Of a DNA stretch of 58,753 bases, positions 1 through 58,753 are shown one piece after another. The notes under the pieces were generated by a model that was given only the letters and a program-made list of their open reading frames with translations, was not told where the DNA came from and searched no databases. Numbering within the stretch: position 1 is the stretch's first letter; each line of letters opens with the position of its first letter. Source of the DNA: Chlorobium sp. (GTDB taxonomy: Bacteria; Bacteroidota; Chlorobiia; Chlorobiales; Chlorobiaceae); NCBI GenBank assembly GCA_005843815.1, contig SZYA01000046.1, positions 1 through 58,753 on the forward strand, read 5' to 3'. The position numbers were made by a program, and so were the translations under genes.

Positions 1-288
1 CCTCCATCAGAGCGTCTCGACAAGTTGCGCCGAGTGCCATCGCACGACCAAATGGAAACCGGCAACTTTTGACCATAAAAATCTTGCCGCTACGGCAGGA
101 AAAAACTGCATCACCTGCCACAAAGCTGACAGGCCTGCGGACAACCTCCATCAGAGCGTCTCGACAAGTTGCGCCGAGTGCCATCGCACGACCAAATGGA
201 AACCGGCAACTTTCGACCATAAAAATCTTGCCGCTGCGGCAGGAAAAAACTGCATCACCTGCCACAAAGCTGATCTACCAAAGGACAA
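1..288 (+). repeat. 144-bp tandem duplication of a diheme module
   Basis: Bases 1-126 recur at 145-270 with two substitutions that I can see, and the last ~18 bases of each unit differ. A third, diverged unit follows from about 289. The period is 48 codons, so the frame is kept and each unit carries two CxxCH motifs. This looks like recent in-frame expansion of the cytochrome, and more copies may lie left of the window. Confidence 0.9.
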
Positions 289-574
289 TCTGCACCGTCA
301 ATCGCAGTCAAACTGTGGAACATGCCATAGAACCACCAAATGGAAACCGGCAACATTCGACCACAACCGTTATTTCAGGCTCGACAGCGATCACCGGGTA
401 AGCTGCAAAACCTGTCACACTGATGCCAGTAACTATAAAAAGTATACCTGTTACAACTGTCATGAGCACACGGAGGCACGCATGGCATACAAACATCGTA
501 AAGAGGGAATCTCCAATTATCAGAATTGCGCAAAATGCCATCGTAATGGCGAAGCAGAGGGAGGTGACGATTAA
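2..574 (+). CDS. multiheme c-type cytochrome, 5'-truncated
   Basis: The frame is open from the left edge to a TAA and is absent from the ORF track because its start lies outside the window. The 190 visible codons hold eight CxxCH heme-attachment motifs: CAECH, CITCH, CAECH, CITCH, CGTCH, CKTCH, CYNCH and CAKCH. Conserved 'TFDH' segments between them may supply distal His ligands. CxxCH proteins of this kind are exported and matured to covalent c-type hemes, so an electron-transfer role in the periplasm or at the outer membrane is expected. The first two modules are almost identical copies of a 48-residue unit. The plus-strand ORF at 69..401 and the minus-strand ORF at 308..703 are shadows of this frame. 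The exact family (class III-like or larger) cannot be fixed without the N-terminus. Confidence 0.9.
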   Translation, partial: LHQSVSTSCAECHRTTKWKPATFDHKNLAATAGKNCITCHKADRPADNLHQSVSTSCAECHRTTKWKPATFDHKNLAAAAGKNCITCHKADLPKDNLHRQSQSNCGTCHRTTKWKPATFDHNRYFRLDSDHRVSCKTCHTDASNYKKYTCYNCHEHTEARMAYKHRKEGISNYQNCAKCHRNGEAEGGDD

Positions 575-687
575 TGCTGCCCGGTGTGGAGAAGATCTCG
601 CGGCAGCAAAATAAAAAATGCTTACATTGCGACGTTTAGATGTTGTAGGCGTTCTGTAACGTCTTCTGATGTAATCACCATAATCCT

Positions 688-957
688 TTGACCGATATGC
701 CACAAGAAGAGAGTATACAAAAGCCTCAGACTACAATAACACTCCAGGAGCTTCCACTGGGAGCCAAAGTGCTCATACCAGTCCTTGGTATCCCTTTAGC
801 TCTTCATGCCTTGACCGGCGCAGCCGTTGGCGCAGCCGTTGGAGCATTGACCTTTGCCGTCGGAGCGCTCTTTGTTGGGGTCACTCAAGGCAAATTACCC
901 AAACCTCCTGGGCAGTCATCGCAAAAAAGCACCGTTCCACCAGAAACAACGGCATGA
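688..957 (+). CDS. small glycine/alanine-rich membrane protein, unknown function
   Basis: I do not recognise a family. The 89-residue product has a polar N-terminus, one long hydrophobic Gly/Ala-rich stretch (about residues 27-67, containing 'GAAVGAAVGAL') and a Pro/Ser/Thr-rich tail. One long or two short membrane helices would fit. The track start is TTG; an in-frame ATG lies three codons later at 697, and neither has a clear Shine-Dalgarno. The stop overlaps the start of the NUDIX gene (ATGA), which suggests translational coupling and supports this being a real gene. It could still be a chance ORF. Confidence 0.5.
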   Translation: MTDMPQEESIQKPQTTITLQELPLGAKVLIPVLGIPLALHALTGAAVGAAVGALTFAVGALFVGVTQGKLPKPPGQSSQKSTVPPETTA

Positions 958-1349
958 GGCACCAGGGGGCCAGCATCATTTTTGTCAATAGCTCCGGTCA
1001 GGTCTTACTGGTGCTCAGGGATGACATTCCGTCAATAGCCTCTCCCGGAATGTGGGATTTACCGGGTGGGCATATTGAAGAGCATGAGAGCGCCGAAGAG
1101 TGTGTTGTGAGGGAGATGCTTGAAGAGATGGAGATCAACGTTGAAGGGTGCACGCTTTTCCGCAGCTACGAATTTTCTGATCGAAAAGAGTACATCTTTA
1201 CGCTACAGGTCGATTTTGAACCTCGCAATATTATTCTGCATGAAGGGCAGATGATCCGGTGGTTTTCCAAAGAAGAAGCCGCAAAAACCAAACTAGCCTG
1301 CGGCTTCAACAAAGTTCTCTCTGACTACTTTAACAGCCAGCAGAGATAA
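954..1349 (+). CDS. NUDIX hydrolase
   Basis: The 131-residue protein is the size of a single NUDIX domain. The NUDIX box is visible as 'GGHIEEHESAEECVVREMLEE' (about residues 40-60). It keeps the spacing G-x5-E-x7-RE-x2-EE that binds divalent metal, but the usual Gly after the last Glu pair is replaced (MEI). Members hydrolyse nucleoside diphosphates linked to another moiety; the substrate cannot be read from sequence. The ATG overlaps the stop of the upstream small gene, and the gene ends 28 bp before the convergent trxB. Confidence 0.9.
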   Translation: MRHQGASIIFVNSSGQVLLVLRDDIPSIASPGMWDLPGGHIEEHESAEECVVREMLEEMEINVEGCTLFRSYEFSDRKEYIFTLQVDFEPRNIILHEGQMIRWFSKEEAAKTKLACGFNKVLSDYFNSQQR

Positions 1350-1377
1350 CTTCACAGCACAAATACCGGGGGTAACT

Positions 1378-2313
1378 TTACCGTATTGTTTCGAGGAACC
1401 GCTCGGCATCAATAGCAGCCATACATCCTGTCCCCACAGCAGTCACTGCCTGTCGATAAGAGTTATCCTGAACATCACCACAGGCAAAAACCCCCGAAAC
1501 ATTGGTCTCTGTTGACGATTTCCTGGTTATAAGGTAACCATAGTCATCAAGATCAAGCTGATCCTTGAACAAACCAGAATTTGGCGCATGACCAATGCCA
1601 AGAAAAACGCCATCACAAGCATGCTCTGAAAACGCACCAGTCACCACATTTTTCAAACGGACTCCGGTTACCTTCTGACCATCACCAAGAATTTCATCAA
1701 CAACCTCACTGAGCATCATGCTGATTTTTGGATTTTTTCTGATGCGAAGGGTCATAATTTTCGATGCGCGAAACTCTTCACGGCGGTGTACAATAACCAC
1801 TTCTGAGGCAAATTTCGTTAAAAAGAGAGCCTCCTCCATTGCCGTATCACCACCACCAACCACAAAAACCTTGCAATCACGAAAGAAAAATCCATCGCAG
1901 GTTGCACAGGCAGAGACACCTTTGCCACGATAGCGATTTTCTGATTCCAAGCCGAGCCATTTGGCATTGGCTCCCGTAGCAACAATAAGTGAGTGGGTTA
2001 AAAATTCGCGACCATCCTCAAGCGTAAGGCAAAATGGACTTCTTGAAAGATCAACATCCGTAACACTCCCCCCCACAAACTCCGCGCCAAACTTTGCCGC
2101 CTGCTCACGCATTTTAGCCATCAGTTCCGGCCCACGAATACCCTCCGGGAAACCTGGAAAATTCTCTATCTCCGTCGTAATCATAAGCTGGCCACCCGGC
2201 TGCATACCCTCAATAACCAAAGGAGTGATATTTGCCCTCCCCAGGTATATGGCCGCAGTATATCCGGCAGGACCGGTTCCCATGATAACAAGATCGCGTA
2301 CGTTACTCTCCAT
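1378..2313 (-). CDS. trxB: thioredoxin reductase
   Basis: The flavoenzyme passes electrons from NADPH (or another donor) to thioredoxin in the cytoplasm. It shows the N-terminal FAD motif 'GTGPAGYTAA', the redox-active 'CATC', the nucleotide-binding 'GGGDTAMEEA' and the C-terminal FAD segment 'GVFACGDVQD'. At 311 residues from my chosen start it has the family's usual length. The track ORF begins at a TTG directly after the trxA stop and adds 29 residues that match nothing expected; the ATG at 2313 ('MESNVRDLVIMGTG') puts the Rossmann motif where it belongs. It lies immediately downstream of trxA, so the pair is probably one operon. Confidence 0.95.
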   Translation of the reverse strand: MESNVRDLVIMGTGPAGYTAAIYLGRANITPLVIEGMQPGGQLMITTEIENFPGFPEGIRGPELMAKMREQAAKFGAEFVGGSVTDVDLSRSPFCLTLEDGREFLTHSLIVATGANAKWLGLESENRYRGKGVSACATCDGFFFRDCKVFVVGGGDTAMEEALFLTKFASEVVIVHRREEFRASKIMTLRIRKNPKISMMLSEVVDEILGDGQKVTGVRLKNVVTGAFSEHACDGVFLGIGHAPNSGLFKDQLDLDDYGYLITRKSSTETNVSGVFACGDVQDNSYRQAVTAVGTGCMAAIDAERFLETIR

Positions 2314-2400
2314 GATGCTTTTTCGGACAGGAATGAATAAAGGAAAGCTGGCTACCCATGGTGATAATCCTGAGCAGCCAGCATTGTTACTCTCGCTCAA

Positions 2401-2730
2401 TCAGCCGATATGCTCATCGATTTTCTTGGCGATCATGTTTTTTGGCATGGCACCAAGCATCTGGTCGACAACCTGGCCATTCTTGAAAACAAGCAGGGAG
2501 GGGATGCTCCTTATACCATACTGTGCGGCAATATTGGGGTTCTCATCAACGTTGACTTTTGCAATAATGGCCCGTCCTTCGTAATCGCCGGCAAGCTCCT
2601 CAATAACAGGACCGAGCACCATACACGGGCCACACCATGCCGCCCAAAAATCAACCAGCGCAACCTTGTCAGAATCAAGTATCTCCGACTTGAAATTCTG
2701 GTCTGTGGCCACAAGATATTTTCCACTCAT
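2401..2730 (-). CDS. trxA: thioredoxin
   Basis: The 109-residue thioredoxin is a cytoplasmic disulfide reductant. It has the catalytic 'WCGPC' at about residues 33-37, the preceding 'DFWAAW' strand and the cis-proline 'RSIPSLLVF'. The length is standard. It is transcribed ahead of trxB on the same strand, and the two form the electron donor/acceptor pair. Confidence 0.97.
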   Translation of the reverse strand: MSGKYLVATDQNFKSEILDSDKVALVDFWAAWCGPCMVLGPVIEELAGDYEGRAIIAKVNVDENPNIAAQYGIRSIPSLLVFKNGQVVDQMLGAMPKNMIAKKIDEHIG

Positions 2731-2829
2731 TATTTTTATCTACCGGTTTTAAATTAATAATCAGTCTTGACAATACAATGACAAACAACAGTTCAAGAAA
2801 GTAATAAAATTCTTCTTAAACAAGGCATC

Positions 2830-5800
2830 CTATCCAGAAATCCGCACGTTATCAGTACCAAGAATCTTCTCAAGCTTTTCAATGGTAGCCTCAACTGGAT
2901 CGACAGGGGTACTTCGGGCAAAAAGAGTGATGGTCTCAATGTTATCTCCCGATTGCGCCTTCACCTCGAACTCAACCGGTGTGCCGCCCTTGCTGGAATC
3001 AAAAATTTTCCGCACCTCCCCAAGTTTTTCAATCTGCAGAGGATCATCGGCATCAATGTTAAGAACAAGTTTCTTGACAAGGGTGTGCCTCACCTTTTTA
3101 ATCGGCACAACGTCCCTGACAAGCAGCTTGAGCATACCACCACTCACCTCTCCTTCAGCCACAAGCATCAGCACCTCCTCTGGACTGATGAGATGGCCAT
3201 ACTGCTCATAGAGACTTGCAAAAACGGTAAAATCGGCCTTGCCGGTAAAATCCTCGATAGTACCAAAAAGCATCTGCTTTCCCTTCTTGTCCTGGTGGTG
3301 CTTCACCGATACTATAACACCGATCACCTTGTACTGCTTGGCCGCAACAACCTCTTTTGCCTGAAGCTGAAGCGTGGTAAACGCCTGCCAGTCTCGACGG
3401 TACGTCTCGAGTGGATGGTGGCTCAGGTAAAAACCAACCAGCCTCTTTTCATGAAGAAGTTTTTCCGCTTCAGGCATCATCTCCGCAGACTCCATGTCGG
3501 GATAGTGCGCCTCCTCAAGCTCCGCGCCATCCTCAGCCGAAAAAAAACCACACTGCCCAAGGGTCACTGAACGATTCTGCATCTGCCCGAACTTGATAGC
3601 CTTGTCAACATTGGCAAGCAGTTTTGCGCGATGCTGGTCAATCTCGTCGAACGCCCCTGAAAGAATAAGGCATTCAAGCGCCTTGCGGTTCATAACCCGA
3701 AGATCGACCGATACAGCCAGATCAAAGAGATTGACAAAATCACGTTTTCGACGCATCCTTGAGGTAACAACCGCCTTTGCCGCACCACCAACCTGCTTGA
3801 TGGCGCTGAGACCAACCCGGATGAATGAGCGCCCGTCAGCATCCTCCACCGAAAAAAGCGCATCACTTTTGTTGATTGATGGGGGAAGCGTTGCTATGCC
3901 AAAACTTTTCGCCTCATCAGTCAAATGCTTCATCCGTTCAATATCACCAATTTCACTGTTCAGGACAGCCGTCACAAACTCAATCGTGTAGTGAGCCTTG
4001 AGGTAGCCAGTCCAGTAGGCAAGCACTCCATAAGCCGCAGAGTGGCTCTTGTTAAAACCATACCCGGCAAATTCGGCCATCAGTTCAAAAACCCTTGTTG
4101 CAAGCGTATCATGCACCCCCTGATCAATAGCACCTTTGACAAAATCAGCTTTGTACTTCTCCATAATTTCAGGCTTCTTTTTACCCATCGCCTTGCGCAG
4201 ATTATCCGCCTTGGCAAGCGAAAAGCCACCCATCACCTGTGAAATCTGCATCACCTGCTCCTGATAGACAATAACACCGTAGGTCTCCTTCAGAATACCC
4301 TCAAGCATCGGGTGCATATAATCGATTGCCTCCCTTCCATGCTTGCGATCGACAAAGAGATCCACGGCATTGCGACGCTCGTCAATCCGCGCATTGAGAG
4401 CGCCCGGACGGTAGAGAGCGCTCATGGCGATGATATCGCCAATCTGGGTGGGCTGCAAGCGGGTCATGTAACTCTGCATACCGGATGACTCAAACTGGAA
4501 AATACCGGCCATCTTCCCCTCCTGAAAAATCTTGAAGGTCTTGCGATCGGTCATTGGCACCTTCTCAAGCTCAATATCAAGATTGTGGCGCCGTTTGATC
4601 ATCTTCAGCGTCTCATCAATAACGGCAAGCGTCTCAAGACCGAGATAATCGATCTTGAGCAGTCCGGAGGTCTCTATCCAGTTCTTGTCGAACTGGGTTA
4701 CCACCTGTTTCTCCTCACTGCCAACCGATGCTTTGCCCTTTACCTGTTCAGGTGCATCAAGATCAAACTCATCGGCAAACATGCGCACCTCGGTCTCAAT
4801 CTTGTTGGAGACATAGAGCGGAACCTGCTCCTCCAGCGGACCATCGGTAATCACCACCGCTCCGGCGTGCATGGAGACGTTACGTGCCCGCCCCTCAAGC
4901 GCACGGGCTGAGGCCATCAGTTCACGCAGTTCAGGAGTACTTTCAGCCAGTTGCTTCAGCTCTCTGGCTTCGTTCAGCGCCTTTTCAAGGGTAATACCAG
5001 GCTTGACAGGAACCAGTTTTGCCAGTTTATCCACCAGAGTGAGTGGAACCTCAAGCGCCCGACCCGCATCACGAATTGCCGCCTTGGCACCAAAGGTACC
5101 GATGGCAATAACCTTGGCAACACTCTCGGCACCATACTTTTCAACCGTATATTCGAGAACCTTCTGCTTGCCAACAGGGGTAAAATCAATATCGATATCA
5201 GGCATTGAGGAGCGCTCAGGATTAAGAAATCGCTCAAAAAGCAGCTTGTACTTCAGCGGATCAATCCTGGTGATACCGGTAAGATAGGCGACAATACTCC
5301 CCGCCGCTGATCCCCGGCCAGGACCAACCGAATAACCAAGGCGCCTTGATGCTGCAATAAGGTCGCTGACAATAAGAAAGTAGGAGCTGAAGCCCATCTT
5401 TTCAATCACCCCGAGTTCGAGTTCTATTCTCGCCTTCACCTCTTCGGCAGAGATGCCATCGACCGAAGCATCAGTATACTTCTCCCTGGCCCCCTCCCAA
5501 GTGAGATGACGAAGATATTCCGCCTCATTATCAAACCCCTCGGGCAGAGGGAAATGCGGCAGCACAGGCTCCTTGTCACCAAATTGGTAGGAGCACTTTT
5601 CCGCAATGCGCACCGTATTGGTCAACTCCCCATGCTCATCACTGAAGAGTGCGCTCATCTCCTCAGAGGATTTCAGGTAATGGTCACTCCCCTCAAGTGC
5701 AAGCAAATTCGGGCTGGAAAGCTTCTCCTTGGTTCGATTTGCCACCATTGCCCTGTAACAGCCGGCATCCTTTCGCTCGAGATAGTGAACATTATTGGTG

Positions 5801-6399
5801 GCAACCAGCTCAACAGAAAATTTTTCCCCAAGTGCAATAATCTGCTCGTTGAGCTTTTCATCAAACGGGGTCTGATGACGCTGGAGCTCCAGATAGAAAT
5901 TATCACCAAAAATCTCCTGATAGTAAGCGGTGAAGGTTTCAGCCTCATCAAGAGCGCCAGCAAGCAGTGCCCTCCCTATTCTTCCCGACGAGTAACCTGA
6001 AAGAGCAACAAGCCCCTCATGATAGCGCTCAAGCAGACGGCTCTCAATGTGCGGCATACCATTCAGAAATCCATCTTTTGCCGCTCTCGACAAAAGAATA
6101 CAGAGATTTTTGTATCCCACCTCATTCTGTACCAGCACAATCAGCGAAGGAGAGACCGGAACACGCCGACCCTGATGGGCATCAGCTTCAAGCAGCAGAA
6201 GTTCACTGCCGATAATAAGACGCACACCAGCATTTTTCGCCTCACTGAAAAGCTCCGGCATGTTAAACATGGCGCAATAATCGGTAACTGCAATACTTTT
6301 CATGCCAAACTTCAACGCTGCGGCAAACAACTCATAGGGAAAAATTGGACTGCTCTGCATGGAGTAGTGCGTATGAGCGTGCAAGTGTATAAAATCCAT
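2830..6399 (-). CDS. dnaE: DNA polymerase III alpha subunit
   Basis: This is the replicative polymerase catalytic subunit, 1189 residues from the chosen start. Visible parts are the N-terminal PHP domain ('HLHAHTHYS'), the polymerase core with the metal-binding 'PDIDIDF', the 'GPGRGSAAGS' segment, 'SMHAGAVV', the fingers/beta-binding region, and a C-terminal OB-fold-like region starting near 'YKVIGVIVSV'. The track ORF extends 31 residues further upstream to 6492, but the conserved N-terminus of the family starts at 'MDFIHLHAHTHYS'. No strong Shine-Dalgarno decides between them. It lies upstream of trxA with a ~100-bp gap, so co-transcription is uncertain. Confidence 0.95.
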   Translation of the reverse strand: MDFIHLHAHTHYSMQSSPIFPYELFAAALKFGMKSIAVTDYCAMFNMPELFSEAKNAGVRLIIGSELLLLEADAHQGRRVPVSPSLIVLVQNEVGYKNLCILLSRAAKDGFLNGMPHIESRLLERYHEGLVALSGYSSGRIGRALLAGALDEAETFTAYYQEIFGDNFYLELQRHQTPFDEKLNEQIIALGEKFSVELVATNNVHYLERKDAGCYRAMVANRTKEKLSSPNLLALEGSDHYLKSSEEMSALFSDEHGELTNTVRIAEKCSYQFGDKEPVLPHFPLPEGFDNEAEYLRHLTWEGAREKYTDASVDGISAEEVKARIELELGVIEKMGFSSYFLIVSDLIAASRRLGYSVGPGRGSAAGSIVAYLTGITRIDPLKYKLLFERFLNPERSSMPDIDIDFTPVGKQKVLEYTVEKYGAESVAKVIAIGTFGAKAAIRDAGRALEVPLTLVDKLAKLVPVKPGITLEKALNEARELKQLAESTPELRELMASARALEGRARNVSMHAGAVVITDGPLEEQVPLYVSNKIETEVRMFADEFDLDAPEQVKGKASVGSEEKQVVTQFDKNWIETSGLLKIDYLGLETLAVIDETLKMIKRRHNLDIELEKVPMTDRKTFKIFQEGKMAGIFQFESSGMQSYMTRLQPTQIGDIIAMSALYRPGALNARIDERRNAVDLFVDRKHGREAIDYMHPMLEGILKETYGVIVYQEQVMQISQVMGGFSLAKADNLRKAMGKKKPEIMEKYKADFVKGAIDQGVHDTLATRVFELMAEFAGYGFNKSHSAAYGVLAYWTGYLKAHYTIEFVTAVLNSEIGDIERMKHLTDEAKSFGIATLPPSINKSDALFSVEDADGRSFIRVGLSAIKQVGGAAKAVVTSRMRRKRDFVNLFDLAVSVDLRVMNRKALECLILSGAFDEIDQHRAKLLANVDKAIKFGQMQNRSVTLGQCGFFSAEDGAELEEAHYPDMESAEMMPEAEKLLHEKRLVGFYLSHHPLETYRRDWQAFTTLQLQAKEVVAAKQYKVIGVIVSVKHHQDKKGKQMLFGTIEDFTGKADFTVFASLYEQYGHLISPEEVLMLVAEGEVSGGMLKLLVRDVVPIKKVRHTLVKKLVLNIDADDPLQIEKLGEVRKIFDSSKGGTPVEFEVKAQSGDNIETITLFARSTPVDPVEATIEKLEKILGTDNVRISG

Positions 6400-6574
6400 A
6401 ACAGACAAAAACCGATCATTTTTTGAGAAATTGTGAAGAGATGCCTCGTCAACAAACGACATACTATCAACTACAGAGCATTGGAAAGCCAAAATAGCAC
6501 ATTTTTTAACGAGAAATTTACCGATAATTCTTTCACTGTTTTATGGCCATAACGCTTTTTTTTATATTATGAGG

Positions 6575-6616
6575 GTAGTACTCTCCCTGTAGTACTCTCC
6601 CTGTAGTACTCTCCCC
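6575..6616 (+). repeat. three direct repeats of a 14-bp unit
   Basis: The unit GTAGTACTCTCCCT occurs three times head to tail with one change in the last copy, ending 15 bp before the LRR gene's start. Each unit contains the palindrome AGTACT. It may be an operator array or a slippage-prone repeat; no known regulator motif is recognised. Confidence 0.85.
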
Positions 6617-6631
6617 GCAATATTAAATGCC

Positions 6632-7849
6632 TTGAGAATTTTGGAGCAACATACCTACAATCAGTGCCCGATCTGTGGCTACCCACTCACCATGGACAAC
6701 GCAGTATGTCCCAGGTGCGGAAACGATATTTTTGAAGATATCTCTTCGCTTGACCAACAATCACCGGAATCTCACCATCATAACCTTGAGGATAAAAAAG
6801 CTGAGTGGTTCACCCGCTGCCTGACTGAAAAGCTTGATATTACCACAGACGACGCTGCGGTTCACCCTCGGCAAGAAAAAAATGAGCAGCCTGATAATAC
6901 ACCGCATGCTTACCAGAACAACAATGAGGAAGAGTACCTTCGCACTGTTTCAAGAGCAGAGGTAATACACGACTCTGCTGCCCGAAAAAAATGGTGGAAC
7001 AGCATCACCTCCGACTGGAAGGATGTCGTTAAAACAACCCTGAAGCTTAGCCGCGAGCCATCGGATAAAGAGCTGCTTGCCTTTTTTGAGACAACACATC
7101 TCCGATGCGACAATAGAAGAATTCACAATCTGTTACCCGTTCGTCTCCTTGAAAAGTTGCAGCACCTCCGTTGCGATGAGTCGCCTGTAGAAGCTCTTGA
7201 ACCTCTTATGCATCTCACAAAACTGCAGCACCTCTACGCCTTCGACTGCGATTTTGCATCGCTTGAGCCTATTCGTAACCTTGCAACCCTGAAACTTCTC
7301 TGGGTTTCAAGCACCCGGATAAACTCCCTTGAGCCAATCCGCCAGCTTTTCAATCTTGAAGAGCTCTATTGCTCCGAAACCACGATCACTGATCTCTCTC
7401 CTTTGAAAGGGCTGATCAAACTTCAAAAACTCAGTTGCTACAAAACAGCAGTCTCCTCCCTTGACCCAATTCGGAACCTTGAAAATCTCATTGAGCTTGG
7501 CATAAACAATTCAGGTATCAGCAATCTGGCACCACTCTCAGGGCTTAAAAATCTTGAATATCTCAGGTGCAACAAAACAGGTATCAAAAGTATTGAGAAG
7601 CTGAGAACTCTCACCGAGCTGCGAGAATTGAGCCTGGCACAAACACCCCTTGTCTCAATTGATGCGCTGGAAGAGCTTTATAACCTCGAAGAGCTTGATA
7701 TCTGCAATACCCTGGTCACCACCATCGGCCCCATAATGCATCTGCAGCACCTTGAAAAAATTGAACTTACAGCAGGCAGCATTTCCGATGAGGAGCTCGA
7801 ACGCTTTTTTGAACTCCATCCTGACTGCGAAGTGGTGCTCAAACCCTAA
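6632..7849 (+). CDS. zinc-ribbon leucine-rich-repeat protein
   Basis: The N-terminus carries a zinc-ribbon pair 'CPICGYPL...CPRCG' (about residues 18-37). A polar, probably disordered linker follows. From about residue 165 to the end there are eight to nine 22-residue leucine-rich repeats of the SDS22/internalin type ('LEPIRNLATLKLLWVSSTRINS'). There is no signal peptide, so it is presumably cytoplasmic, and such solenoids bind proteins. The start is uncertain: the track uses TTG at 6632, a second in-frame TTG lies at 6641, and no ATG precedes the zinc ribbon. The function is unknown. It is followed by a terminator and then by a caspase-like gene on the same strand. Confidence 0.85.
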   Translation: MRILEQHTYNQCPICGYPLTMDNAVCPRCGNDIFEDISSLDQQSPESHHHNLEDKKAEWFTRCLTEKLDITTDDAAVHPRQEKNEQPDNTPHAYQNNNEEEYLRTVSRAEVIHDSAARKKWWNSITSDWKDVVKTTLKLSREPSDKELLAFFETTHLRCDNRRIHNLLPVRLLEKLQHLRCDESPVEALEPLMHLTKLQHLYAFDCDFASLEPIRNLATLKLLWVSSTRINSLEPIRQLFNLEELYCSETTITDLSPLKGLIKLQKLSCYKTAVSSLDPIRNLENLIELGINNSGISNLAPLSGLKNLEYLRCNKTGIKSIEKLRTLTELRELSLAQTPLVSIDALEELYNLEELDICNTLVTTIGPIMHLQHLEKIELTAGSISDEELERFFELHPDCEVVLKP

Positions 7850-7893
7850 CAAATAAAATCGCCAGCATGGATTGATATTAAAATTTGGTGCTG

Positions 7894-7930
7894 AAAGCCA
7901 TTTTTATTATCATAACAAGATGGCTTTTTT
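7894..7930 (+). terminator. rho-independent terminator after the LRR gene
   Basis: An 8-bp perfect stem (AAAGCCAT / ATGGCTTT) with an 18-nt loop runs into a T tract, 45 bp after the LRR stop codon. It separates the LRR gene from the caspase-like gene. Confidence 0.7.
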
Positions 7931-8011
7931 ACACCGCCCGACACCTCAGCGGCATAACCGTAGATAGACCGTGCGGCTTTTTTTCACCTCAATAACAATG
8001 GAGTGGCGCTC

Positions 8012-8866
8012 ATGACAAAAAAAGCTTTACTTGTCGGAATTAATGATTATGCCCCTGTTGGTGCAGGTGGGCCTGATCTGCGTGGATGCGTAAACGATGT
8101 TCAGGATATGGCCAACACCCTCTCAGTTCTCGACATTGTGCCTGCAAGCCCGACAACAATGCGTATTCTTACCGATGCTCGAGCAACCAGAGGCACTATA
8201 ATGAGTGGACTGAAATGGCTGACAACCGGAGCAAAAAGTGGTGACCTCCTGATATTCCACTACTCTGGCCATGGTTCGCAAGTGATTGATGTAGAGGGAG
8301 ATGAGCCTGACGGAAAAGATGAAACCATCTGTCCTCACGACTTTGCATCTGCGGGCATGATCAAAGATGACGATTTGCGCCAGGCATTTGCCAACCTTCC
8401 TGCCGGAGTTAATCTTGATGTTATTCTCGACTCCTGCCATTCAGGCAGCGGAACCAGAGAGTTAGCCGCACTTGCAACCACCGGTGATGCACTGAGTGTC
8501 AGCTACCGGTTTGTTGAACCACCCATCGACTGGGGCTTCTTCCTTGATGCAAATCCTTCGCTCCCGGTGCGCGGTATACTCAAGCCCAAAAAAGGAGTAA
8601 AGGACATAAGCATTGCAGCAGGCTTGAATCACGTCTTGTGGGCAGGCTGCCGCGACAACCAAACCTCAGCAGAAGCGGCTATCGGGGGTATTTACAGAGG
8701 AGTATTCACCTATAACTTTTGCAAGGTTTTAAGGGGTGCTGGCGTAACAATCACAAGGAAAAACCTTGACAGTCAGGTAGCAAGAAATATCAAGGCTATG
8801 GGCTATGCACAGATACCGCAGCTTGAGGGTACTTCGGCCTCTTGCGCCCAGCAAGCATTCACGTAA
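8012..8866 (+). CDS. caspase-like (peptidase C14) protein
   Basis: The 284-residue single-domain protein has the metacaspase/caspase p20 fold signatures. It starts 'KALLVGINDY', has the catalytic His in 'HYSGHGSQ' and the catalytic Cys in 'DSCHSGSG'. Family members cleave after Arg/Lys or Asp and serve in signalling, stress or defence; the substrate here is unknown. No signal peptide or fused sensor is visible. I start at ATG 8012 because GGAG lies 8 bp upstream, rather than at the track's GTG 8003. Both dyad residues are present, so it should be active. Confidence 0.9.
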   Translation: MTKKALLVGINDYAPVGAGGPDLRGCVNDVQDMANTLSVLDIVPASPTTMRILTDARATRGTIMSGLKWLTTGAKSGDLLIFHYSGHGSQVIDVEGDEPDGKDETICPHDFASAGMIKDDDLRQAFANLPAGVNLDVILDSCHSGSGTRELAALATTGDALSVSYRFVEPPIDWGFFLDANPSLPVRGILKPKKGVKDISIAAGLNHVLWAGCRDNQTSAEAAIGGIYRGVFTYNFCKVLRGAGVTITRKNLDSQVARNIKAMGYAQIPQLEGTSASCAQQAFT

Positions 8867-8918
8867 CCACTGATCAGTGGCGATGTCGGCAATCACTCTT
8901 GCCGACATCGCCACTGAT
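8867..8918. terminator. 20-bp perfect hairpin with a nested palindrome
   Basis: A 20-bp perfect inverted repeat (8873-8892 with 8899-8918, 6-nt loop) begins just after the caspase-like stop. A 14-bp palindrome, CCACTGATCAGTGG (8867-8880), overlaps its left arm, so two alternative hairpins are possible. There is no strong T tract. It sits between convergent genes (caspase-like and pgi) and is best read as a bidirectional transcription end. Confidence 0.7.
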
Positions 8919-8931
8919 TATCAGGATTCAA

Positions 8932-10614
8932 TCAATCAAAAAACGAGAGTTGCTCCTTTTTTGGACTTTTACTTTTTGCACGGAACGCTCTGTACACATT
9001 GATCAATGAATTGGTTGAGCTGTCATGCCCGGAGACGGCTTCACTTCCCTGAATTTCAGGAAAAATCACCTTGGCAAGCTGCTTGCCAAGCTCCACACCC
9101 CACTGATCGAAAGAGTTGATCTCCCAGATAATACCCTGCACAAATACCTTGTGCTCGTAGATCGCAATCAAACTTCCAAGAGTAAAAGGGTTGAGTTCAT
9201 CAAGAAGAATGGTGTTGGTCGGACGATTACCAGGAAAAACCTTGTGAGGTAACAGCGCAGTCAACTCAGAAGCGCTGCAACCAGCAGCCTCAAGCTCCCG
9301 CTGTACCTCCTCTCCGCTTTTGCCCTTCATCAGCGCTTCAGTCTGCGCAAAACAGTTGGCAAGCAGTATATCATGATGCTCTCCCACCGGATTCTGTGTT
9401 TTGAGCGGCACAATAAAATCGGCAGGAATAACCTCCGTACTCTGATGCAGAAGCTGAAAAAATGCGTGTTGAGAGTTTGTGCCAGGCTCACCCCATATCA
9501 CCGGTCCGGTTGCATACCCCACCGCTGCCCCATCACAAGTGACCCGTTTACCATTGCTCTCCATATCAAGCTGCTGAAGATAGGCAGGAAAGCGGTGCAG
9601 ATACTGGTCATAAGGGATAACCGCATGCGACGAGCAGGCAAAAAAATTGTTGTACCAGATGCCAAGCAGCGCCAGAAGAACAGGAATATTACGATCAAGT
9701 GGCTCTTGGCGAAAATGCTCATCCATGGCATAAGCGCCGTCAAGAAGCTCCTGAAAATGATCAAAACCGAGGAAAAGCGCAATTGAAAGACCAATAGAAG
9801 ACCAGAGGGAGTAACGACCTCCAACCCAGTCCCAGAATCGGAACATATTGGCCTCATCAATACCAAACTCAACAACCTTGGCGCGATTGGTTGAAACTGC
9901 CACAAAATGGCGGGCAATATGCGATGCTTCGTGGGCGTGATTCAAAAACCATTCGCGGGCGGTCATGGCATTTGTCAAAGTCTCCTGAGTGGTAAATGTT
10001 TTGGAGGCAATGATAAAAAGGGTGGTTTCAGGATCAAGCTTTTTGAGAGTCTCGCTGACATGGGTGCCATCAATATTTGAAACAAAATGAACCTGGAGCT
10101 GACCGTGTGCAAAGGGGCGGAGCGCTTCGGTCACCATATACGGGCCAAGATCAGAGCCTCCAATACCGATATTGACCACATCAGTCATCCGTTTGCCTGT
10201 AAAGCCCGTCCAGCTCCCTGAAATAACCCGCTCACAACAATCCTTCATCTGGCCAAGCACCTCAGCAATCTCCGCTGAAAGATCGAGCCCATCGACTTGA
10301 AGCTTGTACCCTGGTGGCCTGCGCAATGCCGTATGCAACACCGCCCGTCGTTCAGTGACATTTATCGTCTCGCCCTTAAACATGTCATCACGCTTTTTCT
10401 CCACCCCGGCATGGCGCGCCAGCTCAAGCAGCAACTCCATGGTTCCCGGAGTGATCCTGTTTTTTGAATAATCAAGCAACAAGCCCTTCCATTGCGTTGA
10501 GAAGCGTTCAAAACGCGCCGGATCTTCACAAAACATCTCACTCATCTGCAGAGTCTCAATCTCAAGCTGGTGTGCCTGAAGTTCGCGCCAGACGACGCTT
10601 TTTGACAAATCCAT
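8932..10614 (-). CDS. pgi: glucose-6-phosphate isomerase
   Basis: This is the cytoplasmic enzyme interconverting glucose-6-phosphate and fructose-6-phosphate. At 560 residues it is full length for the family. Conserved stretches include '[15 protein letters not shown]', the sugar-phosphate segment '[12 protein letters not shown]', '[12 protein letters not shown]', and the signature around '[12 protein letters not shown]' near the C-terminus. The start is an ATG with no competing upstream extension. It ends 14 bp from the hairpin shared with the caspase-like gene. Confidence 0.97.
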
Positions 10615-10675
10615 GATATATGTGTTACCTGTTTTACTGTGTTAAGCCTAATATGAGCGGTACAACTGAATAACC

Positions 10676-11083
10676 TCAATAGGGAATATAGCGCAACATC
10701 AAGGTACAACCATGACCATCACACTCAAGAGCAACTATTTCAGCGATGCTTTGGATAATGTAGAGACCCCGACCAGATAATTTGAAAAGATGAAGAGGAG
10801 TGACAGGGCTGGGCTGTTCTTGGGGGTTGAACCCTTTTCCGCAGTCCCTGATGCAAGCCAGCAACGTATTGGCTGTAGCAAGCAGCCTGCACGATACCGT
10901 CAAATCTTCCCGCCCCCCATTACCATGTTTAATGGCATTGACAAAAGCCTCTTTCATACTCAACTGAAGCGCTTCAATAAAAAGAGCACTGTATCGCTCC
11001 CGTTTCGCAAATGTTGCAATAAAACCGCTCAACAGTTCATACTCTGAATATCTACCCGGCAAAATAATATCAGACCGACTCAT
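10676..11083 (-). CDS. RsbW-type ATP-binding anti-sigma/serine kinase
   Basis: The 135-residue protein is one GHKL ATPase domain. It has the N box 'EAFVNAIKHGN', the G1 box 'RDCGKGFNP' and the G2 box 'GRGLYIIQS'. Proteins of this size and pattern are RsbW/SpoIIAB-like kinases that hold a sigma factor or phosphorylate an STAS anti-anti-sigma partner. No partner gene lies beside it. The gene precedes pgi on the same strand with a 61-bp gap, probably incidentally. Confidence 0.85.
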   Translation of the reverse strand: MSRSDIILPGRYSEYELLSGFIATFAKRERYSALFIEALQLSMKEAFVNAIKHGNGGREDLTVSCRLLATANTLLACIRDCGKGFNPQEQPSPVTPLHLFKLSGRGLYIIQSIAEIVALECDGHGCTLMLRYIPY

Positions 11084-11339
11084 GATACAGACTTCATCCT
11101 CCAGTGAGATTTATAGCATTATTCCCTAATTTACAACGAAACACACACAGAGCAAAGCTCCTTGAAGAAAAACCGGCAAGCGAGACAGACGCATAAAAGT
11201 ATTAAGTAATAGTAGTATTTAGCCTTATTTTTTTATAATTTGGTTATATTATTCCGCGTTTCACGATAATTGAAACAAAATCTTTAATAAAAAAAACAAA
11301 AATTTTGTACATCATCATCCAATACAAAGATTAAACACT

Positions 11340-12047
11340 ATGAAAAAAACAGCAAAACTACTTGCACTCGCTGTTGCACTTATTGCAGGACTCAGTGGCA
11401 CCGCACAAGCAGAGGGATTTAAAACAGGCGCAGATGTTGTCAGCAGCTATGTCTGGAGAGGTGGAGAACTGGGCGATTCACCAGCAATTCAGCCAGCTCT
11501 CTCCTATTCTTTTCCTGGCAGCGGTGTCGTTGTCGGGGCATGGGGCGCCTACGCATTGAGCGATACCATCACAAGCTCAACAACGCCTGGTAAATATCGT
11601 TATCAGGAGATCAACCTCTATGCCACCCTACCGGTTGGCCCCTTCAGCTTTACCATTACTGATTATTACATTCCAGACACAACTGTTACACCAAGTCCCC
11701 GAGCGTTTGATTTCAGCAACCAGGGCGCAAACGTTATTGAACTCAGTGTCGGCTACGCAGTAGACAACCTCAGCCTGCTGGCCGCAATTAATGTTGCTGG
11801 AGTTGAATCTGGTGGCGCCAAAAATGCCAAATACTGTGAAGCCACCTATAAGTTTTATGAAAAAGATGGCTACACGGCAAAAGGGGTTGTTGGTCTGGGT
11901 AATGAAGATTACTACGGCGACAAGGAGGGCAACAATATAGCTCTCGTCAACACTGGCATATCGGTTTCAAAAGATCGCTATACCACATCATACATCTACA
12001 ATCCTGACACAGAAAAATCAACCCTTCTCTTTATGGCATCGTTCTGA
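11340..12047 (+). CDS. TorF-like putative outer-membrane porin
   Basis: The 235-residue protein has a clear signal peptide ('MKKTAKLLALAVALIAGLSGTAQA') and then 'SSYVWRG', the N-terminal mark of the TIGR02001/TorF group of putative beta-barrels. Alternating aromatic strands follow, and the protein ends in Phe as outer-membrane proteins often do. The transported substrate is unknown. The 256 bp upstream is AT-rich and probably holds the promoter, but I see no convincing -35/-10 pair. It is monocistronic, with convergent neighbours downstream. Confidence 0.8.
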   Translation: MKKTAKLLALAVALIAGLSGTAQAEGFKTGADVVSSYVWRGGELGDSPAIQPALSYSFPGSGVVVGAWGAYALSDTITSSTTPGKYRYQEINLYATLPVGPFSFTITDYYIPDTTVTPSPRAFDFSNQGANVIELSVGYAVDNLSLLAAINVAGVESGGAKNAKYCEATYKFYEKDGYTAKGVVGLGNEDYYGDKEGNNIALVNTGISVSKDRYTTSYIYNPDTEKSTLLFMASF

Positions 12048-12124
12048 AGTATCAGGTAAAATCTGTCAGGTTTTTTGCATCCGTGAACCCCGCACTCCAG
12101 CTCTGCATTGTTTTCTTTTTTTCT

Positions 12125-12142
12125 GCCGAGCTGGAGCTCGGC
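12125..12142. repeat. short perfect inverted repeat
   Basis: GCCGAGCT-GG-AGCTCGGC forms an 8-bp stem with a 2-nt loop between the convergent porin and GNAT genes. No T tract follows in either direction, so it is a weak terminator candidate. Confidence 0.5.
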
Positions 12143-12203
12143 GATCCCTGGTAGGTACATCCTCACCAAATCACTTCAGAACCAACAGAGAGATACTCGG
12201 GGC

Positions 12204-13337
12204 CTATAGATCAGCCTCGTAAATAACATACTCTTTGTAGGGAATCCCGCCAATCACCTTTGCCAGCTTGCTCATTGGCTCATTAGCCTTCAGCACCCAG
12301 CTCATCTCACTCGCCTGAATGCCGTGTTTACCACCATAATCAGCAACCTCGGCATTCATGATACTATCGACACCTTTGTTGCGATACTCGGGCAAAACAC
12401 CCATCACGATGGTACGCACCATGGTGATGTTGCGACTGTACCAGAGATATTTGAGAAGCCCAAGAGGCGAAAAAGGGTTGCCATTGACATGCTTGAGAGC
12501 CTGATTAACATCGGGTAGCGAGAGTGAAAAACCGACCGTACGCTTGTTACGATCTTCGACAAAGAAAATGTAATTTGGATTTGCAATGGGCTTGAGACTT
12601 TTTCCAAGAAAGTTGAACTCCTTGTCGGTCATGGGCACAAAACCCCAGTTTTTCTCCCACGCCCTGTTATAGATCTCCCGCATACGGCCAACCTCCCCGT
12701 CAAAATCCTTCATGTTCATGGTACGGATCGTCAACCCTTCCCGCTTCTTAACATGCTCTGCTATACGGCGCAGACGATCAATATCAATACTCTCCTGATC
12801 GATATACCAGGCAAGCAGCTCCTGACCGATGTGATGTCCACTCTTCAGAACAAGGTCGTTATAATAGGGAGGATTGTACAGCATGAGAAAAACCGGCGGG
12901 CTATCATATCCTCTGGTCAACATGCCACACTGGTCGTTCATGGATGGACTGACCGGTCCACGCATAGCGGTAAGTCCCTTTTTTTTCAGCCATCCGCTTG
13001 CCGCTTCAAAAAGAGCATGAGCAACCTGCTGATCATTGATACACTCAAAAAAGCCCCAGAACCCAACCTTGTCTTCATGCACCTGGTTATGGCGACGGTT
13101 CTCGACAGCCGCAATAGTCCCAGCCATAACACCATCTTTCCATGCAGTAAACATTGCCAGATCAGCATGTTCGTACAGGGGAAACAGCTCCGTATCAAGT
13201 GTTTTCATGTAATCGTCAATAACCGGCGGAACCCAGTGTTTATTGAGTTCAGGATCTTTGCGGTAGATCTGCCACGCAAAGATTATAAACTCTCTCTTCT
13301 CTTTTTTATTGCGGACTTGCCGTATCTCTATTGCCAT
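12204..13337 (-). CDS. GNAT-superfamily acyltransferase, unknown substrate
   Basis: The 377-residue protein carries a GNAT-like C-terminal half, with the acyl-CoA loop in 'LPEYRNKGVDSIM'. The N-terminal half contains 'MRGPVSPSMNDQCGML' and 'GFWGFFECINDQQVAHALF', a pattern I associate with two-domain GNAT proteins of unknown role. The start at 13337 is well supported: GGGGAG sits just upstream and overlaps the end of the DAHP synthase gene. The track's extra 34 residues would read back into that gene. Ten bases separate it from the DAHP synthase stop, so the two are co-transcribed. Confidence 0.8.
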   Translation of the reverse strand: MAIEIRQVRNKKEKREFIIFAWQIYRKDPELNKHWVPPVIDDYMKTLDTELFPLYEHADLAMFTAWKDGVMAGTIAAVENRRHNQVHEDKVGFWGFFECINDQQVAHALFEAASGWLKKKGLTAMRGPVSPSMNDQCGMLTRGYDSPPVFLMLYNPPYYNDLVLKSGHHIGQELLAWYIDQESIDIDRLRRIAEHVKKREGLTIRTMNMKDFDGEVGRMREIYNRAWEKNWGFVPMTDKEFNFLGKSLKPIANPNYIFFVEDRNKRTVGFSLSLPDVNQALKHVNGNPFSPLGLLKYLWYSRNITMVRTIVMGVLPEYRNKGVDSIMNAEVADYGGKHGIQASEMSWVLKANEPMSKLAKVIGGIPYKEYVIYEADL

Positions 13338-13347
13338 ACTCTCCCCT

Positions 13348-14400
13348 TCAAATGACCAGATTATGCATAAGCGCCGCCCCTGCCCGAAGCATACCTTCAG
13401 TCTCCTCCCAGGCCAGACACTCATCGGTGATCGAGACACCGTACATCAGCTTATCAGGATCTTCAGGAAATGGCTGGTTTCCACTATAGAGATTACTCTC
13501 TATCATAACACCGACAACACTTTTGTTGCCAGCCTCTTTCTGTTTCAAAACATGTTCCCATACAGTCAACTGTCGTTCATGTTTTTTCCCCGAATTGGCA
13601 TGACTGCAATCAACAAGCAACGATTGCTGCAGACCGGCCTTGCCAAGCAACGACTCCGCAGCAGCAATACTCTCCTCATCATAATTGGGATGCTGGCCTC
13701 CACGCAGCACAAGATGGCCAAACGGATTGCCCTTTGTGGTAATAACACTGCTGCACCCATCCTGGTCGATACCAAGAAAACTATGCGGATGCATGGCAGA
13801 ACGAATCGCATCAACTGCCACACCAAGCCGACCATCAGTCGAATTCTTGAACCCGACAGGCATCGAAAGACCACTGGCCATCTGGCGGTGCGTCTGTGAC
13901 TCAATCGTCCGTGCGCCAATTGCTGCCCAGCTCACCACATCGGCCACATACTGGGGCGATATCGGATCAAGAAATTCAGTTGCTGCCGGGAGACCCATCT
14001 CATTGATCTCGATGAGAAGCTTGCGCGCATGAAAAAGTCCGTGTTCAATATCGTAGGTATCATCCAGATGGGGATCGTTGATGAACCCTTTCCATCCGAC
14101 AGTGGTACGGGGCTTTTCAAAATAGACCCTCATCATGATACAGAGTTCATGCTGAAGCTCCTTGCGCAACAAGGCAAGTCTTTCGGCGTACTCACGAGCC
14201 GAATCCACATCATGGATAGAGCAGGGCCCCACAATCACCAGCAACCGACTATCCTTGCCGGTTAAAATATGTTCAACCTCACGACGCCCGACCGTTACCG
14301 TAGCGGCTACCTGTTCATCCACCGGCAGCAACGCCTTGAGCGCTCCTGGTGAAGGAAGTCGAATAATTCGTGAAACTCTTAAATCATGTAACTGTTCCAT
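13348..14400 (-). CDS. 3-deoxy-7-phosphoheptulonate (DAHP) synthase, class I
   Basis: It condenses phosphoenolpyruvate and erythrose-4-phosphate as the first step of the shikimate pathway. The 350-residue product is of the AroF/G/H type, with '[10 protein letters not shown]', '[16 protein letters not shown]', '[20 protein letters not shown]' and 'DCSHANSGK'. The start is ATG 14400 ('[18 protein letters not shown]'). The track's 34 extra residues run into the AT-rich intergenic region and are unlikely. Which of AroF, AroG or AroH it resembles in feedback control cannot be read by eye. It is divergent from serA. Confidence 0.93.
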
Positions 14401-14618
14401 CCGTTTTACACCTATAATAACATCAATAATAATATCACTAAAATTACAGTATGCAAGATAAAAAAAACCACCAGATATAATAGAGTGCAGTACCCATACC
14501 ACACCATCTCTGGAAACAGGATAAACTCTTTCAAAAGAGCATTGAGCCGCAAAATTTCTTTATATTGGAGCACTGACAACAAAATTGAAGGCAATTCAAA
14601 TCATCTATACGTAGAAAT
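14401..14618. promoter_or_regulatory. divergent promoter region for DAHP synthase and serA
   Basis: The 218-bp AT-rich interval lies between two divergent amino-acid biosynthesis genes and must hold both promoters. I find no convincing -35/-10 pair with correct spacing and no recognisable operator or attenuator. Confidence 0.5.
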
Positions 14619-16199
14619 ATGAAGATACTGATCACTGACGGTATTGACCCCCAATGCGCTCAAATCCTCACGCAAAACGGTTTTGACGTAACCGAACGAC
14701 CAAAAATTAGCAAGGAAGAGCTTAAAGAGATTATAGGGAACTTTGACAAGCTCATCGTCAGAAGCGCAACCAAGGTTACCGCTGAAATTCTGGAGTGTGG
14801 AACCAAACTCAATCTGATAGGAAGAGCTGGAGCTGGAGTTGACAACATTGATATTGAAGCAGCAACCCGCAAAGGGGTTATTGTGATGAATACCCCGGGA
14901 GGGAATACCGTTTCCGCCGCAGAACACACCTGTGCCATGATGCTCGCTGCCGCACGCCACATTCCGCAGGCAACAGCAGACCTGAAGCAGGGTCACTGGA
15001 ACAAAACAAAATTCAGCGGAGTAGAGCTTGAGGGTAAAACACTCTCTATCATCGGTCTTGGAAAAATCGGACGTGAAGTTGCCTCCAGGATGCAGGCATT
15101 CGGCATGAAAACTATCGCCTACGACCCGATGATTCCCGACGAATATGCCGCGCAGCTCAATATTGATCTCCTTCCCCTGCATGAGAATTTTATCCATGCC
15201 GACTTCATCACTATCCACTCATCACTCAACGAATCAACCCGCAATCTCATTGCCAAAGATACGTTTGAACTGATGAAAGAGGGTGTGATCATCGTCAATT
15301 GTGCCAGAGGGGGGATCATTAACGAAGCCGACCTTGCTGAAGCCATTATATCAGGCAAAGTGGCCGCAGTAGCGCTTGATGTTTTTGAAAAAGAGCCCAT
15401 CGACCCCGACAATCCGCTGCTGAAACTTGAGCAGGTGATTGCCACGCCGCATATCGCCGCATCGACTGCTGAAGCACAGCAAAAGGTGGCCATTCAGATT
15501 GCTGAACAGATCGTCGGATGGAAACGGACCGGAAAACTTGAAGGAGCCGTCAACGCATCAGCCGTCGAACTGGCACAGGTTCCCGGCGTACAATCGTATC
15601 TCAACCTGGCCGAAAAACTCGGTGCAACACTCGCTCAGATGACACCGGTTAATGCCCGGAAGATGACTGTAAGAACCTCCGGTGAATTTCTCCACAAATT
15701 CAATGAGGTAATCACCGCTGCTGCCCTGAAAGGGTTTCTTGACATCAGGCAGTCGAAAGATACCAACTACATCAACGCATTCACCATGGCCCGAGAGTGC
15801 GGTATCAGCCTGAACCAGAAGTTTGAAAAGGAAAACCTCGACTACACCAACCTTATCCGCATAGAGCTCGAAAACGAGACCACAAAACGGATGATCGGCG
15901 GGACAGTCTTTGGCGACAAAGAGGTTCGCATTGTGATGATCGACCAGTTTCTTGTTGAGTTCAAGCCAGAAGGCAATATTATCATCTACAACAATGCCGA
16001 CAAACCCGGTGTCATCGCCAATGTCACCCAACTGCTGCTTCAGCACAATCTGAATGTTGCTTATGTAGCCCTCTCAAGAGATGAAGATAAAAAGGTTGCC
16101 ATGACCGCCATTGTTGTCGATGGCGATGTTACCCCCAAACTGCTTGAGGAGATAAGAGGTGTTAATGGCGTTGAGGTCGCCCACCTTGTATCACTCTGA
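14619..16199 (+). CDS. serA: D-3-phosphoglycerate dehydrogenase
   Basis: It catalyses the first committed step of serine synthesis, NAD-dependent oxidation of 3-phosphoglycerate. The 526-residue long form has a catalytic domain, a Rossmann motif 'GLGKIGREVASRM', the catalytic Arg in 'NCARGGIINE', Glu in 'FEKEP' and His in 'ATPHIAAST'. An intervening domain and a C-terminal ACT domain ('KPGVIANVTQLLLQHNLNV') follow. The ACT domain suggests amino-acid binding, though serine inhibition is not certain in the long form. The ATG at 14619 is the only sensible start, and a strong terminator follows. Confidence 0.97.
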   Translation: MKILITDGIDPQCAQILTQNGFDVTERPKISKEELKEIIGNFDKLIVRSATKVTAEILECGTKLNLIGRAGAGVDNIDIEAATRKGVIVMNTPGGNTVSAAEHTCAMMLAAARHIPQATADLKQGHWNKTKFSGVELEGKTLSIIGLGKIGREVASRMQAFGMKTIAYDPMIPDEYAAQLNIDLLPLHENFIHADFITIHSSLNESTRNLIAKDTFELMKEGVIIVNCARGGIINEADLAEAIISGKVAAVALDVFEKEPIDPDNPLLKLEQVIATPHIAASTAEAQQKVAIQIAEQIVGWKRTGKLEGAVNASAVELAQVPGVQSYLNLAEKLGATLAQMTPVNARKMTVRTSGEFLHKFNEVITAAALKGFLDIRQSKDTNYINAFTMARECGISLNQKFEKENLDYTNLIRIELENETTKRMIGGTVFGDKEVRIVMIDQFLVEFKPEGNIIIYNNADKPGVIANVTQLLLQHNLNVAYVALSRDEDKKVAMTAIVVDGDVTPKLLEEIRGVNGVEVAHLVSL

Positions 16200-16235
16200 A
16201 ATCACTTTGAGCCTTCGCGACATAGTTACAAAAAA

Positions 16236-16262
16236 AACCTGCCCGAAAAGGCAGGTTTTTTT
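16236..16262. terminator. bidirectional rho-independent terminator
   Basis: AACCTGCC and GGCAGGTT form an 8-bp stem with a 6-nt loop. It is preceded by an A tract and followed by a T tract, so it can terminate serA on the plus strand and the ArsA-like gene on the minus strand. Confidence 0.9.
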
Positions 16263-16303
16263 TGTGCATCGTGCACCTTTGTGCATCATATCTGGCAAAC
16301 AGG

Positions 16304-17494
16304 TTACCTGGCAGCTTTTTCAAAATCAATGCTGAGCCACTTGTCTTCGTAGGATGCACCGGTGGACTCCATGCCTGCAAGGAAAATTGGCAGGACCACA
16401 ATCTTCTGATAATCACCGATACGAATAGTGAGGTCATCACCAAGCTTGAGAATTTTTGGTTCAAGCCCCATATTCTCCATAAACGGCAATCTCACGCGCA
16501 CCTTGTAGTGCCCTTCAGAGACCTTTGAAATATCAATCGGGTTCTCGGTAAAGAAGACATCAAGCGGATTCTTCTCTTCATACACCTTCTCACCCACCCG
16601 GCGAAGCATGGCCAACCCCACAACCTCATCATCAAACAGCGGCACTTCAGCAATCGGAATAGGCGCAAAAGCCTCCTCAATCTGCTCAATATACTTCTGC
16701 TGAATAGCACGCCATTTCTGGAAGTAAGGATCAGGACTCTGATCGGGCATGACGCGGTTAATAGTAATACGATCAACCGTAATGCCGTACAGGTTAAGAT
16801 AGGTCAAGGCTCGCATCGACTCCTTGATAACCATCTTTTCAGGGTTCATGACAAGGCGCATCGTTGTTTTGGAGCCATCAGCAAGCAGATCAATAATACC
16901 TTCGGTTGAAGAGAAGAGGTTGTCAACCTTTTCGTAGACCTCTACAGGAGCTACAAAATCGTTTATCTTGTTGACTTTCTTGGCAAGAGGCCTGATCACC
17001 GGCTTCACCATGAACTTCTCAACATTACGAATCATCTTGATAAACCATCCGAATGTTTCAGGCAGCGAGAGGAGACGAAGTGTTTCGCCGGTAGGCGCAC
17101 AGTCTACAACAAGAAGGTCGTATTCATTCTGTTCATTATAACGCTTGATATAGGAGAGCGAAAAGAGCTCCTCCATTCCAGGCAGCACACCCATCTCTTC
17201 AGCATAAACACCTTCAATACCACGGGCCGCCATCAAGTGAGCAAAGTGCTCTCTGACAACATCCCAGTTCAGATTGAGATCACCGAAAACGCTCACCTCC
17301 TGACCCCAAAGATTTTCACAAATTTTGACAGGCGAAGGCCCTAACTTGACATCAAGCGAGTCACCCAGACTGTGTGCCGGATCGGTAGACATAATCAGTG
17401 TCTTGTACCCCATATCCGCTGCCCTCAGCGCCGTTGCTGCAGCAATTGAGGTTTTACCAACGCCTCCCTTTCCGGTAAAAATGATATTACGCAT
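16304..17494 (-). CDS. ArsA/Get3-family ATPase with C-terminal HSP20-like domain
   Basis: The 396-residue single-ATPase-domain protein has the deviant Walker A 'GKGGVGKTS', switch I '[13 protein letters not shown]' and Walker B-like '[14 protein letters not shown]'. The C-terminal ~70 residues ('[11 protein letters not shown]...[15 protein letters not shown]') look like the HSP20/alpha-crystallin-like domain found in bacterial ArsA homologues. The Cys triad and duplicated ATPase of true arsenite pumps are not seen, and there is no arsB or arsR nearby. A chaperone or targeting role is more likely than arsenic export. The start at 17494 ('[11 protein letters not shown]') is preferred over the 32-residue track extension. 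Confidence 0.88.
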
Positions 17495-17627
17495 ACGTTT
17501 TAATGATTGCTCATTTAAAAAATTATTGAATGAAAGCGGTTTGTGCCAGCAAAGATAATAATAATATCCTTTATTTGAACATGAAAACAATTCATATCAG
17601 CACCCCGCAGCTCAACCTTCGTTGCCA

Positions 17628-19271
17628 TTACCGCTGCCGTTTCCTCGACGAACGAGCACTTTTTGCCTTGGACACCTTTGATTTTTGAGCCTTGGATAGC
17701 CTCTTTGATACGATACGTTCCTGTTTCACGCTCACCATTTTCTCAACCTTGAGACGAGTACCAACAGCAAGAGTTCTCTTTCGACCCAAACGATTCAACT
17801 CTGAGAGACGTTCAACACTCATTCCATATTTTTCAGCAACAGAGGCAAGAGTCTCCCTTTTTTTCACCCTGTAAAGCTGTATCGCCCTGGTCTGAAACTC
17901 AGCACTGGAGTTGGACGCAGATGCGCTAAAAACAATCAGCTTCTGGCCGGGAGTAACATCAGCATCCTTCAGCTTGTTCCAGGCGATAAGCTGACTGATA
18001 TAGATGCGGTACAATCTGGCAATGGAGCCAAGAGTCTCGCCCGCCTCTACAATATGTACCTTCTCCGTTTTACCATCAGCCCCCTGCAGAGTCGAACCAA
18101 CCTGAAGACTCCTTGCACGGGCAAGAAGCTCATCGCGTTCAAGGGTTTTTGCTGACTTCCATGCATAAATTTCCCCTTCCCGCTTCTGAAATGGAACCGT
18201 ATACTTTTTAGGAAGTCTGAGAATATTCGGGGCACCGACTGCGGCAGGAATAATGCCAAGTTTGTACTGCGGATTAAGAAACTGAAGATCAGCCGCAGGC
18301 ACCCCTATGGTCTCGGAAATCTGCTCAAACGATACAAGGCGGGAGGTACGCAGTGTATCGACATCCTGATAAAGATAGCCGGGCTCAACAGGTCGAATAT
18401 TATGCTCACTGTAATAAGTCATGATATAGTTTACCGCTATAAAGGCGGGAACATATCCCCTGGTTTCGGCTGGAAGGTAATCCAGTATGGCCCAGTAATC
18501 CTTTACCCCGCCTGCTTTCCTGATTGCTTTATTGACATTGCCGGGACCACAATTATAGGCAGCAAGGGCAAGAAGCCAGTCTCCATAAATAGTGTGAAGA
18601 TCTCTCAGATGCTTGCTTGCGGCTACGGTTGCCTTATAGGGATCGTACCGATCCTCAATAAACGATGTAGACTCCAGGCCATACATCTTGCCCGTGCCGT
18701 ACATGAACTGCCACAACCCTTTTGCTCCTGCCGAAGAGACTGCCGCAGGGTTAAGGGCTGACTCAACAATAGCCAGATACTTCATCTCAAGAGGAACATT
18801 TGCCCCATCAAGCTGCTCCTCAAAAAGAGGGAAGTAGAGTCTCGACAATCCAAGAATTTTCGCCGTCATGCTTCTCCGTTCAACGGCATAGGCCCTGATA
18901 AATCCCTTGACCTGGGCGTTGTAAACAAAACGAATTGGCGTCCTGGTATTCAGCGTAGCAATTCTTGCCGCGTAGGTGGAATCGTTATACTGTGGCACAA
19001 AATTGACCGGAAATCCAAATTTGTTTACCTCTTTTGATGGCCCGGAGAAGTGTTCATCCTTAAAATAGGTTGCATTGACCAGGCTGTCAAGCATATCGGA
19101 GACCGCTGACTGGCTGACCAAACCTTTATCGACAGGCAGAACCGGCTGCTCAACAGCAGAGAGCGGTAAAGCCAACAACAGGAAAAAAAGCGCTGCAGCC
19201 AACACTCTGAACGTCCTGCATAAAAGTATGATTTTCACAAGCCGCAGTTTGATTAGAGAATTGCTTAACAT
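17628..19271 (-). CDS. membrane-bound lytic murein transglycosylase with LysM repeats (MltD-like)
   Basis: It cleaves peptidoglycan glycan strands in the periplasm. An N-terminal hydrophobic signal or anchor (about residues 15-40) comes first. The SLT domain follows, with the catalytic Glu in '[11 protein letters not shown]' and the 'GAKGLWQFM' and '[14 protein letters not shown]' motifs. Two LysM domains are recognisable: '[16 protein letters not shown]' and '[17 protein letters not shown]'. The protein ends in a Lys/Arg/Ser-rich basic tail. No lipobox Cys is obvious. It stands alone between the ArsA-like gene and truA on the same strand. Confidence 0.93.
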
Positions 19272-19315
19272 AAAAACAGTTCGAGACTATTACAATAACC
19301 ATTTACTATTATGGG

Positions 19316-20047
19316 TCAGTATCTCGCCTCCCAGAGAAAAAGACCGGCAGGAGGCGCTGGATTTAATTGAAAAGTCACCACACCGGTTTCCAGCATCCGG
19401 GTAAACTCGTCAACCGAGAGCAGACCCTTGCCCGCGCTTGTCATCGCATCCACAAGATAGCGCACCATACTTCTCAAAAACCGGTTCGCCGAAATTTGAA
19501 AAACCAGAAACCGATGATCACGATACCATTTGCAATCATGCACATGGCAGATTCTGCCCGGATTATCACGATCTTCCTTTGAAAAGGCGGTGAAATCACG
19601 AACGCCCTCAATCAATGCCGCAATCTGGAGCATAACGGCAACATCAAGCTGACCATAGGAACAGCCCGCAAAGCGACCATAAATGGCTGAGGGCTTTTCG
19701 ATCATAAAATAGCGATATTGCCTCTCTTTCGCACTATGCCGGGCATGAAAATCCATAGAGACCTCAAGGGGATTGGTCACTCGAATCGTTGCAGGCAAAA
19801 GGGAGTTCAGCGAATGCACCATTCTCGACGGTTCCATTGAGGAGTGCGTCACAAAGTTAGCCGTCTGCTCCCGGGCATGAACCCCTTTATCAGTTCTGCC
19901 AGCAGCAGCAAGAGAGACGGGCTCCTGCAGAATCATCCGAAGCGCCGCCTCAATCTCCCCCTGCACCGTCATAATCCCGCGGGACTGCCTCTGCCACCCG
20001 GCAAAGGAGGAACCATCATATTCAACCGTCATCCTGATATTTTTCAT
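19316..20047 (-). CDS. truA: tRNA pseudouridine(38-40) synthase
   Basis: It isomerises uridines 38-40 in the tRNA anticodon arm. The 243-residue protein has the family length, the N-terminal 'YDGSSFAGWQRQ', the catalytic Asp in 'GRTDKGVHA', and 'QISANRFLRSMVRYLV' near the C-terminus. The start is an ATG with no extension. It is divergent from the GH13 gene across a 109-bp gap. Confidence 0.96.
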   Translation of the reverse strand: MKNIRMTVEYDGSSFAGWQRQSRGIMTVQGEIEAALRMILQEPVSLAAAGRTDKGVHAREQTANFVTHSSMEPSRMVHSLNSLLPATIRVTNPLEVSMDFHARHSAKERQYRYFMIEKPSAIYGRFAGCSYGQLDVAVMLQIAALIEGVRDFTAFSKEDRDNPGRICHVHDCKWYRDHRFLVFQISANRFLRSMVRYLVDAMTSAGKGLLSVDEFTRMLETGVVTFQLNPAPPAGLFLWEARY

Positions 20048-20156
20048 CGGGCGGAGGTTATTCGTTTCACAGAGTCACCTCTAATTTAGTACATTCCATT
20101 CTGAAAAAGGTTATCATTTTTCCAGCATTGCTCATCCAGAAAAACAGAGTATCACA

Positions 20157-22061
20157 TTGCAGACAAACCATCTTGAAGCGCTTCTTCTGGCACTCAAACG
20201 CCTGCCCGCTCACATCACAGAAAAGTCATACAAAGTCCCTGCCTTGTGGTGCGGCACTGCAAACGGAACAGAGGAGGTTAATCCTGCCATATATTACAGT
20301 CGGATCCTGGAAAAGATCCTCAACAACACACCGATCAACCCATCGTCATCAGGTTCGGGCGAGTGGCGAAATGGCGCTGTGGTCTACAACCTCTTCATTC
20401 GCCTCACAACCGCTTTTGACCATAATGGCGACGGTGCCATAAGCCTGGAACCACTCGAATCCGGCTTCAGGGAGACCGGCACACTGTTGAAAGCCATTGC
20501 TCTCCTCCCCTATATAAAAAATCTGGGAGTCAATACACTCTATCTGCTCCCTATCACCGAAATTGGCAGTGAGAGCCGAAAAGGCTCTTTAGGGTCACCT
20601 TATGCCATAAAAAACCCACGCAAACTCGATCCACTGCTTGACGAACCGGCACTCGGACTTTCGGCAGAGACTCTTCTCAAAGCCTTTGTTGAGGCGGCAC
20701 ATAGGCTTGAGATGCACGTGGTGCTTGAATTTGTCTTCAGAACAACCGCAATTGACAGCAGTTGGATAACAGAACATCCTGAGTGGTTTTACTGGCTGAA
20801 AGAGCGCGACACTCCTGGCACTTTTGGCCGCCCGCACTTTGATCAGGGTACACTCAGAAGAATTTATGAGCTGGTTGATCACCATCACATGCACAACCTG
20901 CCTGCACCATCAAGCGACTACCGCGACCAGTTCATTGCGCCACCGGCCACCGTGCATGAAGAAAATGGAAAAATTATTGGCTCGACGTCAGACGGAGATC
21001 GCTGTCATATAGCCAGCGCCTTCTCCGACTGGCCGCCTGACGACCAGCAGCCAGCATGGAGTGATGTCACCTACCTCAAAATGCACACCCATGAGGCGTT
21101 CAACTATATGGCCTACAACACCATCCGGATGTACGACAGCGCTCTCGACAATCCCGAAACCTTCAACAGCAGCCTCTGGGATGAGATTGCGGGTATTATC
21201 CCCTGGTATGAGGAGGAGTATCAGATTGATGGCGCCATGATCGACATGGGCCACGCCCTGCCAACCCTCCTGAAGCAGACCATCGTACGCAAAGCGCGCG
21301 AACAACGGCCCGATTTCGCCTTCTGGGATGAAAACTTCAACCCCTCTCCTGAAATCCGCGACGAGGGATTCAATGCCGTGCTTGGCTCATTGCCATTTGT
21401 CATTCACGATATCGTCTTTATCAGGGGTCTGTTGAACCACCTGAACCGAACCGGTGTGGCGCTGCCATTTTTTGGAACCGGAGAGAACCACAACACCCCG
21501 CGCGTCTGCTTCCGCTATCCACGCCAGGAGGCTGGACGGAACTTCTCAACTTTTATCTTTACGCTCGGTGCCATGCTCCCTGCCATACCATTCCTTCAAT
21601 CAGGGATGGAACTTTGTGAATGGCATCCAGTCAACCTCGGTCTTAACTTCACCGATGAGGATCGGGCGCTTTATCCACCAGAAACACTGCCACTCTTCAG
21701 CGCACGCGCCTACGATTGGGAAAAGAGCAACGATCTCTTGCCACTCAACAGTTATATTGCAAAAATCCTGGAGATACGAACCAGATACCTTGGCCTTCTC
21801 CTCTGCGGAGAGGCTGGTTCAATGACCATCCCCTACACCAGTGAAGCAGAAATTTTTGCCGTGATGAGAAGCACCGCCGGAAAAACACTCCTTTTTATCG
21901 GCAACAGTAACCTTTACGACACCAGAAGCGGCTTTCTTGAGTTCAGTATGGAGAGTTGCGAGTTGTACGACCTGATCAGCGAACAACAGCACGCAATCAA
22001 GGAGCACCGGCTTCACGTGAGCTGCAAACCGGGCGAGTGCATGATTTTTGAACTACCATAA
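20157..22061 (+). CDS. GH13 alpha-amylase-family protein, GlgE-like, with altered catalytic region
   Basis: The 634-residue protein looks like a (beta/alpha)8 GH13 enzyme. The putative nucleophile Asp is in '[10 protein letters not shown]' (about 363) and the acid Glu in 'FAFWDENF' (about 392). The stretch '[10 protein letters not shown]' recalls the maltosyltransferase GlgE group. The usual third carboxylate (NHD) reads 'ENHNTPR' (Asn 446), and region I reads 'LEFVFRTT', so activity may be unusual. No ATG is available near the N-terminus; TTG 20157 is the best start, and an in-frame stop lies at 20082. It is followed closely by pfkB-like and symporter genes, probably one operon handling sugars. 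No signal peptide is seen. Confidence 0.82.
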
Positions 22062-22089
22062 CTTTCACTAACCAAAGACTATTACCGTT

Positions 22090-23001
22090 ATGTCTCTTCT
22101 CATTATCGGCTCTCTTGCCTTTGACGACATCGAAACTCCCTTCGGCAACTCCCTGAACACCCTTGGTGGCTCATCCACCTACATTGCCCTCTCCGCCAGC
22201 TACTTTACCGACAAAATTCAGATCGTTGGCGTGGTCGGCTCCGACTTCGAAAAGCCCCATTTCGATCTGCTCCACTCGCGGCATATCGATACCAGAGGAG
22301 TTCAGCAAATCGAAGATGGTAAAACATTCCGCTGGGCCGGACGCTACCACTACGACATGAACACCCGCGATACGCTCGATACCCAGTTGAACGTCTTCGC
22401 CGATTTCGACCCTGTTGTGCCCGCAGAGTACCGCAATGCCGAATTTGTCTGCCTCGGCAACATCGACCCTGTCTTGCAGCTCAAGGTGCTTGGCCAGATC
22501 AGCAAACCGAAACTGGTGATCCTCGACACCATGAACTTCTGGATTGAGTCAAAACAGGAGGAGCTGAAAAAGACCCTGCAGCATGTCGATGTCTTCATCC
22601 TAAACGACAGCGAGGCACGCCTGCTCAGCGGCGACCCGAACCTGGTCAAATCGGCACGAATCATCCGCGAGATGGGACCAAAAACGCTGATTATCAAAAA
22701 AGGCGAACATGGAGCGTTGCTCTTTACCGATAACGGCATCTTTGCAGCCCCCGCCTTTCCCCTTGAGTCAATCTTCGACCCCACTGGCGCTGGCGACACC
22801 TTTGCCGGAGGCTTCCTCGGCCACCTCTCCCGTTGCGAAACCATCACCGATGTGGAGATGCGCCGCGCTGTGCTTTACGGAAGCGCCATGGCAAGCTTCT
22901 GCGTTGAAAAATTCGGCACAGAAAAAATTGCCGCGCTCGACCTGCTGGAGATCGAAGATCGTTACCAGAGCTTCCGTGAGCTTTCAAGAATAGAGGAATA
23001 A
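22090..23001 (+). CDS. PfkB-family carbohydrate/nucleoside kinase
   Basis: The 303-residue kinase phosphorylates a sugar or nucleoside using ATP. The N-terminus has the substrate-side motif 'LNTLGGSSTYIALSAS', and the C-terminal signature with the catalytic Asp is 'DPTGAGDTFAGGFLGHL'. The substrate cannot be decided by eye. It lies 28 bp after the GH13 gene and 12 bp before the symporter gene. Its codons look GC-richer than most of the window. Confidence 0.92.
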   Translation: MSLLIIGSLAFDDIETPFGNSLNTLGGSSTYIALSASYFTDKIQIVGVVGSDFEKPHFDLLHSRHIDTRGVQQIEDGKTFRWAGRYHYDMNTRDTLDTQLNVFADFDPVVPAEYRNAEFVCLGNIDPVLQLKVLGQISKPKLVILDTMNFWIESKQEELKKTLQHVDVFILNDSEARLLSGDPNLVKSARIIREMGPKTLIIKKGEHGALLFTDNGIFAAPAFPLESIFDPTGAGDTFAGGFLGHLSRCETITDVEMRRAVLYGSAMASFCVEKFGTEKIAALDLLEIEDRYQSFRELSRIEE

Positions 23002-23013
23002 ACAGCGACCTGT

Positions 23014-24777
23014 ATGGAGCAGCTCAACATTCTTGACTACAGTTTCATTGTCGGCTACCTCCTGCTGACCCTTGTGATAGGGCTATGGTTTTCAAAGCGC
23101 GCCTCGGAGAGTGTGGGAGAGTTCTTTCTCTCCGGGCGCCAGCTCCCCTGGTGGATTGCCGGCACCGGCATGGTGGCCACCACCTTTGCCGCCGACACAC
23201 CACTGGCCGTAGCGGGCTTTGTGGCCAAAAACGGTATTGCCGGCAACTGGGTCTGGTGGACCTTTGTCTCGGGCGGGATGTTGACGGTCTTCTTTTTTGC
23301 ACGGCTCTGGCGGCGAGCGGAAATACTGACCGACCTTGAGTTCATTGAGCTGCGCTACAGCGGCAAGGCGGCACGTTTTCTCCGTGGCTTCAAGGCGATC
23401 TATTTCGGCCTCTTTATCAACGCCGTTATTATCGGTTGGGTCAACCTTGCCATGTTCAAAATTATCCGCATCATGGTGCCGGAGCTGAACCCGGAGCTCA
23501 CCATTGTTGCCCTCGTCCTCCTCACCACCTTCTATTCGGGTCTCTCAGGATTGTGGGGAGTCTCTATTACCGACGCAGTGCAGTTTGTCATTGCCATGAC
23601 AGGCTGCATTATTCTGGCCGTTCTTGCGGTTCAGTCGCCCGTTGTGGTCTCTGCCGGAGGGCTCACCAAAGCGCTTCCCGCGTGGATGTTCGACTTCTTC
23701 CCCACCTTCACTTCATCATCTTCAGACAGAACCTTCACCGGTGCGGTGGCACTTCCTTTCATCTCGTTTGCCGCCATGGCATTTGTGCAGTGGTGGGCCT
23801 CCTGGTACCCCGGCTCGGAGCCTGGTGGTGGAGGCTACATTGCCCAGCGGATGATGAGCGCCAAAAACGAAAAACATTCGCTTCTTGCAACGCTCTGGTT
23901 TACGGTGGCCCATTATTGCCTGCGACCATGGCCATGGATCATCGTTGGTCTTGTCAGCCTTGTTATGTTTCCCGACCTTCCGATGAACCAGAAAGAGGAT
24001 GGCTTTGTCTACGTCATGCAGGCGGTGCTCCCTCCGGGGCTGAAGGGGCTGCTCATTGCCGCCTTTCTTGCTGCCTACATGTCAACACTCTCAACCCATC
24101 TCAACTGGGGCACCAGCTACCTCATCAACGACCTCTACCGGCGGTTCCTGAAAACCGATGGCGATGAACAACACTATGTCACCATCTCCAAAATCACCAC
24201 CTTTCTGACGGCAGCCTTTGCCCTCTACATCACCTTCTTCGTGCTCGACACCATCACCGGCGCATGGGAATTTATTATCCAGTGTGGTGCCGGCACCGGC
24301 TTTGTTTTGATTCTCCGCTGGTTCTGGTGGCGACTGAACGCCTGGTCGGAGATAACCTCCATGGTGGCGCCATTTCTCGCTTTCGGTTGGCTGCAGCTCT
24401 TTACCGATATCACCTTTCCCTTTTCGATTTTTATTATCGTCGCTTTTACCATTGCGTCAACCCTTATGGTCACCTTCCTGACACCACCAACGGATATTGC
24501 GCAGTTGGAGATATTCTATCGAACCACAAGGGTTGGCGGTGTGCTCTGGAAAAAGGTCTCCAACAATCTGCCAGATGTTGTCTCAGACACCGGTTTTGGC
24601 ATGCTTTTTGTCGACTGGGTGCTCGGCATCGTCATGATCTACACCATCCTCTTTGGCACAGGGAGAGTGATCTTTGGAGATACCATGCAGGGAGTACTCT
24701 TTCTCGGTGCCGGGGTGGTTGCAGGGTCACTGATCTTTGCCGATCTCAACCGTCGCGGCTGGAACACACTCAACTGA
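23014..24777 (+). CDS. sodium:solute symporter family protein
   Basis: The 587-residue integral membrane protein has about 13-14 hydrophobic segments. Its N-terminal half is typical of the SSS family ('DYSFIVGYLLLTLVIGLWFSKR', 'GEFFLSGRQLPWWIAGTGMVATTFAADTP', 'SGLSGLWGVSITDAVQF'). It would import a solute with sodium ions across the inner membrane. The neighbouring GH13 and PfkB genes make a sugar or nucleoside plausible, but this is inference from context. It starts 12 bp after pfkB and ends 10 bp before maf. Confidence 0.9.
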   Translation: MEQLNILDYSFIVGYLLLTLVIGLWFSKRASESVGEFFLSGRQLPWWIAGTGMVATTFAADTPLAVAGFVAKNGIAGNWVWWTFVSGGMLTVFFFARLWRRAEILTDLEFIELRYSGKAARFLRGFKAIYFGLFINAVIIGWVNLAMFKIIRIMVPELNPELTIVALVLLTTFYSGLSGLWGVSITDAVQFVIAMTGCIILAVLAVQSPVVVSAGGLTKALPAWMFDFFPTFTSSSSDRTFTGAVALPFISFAAMAFVQWWASWYPGSEPGGGGYIAQRMMSAKNEKHSLLATLWFTVAHYCLRPWPWIIVGLVSLVMFPDLPMNQKEDGFVYVMQAVLPPGLKGLLIAAFLAAYMSTLSTHLNWGTSYLINDLYRRFLKTDGDEQHYVTISKITTFLTAAFALYITFFVLDTITGAWEFIIQCGAGTGFVLILRWFWWRLNAWSEITSMVAPFLAFGWLQLFTDITFPFSIFIIVAFTIASTLMVTFLTPPTDIAQLEIFYRTTRVGGVLWKKVSNNLPDVVSDTGFGMLFVDWVLGIVMIYTILFGTGRVIFGDTMQGVLFLGAGVVAGSLIFADLNRRGWNTLN

Positions 24778-24787
24778 CAACATATTT

Positions 24788-25357
24788 ATGGGACAACCAA
24801 CCCTTATCCTTGCCTCGAAATCACCAAGAAGGCGCTCAATTCTCTCGCTGACACAGATCCCTTTTGAGACGGTCTCCGTCGATACTTCGGAAATTCTCGA
24901 TTCGACACTTTCGATTGAGGAGAATGTCACCCATCTTGCTTATGAAAAGGCGCTGGCAGCATTAGCGCATGGGCAGGGGCGCAACACCATTACGCTGGCG
25001 GCTGATACGGTTGTAGCAAAAGGGAATCAGATCTTCGAAAAACCATCGGGGTTTGATGAGGCGTTCCAGATGGTTAAAAGTCTTCAAAACCGCTCGCACC
25101 GGGTCTACACCGGCTTTGTGCTTCTCTCGGGCAAGAAGAGCCATACCGAATGCGTTTGCACCACTGTGGAGCTTGAGCCCATGTCTGATCAGGAGATAGA
25201 GCGCTACATCCTCTCGGAGGAGCCTTACGACAAAGCGGGAGGCTATGGCATCCAGGATCCACTTCTGGCCTGTTATGTCAAACGGATTGAGGGGTGCTAC
25301 CATAATGTTGTGGGGCTGCCACTCTCTCGGGTCTGGAAAGCGCTCAAGGCATTCTGA
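24788..25357 (+). CDS. maf: Maf-family nucleotide pyrophosphatase
   Basis: The 189-residue protein starts with the Maf hallmark 'LILASKSPRRRSIL' and contains 'AADTVV' with the catalytic Asp, and 'DKAGGYGIQDP' in the C-terminal third. Maf proteins hydrolyse modified or non-canonical nucleoside triphosphates (dTTP/UTP type). The ATG at 24788 matches the conserved N-terminus; the track start at 24737 lies inside the symporter gene and is rejected. It is probably the last gene of the GH13-pfkB-symporter unit. Confidence 0.95.
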   Translation: MGQPTLILASKSPRRRSILSLTQIPFETVSVDTSEILDSTLSIEENVTHLAYEKALAALAHGQGRNTITLAADTVVAKGNQIFEKPSGFDEAFQMVKSLQNRSHRVYTGFVLLSGKKSHTECVCTTVELEPMSDQEIERYILSEEPYDKAGGYGIQDPLLACYVKRIEGCYHNVVGLPLSRVWKALKAF

Positions 25358-25533
25358 GAAGCTCAGACACTATATCTATCCACACAGCCAAAGCGCCAAT
25401 TATTATCAAGTGGTCGACAATATAATATTTTAAGCCTGGTTTTGGGCGAGCGTCACCTCATTTTGAGACAACATTCTGTATTCTTGAGATAAGGAAAAAC
25501 AGAAGAGAGAATGAAGCGAACTAGACTAACCCA

Positions 25534-25570
25534 AATAACCCCGTTCACAAGACTTTAAAACGGGGCTATT
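25534..25570. terminator. hairpin between convergent maf and nuoN
   Basis: AATAACCCCGTT and AACGGGGCTATT pair over 12 positions with one mismatch around a 13-nt loop. It lies between convergent transcription units and is a probable terminator for the nuo operon, maf or both. The T tract is weak. Confidence 0.6.
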
Positions 25571-25599
25571 GGAAAGTATTTGTATGCGCTAAATGTCTT

Positions 25600-27129
25600 T
25601 CAATGAAGCGTTATCCCAAACATCGCTGAGCCATATTTGGATATATCAGAGAGTGGAGTAAAGAAAAGTCCAAAATAGAGGGTGAGGAACATCAGCACCG
25701 CCATCAACACCTGGGCAAAAATACCAGGATTCATCTCCTTGCCATCACTCTGGCTCGACTCACGAAGATACATGTTCAACGGAATCAGCATATAGTAGTA
25801 CAGCGAGATAACGCTGGTCATGATGCCGATAAGTGCGAGCCAAAGATAGAGTGAGCCTTTGTCAAGAAGGGCCGAGAAGATCATCAACTTGCCGATAAAG
25901 CCCAGTGTTGGCGGAAGACCAACAAGGGAGACAAGAAAAACCGTAAGTGCGGCAGCAGCAAGAGGCATTTTTTTGCCCAGGCCGCGGTAATCGTCGAGAT
26001 GCTCGCTACCGGTCTTGTTGGCAATCAAAATAACCACATAAAAGGCACCGAAATTCATCAGAAAATAGGAGAGCAGATAGAAGAGCGTGGCCTGGGTGCC
26101 AAACTTGCCCATCACAATAATACCGAGGAGCAGATAGCCCGCGTGGGCAATGGAGGAGTAGGCGAGCATTCGCTTGACATTCTTCTGCCAGAGGGCCACA
26201 ACGTTGCCATAAATCATGGAACCAACCGATAAAGCAAGCAGTATCATCACCCAGTCAATGCCGGTTTGCGCTGAAGGGGCGTGGGGTATGGCGATAGAGA
26301 AGAATCGCATGAGCAAGGCTACGCCGGCAGCCTTCGACGCAACAGAGAGATATGCGGTAACTGGAGTAGGTGCACCTTCATAGACATCCGGCGACCAAAA
26401 GTGAAATGGTACCGCACCAATCTTGTAGCCAAAACCGGCAATAATCAGAAGCGACGACAACATCAGGACGAGCGAATGCTCATTGCCTTGGGCAGCAAGT
26501 ACCGCGCCGATTTTAATCAGATTGGTCTCGCCGGTGAGTCCGTAAATTAACGAAAAGCCATACACCATCAAACCGGAAGAGACCGCGCCATAGACGAGAT
26601 ATTTCAAAGCTGCTTCAGAAGAGCGGGGGTTACGCTTGAAATAACCGGTAAGAATATAAGCCGAAAAGCTCACCAGCTCCATTGAGAGAAAAATCATAAT
26701 CAAATCAGCCGAAGAGGCCATCATGACCATACCGATAACCATCGAAACAATCAGGGCGTAATACTCACCCATACTCTTCACCTCAGCCTCAAACTGCTCA
26801 TCAGCCATCGTCAGTATGACTGCGAAAATCCCGGAGAGCACAAAAAAGTACTTGAAGAAGAGAGCAAACTCGTCGAGCACATACATCCCAAAGAAAAACT
26901 CACCGCCCGGCAGGCACTGCTGCTGATAGATAAAGAAAAAGCTGCCGGCAAGCCCGACAAGGGTGCTGATAGCGAGCAGACTGTTTTTTCTGCCTTTAGC
27001 CACCAGATCAACGACGATCAGGAGCATAAAAAGCAATGAGAGATAAATTTCAGGTATAAAACACCCAACGCTCACTTCCAGACTTGCAATGATACTCTGA
27101 ATTTCAGCACCTGTTGGCAACTCAAACAT
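25600..27129 (-). CDS. nuoN: NADH-quinone oxidoreductase subunit N
   Basis: This 509-residue antiporter-like membrane subunit belongs to the proton-pumping arm of complex I. It has about 14 hydrophobic segments, with conserved Lys/Glu contexts such as 'SMELVSFSAYILTGYFKR' and 'GAVPFHFWSPDVYEGAPTPVTAYLS'. It is the last gene of the minus-strand nuo operon, 46 bp after nuoM, and is followed by a hairpin. Confidence 0.97.
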   Translation of the reverse strand: MFELPTGAEIQSIIASLEVSVGCFIPEIYLSLLFMLLIVVDLVAKGRKNSLLAISTLVGLAGSFFFIYQQQCLPGGEFFFGMYVLDEFALFFKYFFVLSGIFAVILTMADEQFEAEVKSMGEYYALIVSMVIGMVMMASSADLIMIFLSMELVSFSAYILTGYFKRNPRSSEAALKYLVYGAVSSGLMVYGFSLIYGLTGETNLIKIGAVLAAQGNEHSLVLMLSSLLIIAGFGYKIGAVPFHFWSPDVYEGAPTPVTAYLSVASKAAGVALLMRFFSIAIPHAPSAQTGIDWVMILLALSVGSMIYGNVVALWQKNVKRMLAYSSIAHAGYLLLGIIVMGKFGTQATLFYLLSYFLMNFGAFYVVILIANKTGSEHLDDYRGLGKKMPLAAAALTVFLVSLVGLPPTLGFIGKLMIFSALLDKGSLYLWLALIGIMTSVISLYYYMLIPLNMYLRESSQSDGKEMNPGIFAQVLMAVLMFLTLYFGLFFTPLSDISKYGSAMFGITLH

Positions 27130-27175
27130 AATTCTCTTGTTTATTCTTTAATCCTCTCTCTCAGATTCAATGAAA

Positions 27176-28810
27176 TCACAGTTGCGATAAAACGACCGGC
27201 GAAAGCACCTCGACAAGTTTGTTGATGCTTGAGGTCAACATCCCGAGCACCGGCATGGGATAAACACCAAGCACAACAGTGATAATAAGCAGCGGAACCA
27301 GCATGGCAAGTTCACGACCATCAAGATCAATCTTCCCCTTCCAGTCGTGGAAATGAATATGCTCATGGCCATCCTCATCCGCTATAAGATCGTAGGCAGC
27401 ATCGGGCTTTCTCTGGCCGAGGAACATCCTCTGGAGCGACCAGAGCAGGTAGGCTGCACCAAAGACAATTCCGAGAACTGAGACCATGGCAATATAACGT
27501 GTCGTCACCGAGCTGAAGGCACCAACAAAGACAAGCGCCTCGGAGATAAAGCCGCTAAGGCCTGGAAGACCCAGTGAAGCAAACCAGGCAACCGTTACAA
27601 AAGCAGCATAATGCGGCATGTAGGATGCAAGGCCACCAAACTTGTCGATCTGGCGGGTATGGGCACGATCATAAATGACACCGACCAGCAGGAAGAGCAT
27701 GGCGGTAATGGTGCCATGGTTGAACATCTGGTAGAGCGCGCCAACCATCCCTTCACTGTTTCCGGCAGAGAGGCCAAGGAGTACATAACCCATATGGCTG
27801 ATGGAGGAGTAGGCCACCATCTTCTTCAGATCCTGCTGGGCCAGCGCACATAACGCTCCATAGATAATATTGATAGCACCAAAAATACCAATCACATACA
27901 TCCCTGCCTGAAATACTTCAGGGAAGATCGGAAAGTTGATACGAATCATGCCGTAGGTGCCAAGCTTCAACAGGACACCGGCAAGAATCACTGAAATAGG
28001 GGTCGGCGCTTCAACGTGGGCATCAGGCAACCAGGTGTGGAACGGAAACATCGGCACCTTGATGGCGAATCCAATGAAGAGCACAATAAAGGAGACATAC
28101 CGCCACATCACATTATTGGGGCCAAGAATCGAGTCTTTAATAAAGTTGCTCTGGGTAGCCATGGCAACAAGACTGAAGGTGTGGTTACCGGTGACTGGGT
28201 CGGTTACGCTGAAGTAGAGACCAATCATCACCAAAAGCATGAAAACTGAGCCAAACAGGGTGTAGAGGAAAAACTTGATGGCTGCATATTCGCGGTTTGG
28301 ACCACCCCAGATACCGATAAGGAAGTACATCGGCAGAAGCATCACCTCCCAAAAAACGTAGAAGAGGAAGAAATCAAGTGCTACAAAACAGCCCATCATG
28401 GCCGAAGCGAGCAGGTTGTAGAGAATGAAGTAGCCTTTAACCTGCTTCTGGATTGTCCAGCTTGAAAGAACACCAATTGTCGAAACCAAAGCGGTGAGAA
28501 TGACCATGGTGACTGATATACCGTCAACACCGAGAAAATACTCAATATTGAGCGGGCCAAATCCTGCGAGATCAAGATTGATCCAGGGAAGACGCTCAAC
28601 GAACTGGAAAGAGCCGAGAGGGCTGCCTCCAGGTCCGGCAGTAATTCCAGGCAGGGCTGGATTATAATCTCTCCAGATCAGAACTGCCAGCACTCCCTGG
28701 GCAAGCGCCGCAAGCAGTGAAACAATTCTGATTATCTGCTTTTGCGATGAAGGCACGGCGAGAATAATCAGACCGGCGATGATTGGCAGAAAAACAATTA
28801 AACTCAGCAT
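27176..28810 (-). CDS. nuoM: NADH-quinone oxidoreductase subunit M
   Basis: The 544-residue antiporter-like subunit has about 14 transmembrane segments. The family hallmarks 'KVPMFPFHTWLPDAHVEAPTPISVILAG' and 'YSSISHMGYVLLGLSAGN' are present. A His-containing polar loop, 'DGHEHIHFHDW', lies between late helices. It is placed between nuoL and nuoN as in most nuo operons. Confidence 0.97.
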   Translation of the reverse strand: MLSLIVFLPIIAGLIILAVPSSQKQIIRIVSLLAALAQGVLAVLIWRDYNPALPGITAGPGGSPLGSFQFVERLPWINLDLAGFGPLNIEYFLGVDGISVTMVILTALVSTIGVLSSWTIQKQVKGYFILYNLLASAMMGCFVALDFFLFYVFWEVMLLPMYFLIGIWGGPNREYAAIKFFLYTLFGSVFMLLVMIGLYFSVTDPVTGNHTFSLVAMATQSNFIKDSILGPNNVMWRYVSFIVLFIGFAIKVPMFPFHTWLPDAHVEAPTPISVILAGVLLKLGTYGMIRINFPIFPEVFQAGMYVIGIFGAINIIYGALCALAQQDLKKMVAYSSISHMGYVLLGLSAGNSEGMVGALYQMFNHGTITAMLFLLVGVIYDRAHTRQIDKFGGLASYMPHYAAFVTVAWFASLGLPGLSGFISEALVFVGAFSSVTTRYIAMVSVLGIVFGAAYLLWSLQRMFLGQRKPDAAYDLIADEDGHEHIHFHDWKGKIDLDGRELAMLVPLLIITVVLGVYPMPVLGMLTSSINKLVEVLSPVVLSQL

Positions 28811-28861
28811 GTTCCGTATCTGTAAGTTATCTGATTGAAAGTAAATCTTTGAAAATCTCTC

Positions 28862-31147
28862 TTAATGGATCAGTTGTGTCATGTAAAAGACAAAGTACCC
28901 GAAGACAAGCACAAGAAGCATGACCACATAGCTCTGCACCTTTCCTGTCTGTAATTTTCTTAACACCGCACCCGTCGTGTTGACCGTAAAGGCGGTAAAG
29001 TTCACAGCCCCATCAACCACATGCTTGTCGAAGCTGTTGTTGAGGAAGGCAAATTTCCTGACGAGGGTGGCGACACCGTTCACAATACCATCAACAATAT
29101 GGATATCGAACCAGGTGAGCAACCTGGCCACGACCATTGACCCTTTTATAAAGGTTGCATCATATATCTCATCCCAGTACCATTTGTTGAGTGAAAAGAG
29201 GTAGAGTGGCCTGATGGCAAGCGCCGTTTTGTCGGGGTCAATAATCCGGAAGACATAGACTATCAGGGCAAGAGACAAACCAAGCACAACCATGATGCTG
29301 GAGATATAGATTGCGGTGTAGTGGGCAGCATGGCCAGCATGCACAACCTCAGCCTGACGTGGATCGGAGTAGCTGTGGCCACCCTTCGCTTCGCTGTGTG
29401 ATGCTGCGGCGGCGGTAGCGCCATGTTCACCGGCGACGGCTGGAGCTTGGCCATGCGCTGCAGGTGCAGGGATCTCTGCAAGCTGAGGAGCTATAACTCC
29501 TGCAAGCAGAGAACCCTTCTGGGGGTTGGCTGCGCCAACCACTGTTGGTGGCGTTGGAATCATCTTCATGAACCACCCCTTGCCACCATCTAGCGGGTCG
29601 GGCGAATAGACAAAAAATACTGAAAGGGCTGCGAGAATAACCAGTGGCGCTCTCATGTTCCAGGATACCTCGTGAACTCCGTGCTCTGCATGATGGTCAT
29701 CGCTATGCGCATCGTGACTGGCATGGGCATGGTGGCCGGCATGAGTATCCTCAACAACCGGTTTGAGATGGGTGCGGCTCTCTCCAAAAAAGACCAGCCA
29801 GATCTGACGACCCATGTAGAAGGCGGTGAGCATGGCAGAGAAGAATCCAAGAACTGGAATCAGATAAAAAATACCGCCTCCCTCAACATTGGCAAAACCA
29901 ATGGCTCCGGCAAGAATCGCATCTTTGCTGAGAAATCCACTGGTGAGGGGAAGGCCGGCAAGGGCAAGTGTTGCCAAGGTAAAGGTTGCGAAGGTCCAGG
30001 GCATATTTTTACGAAGTCCACCCATCCAGCGCATATCCTGCTCGTGGTGCATGGCGTGAATGATGGCACCTGAGCCGAGGAAGAGACATGCCTTGAAGAA
30101 AGCGTGCGTCACCAGATGAAAGAGCGCTGCTGAGTATGCACCAACCCCAAGACCAAGCACCATGTAGCCAAGCTGTGAAACGGTTGAATAGGCCAGAACC
30201 CGTTTGATGTCGTGCTGGGTGATAGCGATGGTGGCTGCCATGAAGGCGGTGAAGGCACCAATAAAGGCGATCACGTGGAGCGCGTCAGGGGTAAGAAGAA
30301 CAAAGATTCGTGCCACAAAATAGACTCCGGCTGCAACCATGGTTGCAGCATGAATAAGGGCGGAGACTGGGGTTGGACCCTCCATCGCATCAGGCAACCA
30401 GACGTGGAGCGGGAACTGTGCTGATTTACCGACGCAGCCCATGAAAAGAAGAATACCTGCTGCGGTAAGCCAGGCGTTGGAGAGTCCGAACTTGCCTGCT
30501 GCAAGGTTGGCATAGATCTCGGCAAAGCTGAAGGTGTGGAACTGGGAGTAGAGAATAAGAATGCCAAGCCACATGCCGATATCGCCGACGCGATTGGCAA
30601 GAAAGGCCTTTTTCTGGGCATCGGCAGCGCTCTGCTTCTCAAAAAAGAATCCAATGAGCAGGTAGGAGGAGAGACCCACAAGCTCCCAGAAGATATAGAT
30701 AGAGAAGAGGTTGTCGGAGAGAACAATACCGAGCATCGAGAAGGTGAAAATTCCGAGAAAAGCGAAGTAACGGCCATAATTCTTGTCTCCCGCCATATAC
30801 CCTGTAGAGTAGAGGTGGACAAGAAGGCTGATAAGGGTGACCATCGCCAACATAATGGAGGTGAGATTGTCGATCACCACACCCATTTTAATCTGGAGCG
30901 GACCAACACCGGGAACATTGCCAAGATCCATCCAGGTAAAGTCCCAGGCAATCCTGAAAGCCGGGTCATAAGCCTGTACCACAACTTGCCAAAAAATAAA
31001 GAGCGAGATTGCAAATGCTGTTCCAAGTATCCCTACTCCTACAAAATCGCCTCTGCGCGGCAGTTTGCGATTAAAGAAAATAAGAATGACAAACGAGAGC
31101 AGCGGCAGCAGCAGTACGACTATTGATAACTGAATTAAACTGTGCAT
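28862..31147 (-). CDS. nuoL: NADH-quinone oxidoreductase subunit L, with His-rich insertion
   Basis: This is the distal antiporter-like subunit with the lateral helix of complex I. At 761 residues it is clearly longer than the usual ~610-650. The core is typical: 'QFPLHVWLPDAMEGPTPVSALIHAATMV', and 'NKWYWDEIYD' near the C-terminal extension. The extra length comes from a His/Asp-rich loop ('HHAHASHDAHSDDHHAEHG') and a second Ala/His-rich stretch before the last helices. Whether these loops face the periplasm or the cytoplasm needs a topology prediction. Confidence 0.96.
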   Translation of the reverse strand: MHSLIQLSIVVLLLPLLSFVILIFFNRKLPRRGDFVGVGILGTAFAISLFIFWQVVVQAYDPAFRIAWDFTWMDLGNVPGVGPLQIKMGVVIDNLTSIMLAMVTLISLLVHLYSTGYMAGDKNYGRYFAFLGIFTFSMLGIVLSDNLFSIYIFWELVGLSSYLLIGFFFEKQSAADAQKKAFLANRVGDIGMWLGILILYSQFHTFSFAEIYANLAAGKFGLSNAWLTAAGILLFMGCVGKSAQFPLHVWLPDAMEGPTPVSALIHAATMVAAGVYFVARIFVLLTPDALHVIAFIGAFTAFMAATIAITQHDIKRVLAYSTVSQLGYMVLGLGVGAYSAALFHLVTHAFFKACLFLGSGAIIHAMHHEQDMRWMGGLRKNMPWTFATFTLATLALAGLPLTSGFLSKDAILAGAIGFANVEGGGIFYLIPVLGFFSAMLTAFYMGRQIWLVFFGESRTHLKPVVEDTHAGHHAHASHDAHSDDHHAEHGVHEVSWNMRAPLVILAALSVFFVYSPDPLDGGKGWFMKMIPTPPTVVGAANPQKGSLLAGVIAPQLAEIPAPAAHGQAPAVAGEHGATAAAASHSEAKGGHSYSDPRQAEVVHAGHAAHYTAIYISSIMVVLGLSLALIVYVFRIIDPDKTALAIRPLYLFSLNKWYWDEIYDATFIKGSMVVARLLTWFDIHIVDGIVNGVATLVRKFAFLNNSFDKHVVDGAVNFTAFTVNTTGAVLRKLQTGKVQSYVVMLLVLVFGYFVFYMTQLIH

Positions 31148-31184
31148 GTTCTTGGTGATGGTTACACAAATAAATTAAAACTTC

Positions 31185-31502
31185 TTACTCTTTCAGGCTG
31201 TCAATACTCGAAACATCCACACTCTTGAAGATCTTGAAGATGTTGATTACAATGGCAAGGGCAATAGCCGCCTCCGCAGCAGCAATAACAATAATAAAGA
31301 GGGAAAACATGGCACCCTGCATTCCGCCATTGTATTTTGAGAATGCAAGAAAGTTAATGTTGGCGGCATTCAGAATCAGCTCTACGCCCATCAGAATAAC
31401 AATGGCATTTTTTCGGGTTACGACGGCAAAAAGCCCGAAGCCCAGAAGAAAGGCCGAAATGGTGAGATAGTGGTTGAGCCCTATGGTTGTCAACTGTTCC
31501 AT
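31185..31502 (-). CDS. nuoK: NADH-quinone oxidoreductase subunit K
   Basis: The 105-residue protein has three transmembrane segments. The proton-path Glu is in 'ILMGVELILNAANINF', and the second conserved Glu in 'AAEAAIALAIVINIF'. The family length is normal. It is separated from nuoJ by 18 bp. Confidence 0.97.
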   Translation of the reverse strand: MEQLTTIGLNHYLTISAFLLGFGLFAVVTRKNAIVILMGVELILNAANINFLAFSKYNGGMQGAMFSLFIIVIAAAEAAIALAIVINIFKIFKSVDVSSIDSLKE

Positions 31503-31520
31503 GGTGTAAACCTTTTTTCG

Positions 31521-32033
31521 TTATTTCCCAGTTTTATCGAACCGTGCCAGATATGCGGCACCTATAAGTGCTGCAAGCAGCAGAGTGGAGACCATCTCAA
31601 AGGGCAGCACATAATGCGACATGGTTTCAAACCCGACGCGCTCAACAATACTCCCCTCCAGCGTTCTGCCAGTCACCATCCAGCCTTGCGTCATATAAAA
31701 GGTATAGAGCAGCGATCCGATAACAGCCAGAAGGATAAGCACTCCAGGAAAGATATTAAAAACCTCGCTTCTTTGTCCGGGATTCATGATACTGTTGGTA
31801 AACATGACACCAAAAAGAAGCAGCACAAGAATACCTCCGACATAGACAACAACCTGGGTCACGGCAATAAAATCGGCACTAAGAAAGACGTAGAGAGCGG
31901 CCACACCAAAAAAGGTGAAGAGCAGCGAAAATGCGGAATAGATAACATTCCGGGTCAACACAACAAACGCGGCAGAACAGACCGTGAGCGCTGCGAAGAG
32001 ATAAAAGATGACCGTATAGGCTTGGTTACTCAT
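31521..32033 (-). CDS. nuoJ: NADH-quinone oxidoreductase subunit J
   Basis: The 170-residue membrane subunit has about five hydrophobic segments, including 'FIAVTQVVVYVGGILVLLLFGVMF', the conserved pi-bulge helix region. It lies 14 bp from nuoI upstream and 18 bp from nuoK downstream within the operon. Confidence 0.96.
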   Translation of the reverse strand: MSNQAYTVIFYLFAALTVCSAAFVVLTRNVIYSAFSLLFTFFGVAALYVFLSADFIAVTQVVVYVGGILVLLLFGVMFTNSIMNPGQRSEVFNIFPGVLILLAVIGSLLYTFYMTQGWMVTGRTLEGSIVERVGFETMSHYVLPFEMVSTLLLAALIGAAYLARFDKTGK

Positions 32034-32047
32034 AGTGTGTAATAGTA

Positions 32048-32644
32048 TCAGTTTTCCTCTGCTTTTTTCTCTTTCTCTGCCTTGGCCTTCGCCTGTATCT
32101 CTGCCAGTTTGCCACGCTTTGCCTCAGCTTCAAGACGGGTGAGGTTGCCGAAATGGTAGATAAAATTACTGCGATCAAACTCCGAAAAATCGGCAACTGG
32201 TGTGTGAGCCAGGCACTCGGTCGGGCAGACGGTGGTGCAGATTCCGCAGGTCATGCACTTTGCAACATCAATATCAAAGAGCGGAACCCAAAACTTCTTT
32301 TGCTGACCATCTCTTGTTTTTCCACAGGAGGCAAGGTCATCAGGCGCAACCTTGATGGTCTCAATGGTGATACAGCCAATAGGACAGGCTCGGTCACACT
32401 GACCGCAACCAATACAATCATCAATATCGTTATTGAGACGATAGCGCGCATTGGGCGGGGTAGGTATGGTCTCATGCGGATACTGCAGGGTACAGAGACC
32501 ATCAACCTGGCGGAAATAGTCGACATCATCAAGACCGGCATCACCTTTACGATGTACGGCATTGAAAAAATGCTTCAGGGTGATGCCCATGCCTGTGGCA
32601 ATGGTGACTGCACCGGTTTTTATATTCCCGAAATACTCACTCAT
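32048..32644 (-). CDS. nuoI: NADH-quinone oxidoreductase subunit I, 2[4Fe-4S]
   Basis: The 198-residue peripheral subunit carries clusters N6a and N6b, with 'CIGCGQCDRACP' and 'CMTCGICTTVCP' as the two four-Cys motifs. The N-terminus has the amphipathic membrane-attachment region, and the C-terminus is Lys/Glu/Ala-rich. In complexes lacking NuoEFG this subunit is the likely entry side for electrons from ferredoxin, as argued for cyanobacterial and chloroplast NDH; that is an inference here. Confidence 0.97.
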   Translation of the reverse strand: MSEYFGNIKTGAVTIATGMGITLKHFFNAVHRKGDAGLDDVDYFRQVDGLCTLQYPHETIPTPPNARYRLNNDIDDCIGCGQCDRACPIGCITIETIKVAPDDLASCGKTRDGQQKKFWVPLFDIDVAKCMTCGICTTVCPTECLAHTPVADFSEFDRSNFIYHFGNLTRLEAEAKRGKLAEIQAKAKAEKEKKAEEN

Positions 32645-32698
32645 AATCTGTACGTCATTACGGTTCCTGCATTGACTGCTAAATTTCTCAACTCACGC

Positions 32699-33817
32699 TC
32701 AAGGAACATAAATCTCCCATAGAGCGGTCAGCACAAAGCTGATAAAGGCAAATGGAGTCAGCACCTTCCAGCAGAGGTACATCAACTGGTCGACCCTCAG
32801 GCGGGGTAGCGTCCAGCGAAGCCACATCTGCACAAAGATAAAGAAGAAGCCCTTGGAAATCATCCAGAAAGCGCCCCATATCGGGCCATTTGTCCAGGTA
32901 TTGAGGGCAAATGATCCAAGGTTTGGAAGCGGAGAGTTCCAGCCTCCAAGAAAGACTACGGAAATAATGGCGGAGACCATGAACATACTGCCATATTCTG
33001 CAAGGAAAATGACCGCAAACTTCATACCAGAGTATTCGGTAAAGTAACCTGCCACCAGCTCTGATTCGGCTTCAGGGATATCAAAAGGCGCGCGGTTCAC
33101 CTCCGCAAGTGAGGCGATAAAGTAGATAAGGAACGGGAGCCAGGCAATTGGGGACTGAAAGAGATAGAAGTGGGCAAATCCATAGTCTCCTGACTGCAAC
33201 ACATTGATCTGTTGCATATCGAGAGTGCCAGCCATCATTGCTCCACAGAGGAGGGCGATGGCAGCGGGAATTTCGTAACTCACAATCTGGGCAACACTGC
33301 GGACAGCCCCGTAGAGCGACCACTTGTTGTTGGAGCCCCATCCGGCGGCAAGAATACCTACCACTTCGATGGCAACAATACCTATGGCGTAGTAGAGACC
33401 GACATTGAGACTTGCTCCAATAAAGGCGGGGCTGAAGGGCAACACCGCATAAGCAAGAAAGGAGCCGACAAAGAGAATTCCGGGGCCAATGACAAAAAGA
33501 AACTTGTCGGCTGACGTTGGAACGATATCCTCTTTCTGGATGAGCTTCAGAATATCGGCAATGGTCTGAAGAATACCCCATTTACCAACCTCCATGGGAC
33601 CGAGACGATCCTGCATGAAAGCAGAGATCTTCCGCTCACCATAAACGCCATAAGTAAGCGAGTAGAGGGCAATAAAGAGAAGCGGAATAACGGCGATAAT
33701 TATAAGACCAAGAGGCAGACCCATGATATTGAAGCCAACGAGTGCTTCTGACCAGACATTGAGGCTGTTACCCATAAGTAGAGGCATGCTGAATTGAGAG
33801 AATGCGGTTGTGCTCAT
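32699..33817 (-). CDS. nuoH: NADH-quinone oxidoreductase subunit H
   Basis: The 372-residue membrane subunit helps form the quinone chamber. It has about eight to nine helices and the signatures '[19 protein letters not shown]' and '[24 protein letters not shown]', with the charged loop that contacts quinone. Its ATG overlaps the nuoD stop by 4 bp (ATGA), indicating translational coupling. Confidence 0.97.
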
Positions 33818-35016
33818 CGGTCAACCTCCCCAAGCACAATGTCGATGCTGCCGATTATGGCGACAAGATCGGGTATAAGCTGCCCTTTTGAGAGATCTTT
33901 CATGGCTGAAAGATTGACAAAGCATGATGAACGGGCCTTGCAACGAACTGGTTTGGTGGATTTGCCATCGCTCTCAATGTAAAAGCCAAGCTCGCCACGG
34001 GGATTCTCTGCGCGGGAGTAGACCTCGCCAGCTTTCGGCCGAATACGTTTTGGAATAGCTACCCGTGAGTTGAAACCTTCAGAAGAGGGTATTTTATCGA
34101 TGCACTGTTCTATAATTTTGAGACTCTCCTCCATCTCAACGGCACGAACAAGGTGGCGTGAAAGGCAGTCGCCAATAACAGAGAGCTTGCCGTCGGGGAC
34201 AACAACCTTGAAATCAAGCTCTGGATAGACTGAGTAGGGATCGTTTCTCCTCAAATCCCACTTGACACCCGAGCCACGAAGCATTGGGCCTGACCAGCCG
34301 TAATTAATAGCTACATCGGCAGGCATGATGCCTATGCCGTAGGTGCGCTTGACAAATATCTCGTTTCCGGTGAGCAACTCCTGCAGTTCGACCGCTTTTG
34401 GTCTGAAATAGGCGATAAACTCTCTCACCCTTTTGAGAAAGTCGGCGGGCACGTCGCAGGCAAGCCCACCAATCCATATATAGTTATAGAGCATTCGGGC
34501 ACCGGATGCCCACTCCAGCAGGCCAAGAATAATTTCTCGGTCACGGAAGCAGAAGAGAAAAGGGGTGAAGGCTCCAAGGTCAATTCCATAGGTGCCGATT
34601 GCAACCAGGTGCGAGGCGATCCTGTTCAGCTCAGAAACAATGACACGAATAAACTCAACACGACGGGGAATTTCAAGATCAAGAAGCTTTTCAACGGCCA
34701 GTGCGTATGCAAACTCACTATTCATGCCGGAGAGGTAATCGAGCCGGTCGGTATAGGGGACAATTGCCGGGTAATCGACGTTTTCGCAACACTTTTCAAA
34801 ACAGCGATGGAGGTAGCCAAGACAGGGTATGGCTTCGGTAATCACCTCACCGTCGGTAAGACACTCCAGTTTGAGCACCCCGTGGGTCGATGGATGCTGG
34901 GGACCCATGGCAAGCACCATCTGCTCGGTGGCAAGATCTTTCTCCACAATGACGAGCTTGTCGCTTTTGCGGGTAACCCTGACTGAACCCTGTCCGACTC
35001 TCTCTAATTCCTGCAT
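33814..35016 (-). CDS. nuoD: NADH-quinone oxidoreductase subunit D
   Basis: This 400-residue peripheral subunit is homologous to the large subunit of NiFe hydrogenases but lacks the NiFe Cys ligands. '[21 protein letters not shown]' holds the conserved His of the quinone site, and '[15 protein letters not shown]' lies in the C-terminal half. It is separate from nuoC, not fused as in E. coli. It is coupled to nuoH by an ATGA overlap. Confidence 0.97.
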
Positions 35017-35050
35017 ACTGTGAGCTGCTTTTACTATTTATAACACTATT

Positions 35051-35569
35051 TCAATAAGGTACCTTGATACCGTGATATCTCTCTTGCACCTTGTAGTCCT
35101 TGCGAAGCGGATATCCCTCCCAATCATCGGGGCAGAGAATTCTTTTTAACTCGGGGTGGCCTGTAAACATCATGCCGAAAAGATCGTAAGCCTCTCGCTC
35201 GTGCCAGTTTGCTGTATGCCAGACACGCGATACGCTGGGAATGCACCCTCCATCCCTGTCGCACTTCACCTTGACGGCAAGCTTGTGGTTCAAAAGGGCA
35301 AGTGACTGGAAGTTACAGATAATACCAACCTTCCCCTCTGCCGGATAATCAACCCCGCTCATACAGGCCATGTAATTAAACTTCAGCTTGGCATGGTCGC
35401 GCATATAAAGCGCTATTTCAAACCAACTTCCGCTCTCAAGCACCTCAAAAAAAGGCATGGTCTCGTTGGCATCAAGCGCAGAAACAGCTGTCCCAAACCT
35501 CTCCTGGATTATTTTGTATGCTGCAGCGCTCTCCTGAACTGACCGCGAAACTTCCTTTCCTTCTTCCAT
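35051..35569 (-). CDS. nuoC: NADH-quinone oxidoreductase subunit C
   Basis: The 30-kDa-type subunit has 'WHEREAYDLFGMMFTGHPELKRILCPDDWEGYPLRKDY', the family signature, in its C-terminal third. I start at ATG 35569 ('MEEGKEVSRS'), giving 172 residues and a 28-bp gap after nuoB. The track start at 35662 would overlap nuoB by 65 bp and adds 31 residues unlike the family. Confidence 0.95.
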   Translation of the reverse strand: MEEGKEVSRSVQESAAAYKIIQERFGTAVSALDANETMPFFEVLESGSWFEIALYMRDHAKLKFNYMACMSGVDYPAEGKVGIICNFQSLALLNHKLAVKVKCDRDGGCIPSVSRVWHTANWHEREAYDLFGMMFTGHPELKRILCPDDWEGYPLRKDYKVQERYHGIKVPY

Positions 35570-35597
35570 CTTACCGGGAATAAACCTTATTGTTAAA

Positions 35598-36167
35598 TTA
35601 AGCCCGGGCAGCTTTTCGCTCCCGCTCGACAATAAACCGTGGATCCTGAGCATGCTCAGCAAGCTTTTTCAGTGCGTCTGCCCTCGACACGCCGATCTGC
35701 TCCATCCGTATCAGCTCCTGAACTTTCATGAGACCACCAATAAGCGCCTCCGGCCTGGGAGGACAACCAGGTACATAAACATCAACCGGAATCACACGAT
35801 CAACACCCTTGAGCACATGATACCCATGATCCTGATAGGGGCCACCGCAGTTTGAGCAACTCCCCATGGAGAGTACATAGCGTGGTTCCGGCATCTGCTC
35901 GTAGAGACGGATAACCCGCTCTGCCATCTTCATGGTGACGGTTCCGGCAACAATCATAAGATCCGACTGGCGTGGTGATGAGCGGGGAAAAATGCCAAAG
36001 CGCTCAAGATCGTAGTTCGAGGCGTTGGTGGCCATCATCTCGATGGCACAGCAGGCCAGACCAAAGCCCATCGGCCAGAGTGAGGAGAGACGCGCCCAGT
36101 TAAGCACATTGTCAACTGATGTTACCAGCACGTTATGCCTTGTTACTGCGGCATCAAGTAAACCCAT
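35598..36167 (-). CDS. nuoB: NADH-quinone oxidoreductase subunit B
   Basis: The 189-residue subunit holds cluster N2. The ligands are visible as '[10 protein letters not shown]' (adjacent Cys pair), '[10 protein letters not shown]' and '[13 protein letters not shown]'. It lies 6 bp after nuoA and 28 bp before nuoC. Confidence 0.97.
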
Positions 36168-36173
36168 AACGAT

Positions 36174-36617
36174 CTATTGAATGGTGAATGATGTTGTTTT
36201 CGCTGATGGCGACTCTGGCATTTCCGGCATGGTTGGAATAACCGGTGTCGGCCTTACCCAGTCCAGATCTCCCTTTACCCAGGCATAAGCGAGTCCGAGC
36301 ATGAGAATCCCGGCAAAAACGAGCGCCTCTACAAGAGCAAATGAGCCAAGTTGCTTGAAGATGGTTGCCCACGGAAAGAGAAACACAACCTCAACGTCAA
36401 AGATGATAAAGATAAGGGCAACGACGTAAAACCTGATATTGAACTTGACCCAAGCGCTACCGATTGCCTCTTCGCCACACTCGTAGGTGGATTTTTTGGC
36501 CGGGTTGGGCCTCTGCGGACGGAGAAGTCGGGAGGTTAGAAAACCACCAGCCACAAAGACTATTCCAAGGGATAGAAAGACAAATACGTTACCAAAATTA
36601 CTCAGGGTCTGATCCAT
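36174..36617 (-). CDS. nuoA: NADH-quinone oxidoreductase subunit A
   Basis: The 147-residue membrane subunit is first in the nuo operon. It has three helices, with '[24 protein letters not shown]' as the conserved loop and '[15 protein letters not shown]' with the conserved acidic pair. The C-terminal ~25 residues, Pro/Met/Thr-rich, extend beyond the usual end. The ~200 bp upstream to the next gene probably carries the nuo promoter, but no clear -35/-10 pair was identified. Confidence 0.96.
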
Positions 36618-36819
36618 GCCGTGCCAATTTGAGTTTTTCCCGGTCTGAGCGTTGTGAGTTTTCCTGTAACGTACAGCTAACCCACACGTTCACGAATATA
36701 ATAAAATTTTTGTTTCGACACAGAAAATAATAAGCGCCAATCGCTTCTTACCTCTTCTCACTCACTTTTGGCACTCTTATTTGGTCTGCCGCAAAAAATG
36801 CCGTATTCTTCTGCTTTTT

Positions 36820-37068
36820 TCACCTGCTTTCGCGATGAAACCTGTGGCCTGTTCGTTGAAATACCTTAAGCCATAACCAGGCCAGAAGCAGAGTTATCAT
36901 GGCCGTAAGCCCCAGCGTTACTGGCCAACCCATCAACGATGCAAGTGGTGTGCCAACGGTAGCAGCAACCACCACTCCAATAATTGGAGTCCAGGCAATG
37001 CCAAGCAGTGAAGAGAGGCCTGTTTTCATAAACTGCTTTCTCTTTTCAGTATCAGGAAAAAGTTTCAT
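36820..37068 (-). CDS. small two-helix membrane protein, unknown function
   Basis: I do not recognise a family. The 82-residue protein has a basic, polar N-terminus, two hydrophobic segments (about residues 18-40 and 46-68) and an Arg/His-rich tail 'RTGHRFHRESR'. It starts 6 bp after the TPR gene on the same strand, so it is co-transcribed with that gene and lies upstream of nuoA. Confidence 0.7.
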   Translation of the reverse strand: MKLFPDTEKRKQFMKTGLSSLLGIAWTPIIGVVVAATVGTPLASLMGWPVTLGLTAMITLLLAWLWLKVFQRTGHRFHRESR

Positions 37069-37074
37069 GGCCGG

Positions 37075-37677
37075 TTAAAAATAGAGGGTTCGAATCTGTT
37101 CTGCCAGTTCGGCATCGACTGTTTTAAGAAGTTCATACTCCCGTTTCAGCCCCTTCATATCACCCCTTGCAAGATAGTACATGGCAAGCTTGCCGTGGGG
37201 CTCAGGATTGTCGGGTTCAAGGTCAAGCGCTGTATCAAAGGCCTCTTTTGCCTTGTCGTGCTCGCAACGATCAATATAGATATCTCCCAGAACGCAGTAG
37301 ATCTCCGCATAGCAAGGATCAATCTCCAACCCTTTTTTAAGGGTTTTTATGGCCTCCTCCTCTTTTCCAAGCATAAACTGCACAAAACCAAGCTGCTTCC
37401 AGCCATGGAGGAGTGTGCGATCAATGGCGATGGTCTTCAGCAGGTCGCAGGCAGCTTTCCGATAGTTTCCCATGGAGATATTGGTCACGCCACGGGCATA
37501 GAGTGCTGCCGAATCACGAGGCTTGGCCACAATGCAGCGGTCGAGCAGCACAAGCGCTTCGCTGTTGCGCTGCTCCTCAAGTGCGGTGAGTGCCTGGGTG
37601 TACAGCGCTGCCGCGTTACCATCGGGGGGGGGCAGCATGTCATTCTTGGCCCCCACTCTTTCGTTGTCAGATTCCAT
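37075..37677 (-). CDS. TPR-repeat protein
   Basis: The 200-residue protein is made almost entirely of tetratricopeptide repeats: four to five 34-residue helix pairs with motifs such as 'AALYARGVTNISMGNYRKAACDLLKT' and 'PEPHGKLAMYYLARGDM'. There is no signal peptide, so it is presumably cytoplasmic and a protein-protein scaffold. The partner is unknown. It follows the ferrochelatase-family gene by 8 bp and precedes the small membrane protein by 6 bp, forming a tight unit upstream of nuo. Confidence 0.88.
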   Translation of the reverse strand: MESDNERVGAKNDMLPPPDGNAAALYTQALTALEEQRNSEALVLLDRCIVAKPRDSAALYARGVTNISMGNYRKAACDLLKTIAIDRTLLHGWKQLGFVQFMLGKEEEAIKTLKKGLEIDPCYAEIYCVLGDIYIDRCEHDKAKEAFDTALDLEPDNPEPHGKLAMYYLARGDMKGLKREYELLKTVDAELAEQIRTLYF

Positions 37678-37685
37678 AGTGCAAG

Positions 37686-38750
37686 TTACGATTCAGTATC
37701 AAGAGGTTCAAGAGCGCGTTGCAGATTGTTCAATGATTGAAGGCCATCAAGAACCTTGCCCGAAAGCCAGTGACCAAATTCGGGGGTGTCATTGATGCAC
37801 CTGATATATTGCCAGAGTGGAAACCCTGCCTCTTCAAGTTTCTTGCAGGCATCATATTCCGTTTCGCTGTTGTCGGCAAAAAAGCCGTAGGGAAACATGA
37901 CCACTCCATCATAACCCTCTTCCTTAAAACCTTCAAGAGCTATTTCAATGGTGTCGGAGGTCCACTCCCCTCCCCTTGAGTGGTTCATGCAACCCTGGCG
38001 CACATCCGTGAAGATATTTTCAGGATCCACCATGATCATACGTTTCATCACCTCAAAAAATGCCATGGTTTCGGCAAGGCCGGTGAAGAGGGTTGGTGTA
38101 TTACCGGCTCGATCTTTGACCAGCGTCCCGTGAATGACCAGCACCAGCCCTATTTTTGCCTTTTTTGGGGGTCGCATACACTCAGAAACCTCTCTCAGAA
38201 GGTAATCGGTATAGATTCGGTGAAGAAGAGGATCATTCCAGAGTTTGCTGAGCACTTTTACCTTGCCAAATGCGCTTTCGCCAAACACGTCAACCACCAT
38301 CTGGCAGGCCACTCCGCAGGAAAATGCTGATTCAACCGGTATCATGGGCAAAATAATAATACCGTCATAGTGGTTCCACATCTGCTGAAGCTTCTCTTCG
38401 AGGTATGGAGGAACAAAATAGTATGCATCCGTTACCGTCACCTCAAGCGTAGCAAGCATAGGTGAGGTGCTTGCAGCAATAGTTTCACGCAGCATTCCCG
38501 TCTGGGCTCGATTGATGGCAAGCAGCGATGAGTGGTAACGGTTACGTTTCCACTTGATGTAGTGTTTTGTTGAGCGATAATCGGCAATAAAGTAGATGAG
38601 TGCTTCAGGAATTTTAACGATCTGACGGGTTACTGATCTCAGAATTTTTCTTGAGCTCGGCCATAGGTTCCGTACGGTGACCTCCTCAACCTCTCCATAG
38701 GTGGTGACAATAACAGCATATCTCTTTCGAATCACAATCCCGTCCACCAT
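37686..38750 (-). CDS. hemH: ferrochelatase-family protein
   Basis: The 354-residue length suits ferrochelatase, which inserts Fe(II) into a porphyrin. The family's C-terminal half is recognisable: 'VIHGTLVKDRAGNTPTLF' corresponds to the catalytic-His segment (usually AHSLP). 'EWTSDTIEIALEGFKEEGYDGVVMFPYGFFADNSETEYD' corresponds to the W-x-P...SDHxET region with its metal-binding Glu. The N-terminal half is more diverged, so a related chelatase is possible. Heme supply would suit the cytochromes. Its first 19 bp overlap the end of the upstream PAP2-like gene. Confidence 0.75.
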   Translation of the reverse strand: MVDGIVIRKRYAVIVTTYGEVEEVTVRNLWPSSRKILRSVTRQIVKIPEALIYFIADYRSTKHYIKWKRNRYHSSLLAINRAQTGMLRETIAASTSPMLATLEVTVTDAYYFVPPYLEEKLQQMWNHYDGIIILPMIPVESAFSCGVACQMVVDVFGESAFGKVKVLSKLWNDPLLHRIYTDYLLREVSECMRPPKKAKIGLVLVIHGTLVKDRAGNTPTLFTGLAETMAFFEVMKRMIMVDPENIFTDVRQGCMNHSRGGEWTSDTIEIALEGFKEEGYDGVVMFPYGFFADNSETEYDACKKLEEAGFPLWQYIRCINDTPEFGHWLSGKVLDGLQSLNNLQRALEPLDTES

Positions 38751-39325
38751 GTTAACTCAGCAAAGGTGACAGCAAAACCAACCACTCCTCCAACAAGGGT
38801 CTGCATGAAATTATGAGCCTTCAGAACAATTCTCGACCACATCAGGAGCGGCACCAGGGGGAGCAGCCAAAGTACGGGAGAACCAAACTGCACAAAGAGC
38901 AGCGCTATTGATGAGGTGAGGGTAAAAAGGTGGATACTGATCTTCCACTGCAGGGTGATAAGAAGCATAACAACCATATTGATCGCGTTGAAAAGCAGGA
39001 TGCCGCCCAGAAGCCTCGGGGCGGCAAGCTGCTGCATAAGCTCATAACCAAGGGCGTTGACCCCGACAAGCGCCAGCAGAGGAAGAAATCTCTGCTCCCT
39101 GAAGGTGATATTGTAATCAGAAATTTTACCTGTTTTTTTGAGCCCGGAAATCAGAAGAACAGGAGCAAGGGTACTTGCAAACAGGAGCACCATCATGTAA
39201 GAGAGGCGGTTCGGATGGTCACCGAACCCAAGCATCACGATGGCTGCGTAAGCAGTTGGTGCCATGATTACGGGGCTGATAATCCATGACAATGCATCTG
39301 CAACTCGGTGGAGATAAGACGGCAT
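38732..39325 (-). CDS. PAP2-like integral membrane protein, degenerate catalytic motifs
   Basis: The 197-residue protein has five to six hydrophobic helices. 'SRIVLKAHNFMQTLVGGVVGF' resembles motif 3 of PAP2 phosphatases (SR-x5-H-x3-D), but the final Asp is missing, and neither K-x6-RP nor PSGH is seen. It may therefore be a non-catalytic relative. The start is ATG 39325; the track ORF to 39865 reads antisense across two tRNA genes and into the HIT gene and is rejected. It overlaps hemH by 19 bp. Confidence 0.7.
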   Translation of the reverse strand: MPSYLHRVADALSWIISPVIMAPTAYAAIVMLGFGDHPNRLSYMMVLLFASTLAPVLLISGLKKTGKISDYNITFREQRFLPLLALVGVNALGYELMQQLAAPRLLGGILLFNAINMVVMLLITLQWKISIHLFTLTSSIALLFVQFGSPVLWLLPLVPLLMWSRIVLKAHNFMQTLVGGVVGFAVTFAELTWWTGL

Positions 39326-39465
39326 AAGCTGAAAACTGTAGAAAAGGGGATGAATCTGCTGTGGCGAGTTACTCTTTGCCCTTGGATAACGGTATACGCC
39401 GCAAAACTTTCTCGAAAGATAGTTTTTATTAGAATAAAAACCACGTATATTATTCCTCCTGTAAT

Positions 39466-39550
39466 GCGAGAGTGGTGAAATTGGTATACACGCCAGTCTT
39501 AGGAACTGGTGCCGTGAGGCGTGAGGGTTCGATTCCCTTCTCTCGCACCA
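39466..39550 (+). tRNA. tRNA-Leu (anticodon UAG)
   Basis: A full cloverleaf can be drawn. The acceptor GCGAGAG pairs with CTCTCGC. The anticodon stem CCAGT/ACTGG holds the loop CTTAGGA with anticodon TAG. There is a long class II variable arm and a GGTTCGATTCC T arm. The 3' CCA is encoded (39548-39550). Confidence 0.95.
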
Positions 39551-39561
39551 CTCGTAATTAT

Positions 39562-39646
39562 GCCAAAGTGGCGGAACTGGTAGACGCGCTGGACTCAAAA
39601 TCCAGTGAGTGAATAACTCGTGTGGGTTCGATTCCCATCTTTGGTA
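39562..39646 (+). tRNA. tRNA-Leu (anticodon CAA)
   Basis: Class II tRNA. The acceptor GCCAAAG pairs with CTTTGGT, including a terminal G-U. The anticodon stem CTGGA/TCCAG has the loop CTCAAAA with anticodon CAA. A long variable arm and a GGTTCGATTCC T arm are present. CCA is not encoded; the discriminator A is followed by CTC. It lies 11 bp after the UAG tRNA-Leu. Confidence 0.94.
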
Positions 39647-39676
39647 CTCCTGTAACTTTAGTTGATCTCTCTGGTC

Positions 39677-40195
39677 ATGAACAGAATGTACTCGCCTTGG
39701 CGTGAAGTGTACATGCAGTCTTTTAAGGATGATAAGCCTGCAGGCAAAGATGGCAAGTCGGTTTTTGCTGATATTCCTCCCGAGGAGGATGAGAAGCGTT
39801 TTGTGCTCTTCAGGGGCAAAAGCTGCTTTATCATCATGAACCTCTACCCCTACAATTGTGGCCACCTCATGGTGATTCCCTATCTTCAGACTACCGAGTT
39901 TTCTGAGCTAGACCCGGCAACGAAGCTTGAGGTGATGGAGCTGACCGACCTTTCCATCAGGGCGTTGCGCCTTACCCTGAAGCCTCAAGGCTTTAACGTT
40001 GGTGCCAATCTTGGGCGTATTGCCGGTGGCAGTGTTGACAACCACATCCATTTTCATGTTGTACCCCGCTGGGAAGGTGACACCAACTTCATGCCGGTGC
40101 TTGCTGATGCCAAAGTGCTCAGTAATGATATGAAATCGACCTACAAGAATTTGAAGAACGCCTTTGCTGACCTCACCAGGAGCGAAGAGCAGTAA
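39677..40195 (+). CDS. HIT-family nucleotide hydrolase/phosphorylase
   Basis: The 172-residue protein has the histidine triad 'HIHFHVVPRW' near residue 122, where the middle His is the nucleophile, and the upstream 'LMVIPYLQTTEFSEL' of HIT proteins. The size fits the diadenosine tetraphosphate phosphorylase-like HIT group found in bacteria. I start at ATG 39677 ('MNRMYSPWREVYM'); the track's TTG 39662 adds five residues, and ATG 39686 is also possible. It lies 31 bp downstream of the tRNA-Leu pair. Confidence 0.92.
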   Translation: MNRMYSPWREVYMQSFKDDKPAGKDGKSVFADIPPEEDEKRFVLFRGKSCFIIMNLYPYNCGHLMVIPYLQTTEFSELDPATKLEVMELTDLSIRALRLTLKPQGFNVGANLGRIAGGSVDNHIHFHVVPRWEGDTNFMPVLADAKVLSNDMKSTYKNLKNAFADLTRSEEQ

Positions 40196-40213
40196 CCTCT
40201 TTTCCGCCCAGAG

Positions 40214-41161
40214 ATGGAGAGTGTTCCCTGCCCGATATGCAACTCCATGGAGTTTATCCCCTGGTTAATGCTTCCTGACCGTTTCGACCATTCCGGAGAG
40301 CTGCACTGGCAGCTTGTTAAGTCCCCCGTCTCTGGTCTGGTGATGCTCAATCCTCGTCCCGACAGCTCTGAAATTGCCTCTCATTACCGATCGGCTCGCT
40401 ACGATCCCTTTCTGCACCAGGGGAACGTAACATCTCTCAGGGAGAGGGGTTACCTGACGGCACAATCGCTGCTGCTGCGCTACAGGGCCCGACTCGTCCT
40501 GCATGGCTGGACGAAACCGCTTGAACAGCTTTCAATCCTGGAAATTGGCTCCTCTACGGGTGAATTGTTGAACTTTTTCCATTGCCACAGAGCTGTTCCG
40601 CTCGCTCATCTTGCCGGTGTGGAGCCTGATGCCGCTTCGGCAACTCACGCCAGAGAGCGTTTCGGACTGAAGGTGGCCGCTTCGGTGCATGAGCTGGAGG
40701 GGAGATTTGATCGAATTATACTGTGGCATACGCTTGAGCATATTCATGACCTCCACGACACACTGCACGCGGTCAGCAGGCGGCTGAAACCTGATGGCCT
40801 GGTGGTTATAGCGATCCCCAATCCTGCCTGTTCCGGTGCCAGCCATTATCAGGAGAGCTGGATAGCCTGGGATGCGCCTCGCCATCTTTACCATTTTATG
40901 CCTGGCACCCTCACAAAGCTCTTCGAACTGCATGGTCTGACGCACAGCAGAGCGCTCTCCTACTGGCCTGATGCGCTCTATAATGCACTGTACAGTGAAC
41001 AGCTCTGCTGTGAACGGGGCAAGCGACGCTTTACTTTTCTGCGGCTGTGCGTCGCGCTCTCCCGGGGAGTAGTGGAGGCTTTGAGGGGTGTGGTGCATCC
41101 GGCGGAGGGTGCCGGGCTGCTCTATCGGGCCACCCTTCGCCCCAGGGCTTTTTCAAGTTGA
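40214..41161 (+). CDS. class I SAM-dependent methyltransferase
   Basis: The 315-residue protein has a short N-terminal Cys pair ('CPICNSMEF') and a Rossmann motif I 'LSILEIGSSTGELLNFF'. The segment 'WHTLEHIHDLHDTLHAVSRRLKPDGLVVIAIPNP' follows, typical of Methyltransf_23/11 small-molecule or lipid/sugar methyltransferases. There are no DNA-methyltransferase motifs (no PPY/PCQ). The substrate is unknown. It follows the HIT gene by 18 bp. Its 3' end overlaps the convergent TolC-family gene by 40 bp. Confidence 0.88.
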   Translation: MESVPCPICNSMEFIPWLMLPDRFDHSGELHWQLVKSPVSGLVMLNPRPDSSEIASHYRSARYDPFLHQGNVTSLRERGYLTAQSLLLRYRARLVLHGWTKPLEQLSILEIGSSTGELLNFFHCHRAVPLAHLAGVEPDAASATHARERFGLKVAASVHELEGRFDRIILWHTLEHIHDLHDTLHAVSRRLKPDGLVVIAIPNPACSGASHYQESWIAWDAPRHLYHFMPGTLTKLFELHGLTHSRALSYWPDALYNALYSEQLCCERGKRRFTFLRLCVALSRGVVEALRGVVHPAEGAGLLYRATLRPRAFSS

Positions 41162-42474
41162 GTGGTTGCTGCCAGATTGTCGTAGACCGCCTGGAGATAG
41201 TTTGTTTTCGCTTTGTTGAGTTGTAGCTCAGCGTCGGTAAGTTCAAGGCGTGAACCAATCCCCTCTTTAAAGCGAAGCTGTGAAATGGTGTAGTTTCGCT
41301 CGGCGACGCTGATGGTTTTTGACTGTACCTCTGTTCGCTTTTGCGACTCTTTGACATTCAAGACTCTCAGCTCTACTTCCGCCCTGATATTGGCTTTAAG
41401 CTCTTCATACCTGGTACGGGTTTGCAGTTGCCCGATCTTTGCCTGTTCAACCTTCGAACTGATTCGAAAACCGGTAAAAAGGGGCATGGTGAGCTGCAGA
41501 CCAACAGAGGATGAGGTGGGCCAGTTTGCATTTGAGGGGGAAGTACCATCCTTGAATGCCGTTTGTGACTCAAGTTTTCCGAAGGCGCTGAGGAGTGGAA
41601 AATGTTCCGCACGGGCTGCATTCACCTTTTCTCCCTCAGCCTGCACCTGATAGTCGAGCTGACGCAACTCCGGCCTCGCCTCAACCGCTTCTCGGTATGC
41701 TTCAGCTATATCGGTGGGGTATGATGCTCCCGAGACCACCAGCTTGCTGCCAAGCGCCACGCTGCTGTCAACCGGGATTCCCATGACGTTTTTGAGCCTG
41801 GTCATAGAGGATGCCACCCGATTTTCGGCCTGCATCAGCTCCGGGCGGAGGTTTTCAACGGAGAGCCAGGCTTTGAGAGTATCGATATCGGCCACAACTC
41901 CCTGCCTGAACATGGCCCGGGTATCCTTTCGTGATTGCTCCCAGCGTGCCATACTCTGTTCAAGGAGCAGCAACTGCTCTTTTGAAATCAGGGCATCGAA
42001 GTATGCTAATTTGATGTCGGTGACAACGTTGGCCTCGGCTCCCCGATAGGCTTCGTCACTCATGTTGCGGACAATGCCGGCCGCCCTTATCCCCGCAAAA
42101 GCCGACTGGTCGAAAAGTGTCTGACGAAGGTCAATTGACCCCCGTGCCTGGTTGTCGGAGCTTGTTGTAAGCACACCTGTAGGAGCAATCTGGTTTGGCG
42201 GCATGAGTAGCACAGATGGTTTCAGCGTTCGGGTGTAGCTGCTGCTGACAGAGATGTGAGGCAAAACGTCTGACCAGCTCTCCCGGATTTTCTGGTCGGC
42301 CATAGCGCGATCGAGTCTTGCAATTTCAAGCGTGCGGCTCTTTTCAAGCCCAATGCGCACCGCATCCTCAAGGGTGAGGCGGACACTTGAAACAGCCTCA
42401 CCACGAAGATGCAATGGTGTTATAAGCAGCAAAAGAAAAGAGAGAAAAAGTGCTCCTGGTCTGATCCTGTTCAT
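41122..42474 (-). CDS. TolC-family outer-membrane efflux protein
   Basis: The 450-residue protein has a signal peptide ('MNRIRPGALFLSFLLLLITPLHLRGEA') and then two repeated coiled-coil/beta halves, as in TolC. Visible features are 'LTLEDAVRIGLEKSRTLEIARLD' at the N-terminus and 'QLRFKEGIGSRLELTDAELQLNKAKTNYLQAVYDN' at the C-terminal half. It would form a trimeric channel for efflux or secretion, but no inner-membrane pump or adaptor lies beside it. The start at 42474 places the signal peptide at the N-terminus; the track adds 23 residues. Its 3' end overlaps the methyltransferase gene. Confidence 0.92.
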   Translation of the reverse strand: MNRIRPGALFLSFLLLLITPLHLRGEAVSSVRLTLEDAVRIGLEKSRTLEIARLDRAMADQKIRESWSDVLPHISVSSSYTRTLKPSVLLMPPNQIAPTGVLTTSSDNQARGSIDLRQTLFDQSAFAGIRAAGIVRNMSDEAYRGAEANVVTDIKLAYFDALISKEQLLLLEQSMARWEQSRKDTRAMFRQGVVADIDTLKAWLSVENLRPELMQAENRVASSMTRLKNVMGIPVDSSVALGSKLVVSGASYPTDIAEAYREAVEARPELRQLDYQVQAEGEKVNAARAEHFPLLSAFGKLESQTAFKDGTSPSNANWPTSSSVGLQLTMPLFTGFRISSKVEQAKIGQLQTRTRYEELKANIRAEVELRVLNVKESQKRTEVQSKTISVAERNYTISQLRFKEGIGSRLELTDAELQLNKAKTNYLQAVYDNLAATTQLEKALGRRVAR

Positions 42475-42573
42475 GAATTGATCTCTGTTGATGAAAAAAA
42501 AATCCTCCGTCCACCTCTTTGGCGTGGTTACGTCGGGCTGCAATATACAAAGCGCTTCTGGTTTCCTAACATA

Positions 42574-43917
42574 TCAAGGGCTATATCGCTCTCCCCAGAG
42601 GTGGATGAGGCGCTCTCTGATATACTTTTCACGCCCCTCCTCTCCGGGACGATAGTAGGCTTTGGGCTCCACCCCTTGGGGGAAATAGTGCTGCGCGATA
42701 AAATGTTCAGGATAACTGTGGGGATAACGGTACCCCGCTCCATACCCTTCGTTTTTCATGAGTTTGGTGGGGGCGTTGCGCAGATGGAGCGGAACCGTGG
42801 TATCCTGCAAGGTTTTTGCATCGCTCATCGCCTCGTTGATGGCCTGATAACTGGCGTTTGATTTTGGTGCTGAGGCCAGATAGGTGACTCCCTGTGCCAG
42901 GTTGATGCGTGCTTCGGGCATGCCGATCATGGCCACAGCCTGAAAAACCGAAATGGCGAGGGTTATGGCATAAGGGTCGGCGTTGCCAATATCTTCGCTT
43001 GCAAAAATAACCATTCTCCGGGCAATAAATTTGGGATCTTCACCTCCCTCAATCATCCGGGCAAGCCAGAAAAGAGCGGCATCAGGGTCGGAGCCCCGCA
43101 TGGATTTGATAAAAGCAGAGATGGTGTCGTAATGGTTTTCGCCACCTTTGTCGTAATTGGGCGCTTTATGCTGCAGGGCGGCTTCGAAGTGCTCCCTTTT
43201 GAGTACCCTCGGAAAGATCCCACCCGGAAGAAGGGAGATGGCTGCCTCAATGGCGTTCAGCGCCTTGCGTCCATCGCCTCCTGAAAACTGGAGCAGAAAG
43301 TCAAGATCATTGATCTCAACAGGCTCGCTTCTGAAACGGAGATCCTCTTTAAGCGCTCGCTGAATCACCTCCTGAATCTCCTCCGGGGCAAGTGGCTTGA
43401 GAATGTAGAGCTGCATCCGGCTTAAAAGCGCTCCGTTGACCTCAAATGAGGGGTTTTCGGTGGTAGCTCCAATAAGGATAATGAGCCCCTGCTCGATGGC
43501 ATGCAACAGGGTATCCTGCTGTGCTTTGTTGAAGCGATGAATTTCGTCGATAAAAAGGATGCTTCGCTGGCCTAGGTGTTGTGCTTTTTCAGCGTTGTCG
43601 AGCGCTTTACGGACATCTTTCACCCCGGAATCAATGGCGGAGAGCTGTTGGAAATGGCAGTTCAGTGATTCGGCACAAAGGAGGGCAAGGGAGGTTTTAC
43701 CTGAACCGGGAGGGCCCCAAAAGATCATGGAGGGCATCTGACCGCTTGCAATGAAATTTCGAATCGGCCCGTCAGGACCGACAAGATGTTTCTGCCCGGC
43801 GATATCGTTAAGGGTACGGGGACGCACCCGCTCGGCAAGTGGCTGAAAAGAGCCTCTTGTTTCAGGAGTAGATGAAACGCCAAAAAGGTCGGGCTGCATG
43901 TTCTCTTTGCGTGCCAT
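42574..43917 (-). CDS. rarA: replication-associated recombination protein A (AAA+ ATPase)
   Basis: The 447-residue AAA+ protein is of the RarA/MgsA/WRNIP1 family, which acts at stalled forks. It has '[22 protein letters not shown]', Walker A '[12 protein letters not shown]', Walker B '[15 protein letters not shown]', sensor 1 '[13 protein letters not shown]', and the C-terminal tetramerisation part with '[16 protein letters not shown]'. The start at 43917 overlaps the ribE stop (TAATG), indicating coupling. The track extension of eight residues lies inside ribE. Confidence 0.96.
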
Positions 43918-44573
43918 TAAAATCCCTGCTGCAGAAGCCACGCTTCGGTAACTGTTGAAACCTCCCTTATCGGCATGGAGGCTCCTGCAAGTTGACGGGC
44001 CACATATTTGCCGAGGATGTCAAACTCAAGGTTCACCCGGCTTCCAGTTTTGAGATCGTTGATGGTGGTGTGTGCAAAGGTAAAGGGGATAATTGCCACA
44101 GCAAAGCGGTCAGCCTTGAGCCTGGCAACCGTGAGGCTGATGCCATCAATGGTGATGGATCCGGCAGAGACAAGGAGGTGACTGAACTCATGCGGAAAGG
44201 TTATCCAGAGTTCTCGACTGGAGGCAAGCTGCCGGATATCCTGGATGGTTGCGGCACAATCAACATGGCCGAGCACAAAATGGCCACCGAGGCGATCAAT
44301 GGGACGGAGGGCTCGTTCAAGGTTAACCAGCGATCCGTTCTGAAGGTCGCCAAATGTTGTTTTGGCAAGAGTCTCTTCGACCGTTTCAACTTCGAACCAC
44401 CCCTCTCCTCGTGTGACAACGGTCTGGCAGACACCATTGATACTAACACTCTCATCGGGCAAAAGATTGCTGAACTCCTCAGGGTTGGTGTAGTGTACCA
44501 TAAGACGGAGAGCGCCCTGCCGTCGTGTTACCCCTCTGACCCGACCGACATGCTTGATTATCCCGGTAAACAT
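43917..44573 (-). CDS. ribE: riboflavin synthase alpha chain
   Basis: It dismutates 6,7-dimethyl-8-ribityllumazine to riboflavin. The 218-residue protein has the two-fold repeat of lumazine-binding domains: '[12 protein letters not shown]', '[12 protein letters not shown]' and '[22 protein letters not shown]', echoed by '[14 protein letters not shown]' and '[17 protein letters not shown]'. The next gene, rarA, starts within its stop codon. RibD lies two genes upstream, so this is a partial riboflavin cluster. Confidence 0.96.
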
Positions 44574-44593
44574 TGTTCCATTTTTCCCTTTTC

Positions 44594-45043
44594 TTAATAC
44601 CTTTTGCGGCCTTCTTTTGAGAGACTGAAGCGCCCCGCTCCCAGAAAGAACACCGCAAGTGAACCTGTGAGGTAAAGCATCTGCAACTCAAGGGCGTAGC
44701 CTCCCTGTTCGGTGAATGAGAAAATATCTCTGGAGTGAACAAGGTAGATAGCCATAACCATGACAACAACCTGCAAGAGCGCAGCGGGACGAATGTAGAT
44801 GCCAAGCAGTATGAGCAGTGGTGCAACAATTTCACCAATAAGGATTCCGTGCGACAGGTAGCCGGGAAGCCTTGCTTTGATAAGCGTGGCCTCTACAAAA
44901 CCATATCCATACAGAAGCTTGTGAATGCCGTGAGGCAGTATGAGCAGGGCAAGGGGAACACGCAGGAGCAACCTGCCGAGATCACCATTGTCGACAAAGC
45001 GCTCAAGCAGCGGATATCGTTTTCGCGCAAATCTTTTTGCCAT
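44594..45043 (-). CDS. DoxX-family membrane protein
   Basis: The 149-residue protein has four hydrophobic helices in the DoxX/DoxD arrangement: 'LLLRVPLALLILPHGIHKLLYG', 'HGILIGEIVAPLLILLGIYIRPAALLQVVVMVMAIYLVH' and 'ELQMLYLTGSLAVFFLGAGRFSL'. Members are inner-membrane proteins of mostly unclear redox-related function. It lies between ribD (18 bp) and ribE (20 bp), in the same operon. Confidence 0.88.
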   Translation of the reverse strand: MAKRFARKRYPLLERFVDNGDLGRLLLRVPLALLILPHGIHKLLYGYGFVEATLIKARLPGYLSHGILIGEIVAPLLILLGIYIRPAALLQVVVMVMAIYLVHSRDIFSFTEQGGYALELQMLYLTGSLAVFFLGAGRFSLSKEGRKRY

Positions 45044-45061
45044 TCTTGATCGGAATTTTGG

Positions 45062-46192
45062 TTATCGCTCAGCCTGACAGGTTGATGCCGTTTGTGCCTG
45101 GATATAGGCAACCACCTGCATATCAATCCCATAAAATCGGGGTGGCTCGAAGCGCAGCTTAACTGCCTGGCCAGGCAAATCAATGCCAAGCGGGGCAAAA
45201 GCGCTCAACGCGTCACCTCCAAAGAGTTTTGGAGCTATAAACATAGTAATTTTATCAGCAAGTCCCGCACGAATAAATGAGGCTGAGAGACGGCTCCCTC
45301 CTTCGACCATCACGGAGAGGATATGCCGTTGATGCAACTCCTGAAGCACCTGACGGAGATCAAGTTCCCCTGCATGCTCTTCAACAAAAAGAACGGTCAC
45401 TCCCCTTTGCCGAAACTGCTCTGCCTTCGGCAATCGCTCCCATGAGGATGATACAAAGAGGAGAGTGGGCGCTGCGCCATCAAATATTTTAGCTTCGGGT
45501 GAGAGACGGAGGTGACGATCGAGCACAACGCGAAGAGGATTTCGACCGGCACAGTGCCTGACGGTGAGATGGGCATCGTCAGCCGTAACTGTCGCCTCAC
45601 CAATCAGAATAGCATCATGAATGCTGCGCATACGGTGTACTTCACTCCTTGCCTCCTCTCCGGTGATCCAATGGGAGGCACCAAGAGTGGTTGCAATTTT
45701 ACCGTCGAGGGTCTGGGCAAGTTTTATGGTGACAAAAGGGAGCCCAAAGGTGTGGCTTTTGATGAATGCCTCATTGGCTCTCCGACACTCAGGCTCGAGC
45801 ACCCCTTCGGTAACCGAAACTCCGGCAGCACGAAGTTGCGCAACTCCTTTCCCTGAAACGTCGGGATTGGGGTCACCACAACCGATGACGACGCGCGGAA
45901 TGGCTTTTTCGATAATAAGCTGACTGCAGGGTGGGGTTTTGCCTAAATGGCTGCAGGGCTCAAGCGATACGTAGAGCGTTGCATCGAAAAGCTTTTTCTG
46001 ATCAGTAACGGATTTGATGGCCTCCACTTCTGCATGGGGAGAGCCAAAATGGTGGTGGTAACCCTCTCCAATAATCTCTCCATCAGCGACAAGGAGAGCT
46101 CCAACCATGGGGTTGGGGCTCACGCGCCCCGCTCCCTGCCGGGCAAGCTCAAGGCAGCGCCTCATGCAGCGGGTGTCGTCGGCCTCGTGCAT
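45062..46192 (-). CDS. ribD: bifunctional riboflavin deaminase/reductase
   Basis: It performs deamination and then NADPH-dependent ribosyl reduction of the pyrimidine intermediate in riboflavin synthesis. The 376-residue protein has an N-terminal zinc deaminase domain ('HAEVEAIKS' and 'PCSHLGKTPPC') and a C-terminal reductase domain from about residue 145 ('VTIKLAQTLDGKIATTLGASHWITG', 'MVEGGSRLSASFI'). ATG 46192 is preceded by a strong GGAAGGAG; the track's TTG 46198 lies inside that spacing. It starts directly after the dCMP deaminase stop. Confidence 0.96.
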   Translation of the reverse strand: MHEADDTRCMRRCLELARQGAGRVSPNPMVGALLVADGEIIGEGYHHHFGSPHAEVEAIKSVTDQKKLFDATLYVSLEPCSHLGKTPPCSQLIIEKAIPRVVIGCGDPNPDVSGKGVAQLRAAGVSVTEGVLEPECRRANEAFIKSHTFGLPFVTIKLAQTLDGKIATTLGASHWITGEEARSEVHRMRSIHDAILIGEATVTADDAHLTVRHCAGRNPLRVVLDRHLRLSPEAKIFDGAAPTLLFVSSSWERLPKAEQFRQRGVTVLFVEEHAGELDLRQVLQELHQRHILSVMVEGGSRLSASFIRAGLADKITMFIAPKLFGGDALSAFAPLGIDLPGQAVKLRFEPPRFYGIDMQVVAYIQAQTASTCQAER

Positions 46193-46194
46193 GG

Positions 46195-46728
46195 TCAACT
46201 CCTTCCGATAGAATCGACGGTTACCTGTACCAACTGGATCCCCGAGAGCTTGACCAGTTCCGCTATATGCTCTATTTTATAGGGGTTCGCGTAGTAGATG
46301 GTCTTGATCCCTACGTTGATGAGCACTTTGAGACAGTGAATACAGGGGCTGGATGTAATGTAAATACCGGAATCCCTGATGGAAACGCCATGTTTTGCTG
46401 CCTGGGCAATGGCATTGATTTCAGCATGTATGGTGTTGACGCAGTTCTCTTCGATGGTACCATCGGGGTGGATACTTTTATAAATCCGGCAGGTTCCGCC
46501 GTTGTCGCTGCAATGAGGAAGGGCTGAAGGGGCACCGTTGTAGCCTGTTGACAGAATATTGTTCTCCCGCACAATGACCGCGCCAATGTGACCGCGTGTA
46601 CAGGTTGCCCGGCGAGATATCAGATGAGCAACACTCATAAAGTACTCATTCCAACTAAGACGTTCTCCCTGTAAAGAAACGCTCCCGGCCACTGAACAGC
46701 AAGACAGGCTACTCTTCTCTTCTGACAT
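46195..46728 (-). CDS. dCMP deaminase-family zinc deaminase
   Basis: The 177-residue cytidine-deaminase-fold protein matches dCMP deaminase/ComEB. The zinc site is 'TIHAEINAI' plus '[15 protein letters not shown]', and the N-terminal domain shows '[22 protein letters not shown]' and '[12 protein letters not shown]'. It would supply dUMP for thymidylate synthesis. The start at ATG 46728 has AGGGGTGAG just upstream. The stop codon lies within the RBS-start region of ribD, so the two deaminase-fold genes are tightly linked. Confidence 0.93.
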
Positions 46729-46750
46729 GCTCACCCCTGTTTCATAGTGT

Positions 46751-47257
46751 TTACTGGATTTTCTGCTTTCCGAGATAGAGTGATTTGTCTACTTTAGCAA
46801 AAAAGTCCTGATAGTATCGATCATCTTCAATCTGAGTAACACGCATCACTCCCCCTTTATTGTTGAGCTCCTTGTATCTGAAGTTGATGCGTACCCTGAT
46901 CTGCTTTCCAAATTCACTGATATTGGCAGAGGCTTCGGTAATACTGTTTTTTTTATACTCGGGACGATCAGTAAATGTTCTGGCAAAAAATGATTCAGCG
47001 GGATTTTCAATATCAACCTCTTTCTGGGCGGTCAAAAGACCCAAATCAACATTGGCCTGCTGAACAATAAAGTTGTCATCCTGCAGGGTATTCATGAGCG
47101 CTTTCATCACCAGTTTCAGGTCGCTGACATCGTAGAGTCGTGACTGGGCTTCACGCACCTGCAACTGGGTTTTTCGGGCTACCGGCTGAAATGTGGCATC
47201 ACATGCTCCGAGGGCAAGTGATGCGCTGAGTACGGAGGCAAGTATCGTGTGCTTCAT
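46751..47257 (-). CDS. putative lipoprotein, unknown function
   Basis: The 168-residue protein has a signal peptide ending in a lipobox ('SLALGAC'), so it is probably lipid-anchored at Cys19. The mature part is alpha/beta with no motif I can name ('[33 protein letters not shown]'). Such short periplasmic lipoproteins are common beside SmpA-like ones, as here. It is 22 bp upstream of the dCMP deaminase gene on the same strand. Confidence 0.78.
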
Positions 47258-47266
47258 GCCTTCTCC

Positions 47267-47665
47267 TTAAAATTTGCTGCTGTGGTATGAGTAGTCGCTG
47301 ACAATACCATTGGTAAACTTGATAATCACCGTCAGGTTCTTTTGTGAAGAGGAGATCGCACCGGCGTTTCGGGAACCAAGAAGCACGGAAAGAATTCCGT
47401 TGGTTCCTGCGGAGTAGGAAGCCTCGGTGGCAATCCTGTCGTAAACCCAGCTCTCTTTTCCATCAAGATCTCTAGCTGCGATATTTGGCGAGCCAAGGGC
47501 ATCAGCGACTGCAGCCTGGGTCATCCCCTTGCGAATGTCTCGCTGAACAGCGCCAGCAGTCAACTCTCGTCCGGATGGTTGAGGTAATTGAGAAGCATGG
47601 TCGGCTGCACTCATACAGCCAATGAGAGAGCCCGCAATAAAAGCAACAACAAGGAGTGTTTTCAT
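47267..47665 (-). CDS. SmpA/OmlA (BamE-like) lipoprotein
   Basis: The 132-residue protein has a signal peptide with lipobox 'SLIGC' and then the BamE-type core: 'RDIRKGMTQAAVADALGSPNIAARDLDGKESWVYDRI', where the Gly-Met-Thr, Leu-Gly-x-Pro and Trp-x-Tyr positions are characteristic. BamE stabilises the outer-membrane assembly machine. This may instead be one of the many paralogues with the same fold. It is followed 9 bp later by the other lipoprotein gene. Confidence 0.8.
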   Translation of the reverse strand: MKTLLVVAFIAGSLIGCMSAADHASQLPQPSGRELTAGAVQRDIRKGMTQAAVADALGSPNIAARDLDGKESWVYDRIATEASYSAGTNGILSVLLGSRNAGAISSSQKNLTVIIKFTNGIVSDYSYHSSKF

Positions 47666-48093
47666 CTTTTCTTTAACATTTATTCTTTGTGCACACAGTT
47701 CGTGTCAGATAGGAAAAAATACAAAATTATTATTTATTCCAAGCTCAAATTTCTACATGGCTCAACTTTCTCCAGTGCGCACTATATAACAAAGAAAATA
47801 AGCTGGCGAATAAACTGGCAGTGATTTCTCTCCGGGTTAATTTTGTTTATTTGATAAAGCTTTAGTATAATAGGGGGGTTAAGTCCAAACTTGGAATGTG
47901 GTTTCCTGTGCTAATATGTAGCGTTCATGGCGTTGGTTACCCTTGAACAGGAGAGGTAATAATAGATAGTATAACCATCAGTTCGTTTTTGTTTTAGTGG
48001 CAAGTCAGGTTGGCAGGTTTTTCTCATGAGATGACCGTTGGAGTAACTCTGAGTCATTAATTTTAATTATATATCTCTAAATTACTGCGTAAA
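47666..48093 (+). other. 428-bp intergenic region with a predicted promoter and long leader
   Basis: No ORF with coding character is visible. It holds the divergent promoters for the lipoprotein genes (minus strand) and the exopolysaccharide operon (plus strand). A promoter-like TTGTTT-N17-TATAAT sits at 47843-47871. If used, it gives a ~215-nt leader containing several short inverted repeats, for example TCCAA-AC-TTGGA. No known riboswitch consensus, including the c-di-GMP classes, was recognised. Confidence 0.6.
47843..47871 (+). promoter_or_regulatory. predicted sigma-70 promoter for the exopolysaccharide operon
   Basis: TTGTTT (47843-47848) and a perfect TATAAT (47866-47871) are 17 bp apart and oriented toward the TPR/beta-barrel gene. 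The -35 matches the consensus only in part. Confidence 0.5.
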
Positions 48094-48096
48094 GTG

Positions 48097-50241
48097 ATGA
48101 GATCACGTAAAGCATTTTTTTTTATCGCCATGGCTGGTATTGCCATACTGACTGAACCTTGTATAGGTCATGCGGCAAAGCAAAAAAAAGCAAAAACACC
48201 CAAAAACCGTGTTCAAGAGAGTTCAACCGTTACTCCTGTCTCGATGGATTTGTTCAGGGATGGCACTCTCGACAAGCAGTCAACGCTGAAACTTGCGTCA
48301 ACCCTCTTTACCAATAAAGAGTATAAAGATGGAGATGAGGTCGCTGCCAGACTTGTGGAGTTATACCCAAAGGATGCTTTTGTTTTGAAGAAAGTTATCG
48401 AACTCTATTTGGCTGTGCAAAATGCCGAAAAGACTCTTCCGTTGTATGAGCAGTTGAGAAAAATTGATCCTCAGAATGCTCAGGTGATACTTAATGCGGC
48501 CAGAGCATATTCGTGGACTGGACGTTGGGATACAGCGCTGAAACTCCTTGATACTGTTGTCAGTTCCGGTGATACTAGTAATGCCATTCAGCGCGAATAT
48601 GCTGATGTGCTCTATAACAGCAAACAGTATGTAACCGCGAGCGAGTATTACCAGAAACTTTTTGAAAAAAACAGACAGAAAGATTACGCGATCGCTTTTG
48701 TTTATAAGCTTTCAGCAGTCAAAGAGTTGGTGGAGGCGAAAAAGTTACTGGACTGTGTTGAAAAGTACTATCCTAAGGATATTTCTCTCCTTGAAACCAA
48801 GGCAAATCTTGCTTTGGGGCGAGGGGACTTAACCGAAGCGTTAAAGATATGTGAGGAGCTGATCCAACGCTCACCCAAAAATCGAACAAACCAGACCGCG
48901 TTGTTAATCAAGGCTGAGATTGCGAGTTGGCAGAAAGAGTATGCAACCTCCCTTGGCAGTTATGACAAATTGATTGCCAGCGACAGTAACCATCACAGCG
49001 ATTATTTTCGCATAAAGGCGTATCGAGAAAAGGGGCGTGTGCTTGGATGGATAGCGAAATATGGAAAAGCTACGGCTACGTACGATGAAGGTGTTCGCGC
49101 ATATCCTGAGAGCAAAGAGCTAAAGGCTGAAGCAACGGCCAAAAAGAATTATTATCGCGGTGCTTATCGACCGGCACTCAAAGCATACAGGGAGTGGTTG
49201 CTGATTGAGCCCAATGAGCCTGAAGCACTTTTTGACCTTGGACAGCTCTCTATGCAGAATGGTCGCTGGAAAGAGGCTAGGGAGACGTATAAACTTTTGT
49301 TGACCGAGATGCCTGGACATCGTCAGGCCGCACTGGCGCAACAGAAAAACAGCATCCTCTCTTCCATGCCGCTACTCCATAGTGGTGCCGAATATGTCAA
49401 GAGTGAATGGAAAAGCATGAATGTTACCTATTCAGGAGCCTATTCCTCGATCTCGTGGCCTTATGGGGACCAATTCTCCGGTTTTATGCGTCTGGATCAC
49501 AAGTCGTTTCGTTTTGAAAATTCAACAGGAAACGTCAGCCAACATAATATAACGACAGGGTTTGAATACCGAAACATACCTGATATCCTGTTTCGGGGCG
49601 CTTATGGCTATCACGTCAACTCCGGAAAATCAACAGGCGCTCATACCGGCTTTGTAGAAACTCAAAGCGAGCCACTGAATAACATTCACCTTGGATTTGC
49701 CTTTCGTCGTGAAGAGGTGATTGATAATGCGGAGACATTTCGGAGAGGACTCAAAAGAAATAGATTACAGGGACGCGTTACATACGACGGTTATCGCAAC
49801 TGGAATGCAGGCATGGACTACGATATTGCAAACTATTCAGATGCTAACCAAAGTCATACCACTGGCGGTGATGTTACCGCTCATCTCCTCTTTGGACAGA
49901 GGCACCTGAATCTTGCTTACCGGTTTCAGAACTATGGATTCTCCAGTTCGACACCTCATATCTACTGGAGTCCTGCATCGTTTAACACTCACTCATTAGG
50001 TATGGAGTTCCGAAACTATTTTAATGATGAACTTTTTCAGGGTGTGAATGAAACTTATTATTCAACTTCTTACAAAATTATTGCTGAACCTGAAAATAAT
50101 ATATCGCACCAGATTCGTGCAATGTTGTATCACGACTGGAGTAACCACTTTTCCACCTCAATTGAGGGACAGTATTCTTGGGCAACCAAGGCTTTCTACG
50201 AAGACAAGCTGCTTAAAACAGAGATCCGGTGGTTTTTTTAA
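48097..50241 (+). CDS. TPR/beta-barrel outer-membrane exopolysaccharide exporter (BcsC-like)
   Basis: The 714-residue protein has a signal peptide (to about residue 27) and then about ten TPR-type helix pairs (residues 45-425, e.g. 'NAARAYSWTGRWDTALKLLDTV'). The C-terminal ~290 residues are rich in alternating aromatic beta strands and end in 'IRWFF', as outer-membrane barrels do. This is the BcsC/PgaA/AlgK-AlgE plan for passing a polysaccharide through the outer membrane. It is first in an operon with a GT2 synthase and a GH8 hydrolase. GTG 48094 and ATG 48097 are both possible starts. Confidence 0.82.
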   Translation: MRSRKAFFFIAMAGIAILTEPCIGHAAKQKKAKTPKNRVQESSTVTPVSMDLFRDGTLDKQSTLKLASTLFTNKEYKDGDEVAARLVELYPKDAFVLKKVIELYLAVQNAEKTLPLYEQLRKIDPQNAQVILNAARAYSWTGRWDTALKLLDTVVSSGDTSNAIQREYADVLYNSKQYVTASEYYQKLFEKNRQKDYAIAFVYKLSAVKELVEAKKLLDCVEKYYPKDISLLETKANLALGRGDLTEALKICEELIQRSPKNRTNQTALLIKAEIASWQKEYATSLGSYDKLIASDSNHHSDYFRIKAYREKGRVLGWIAKYGKATATYDEGVRAYPESKELKAEATAKKNYYRGAYRPALKAYREWLLIEPNEPEALFDLGQLSMQNGRWKEARETYKLLLTEMPGHRQAALAQQKNSILSSMPLLHSGAEYVKSEWKSMNVTYSGAYSSISWPYGDQFSGFMRLDHKSFRFENSTGNVSQHNITTGFEYRNIPDILFRGAYGYHVNSGKSTGAHTGFVETQSEPLNNIHLGFAFRREEVIDNAETFRRGLKRNRLQGRVTYDGYRNWNAGMDYDIANYSDANQSHTTGGDVTAHLLFGQRHLNLAYRFQNYGFSSSTPHIYWSPASFNTHSLGMEFRNYFNDELFQGVNETYYSTSYKIIAEPENNISHQIRAMLYHDWSNHFSTSIEGQYSWATKAFYEDKLLKTEIRWFF

Positions 50242-50267
50242 TTATGCTTTTATAAATTTCGAGAAAA

Positions 50268-51782
50268 ATGCGTGACAAGAAAAATTCCTGGTTTCTGATT
50301 GTACAGATAGTATTGCTGTTAGTTCTGCTCGCCATCTATGTTGGTGTTCGAGTTTATTATATCTTGATTGCGCCATTCACTCCGTTTGAGCTCATCTTTA
50401 GTCTGATTTTTTTTGTCGCGGAAATTTTTATTCTGTTCCACTCTTTTTTCTTTTTTGTGGATGTGTTGCGCGAAAATTTAAATCCATTAACACCGCCACA
50501 GATGAGCCCTGGCGAGGATGCCTCTGTGGCCATTTTAATACCAGCTCGTCATGAATCGAGGGAAATTATCGAAACAACACTCCTGACATGCAAAAACATC
50601 GCCTATGAAAACAAGAATGTTTACCTTCTGGATGACTCAACTATTGAAAGTTACAAGCTTGAAGCCAAGGAACTTTCAGAACAACTGGGCGTTAATCTCT
50701 TTACCCGCAGTGACAACCGTGGGGCGAAGGCTGGCATGATTAATGAGGTGTTGAAAACTCTTGATGAAAAGTATGTCGCTATTTTTGATGCCGACCAGAA
50801 CCCCATGCCCGTGTTTTTGAAGACACTTGTCCCTTTTCTTGAAGCTGATGCACAGCTTGCGTTTGTTCAGACCCCGCAGTTCTATTCAAATGGAGACGAA
50901 AGCACTGTCGCGATGACCGCGCATAACCAACAGGCTATTTTTTATGAGTATATCTGTCTTGGCAAAACAATAAACAAGGCAATGTTTTGTTGTGGCACAA
51001 ATGTTGTTTTCCGTCGCGCAGCGTTAAATAGTGTTGGTAATTTTGATGAAGAGACCGTAACAGAGGATATTGCCACCTCACTGAAGCTCCATACAAAAAG
51101 CTGGAAATCATTTTTTATTCACAAAGCTTATACGTTTGGTATGGCTCCTGAGGATTTGGCTGCCTACTTTACACAGCAGAACCGCTGGGCATTGGGAACA
51201 TCACAACTTTTTCGAAAACTTGTTAAAATCTTTTTTACCGACATAAAGTCTCTTCGCCCTGAACAGTGGCTTGAATATTTCATATCTACAACCTACTATT
51301 TTATTGGGATAGCATATTTTATACTGATGGCAGGTCCCATCATGTATATCTTTCTGGATATCAACTCCTATAATATTGATTCCTTTATCTATTCTATTAC
51401 ATTTATTCCATTCTTCATCCTATCTAATCTCGTTTTTTACGGGAGTATGGTTAAGAAAAAGTATAAACTCGGCAATATGATCAAGGTACAGATGCTGACC
51501 GCTCTCTCTATGCCTGTCTATTTGAGTGCTTCAATTGTTGGCATACTGAATATCAGCAAGAAAGGTTTTCAGGTAACTCCAAAGGGTAACTCCTCAAATG
51601 TTCCATGGAAGAGTCTTTGGCCACAATTACTACTGATTGCTACAGTTTTTGTAACATTCACTTGGGGAATTGTGAGGCTGATGACGAATGATGGTGTTCA
51701 GAGCATACTCGGTGTCAATGTCTTTTGGATGGGTTTTCAGCTTCTTTTGCTGAGTGGACTTTTTCATTTCAACAGAAAATGA
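50268..51782 (+). CDS. cellulose-synthase-like processive glycosyltransferase (GT2)
   Basis: The 504-residue inner-membrane synthase has two N-terminal helices, a cytoplasmic GT-A domain and four to five C-terminal helices. Visible catalytic motifs are 'LLDDST' (about 121), 'FDADQNP' (about 173-179), 'FCCGTNVVF' (about 240), 'TEDIATS' (about 265) and 'QQNRWALG' (the QxxRW motif, 303-307). It lacks the C-terminal PilZ domain of BcsA, so c-di-GMP control through that route is not expected. The polymer could be cellulose or another beta-glucan. It starts 26 bp after the exporter gene and overlaps the GH8 gene by 4 bp. Confidence 0.9.
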   Translation: MRDKKNSWFLIVQIVLLLVLLAIYVGVRVYYILIAPFTPFELIFSLIFFVAEIFILFHSFFFFVDVLRENLNPLTPPQMSPGEDASVAILIPARHESREIIETTLLTCKNIAYENKNVYLLDDSTIESYKLEAKELSEQLGVNLFTRSDNRGAKAGMINEVLKTLDEKYVAIFDADQNPMPVFLKTLVPFLEADAQLAFVQTPQFYSNGDESTVAMTAHNQQAIFYEYICLGKTINKAMFCCGTNVVFRRAALNSVGNFDEETVTEDIATSLKLHTKSWKSFFIHKAYTFGMAPEDLAAYFTQQNRWALGTSQLFRKLVKIFFTDIKSLRPEQWLEYFISTTYYFIGIAYFILMAGPIMYIFLDINSYNIDSFIYSITFIPFFILSNLVFYGSMVKKKYKLGNMIKVQMLTALSMPVYLSASIVGILNISKKGFQVTPKGNSSNVPWKSLWPQLLLIATVFVTFTWGIVRLMTNDGVQSILGVNVFWMGFQLLLLSGLFHFNRK

Positions 51783-52900
51783 GGCGTTTTTTTTTACTGT
51801 TGTCTGTTTTTATTCTTCCGTTACTTTCAATAAACTGCGCTATTGTTCCACAAAATCCTGAGGAGATTGCTTTCTTCTCTTGGACTCACTATAAACAGAC
51901 CTTTATTCGTGGGGGGAGGGTTTTTCGCCCAAAAAATAATAATGATACCGTATCTGAGGGGCAGGCCTACGGGATGATTCGAGCTGTGCTGCTGGATGAC
52001 CGCAAAACATTTGATGAGTGCCTTACCTGGACTGAAGCACAACTCTCTAGAAAGAATTCTCATGGTGACAGGTTACTGGCATGGCATTTTGAAGATGGCA
52101 AAATTATCGATACAAAAGCAGCATCTGATGCCGATATTGATTACGCATACAGCCTTATTCTTGCTTCACGTAAGTGGGGTGACAAGAGCTACATGACACT
52201 GGCAAAAGGGGTGCTTGAGAGTGTTCTTGATCAAGAGACATCGATCATCAAAGGCAGGCTCTATTTTCTTCCCTGGCCAAAACAGAATAACCGGGATGGT
52301 GAAATTATTGCCTTGAACCCCTCCTACTATGCACCTTCTCATTTCAAGCTTTTTTTTGAAGTCAGTGGTGACAAGCGCTGGCTTGAGCTTGTCGATACGA
52401 CATACTTCATCCTCGATCGCCTTCTCGATTCCCCTGGCGAAGAGAATAAGGGAGGTTTTGTTCCTGACTGGATTGCTGTTGACCAGAATGGAACACTTGT
52501 TGAACTGCCCGGAAAACCGGTTGACTATGGATGGGATGCCGTAAGGGTACCACTTAGAATTGCTGCTGATTATTATCTTTACGGGGATAGCCGCGCTCTT
52601 GGTGTGCTTCGTCTTTTTTCGGCATTTTTTGAGAAAGAGTACACTGAACCATCAAAAAGCAAGACTTTAGAGAATGCGCTCTTTTACAGTGCGGTATACG
52701 CTGCAACTGAAACTGCTGGATCCCCTCTCTCATCGGCTATACTGCAACGCCTCAGAGAGTGTATTCGAAAAAACAATAAGGGATTCTATTACAACGATAA
52801 TAATGATTATTACATCAACAGCATCTCCTGGTTGCCTGAGTACTATAACATTATAAAATTAACCGGAAAACTGAAACATCCTCCACTCTCTGCAGGATAA
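51779..52900 (+). CDS. glycoside hydrolase family 8 endoglucanase (BcsZ-like)
   Basis: The 373-residue protein has a hydrophobic N-terminal signal ending near 'LLSINC', where a Cys follows but the lipobox is not canonical. The GH8 core has 'DTVSEGQAYGMIRAVLL', whose Glu (about 60) is the proton donor. It also has 'ASDADIDYAYSLILAS', 'NPSYYAPSHFKLFF' and 'YGWDAVRVPLRIAADYYLY', whose Asp matches the catalytic-base region. GH8 enzymes in cellulose operons trim nascent beta-1,4-glucan in the periplasm. ATG 51779 overlaps the GT2 stop (ATGA); the track start lies within the GT2 gene. Confidence 0.92.
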   Translation: MRRFFLLLSVFILPLLSINCAIVPQNPEEIAFFSWTHYKQTFIRGGRVFRPKNNNDTVSEGQAYGMIRAVLLDDRKTFDECLTWTEAQLSRKNSHGDRLLAWHFEDGKIIDTKAASDADIDYAYSLILASRKWGDKSYMTLAKGVLESVLDQETSIIKGRLYFLPWPKQNNRDGEIIALNPSYYAPSHFKLFFEVSGDKRWLELVDTTYFILDRLLDSPGEENKGGFVPDWIAVDQNGTLVELPGKPVDYGWDAVRVPLRIAADYYLYGDSRALGVLRLFSAFFEKEYTEPSKSKTLENALFYSAVYAATETAGSPLSSAILQRLRECIRKNNKGFYYNDNNDYYINSISWLPEYYNIIKLTGKLKHPPLSAG

Positions 52901-53025
52901 CACGTTATGAACATTGCCCTCTTTAGTGCAATTTCATTCGCTTGGCTAATGAACTTTTATTGAGGGTAATCTGTTTGATTTACGATGGGTGTTATTTTCT
53001 CAAAACCAGATATGCGGAGGGAGTT

Positions 53026-53235
53026 ATGTCAGAAGAACAGGCAAGGGGGTTCATTGAGAAATTGAAAACTGACGCAAAGATGAGTGCGCGCCTTATTGCA
53101 TTCATCAAAAAGGAGGGCTTTTCGTGCACCGTGGAGGAGCTTGGCAAAGTGAATTGGGATGAGTTGATAGCCCTTCAGAATTCGGGAAGCGCCAGCGGAA
53201 GTTCCAGTCTGCCTGCCTCGGAACATTGGGGATGA
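53026..53235 (+). CDS. Nif11-type leader-peptide family protein
   Basis: The 69-residue product starts 'MSEEQARGFIEKLKTDAKMSARL', the Nif11 leader domain (PF07862-like), and continues 'FIKKEGFSCTVEELGKV'. The tail 'NSGSASGSSSLPASEHWG' is short and Ser/Gly-rich, with no Cys for lanthionines and no double-Gly cleavage site. Nif11 domains occur as leaders of RiPP precursors and as solitary small proteins, often near nif genes. A perfect GGAGG lies 5-9 bp before this ATG, so the track start at 52942 is rejected. No modification enzyme or transporter is adjacent. The nif promoter lies 2.2 kb downstream. Confidence 0.88.
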   Translation: MSEEQARGFIEKLKTDAKMSARLIAFIKKEGFSCTVEELGKVNWDELIALQNSGSASGSSSLPASEHWG

Positions 53236-53410
53236 AAGTGGACAGCGCCTGCCCTCCTTTTTAGGAGTTGCTTGAAAATGCTGCGGTAACAGGTTACAGA
53301 TTTCTTCTTAGGAAAGATGGAGAATAAATCGTATTCTTATAAGTATTTTTTCGCTCTGCTGAGGGAGCATTCTTGGTTTTAAAGAAGCCATTCTCTAACG
53401 TATTTCAACC

Positions 53411-53650
53411 ATGATCGAAAAACAAGAATTACTCCACAAAATATGCGCCATTGAGCAAAGCGAGGAATCGGTTATTTCCATTTACTCGAACCATATCCAG
53501 AATGTTTTAAGATATTCGACACTTGACGAAAGAGTACAGTCAAGAATTCTTGATATGTTGCAGCAGCTTGATGCCGATATGCAAATACAAAAGAACTACA
53601 CAAAGACTCTTATTGAATCCATAGAAAAAAGCACAAAAGATGTTTATTAA
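53411..53650 (+). CDS. small helical (ferritin-like?) protein, unknown function
   Basis: The 79-residue, all-helical-looking protein contains Glu/Gln/Tyr/His spaced along two predicted helices ('AIEQSEESVISIYSNHI' and 'ILDMLQQLDADMQIQKNYTK'). It faintly resembles half of a rubrerythrin/ferritin-like bundle, but the metal ligands are not clear. No Shine-Dalgarno is evident. Its last 11 bp overlap the NotI-family gene in another frame, and that gene opens with a similar helix pair. The two may act together or derive from one split four-helix domain. The family is not recognised. Confidence 0.6.
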   Translation: MIEKQELLHKICAIEQSEESVISIYSNHIQNVLRYSTLDERVQSRILDMLQQLDADMQIQKNYTKTLIESIEKSTKDVY

Positions 53651-55043
53651 TAAGGATTTGCTCGACTTTTTCTCTTCTATGGCTGAGATTAAAAAACAAA
53701 AACGAGATGTTTTTTACACGCTCGCTGCGGAGGTGGATGATGCCGATGTTAAAAAGAGGCTCCTGCAAATTGGCAAGAATGAGCAGTTGCACGTTGATCA
53801 ACTGCAGCAAAGTATGGATCTCGTAAACGGAGCGCCATATCAGAATTTTGTGCCAGATATTCTGACTGAGACTCCATTGGTGCCATTTCAGATCCCCTTG
53901 GAGGATGTTTTGGTTGATGTTGACGATTCCGCCAGCACAGAATCAGCAGCCCATGCAGAGTTGCCTCACCATGATTTTGATGATGTTGTGCCGTTTTTAA
54001 GAGCTGTTGAGCCTGAACCGGATGAAAGTGAGGATACGACGATTGGCATGGCAGCAACTCACCTTGAAACATCTTTGCCTGATTCCGTGAACACCGGCAT
54101 AACACCGCTCGATACCATTAACCTCAATATTGACCAAGAGGAGCAGATAACACAAATCAGCTCTTTAAGTCATTTCAAACCCACAGCGTCGCAAAATTCT
54201 TTCAGTATGGACTATTTAAATCATCCGCTTGCTGAGGTCTTTGGTTTTACAACATCAGATCTCTCTTCCAAGGCACAACGGTATCGCTCTCACCACCATT
54301 GTCCTTTCAATAACCGTGTTCCCAACTGCACCAATGAGAATCCAAAAAATCCTCTTGGGGTATGCTCTCTTCTTCATAACAATAAAGCCGTAATTACATG
54401 CCCTGTTCGTTTTCGTGAAGAGTGGCTTATTACTGATGATGCCGCCTCATTCTTTTTCCCTGAGGGAGTTCGTTGGAGCTCTCTGACCGAGGTTGAGTTG
54501 ACTGATGCTTATGGTAAATCTTCCGGATCTCTTGATCTGGTTCTCGTCGCTTATGATGATTCCGGTAAAATAACTGATTTTGGAGCTATAGAGATTCAGT
54601 CAGCTTTTATCACTGGAGATGCTCGGGATCCATTCAACTTTTACATGAAGGATCCAAAGACAAACTCTTTGATGGATTGGTCTGCGCAGTCGAACTTTCC
54701 GCAACCAGATTATGTTTCGGCCATGAGGGAGAGCCTTGTGCCTCAGCTTATCTTCAAGGGCTCTATTTTGAATTCATGGAGCAAAAAATTGGCAATTTCT
54801 ATTGATCGTAGCTATTTCGAAGCGCTTCCGAATCTCGTACCTGTCGAAAAACAAGATGCAGAAATTGCCTGGTTTATCTATGATCTTGAACTGGTGGTAA
54901 ACGGAGAGAAGGAAAGCTATGAGCTCAAAAGGGCCAATGTTGTCTATACAAAATTCCAGCAGACACTTTCTGCGTTATCAATCTCCCATCCTGATAATAT
55001 TGAGCATTTCATGAAACTCCTTCCAGAACTTGCCGACAGGTAG
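53640..55043 (+). CDS. NotI-family restriction-endonuclease-like protein with N-terminal ferritin-like segment
   Basis: The 467-residue protein has three parts. Residues 15-60 form a ferritin-like helix pair ('EIKKQKRDVFYTLAAEV' and 'IGKNEQLHVDQL', with an ExxH). Residues 65-190 are an acidic, low-complexity linker. Residues ~195-467 match NotI, with the four iron-binding Cys in 'CPFNNRVPNC', 'GVCSLL' and 'VITCPVRF' (221, 230, 242, 254). The unusual active site is Asp299 ('GSLDLVL') and 'AIEIQ' (Glu318, Gln320), the D...ExQ of NotI. It should cleave DNA, but the site is unknown. No methyltransferase gene lies nearby. It overlaps the upstream small gene by 11 bp. Confidence 0.88.
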   Translation: MFINKDLLDFFSSMAEIKKQKRDVFYTLAAEVDDADVKKRLLQIGKNEQLHVDQLQQSMDLVNGAPYQNFVPDILTETPLVPFQIPLEDVLVDVDDSASTESAAHAELPHHDFDDVVPFLRAVEPEPDESEDTTIGMAATHLETSLPDSVNTGITPLDTINLNIDQEEQITQISSLSHFKPTASQNSFSMDYLNHPLAEVFGFTTSDLSSKAQRYRSHHHCPFNNRVPNCTNENPKNPLGVCSLLHNNKAVITCPVRFREEWLITDDAASFFFPEGVRWSSLTEVELTDAYGKSSGSLDLVLVAYDDSGKITDFGAIEIQSAFITGDARDPFNFYMKDPKTNSLMDWSAQSNFPQPDYVSAMRESLVPQLIFKGSILNSWSKKLAISIDRSYFEALPNLVPVEKQDAEIAWFIYDLELVVNGEKESYELKRANVVYTKFQQTLSALSISHPDNIEHFMKLLPELADR

Positions 55044-55085
55044 AGAGTTGCTCTGAGAGTCTAACCTTCTCACTGACTTACCATA

Positions 55086-55129
55086 CCCCGAAAGAATCTT
55101 TTTATAGAGAAGGTTCTTTCGGGGTTTTT
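55086..55129 (+). terminator. rho-independent terminator after the NotI-family gene
   Basis: An 11-bp perfect stem (CCCCGAAAGAA / TTCTTTCGGGG) with a 17-nt loop is followed directly by TTTTT, 43 bp after the stop. It insulates the nif operon. Confidence 0.93.
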
Positions 55130-55411
55130 CATTACCGTTCTATACATCTGCAACATCCTCCAACGATTACCCCAATAACTTCGCAATTACCCAGTCTGCT
55201 GAAAGCGCCAAACTTTCTACTAAAATGTGGCTTTTATCGGATTCCTACAGGTTTGTAGCTCTTTTTTCCTTTCATGATTATTTGCAAGAATCAATTCGGC
55301 CCCCTGACTTAAAATAAAGTCTCGCCGTAAAAGCTGGAAGCCCTTTATCCATGGGGCTTAGAGAGCGTCTCACCAATTTTTTTATAAAAAATTACGATAA
55401 TACGGAAGCTT

Positions 55412-55427
55412 TGGCACGCATCTTGCT
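55412..55427 (+). promoter_or_regulatory. sigma-54 (-24/-12) promoter of the nif operon
   Basis: TGGCACG-CATC-TTGCT is an exact match to the sigma-54 consensus TGGCACG-N4-TTGC(A/T). The start of transcription would be near 55438, about 77 nt ahead of nifH. An enhancer-binding activator should be required. Confidence 0.95.
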
Positions 55428-55502
55428 TTATAAAACCATAACTATTAAGGATAACAATAAGTTTAGCCTGAATAGTTGATGATAAAGGCAACGATAACCT
55501 AA

Positions 55503-56339
<837 letters not shown>

Positions 56340-56357
56340 AAAAAGGAGTAAAGAGAG

Positions 56358-56711
56358 ATGTTAATGATCAGAACAATCGTCAGGCCGGAAAGGGTTTATG
56401 ATGTCATGCAGGGATTGCTTGAGGCAGGCTTTCCGGCTGTAACGAAAATTTCGGTTGTAGGTCGAGGGAAGCAGCGCGGTCTTCGCGTAGGCGATGTGGT
56501 CTATGATGAAATTCCAAAAGAGATGCTCTTTGTGGTGGTGCCCGATAATGACAAGGATTTCGTGATAAGAGCCATCATGGAGCAGGCAAAGTCAGGCCCG
56601 GATGGGAAATTTGGTGATGGAAAGATCTTTGTTTCAGCCGTTGAAGAGGTTTATACCATAAGCACCGGCGAAAGAGAAACTGAACCGTTGCTTGCAGCGA
56701 AGGAGGCTTGA
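56358..56711 (+). CDS. nifI1: nitrogenase-associated PII protein NifI1
   Basis: The 117-residue PII-family protein has 'MIRTIVRPERVYDVMQGLLEAGFPAVTKISVVGRGKQRGL', whose T-loop lacks the uridylylated Tyr of GlnB, and a C-terminal 'GKFGDGKIFVSAVEEVYTISTGE'. With NifI2 it binds the MoFe protein and switches off nitrogenase in response to 2-oxoglutarate and ATP, as shown in methanogens. GGAG lies 9 bp before ATG 56358; ATG 56364 is a possible alternative. Confidence 0.96.
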   Translation: MLMIRTIVRPERVYDVMQGLLEAGFPAVTKISVVGRGKQRGLRVGDVVYDEIPKEMLFVVVPDNDKDFVIRAIMEQAKSGPDGKFGDGKIFVSAVEEVYTISTGERETEPLLAAKEA

Positions 56712-57089
56712 ATGAAAGAGATTATTGCTGTCATACGGATTAACAAAGTGAACGCGACCAAAAAGGCGCTGATCGATGCAGGTATTCCCGCTTTCACAGC
56801 CACCGGCAGAGTGATGGGTCGCGGAAAGGGGCAGGTTCATTACGACATTCTCAGAGGCGCTGAAGCGGGTCATCCAGAGGCAATTGCACAGCTTGGCAAT
56901 GCCCCAAGGCTGGTAGCAAAGCGAATTGTGACGGTTGTCGTTCCCGATGAGTTATGCAAAACAGCAATTGACACCATTATCCAGACCAACCAGACAGGTA
57001 AAGCGGGTGATGGCAAAATTTTTGTGACCCCGATTGTCGAAACCATCAGGGTAAGGACAGGTGAAACGGGTGATACCGCGCTGAACTAA
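56712..57089 (+). CDS. nifI2: nitrogenase-associated PII protein NifI2
   Basis: The 125-residue PII protein is longer than NifI1 by a T-loop insertion ('GRVMGRGKGQVHYDILRGAEAGHPEAIAQLGNAPRLVAKRI'), typical of NifI2. The C-terminal 'GKAGDGKIFVTPIVETIRVRTGE' is the PII beta-strand end. It starts directly after the nifI1 stop (TGAATG) with GGAGG upstream, so the two subunits are made together, matching their known hetero-oligomer. Confidence 0.96.
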   Translation: MKEIIAVIRINKVNATKKALIDAGIPAFTATGRVMGRGKGQVHYDILRGAEAGHPEAIAQLGNAPRLVAKRIVTVVVPDELCKTAIDTIIQTNQTGKAGDGKIFVTPIVETIRVRTGETGDTALN

Positions 57090-57126
57090 CGATCAACATT
57101 TAACAGGTGTAAACGGAGAGAGTTCC

Positions 57127-58753
57127 ATGGAGGCGAACATATTTATTCCAGATCCGGCCCAGGTGAGGGAGGAGCTGATTCAAAAATACCCGGCCAAGGT
57201 GGCAAAAAAACGGGCAAAGTCGATTGTGATCAACGACCCTGAGATCATTCCCGAAGTACAGGCCAACGTGCGTACCGTTCCGGGAATCATCACGCAGCGA
57301 GGATGCTCTTATGCTGGATGTAAAGGTGTGGTGCTCGGACCGACTCGCGACATTGTCAACATTGTACACGGCCCGATTGGATGCAGTTTTTATGCCTGGT
57401 TGACCCGTCGTAACCAGACGAAACCAGAGACTCTGATGGACGAAAACTACATCCCCTACTGTTTTTCGACTGATATGCAGGAGGAGAACATTGTCTTTGG
57501 TGGTGAAAAGAAGTTGAAAATTGCGATACAGGAGGCTTATGACCTTTTTCACCCAAAATCTATCGCCATCTTCTCGACCTGCCCGGTCGGCTTGATTGGA
57601 GATGATGTGCATGCCGCATCAAGAGAGATGAAGGAGAAGTTTGGAGATTGCAACGTTTTCGGCTTTAGTTGCGAGGGGTACAGGGGCGTCAGTCAGTCGG
57701 CAGGCCACCACATTGCCAACAACGGTGTTTTCAAGCACATGGTTGGCCGCGACAATACCCCGAGTGAAGGAAAGTTCAAGCTCAACCTGCTTGGCGAATA
57801 CAACATCGGTGGTGATGCTTTTGAGATTGAGCGCATTTTTGAAAAAGTTGGCATTACGCTGGTTGCCTCCTTTAGCGGCAACTCGACGGTTCGTGCGATT
57901 GAGAATTCCCATACGGCAGACCTTAACGTTATTCTCTGCCACCGCTCCATCAACTATATGGGCGACATGATGGAGACGAAGTACGGGATTCCGTGGATGA
58001 AGGTGAACTTTGTCGGCGCCGAATCAACAGCAAAGTCACTGAGAAAAATTGCTGAATACTTTGGTGATGAGGAGCTTAAAGCTCGGGTTGAAGCTGTTAT
58101 TGCAGAGGAGGCTCCTAATGTGAAGGCGGTGATTGAGGAGATTCTTCCGAGAACTAAAGGGAAAACCGCCATGCTTTTTGTCGGTGGATCACGTGCTCAC
58201 CATTACCAGGATCTCTTTGCCGAGCTTGGAATGACAACGGTGGCCGCAGGGTATGAGTTTGCGCACCGTGACGACTATGAAGGTCGTGAGGTATTGCCGA
58301 AGATCAAGGTTGATGCTGACAGCAAGAATATTGAGGAGCTGAAAGTTGTCGCCGATCCCGAGCTTTACAATCCGAGAAAAACTGAGGCGGAGCTTGACGC
58401 TTTGAAAGAGAAGGGGTTGGAGATCAATGGGTATGAGGGAATGATGAAGCAGATGACCAAAAAGTCGCTTGTTGTTGATGACCTCAGCCACTATGAGTCT
58501 GAAAAGCTGATTGAGATCTACAAGCCGGATATTTTCTGCGCCGGTATCAAGGAGAAGTATGTGGTGCAGAAGATGGGAATTCCGCTGAAACAGCTTCACA
58601 GCTACGACTACGGCGGCCCCTACACTGGCTTTGAGGGTGCAGTAAACTTTTACAAAGATATCGACAGGATGGTAAACAATCCTGTATGGAAGCTCATCAA
58701 GGCTCCATGGGAAAAAGCAGGGAATGGACTTTCAGCCAGTTACGTGACACAGT
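57127..58753 (+). CDS. nifD: nitrogenase MoFe protein alpha chain, 3'-truncated by the window
   Basis: The frame is open from ATG 57127, with GGAGAG upstream, to the right edge (542 codons), and is absent from the ORF track because no stop is reached. P-cluster Cys ligands appear in 'QRGCSYAGCKGVV', 'GPIGCSFYAW' and 'FSTCPVGLIGDD'. The FeMo-cofactor Cys is in 'ILCHRSINYM' and the cofactor His in 'LHSYDYGGPYTGFEG'. Together with NifK, outside the window, it forms the site of N2 reduction. The order nifH-I1-I2-D is that of the methanogen/Chlorobi nif type. The minus-strand ORFs here are shadows. Confidence 0.98.
   Translation, partial: MEANIFIPDPAQVREELIQKYPAKVAKKRAKSIVINDPEIIPEVQANVRTVPGIITQRGCSYAGCKGVVLGPTRDIVNIVHGPIGCSFYAWLTRRNQTKPETLMDENYIPYCFSTDMQEENIVFGGEKKLKIAIQEAYDLFHPKSIAIFSTCPVGLIGDDVHAASREMKEKFGDCNVFGFSCEGYRGVSQSAGHHIANNGVFKHMVGRDNTPSEGKFKLNLLGEYNIGGDAFEIERIFEKVGITLVASFSGNSTVRAIENSHTADLNVILCHRSINYMGDMMETKYGIPWMKVNFVGAESTAKSLRKIAEYFGDEELKARVEAVIAEEAPNVKAVIEEILPRTKGKTAMLFVGGSRAHHYQDLFAELGMTTVAAGYEFAHRDDYEGREVLPKIKVDADSKNIEELKVVADPELYNPRKTEAELDALKEKGLEINGYEGMMKQMTKKSLVVDDLSHYESEKLIEIYKPDIFCAGIKEKYVVQKMGIPLKQLHSYDYGGPYTGFEGAVNFYKDIDRMVNNPVWKLIKAPWEKAGNGLSASYVTQ

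Follow-up and report, generated by a model that had tools for sequence, protein, structure and literature searches.

A Chlorobium family of Nif11-type mini-proteins with a conserved C-terminal tail and, mostly, a shared ECF-type upstream element

The analyzed stretch of DNA, referred to here as the window, is a 58,753-nt contig (C104; SZYA01000046.1) from a 1.9-Mb draft genome of Chlorobium sp. (a MAG, about 90% complete; GCA_005843815.1). On its forward strand, which carries all features described below unless stated otherwise, positions 53026–53235 encode a Nif11-type mini-protein of 69 aa plus stop. Translation from the ATG at 53026 to the stop codon ending at 53235 gives MSEEQARGFIEKLKTDAKMSARLIAFIKKEGFSCTVEELGKVNWDELIALQNSGSASGSSSLPASEHWG. 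This ORF is enclosed by a 97-codon ORF with a TTG start at 52942. The preliminary description of the locus, drawn up from the letters of the DNA, had regarded the longer ORF as wrongly started, and this is borne out by the internal ATG and by a start methionine common to the homologues. A strong Shine-Dalgarno sequence, GGAGGGAG, is present at 53016–53023 as had been noted, and the homologues have a purine-rich RBS at the equivalent place. The suspected Nif11 leader domain was confirmed by both profiles suggested for the purpose. PF07862 scored 26.8 bits against a gathering cut-off of 23.8 over residues 1–39 of the 69-aa product, and TIGR03798 scored 34.4 bits against the NCBIfam cut-off of 32.3, with only model positions 1–50 of 68 aligned. 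The domain spans residues 1–41 (53026–53148), has predicted helices, and lacks a 9-residue segment that classical Nif11 leaders within the genus have. PDB entry 9zn4, a Nif11 domain-containing protein, showed profile similarity to this N-terminal domain only (E 5.5e-4). The gene is real: orthologues in 14 other genomes and the codon pattern rule out a frameshift or chance ORF. An HMM match and a conserved ORF with its RBS, the lack of either of which had been named as grounds for abandoning the idea, were both found. PADLOC and PHROGs gave no match for the 69-aa peptide, and Rfam gave none within 52.8–55.6 kb of the window.

Downstream of the Nif11 gene lie c3 (53411–53650), encoding a 79-aa protein without known function, and c0 (53640–55043), encoding 467 aa, in which a long N-terminal extension precedes a NotI-type restriction endonuclease domain (PF12183, residues 209–423, E 1.5e-51). 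An intrinsic terminator, formed by a stem of 19 pairs and a T run after it (55085–55125), separates c0 from nifH. The latter, recognized by sequence, starts at 55515, and a sigma-54 site matching TGGCAC-N5-TTGC exactly (55412–55426, roughly 90 nt upstream of the nifH start codon) bounds the nif unit. The Nif11 gene lies 2.28 kb upstream of nifH, in agreement with the roughly 2.2 kb first reported.

Behind the Nif11 domain, the peptide consists of a variable linker and a fixed end. The Ser/Gly-rich linker NSGSASGSSS (53179–53208) is species-specific and unconserved in the orthologue alignment, in which an EDLPDTPN-like sequence or a gap takes its place. It is followed by the conserved C-terminal tail LPASEHW-G (53209–53232), with LPASEHW identical in 15 orthologues. 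Across these 15 sequences, the LPASEHW codons gave a pN of 0.000 and a pS of 0.684, with many silent changes and zero amino-acid changes, whereas residues 1–43, the Nif11 body, gave a pN of 0.258 and a pS of 0.708. Protein-level constraint is stronger on the tail than on the Nif11 body, the reverse of classical leader/core precursors, and a hypervariable core behind a conserved leader was not observed. The Ser/Gly stretch, initially read as the core, is ruled out in that role since it is unconserved; orthologues replace or delete it, and LPASEHW is invariant right behind it. The initial remark that the tail has neither a GG site nor Cys holds for the window copy. No GG-like cleavage site is conserved in the window peptide or its orthologues, and the ELSDEELDAAAGG segment is absent. 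In an alignment of 52 family members over several locus types, the W was present in 52/52 and the E in at least 90%. Two AlphaFold models predicted a helical body with a disordered tail. The second model, of a paralogue, had pLDDT values of about 85–92 over residues 1–40 and 44–53 in the tail. A Foldseek search against the PDB with the lower-confidence P0001 model returned no match.

The peptide had also been called solitary, which is not the case genome-wide. Listing the paralogues and aligning their tails, as had been proposed, revealed five dispersed members in the same genome, on C104 (the window copy), C57, C17, C35, and C53 (truncated by the contig end). Judged by full-length matches, more than 50 members are spread over 23 of about 65 same-genus genomes. 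Nearly all end in E-[H/Y/N/F]-W-x(1-2); in orthologues one or two residues follow LPASEHW, and paralogues end in GYE[H/Y/N/F]W-x-G. Two pairs depart from this pattern, one with GYQYW and a longer end and the other with K[EQ]WQG. The distribution search covered relatives and a sample of the phylum and, beyond it, plasmid records. Full-length matches among 100 relatives were confined to the same genus. Outside it, in the sister genus and the remaining phylum sample (395 genomes), matches were N-terminal only or absent, and the plasmid records held no homologue of the window peptide. Within the genomes sampled, sequence comparison places the gene in a Chlorobium-only family of Nif11-type mini-proteins, referred to here as the EHW family.

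Upstream of the Nif11 gene, 74 nt before the ATG, lies a putative ECF-sigma-type promoter element, GAAC(TTTTATTGAGGGTAATCT)GTT (AAC-N18-GTT, 52951–52975), identified by motif enrichment. AAC-N18-GTT was found in 33 of 47 family upstream regions, compared with 4.2 expected from Markov resamples (maximum 9). Other spacings were at or near chance, except for N15, which was modestly raised (10 vs 4.1). The stricter form [AG]AAC-N18-GTT was present in 34/60 family upstream regions, 0/32 upstream regions of classical (mostly GG-type) Nif11 genes within the genus, and 25/687 of background genes. Because orthologue upstream regions are not independent, the site was also counted per protein cluster at 60% identity, and 9 of 17 clusters had it in at least half of their members. 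With a weight matrix run over 903 kb, the window site (52948–52979) ranked first and the 33 best matches precede family genes, with one exception at a contig end beside a family gene; this ranking is partly circular, as the matrix was trained on sequences that it ranks. The window site also had the best matrix score among the GAACTT-N16-GTT matches in its own genome. Most of the remaining matches of this kind fall within ORFs, and upstream of the two ECF-type sigma genes of this genome no convincing element was found, which argues against autoregulation of an ECF gene and against a regulon defined in this genome by GAACTT-N16-GTT. Promoters of ECF sigma regulons are of the GGAAC / GTT type with fixed spacing. 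The EHW upstream element resembles them in its (G)GAAC-like -35, its GTT-like -10, and its fixed spacing. Judging from these motifs, family genes would be transcribed from promoters of their own, mostly of the ECF-sigma type. Long type-3 members mostly lack AAC-N18-GTT, so that the family extends beyond a single regulon.

Type-3 genes at L102, L103, L104, L105, L106, L107, L109, and L126 instead have a conserved inverted repeat, CAACGT-N11-ACGTTG, followed by AATNTNCGAACAAA, immediately before the Shine-Dalgarno sequence. The repeat shows compensatory change at two pairs and may act either as an operator or, in the transcript, as a hairpin. Many long members are located beside genes that read as PAS, CheB/CheR-like, response-regulator, or chemoreceptor-like genes. 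Such signaling-type neighbors, which speak for the regulatory reading given below, were observed at L102, L104–L107, L109, L124, L126, L050, L051, L057, L097, and L099.

The EHW family can be set against the N11P family (TIGR03798; Haft et al. 2010, PMC2887384), for which Chlorobium species were among those named. Both share the N-terminal domain, a short ORF, and several paralogues per genome. N11P members have ELSDEELEAVAGG and a variable core and are found beside TOMM, LanM, or ABC-transport genes, whereas the EHW family lacks the 9-residue domain part, the GG segment, and such neighbors, and it is the end of the protein that is conserved. Classical Nif11 precursors within the same genus (e.g., in G032, G060, G011, and G026) share a homologous domain with the EHW family but mostly have GG and hypervariable, often Cys-containing ends, with the nine domain residues and GG segment missing from EHW proteins and without the ECF-type element (0/32). 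Several of them are on contigs with SPASM radical SAM genes or NHLM transporters. The literature searched contained no description of a tail-conserved Nif11 family, and the one paper that ties Nif11 to Chlorobium concerns the classical kind. These tail-conserved mini-proteins, mostly with ECF-type promoters, are a new variant within the Nif11 family.

The preliminary description had left open whether the peptide is processed in trans as a precursor or instead has a regulatory function outside the RiPP class. The evidence leans toward the latter. Our best reading, in which we place about even confidence, is that of an ECF-controlled mini-protein that presents a C-terminal docking tail and has a regulatory role. 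The family, its tail conservation, the predicted disorder, the dispersed loci, and the common upstream element are computed; to these, the reading adds a presumed ECF dependence, docking, a partner, and the role itself. An inducing stress would act through the ECF-type promoter to cause synthesis of the mini-protein, whose short helical body would carry a flexible C-terminus (LPASEHW-G here, GYE[H/Y/N/F]W-x-G in paralogues). The last residues would form a linear docking motif for one partner common to all paralogues, and showing the tail to this partner would modulate it, with the mini-protein as adaptor or regulator. The family proteins are probably cytoplasmic, since no signal peptide is visible. 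The conserved E-H-W end together with the mostly shared stress-sigma-type promoter suggests that the gene is probably neither an ordinary peptide-antibiotic precursor nor a nitrogen-fixation gene. By default, Nif11 proteins are classed as leaders of RiPPs, and the usual logic is inverted here, with a variable linker and a fixed C-terminus. With a promoter class of their own, and occurring alongside classical Nif11 genes within one genus, these genes offer a clean comparison for the role of Nif11 outside a leader. The tail is defined, and candidates for the sigma factor and for the enzyme are now available for testing. Genome annotation is likely to give genes of this type a wrong label, either natural-product precursor or nif gene.

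The alternative that survives best, although we regard it as doubtful, is that the family members are conserved-core RiPP precursors, in which a Nif11 leader precedes an invariant tail that one shared enzyme would modify in trans into a conserved product rather than a variable antibiotic. Membership by Nif11 HMM is consistent with this, and TIGR03798 carries the annotation of a leader family for RiPPs. The dispersed, unclustered paralogues resemble precursors served by one distant enzyme, and a radical SAM could plausibly target the conserved E, H/Y, and W. Against it stands the absence of a GG or other recognizable cleavage site. PqqA and mycofactocin MftA are likewise short peptides with an invariant motif under strong constraint, but they are clustered with a radical SAM and an RRE protein, and such a cluster is absent at EHW loci. 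No maturase or C39 transporter was found beside family genes in the loci examined, as had been noted for the window locus with respect to an adjacent maturase or peptidase-transporter. The suggested search for maturation genes elsewhere in the genome covered two families, TIGR03796 and TIGR04085. Its outcome was mixed: one SPASM radical SAM was found in the same genome, whereas TIGR03796 (NHLM peptidase-transporter) had no match above cut-off in this roughly 90% complete MAG, a further point against RiPP precursors. Above-cut-off NHLM peptidase-transporters were present in 12 of the searched same-genus genomes and do not track the family, which rules them out as a shared exporter.

The single SPASM radical SAM of the genome is a 359-aa protein (L154, 3664–4743; G000:C113) followed by a methyltransferase, and it is one of the arguments for modification in trans. 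It was found in 8/14 EHW-positive and 0/23 EHW-negative same-genus genomes searched. It is 93–100% identical between the species compared, while their other tested proteins are about 54–89% identical, so that it was probably spread horizontally. In contrast, the enzyme has neither the shared promoter element nor an RRE-like match in Pfam, and it was not detected in three EHW-positive genomes with LPASEHW (G014, G019, and the 99%-complete G028). Its co-occurrence with the family is a lead and not proof, and it may stem from shared ancestry, ecology, or transfer. The more specific proposal that the 359-aa SPASM radical SAM, itself spread horizontally, and its methyltransferase act in trans on the invariant tail of the many dispersed, ECF-controlled peptides, yielding a lineage-wide, Chlorobium-specific signal or cofactor and not an antibiotic, appears unlikely. 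Orthologues of the 359-aa radical SAM occur at L155–L161, often with an MFS-type transporter nearby. L162 and L163 (G024 and G010) hold clusters in which between two and four radical SAM genes are joined by ABC transporters and small proteins of PqqD-like size, and on reading their sequences they recall SynChlorMet-type cassettes.

It is improbable that the mini-protein is instead a partner of the adjacent c3 and NotI-like c0, for example by inhibiting or assisting the nuclease-like protein, with all three co-inherited as a module. The gene order does offer some encouragement: c0 adjoins the LPASEHW gene in 15/15 genomes in two chromosomal settings, usually with c3 present too, and of the 17 genomes that have c0 in its long form, 15 also have the LPASEHW gene. 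However, a single relocation of the segment accounts for both settings, and paralogues with the same tail occur elsewhere without a nearby c0. G041 and G046 retain c3-c0 without the Nif11 gene; thus, the link between Nif11 and c0 is loose, c3 is co-located with the Nif11 gene but not dependent on it, and the case for the NotI-like gene as an obligate partner is weakened. Eight other genomes have c0 genes to one side of the Nif11 gene or to both. In the window, c0 was not seen to have a methyltransferase next to it.

A nitrogen-fixation accessory peptide co-expressed with nifH, the tie suggested by the preliminary description, is highly improbable, because the proximity to nifH seen here recurs in 5/15 orthologues while 10/15 are not next to nif, the terminator and the perfect sigma-54 site intervene, and the gene has its own ECF-type element with no sigma-54 match upstream of 53026; it is rejected on synteny, terminator, and promoter together. 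A second exact sigma-54-type match, TGGCACACCACTTGC, lies at 36941–36955 of the window on the minus strand. Directly upstream of the Nif11 locus, 48094–52900 holds three genes that resemble a cellulose-synthase-like operon, encoding a TPR-rich protein, a membrane glycosyltransferase, and a GH8 endoglucanase (PF01270), and this trio is kept in the nif-linked orthologous loci.
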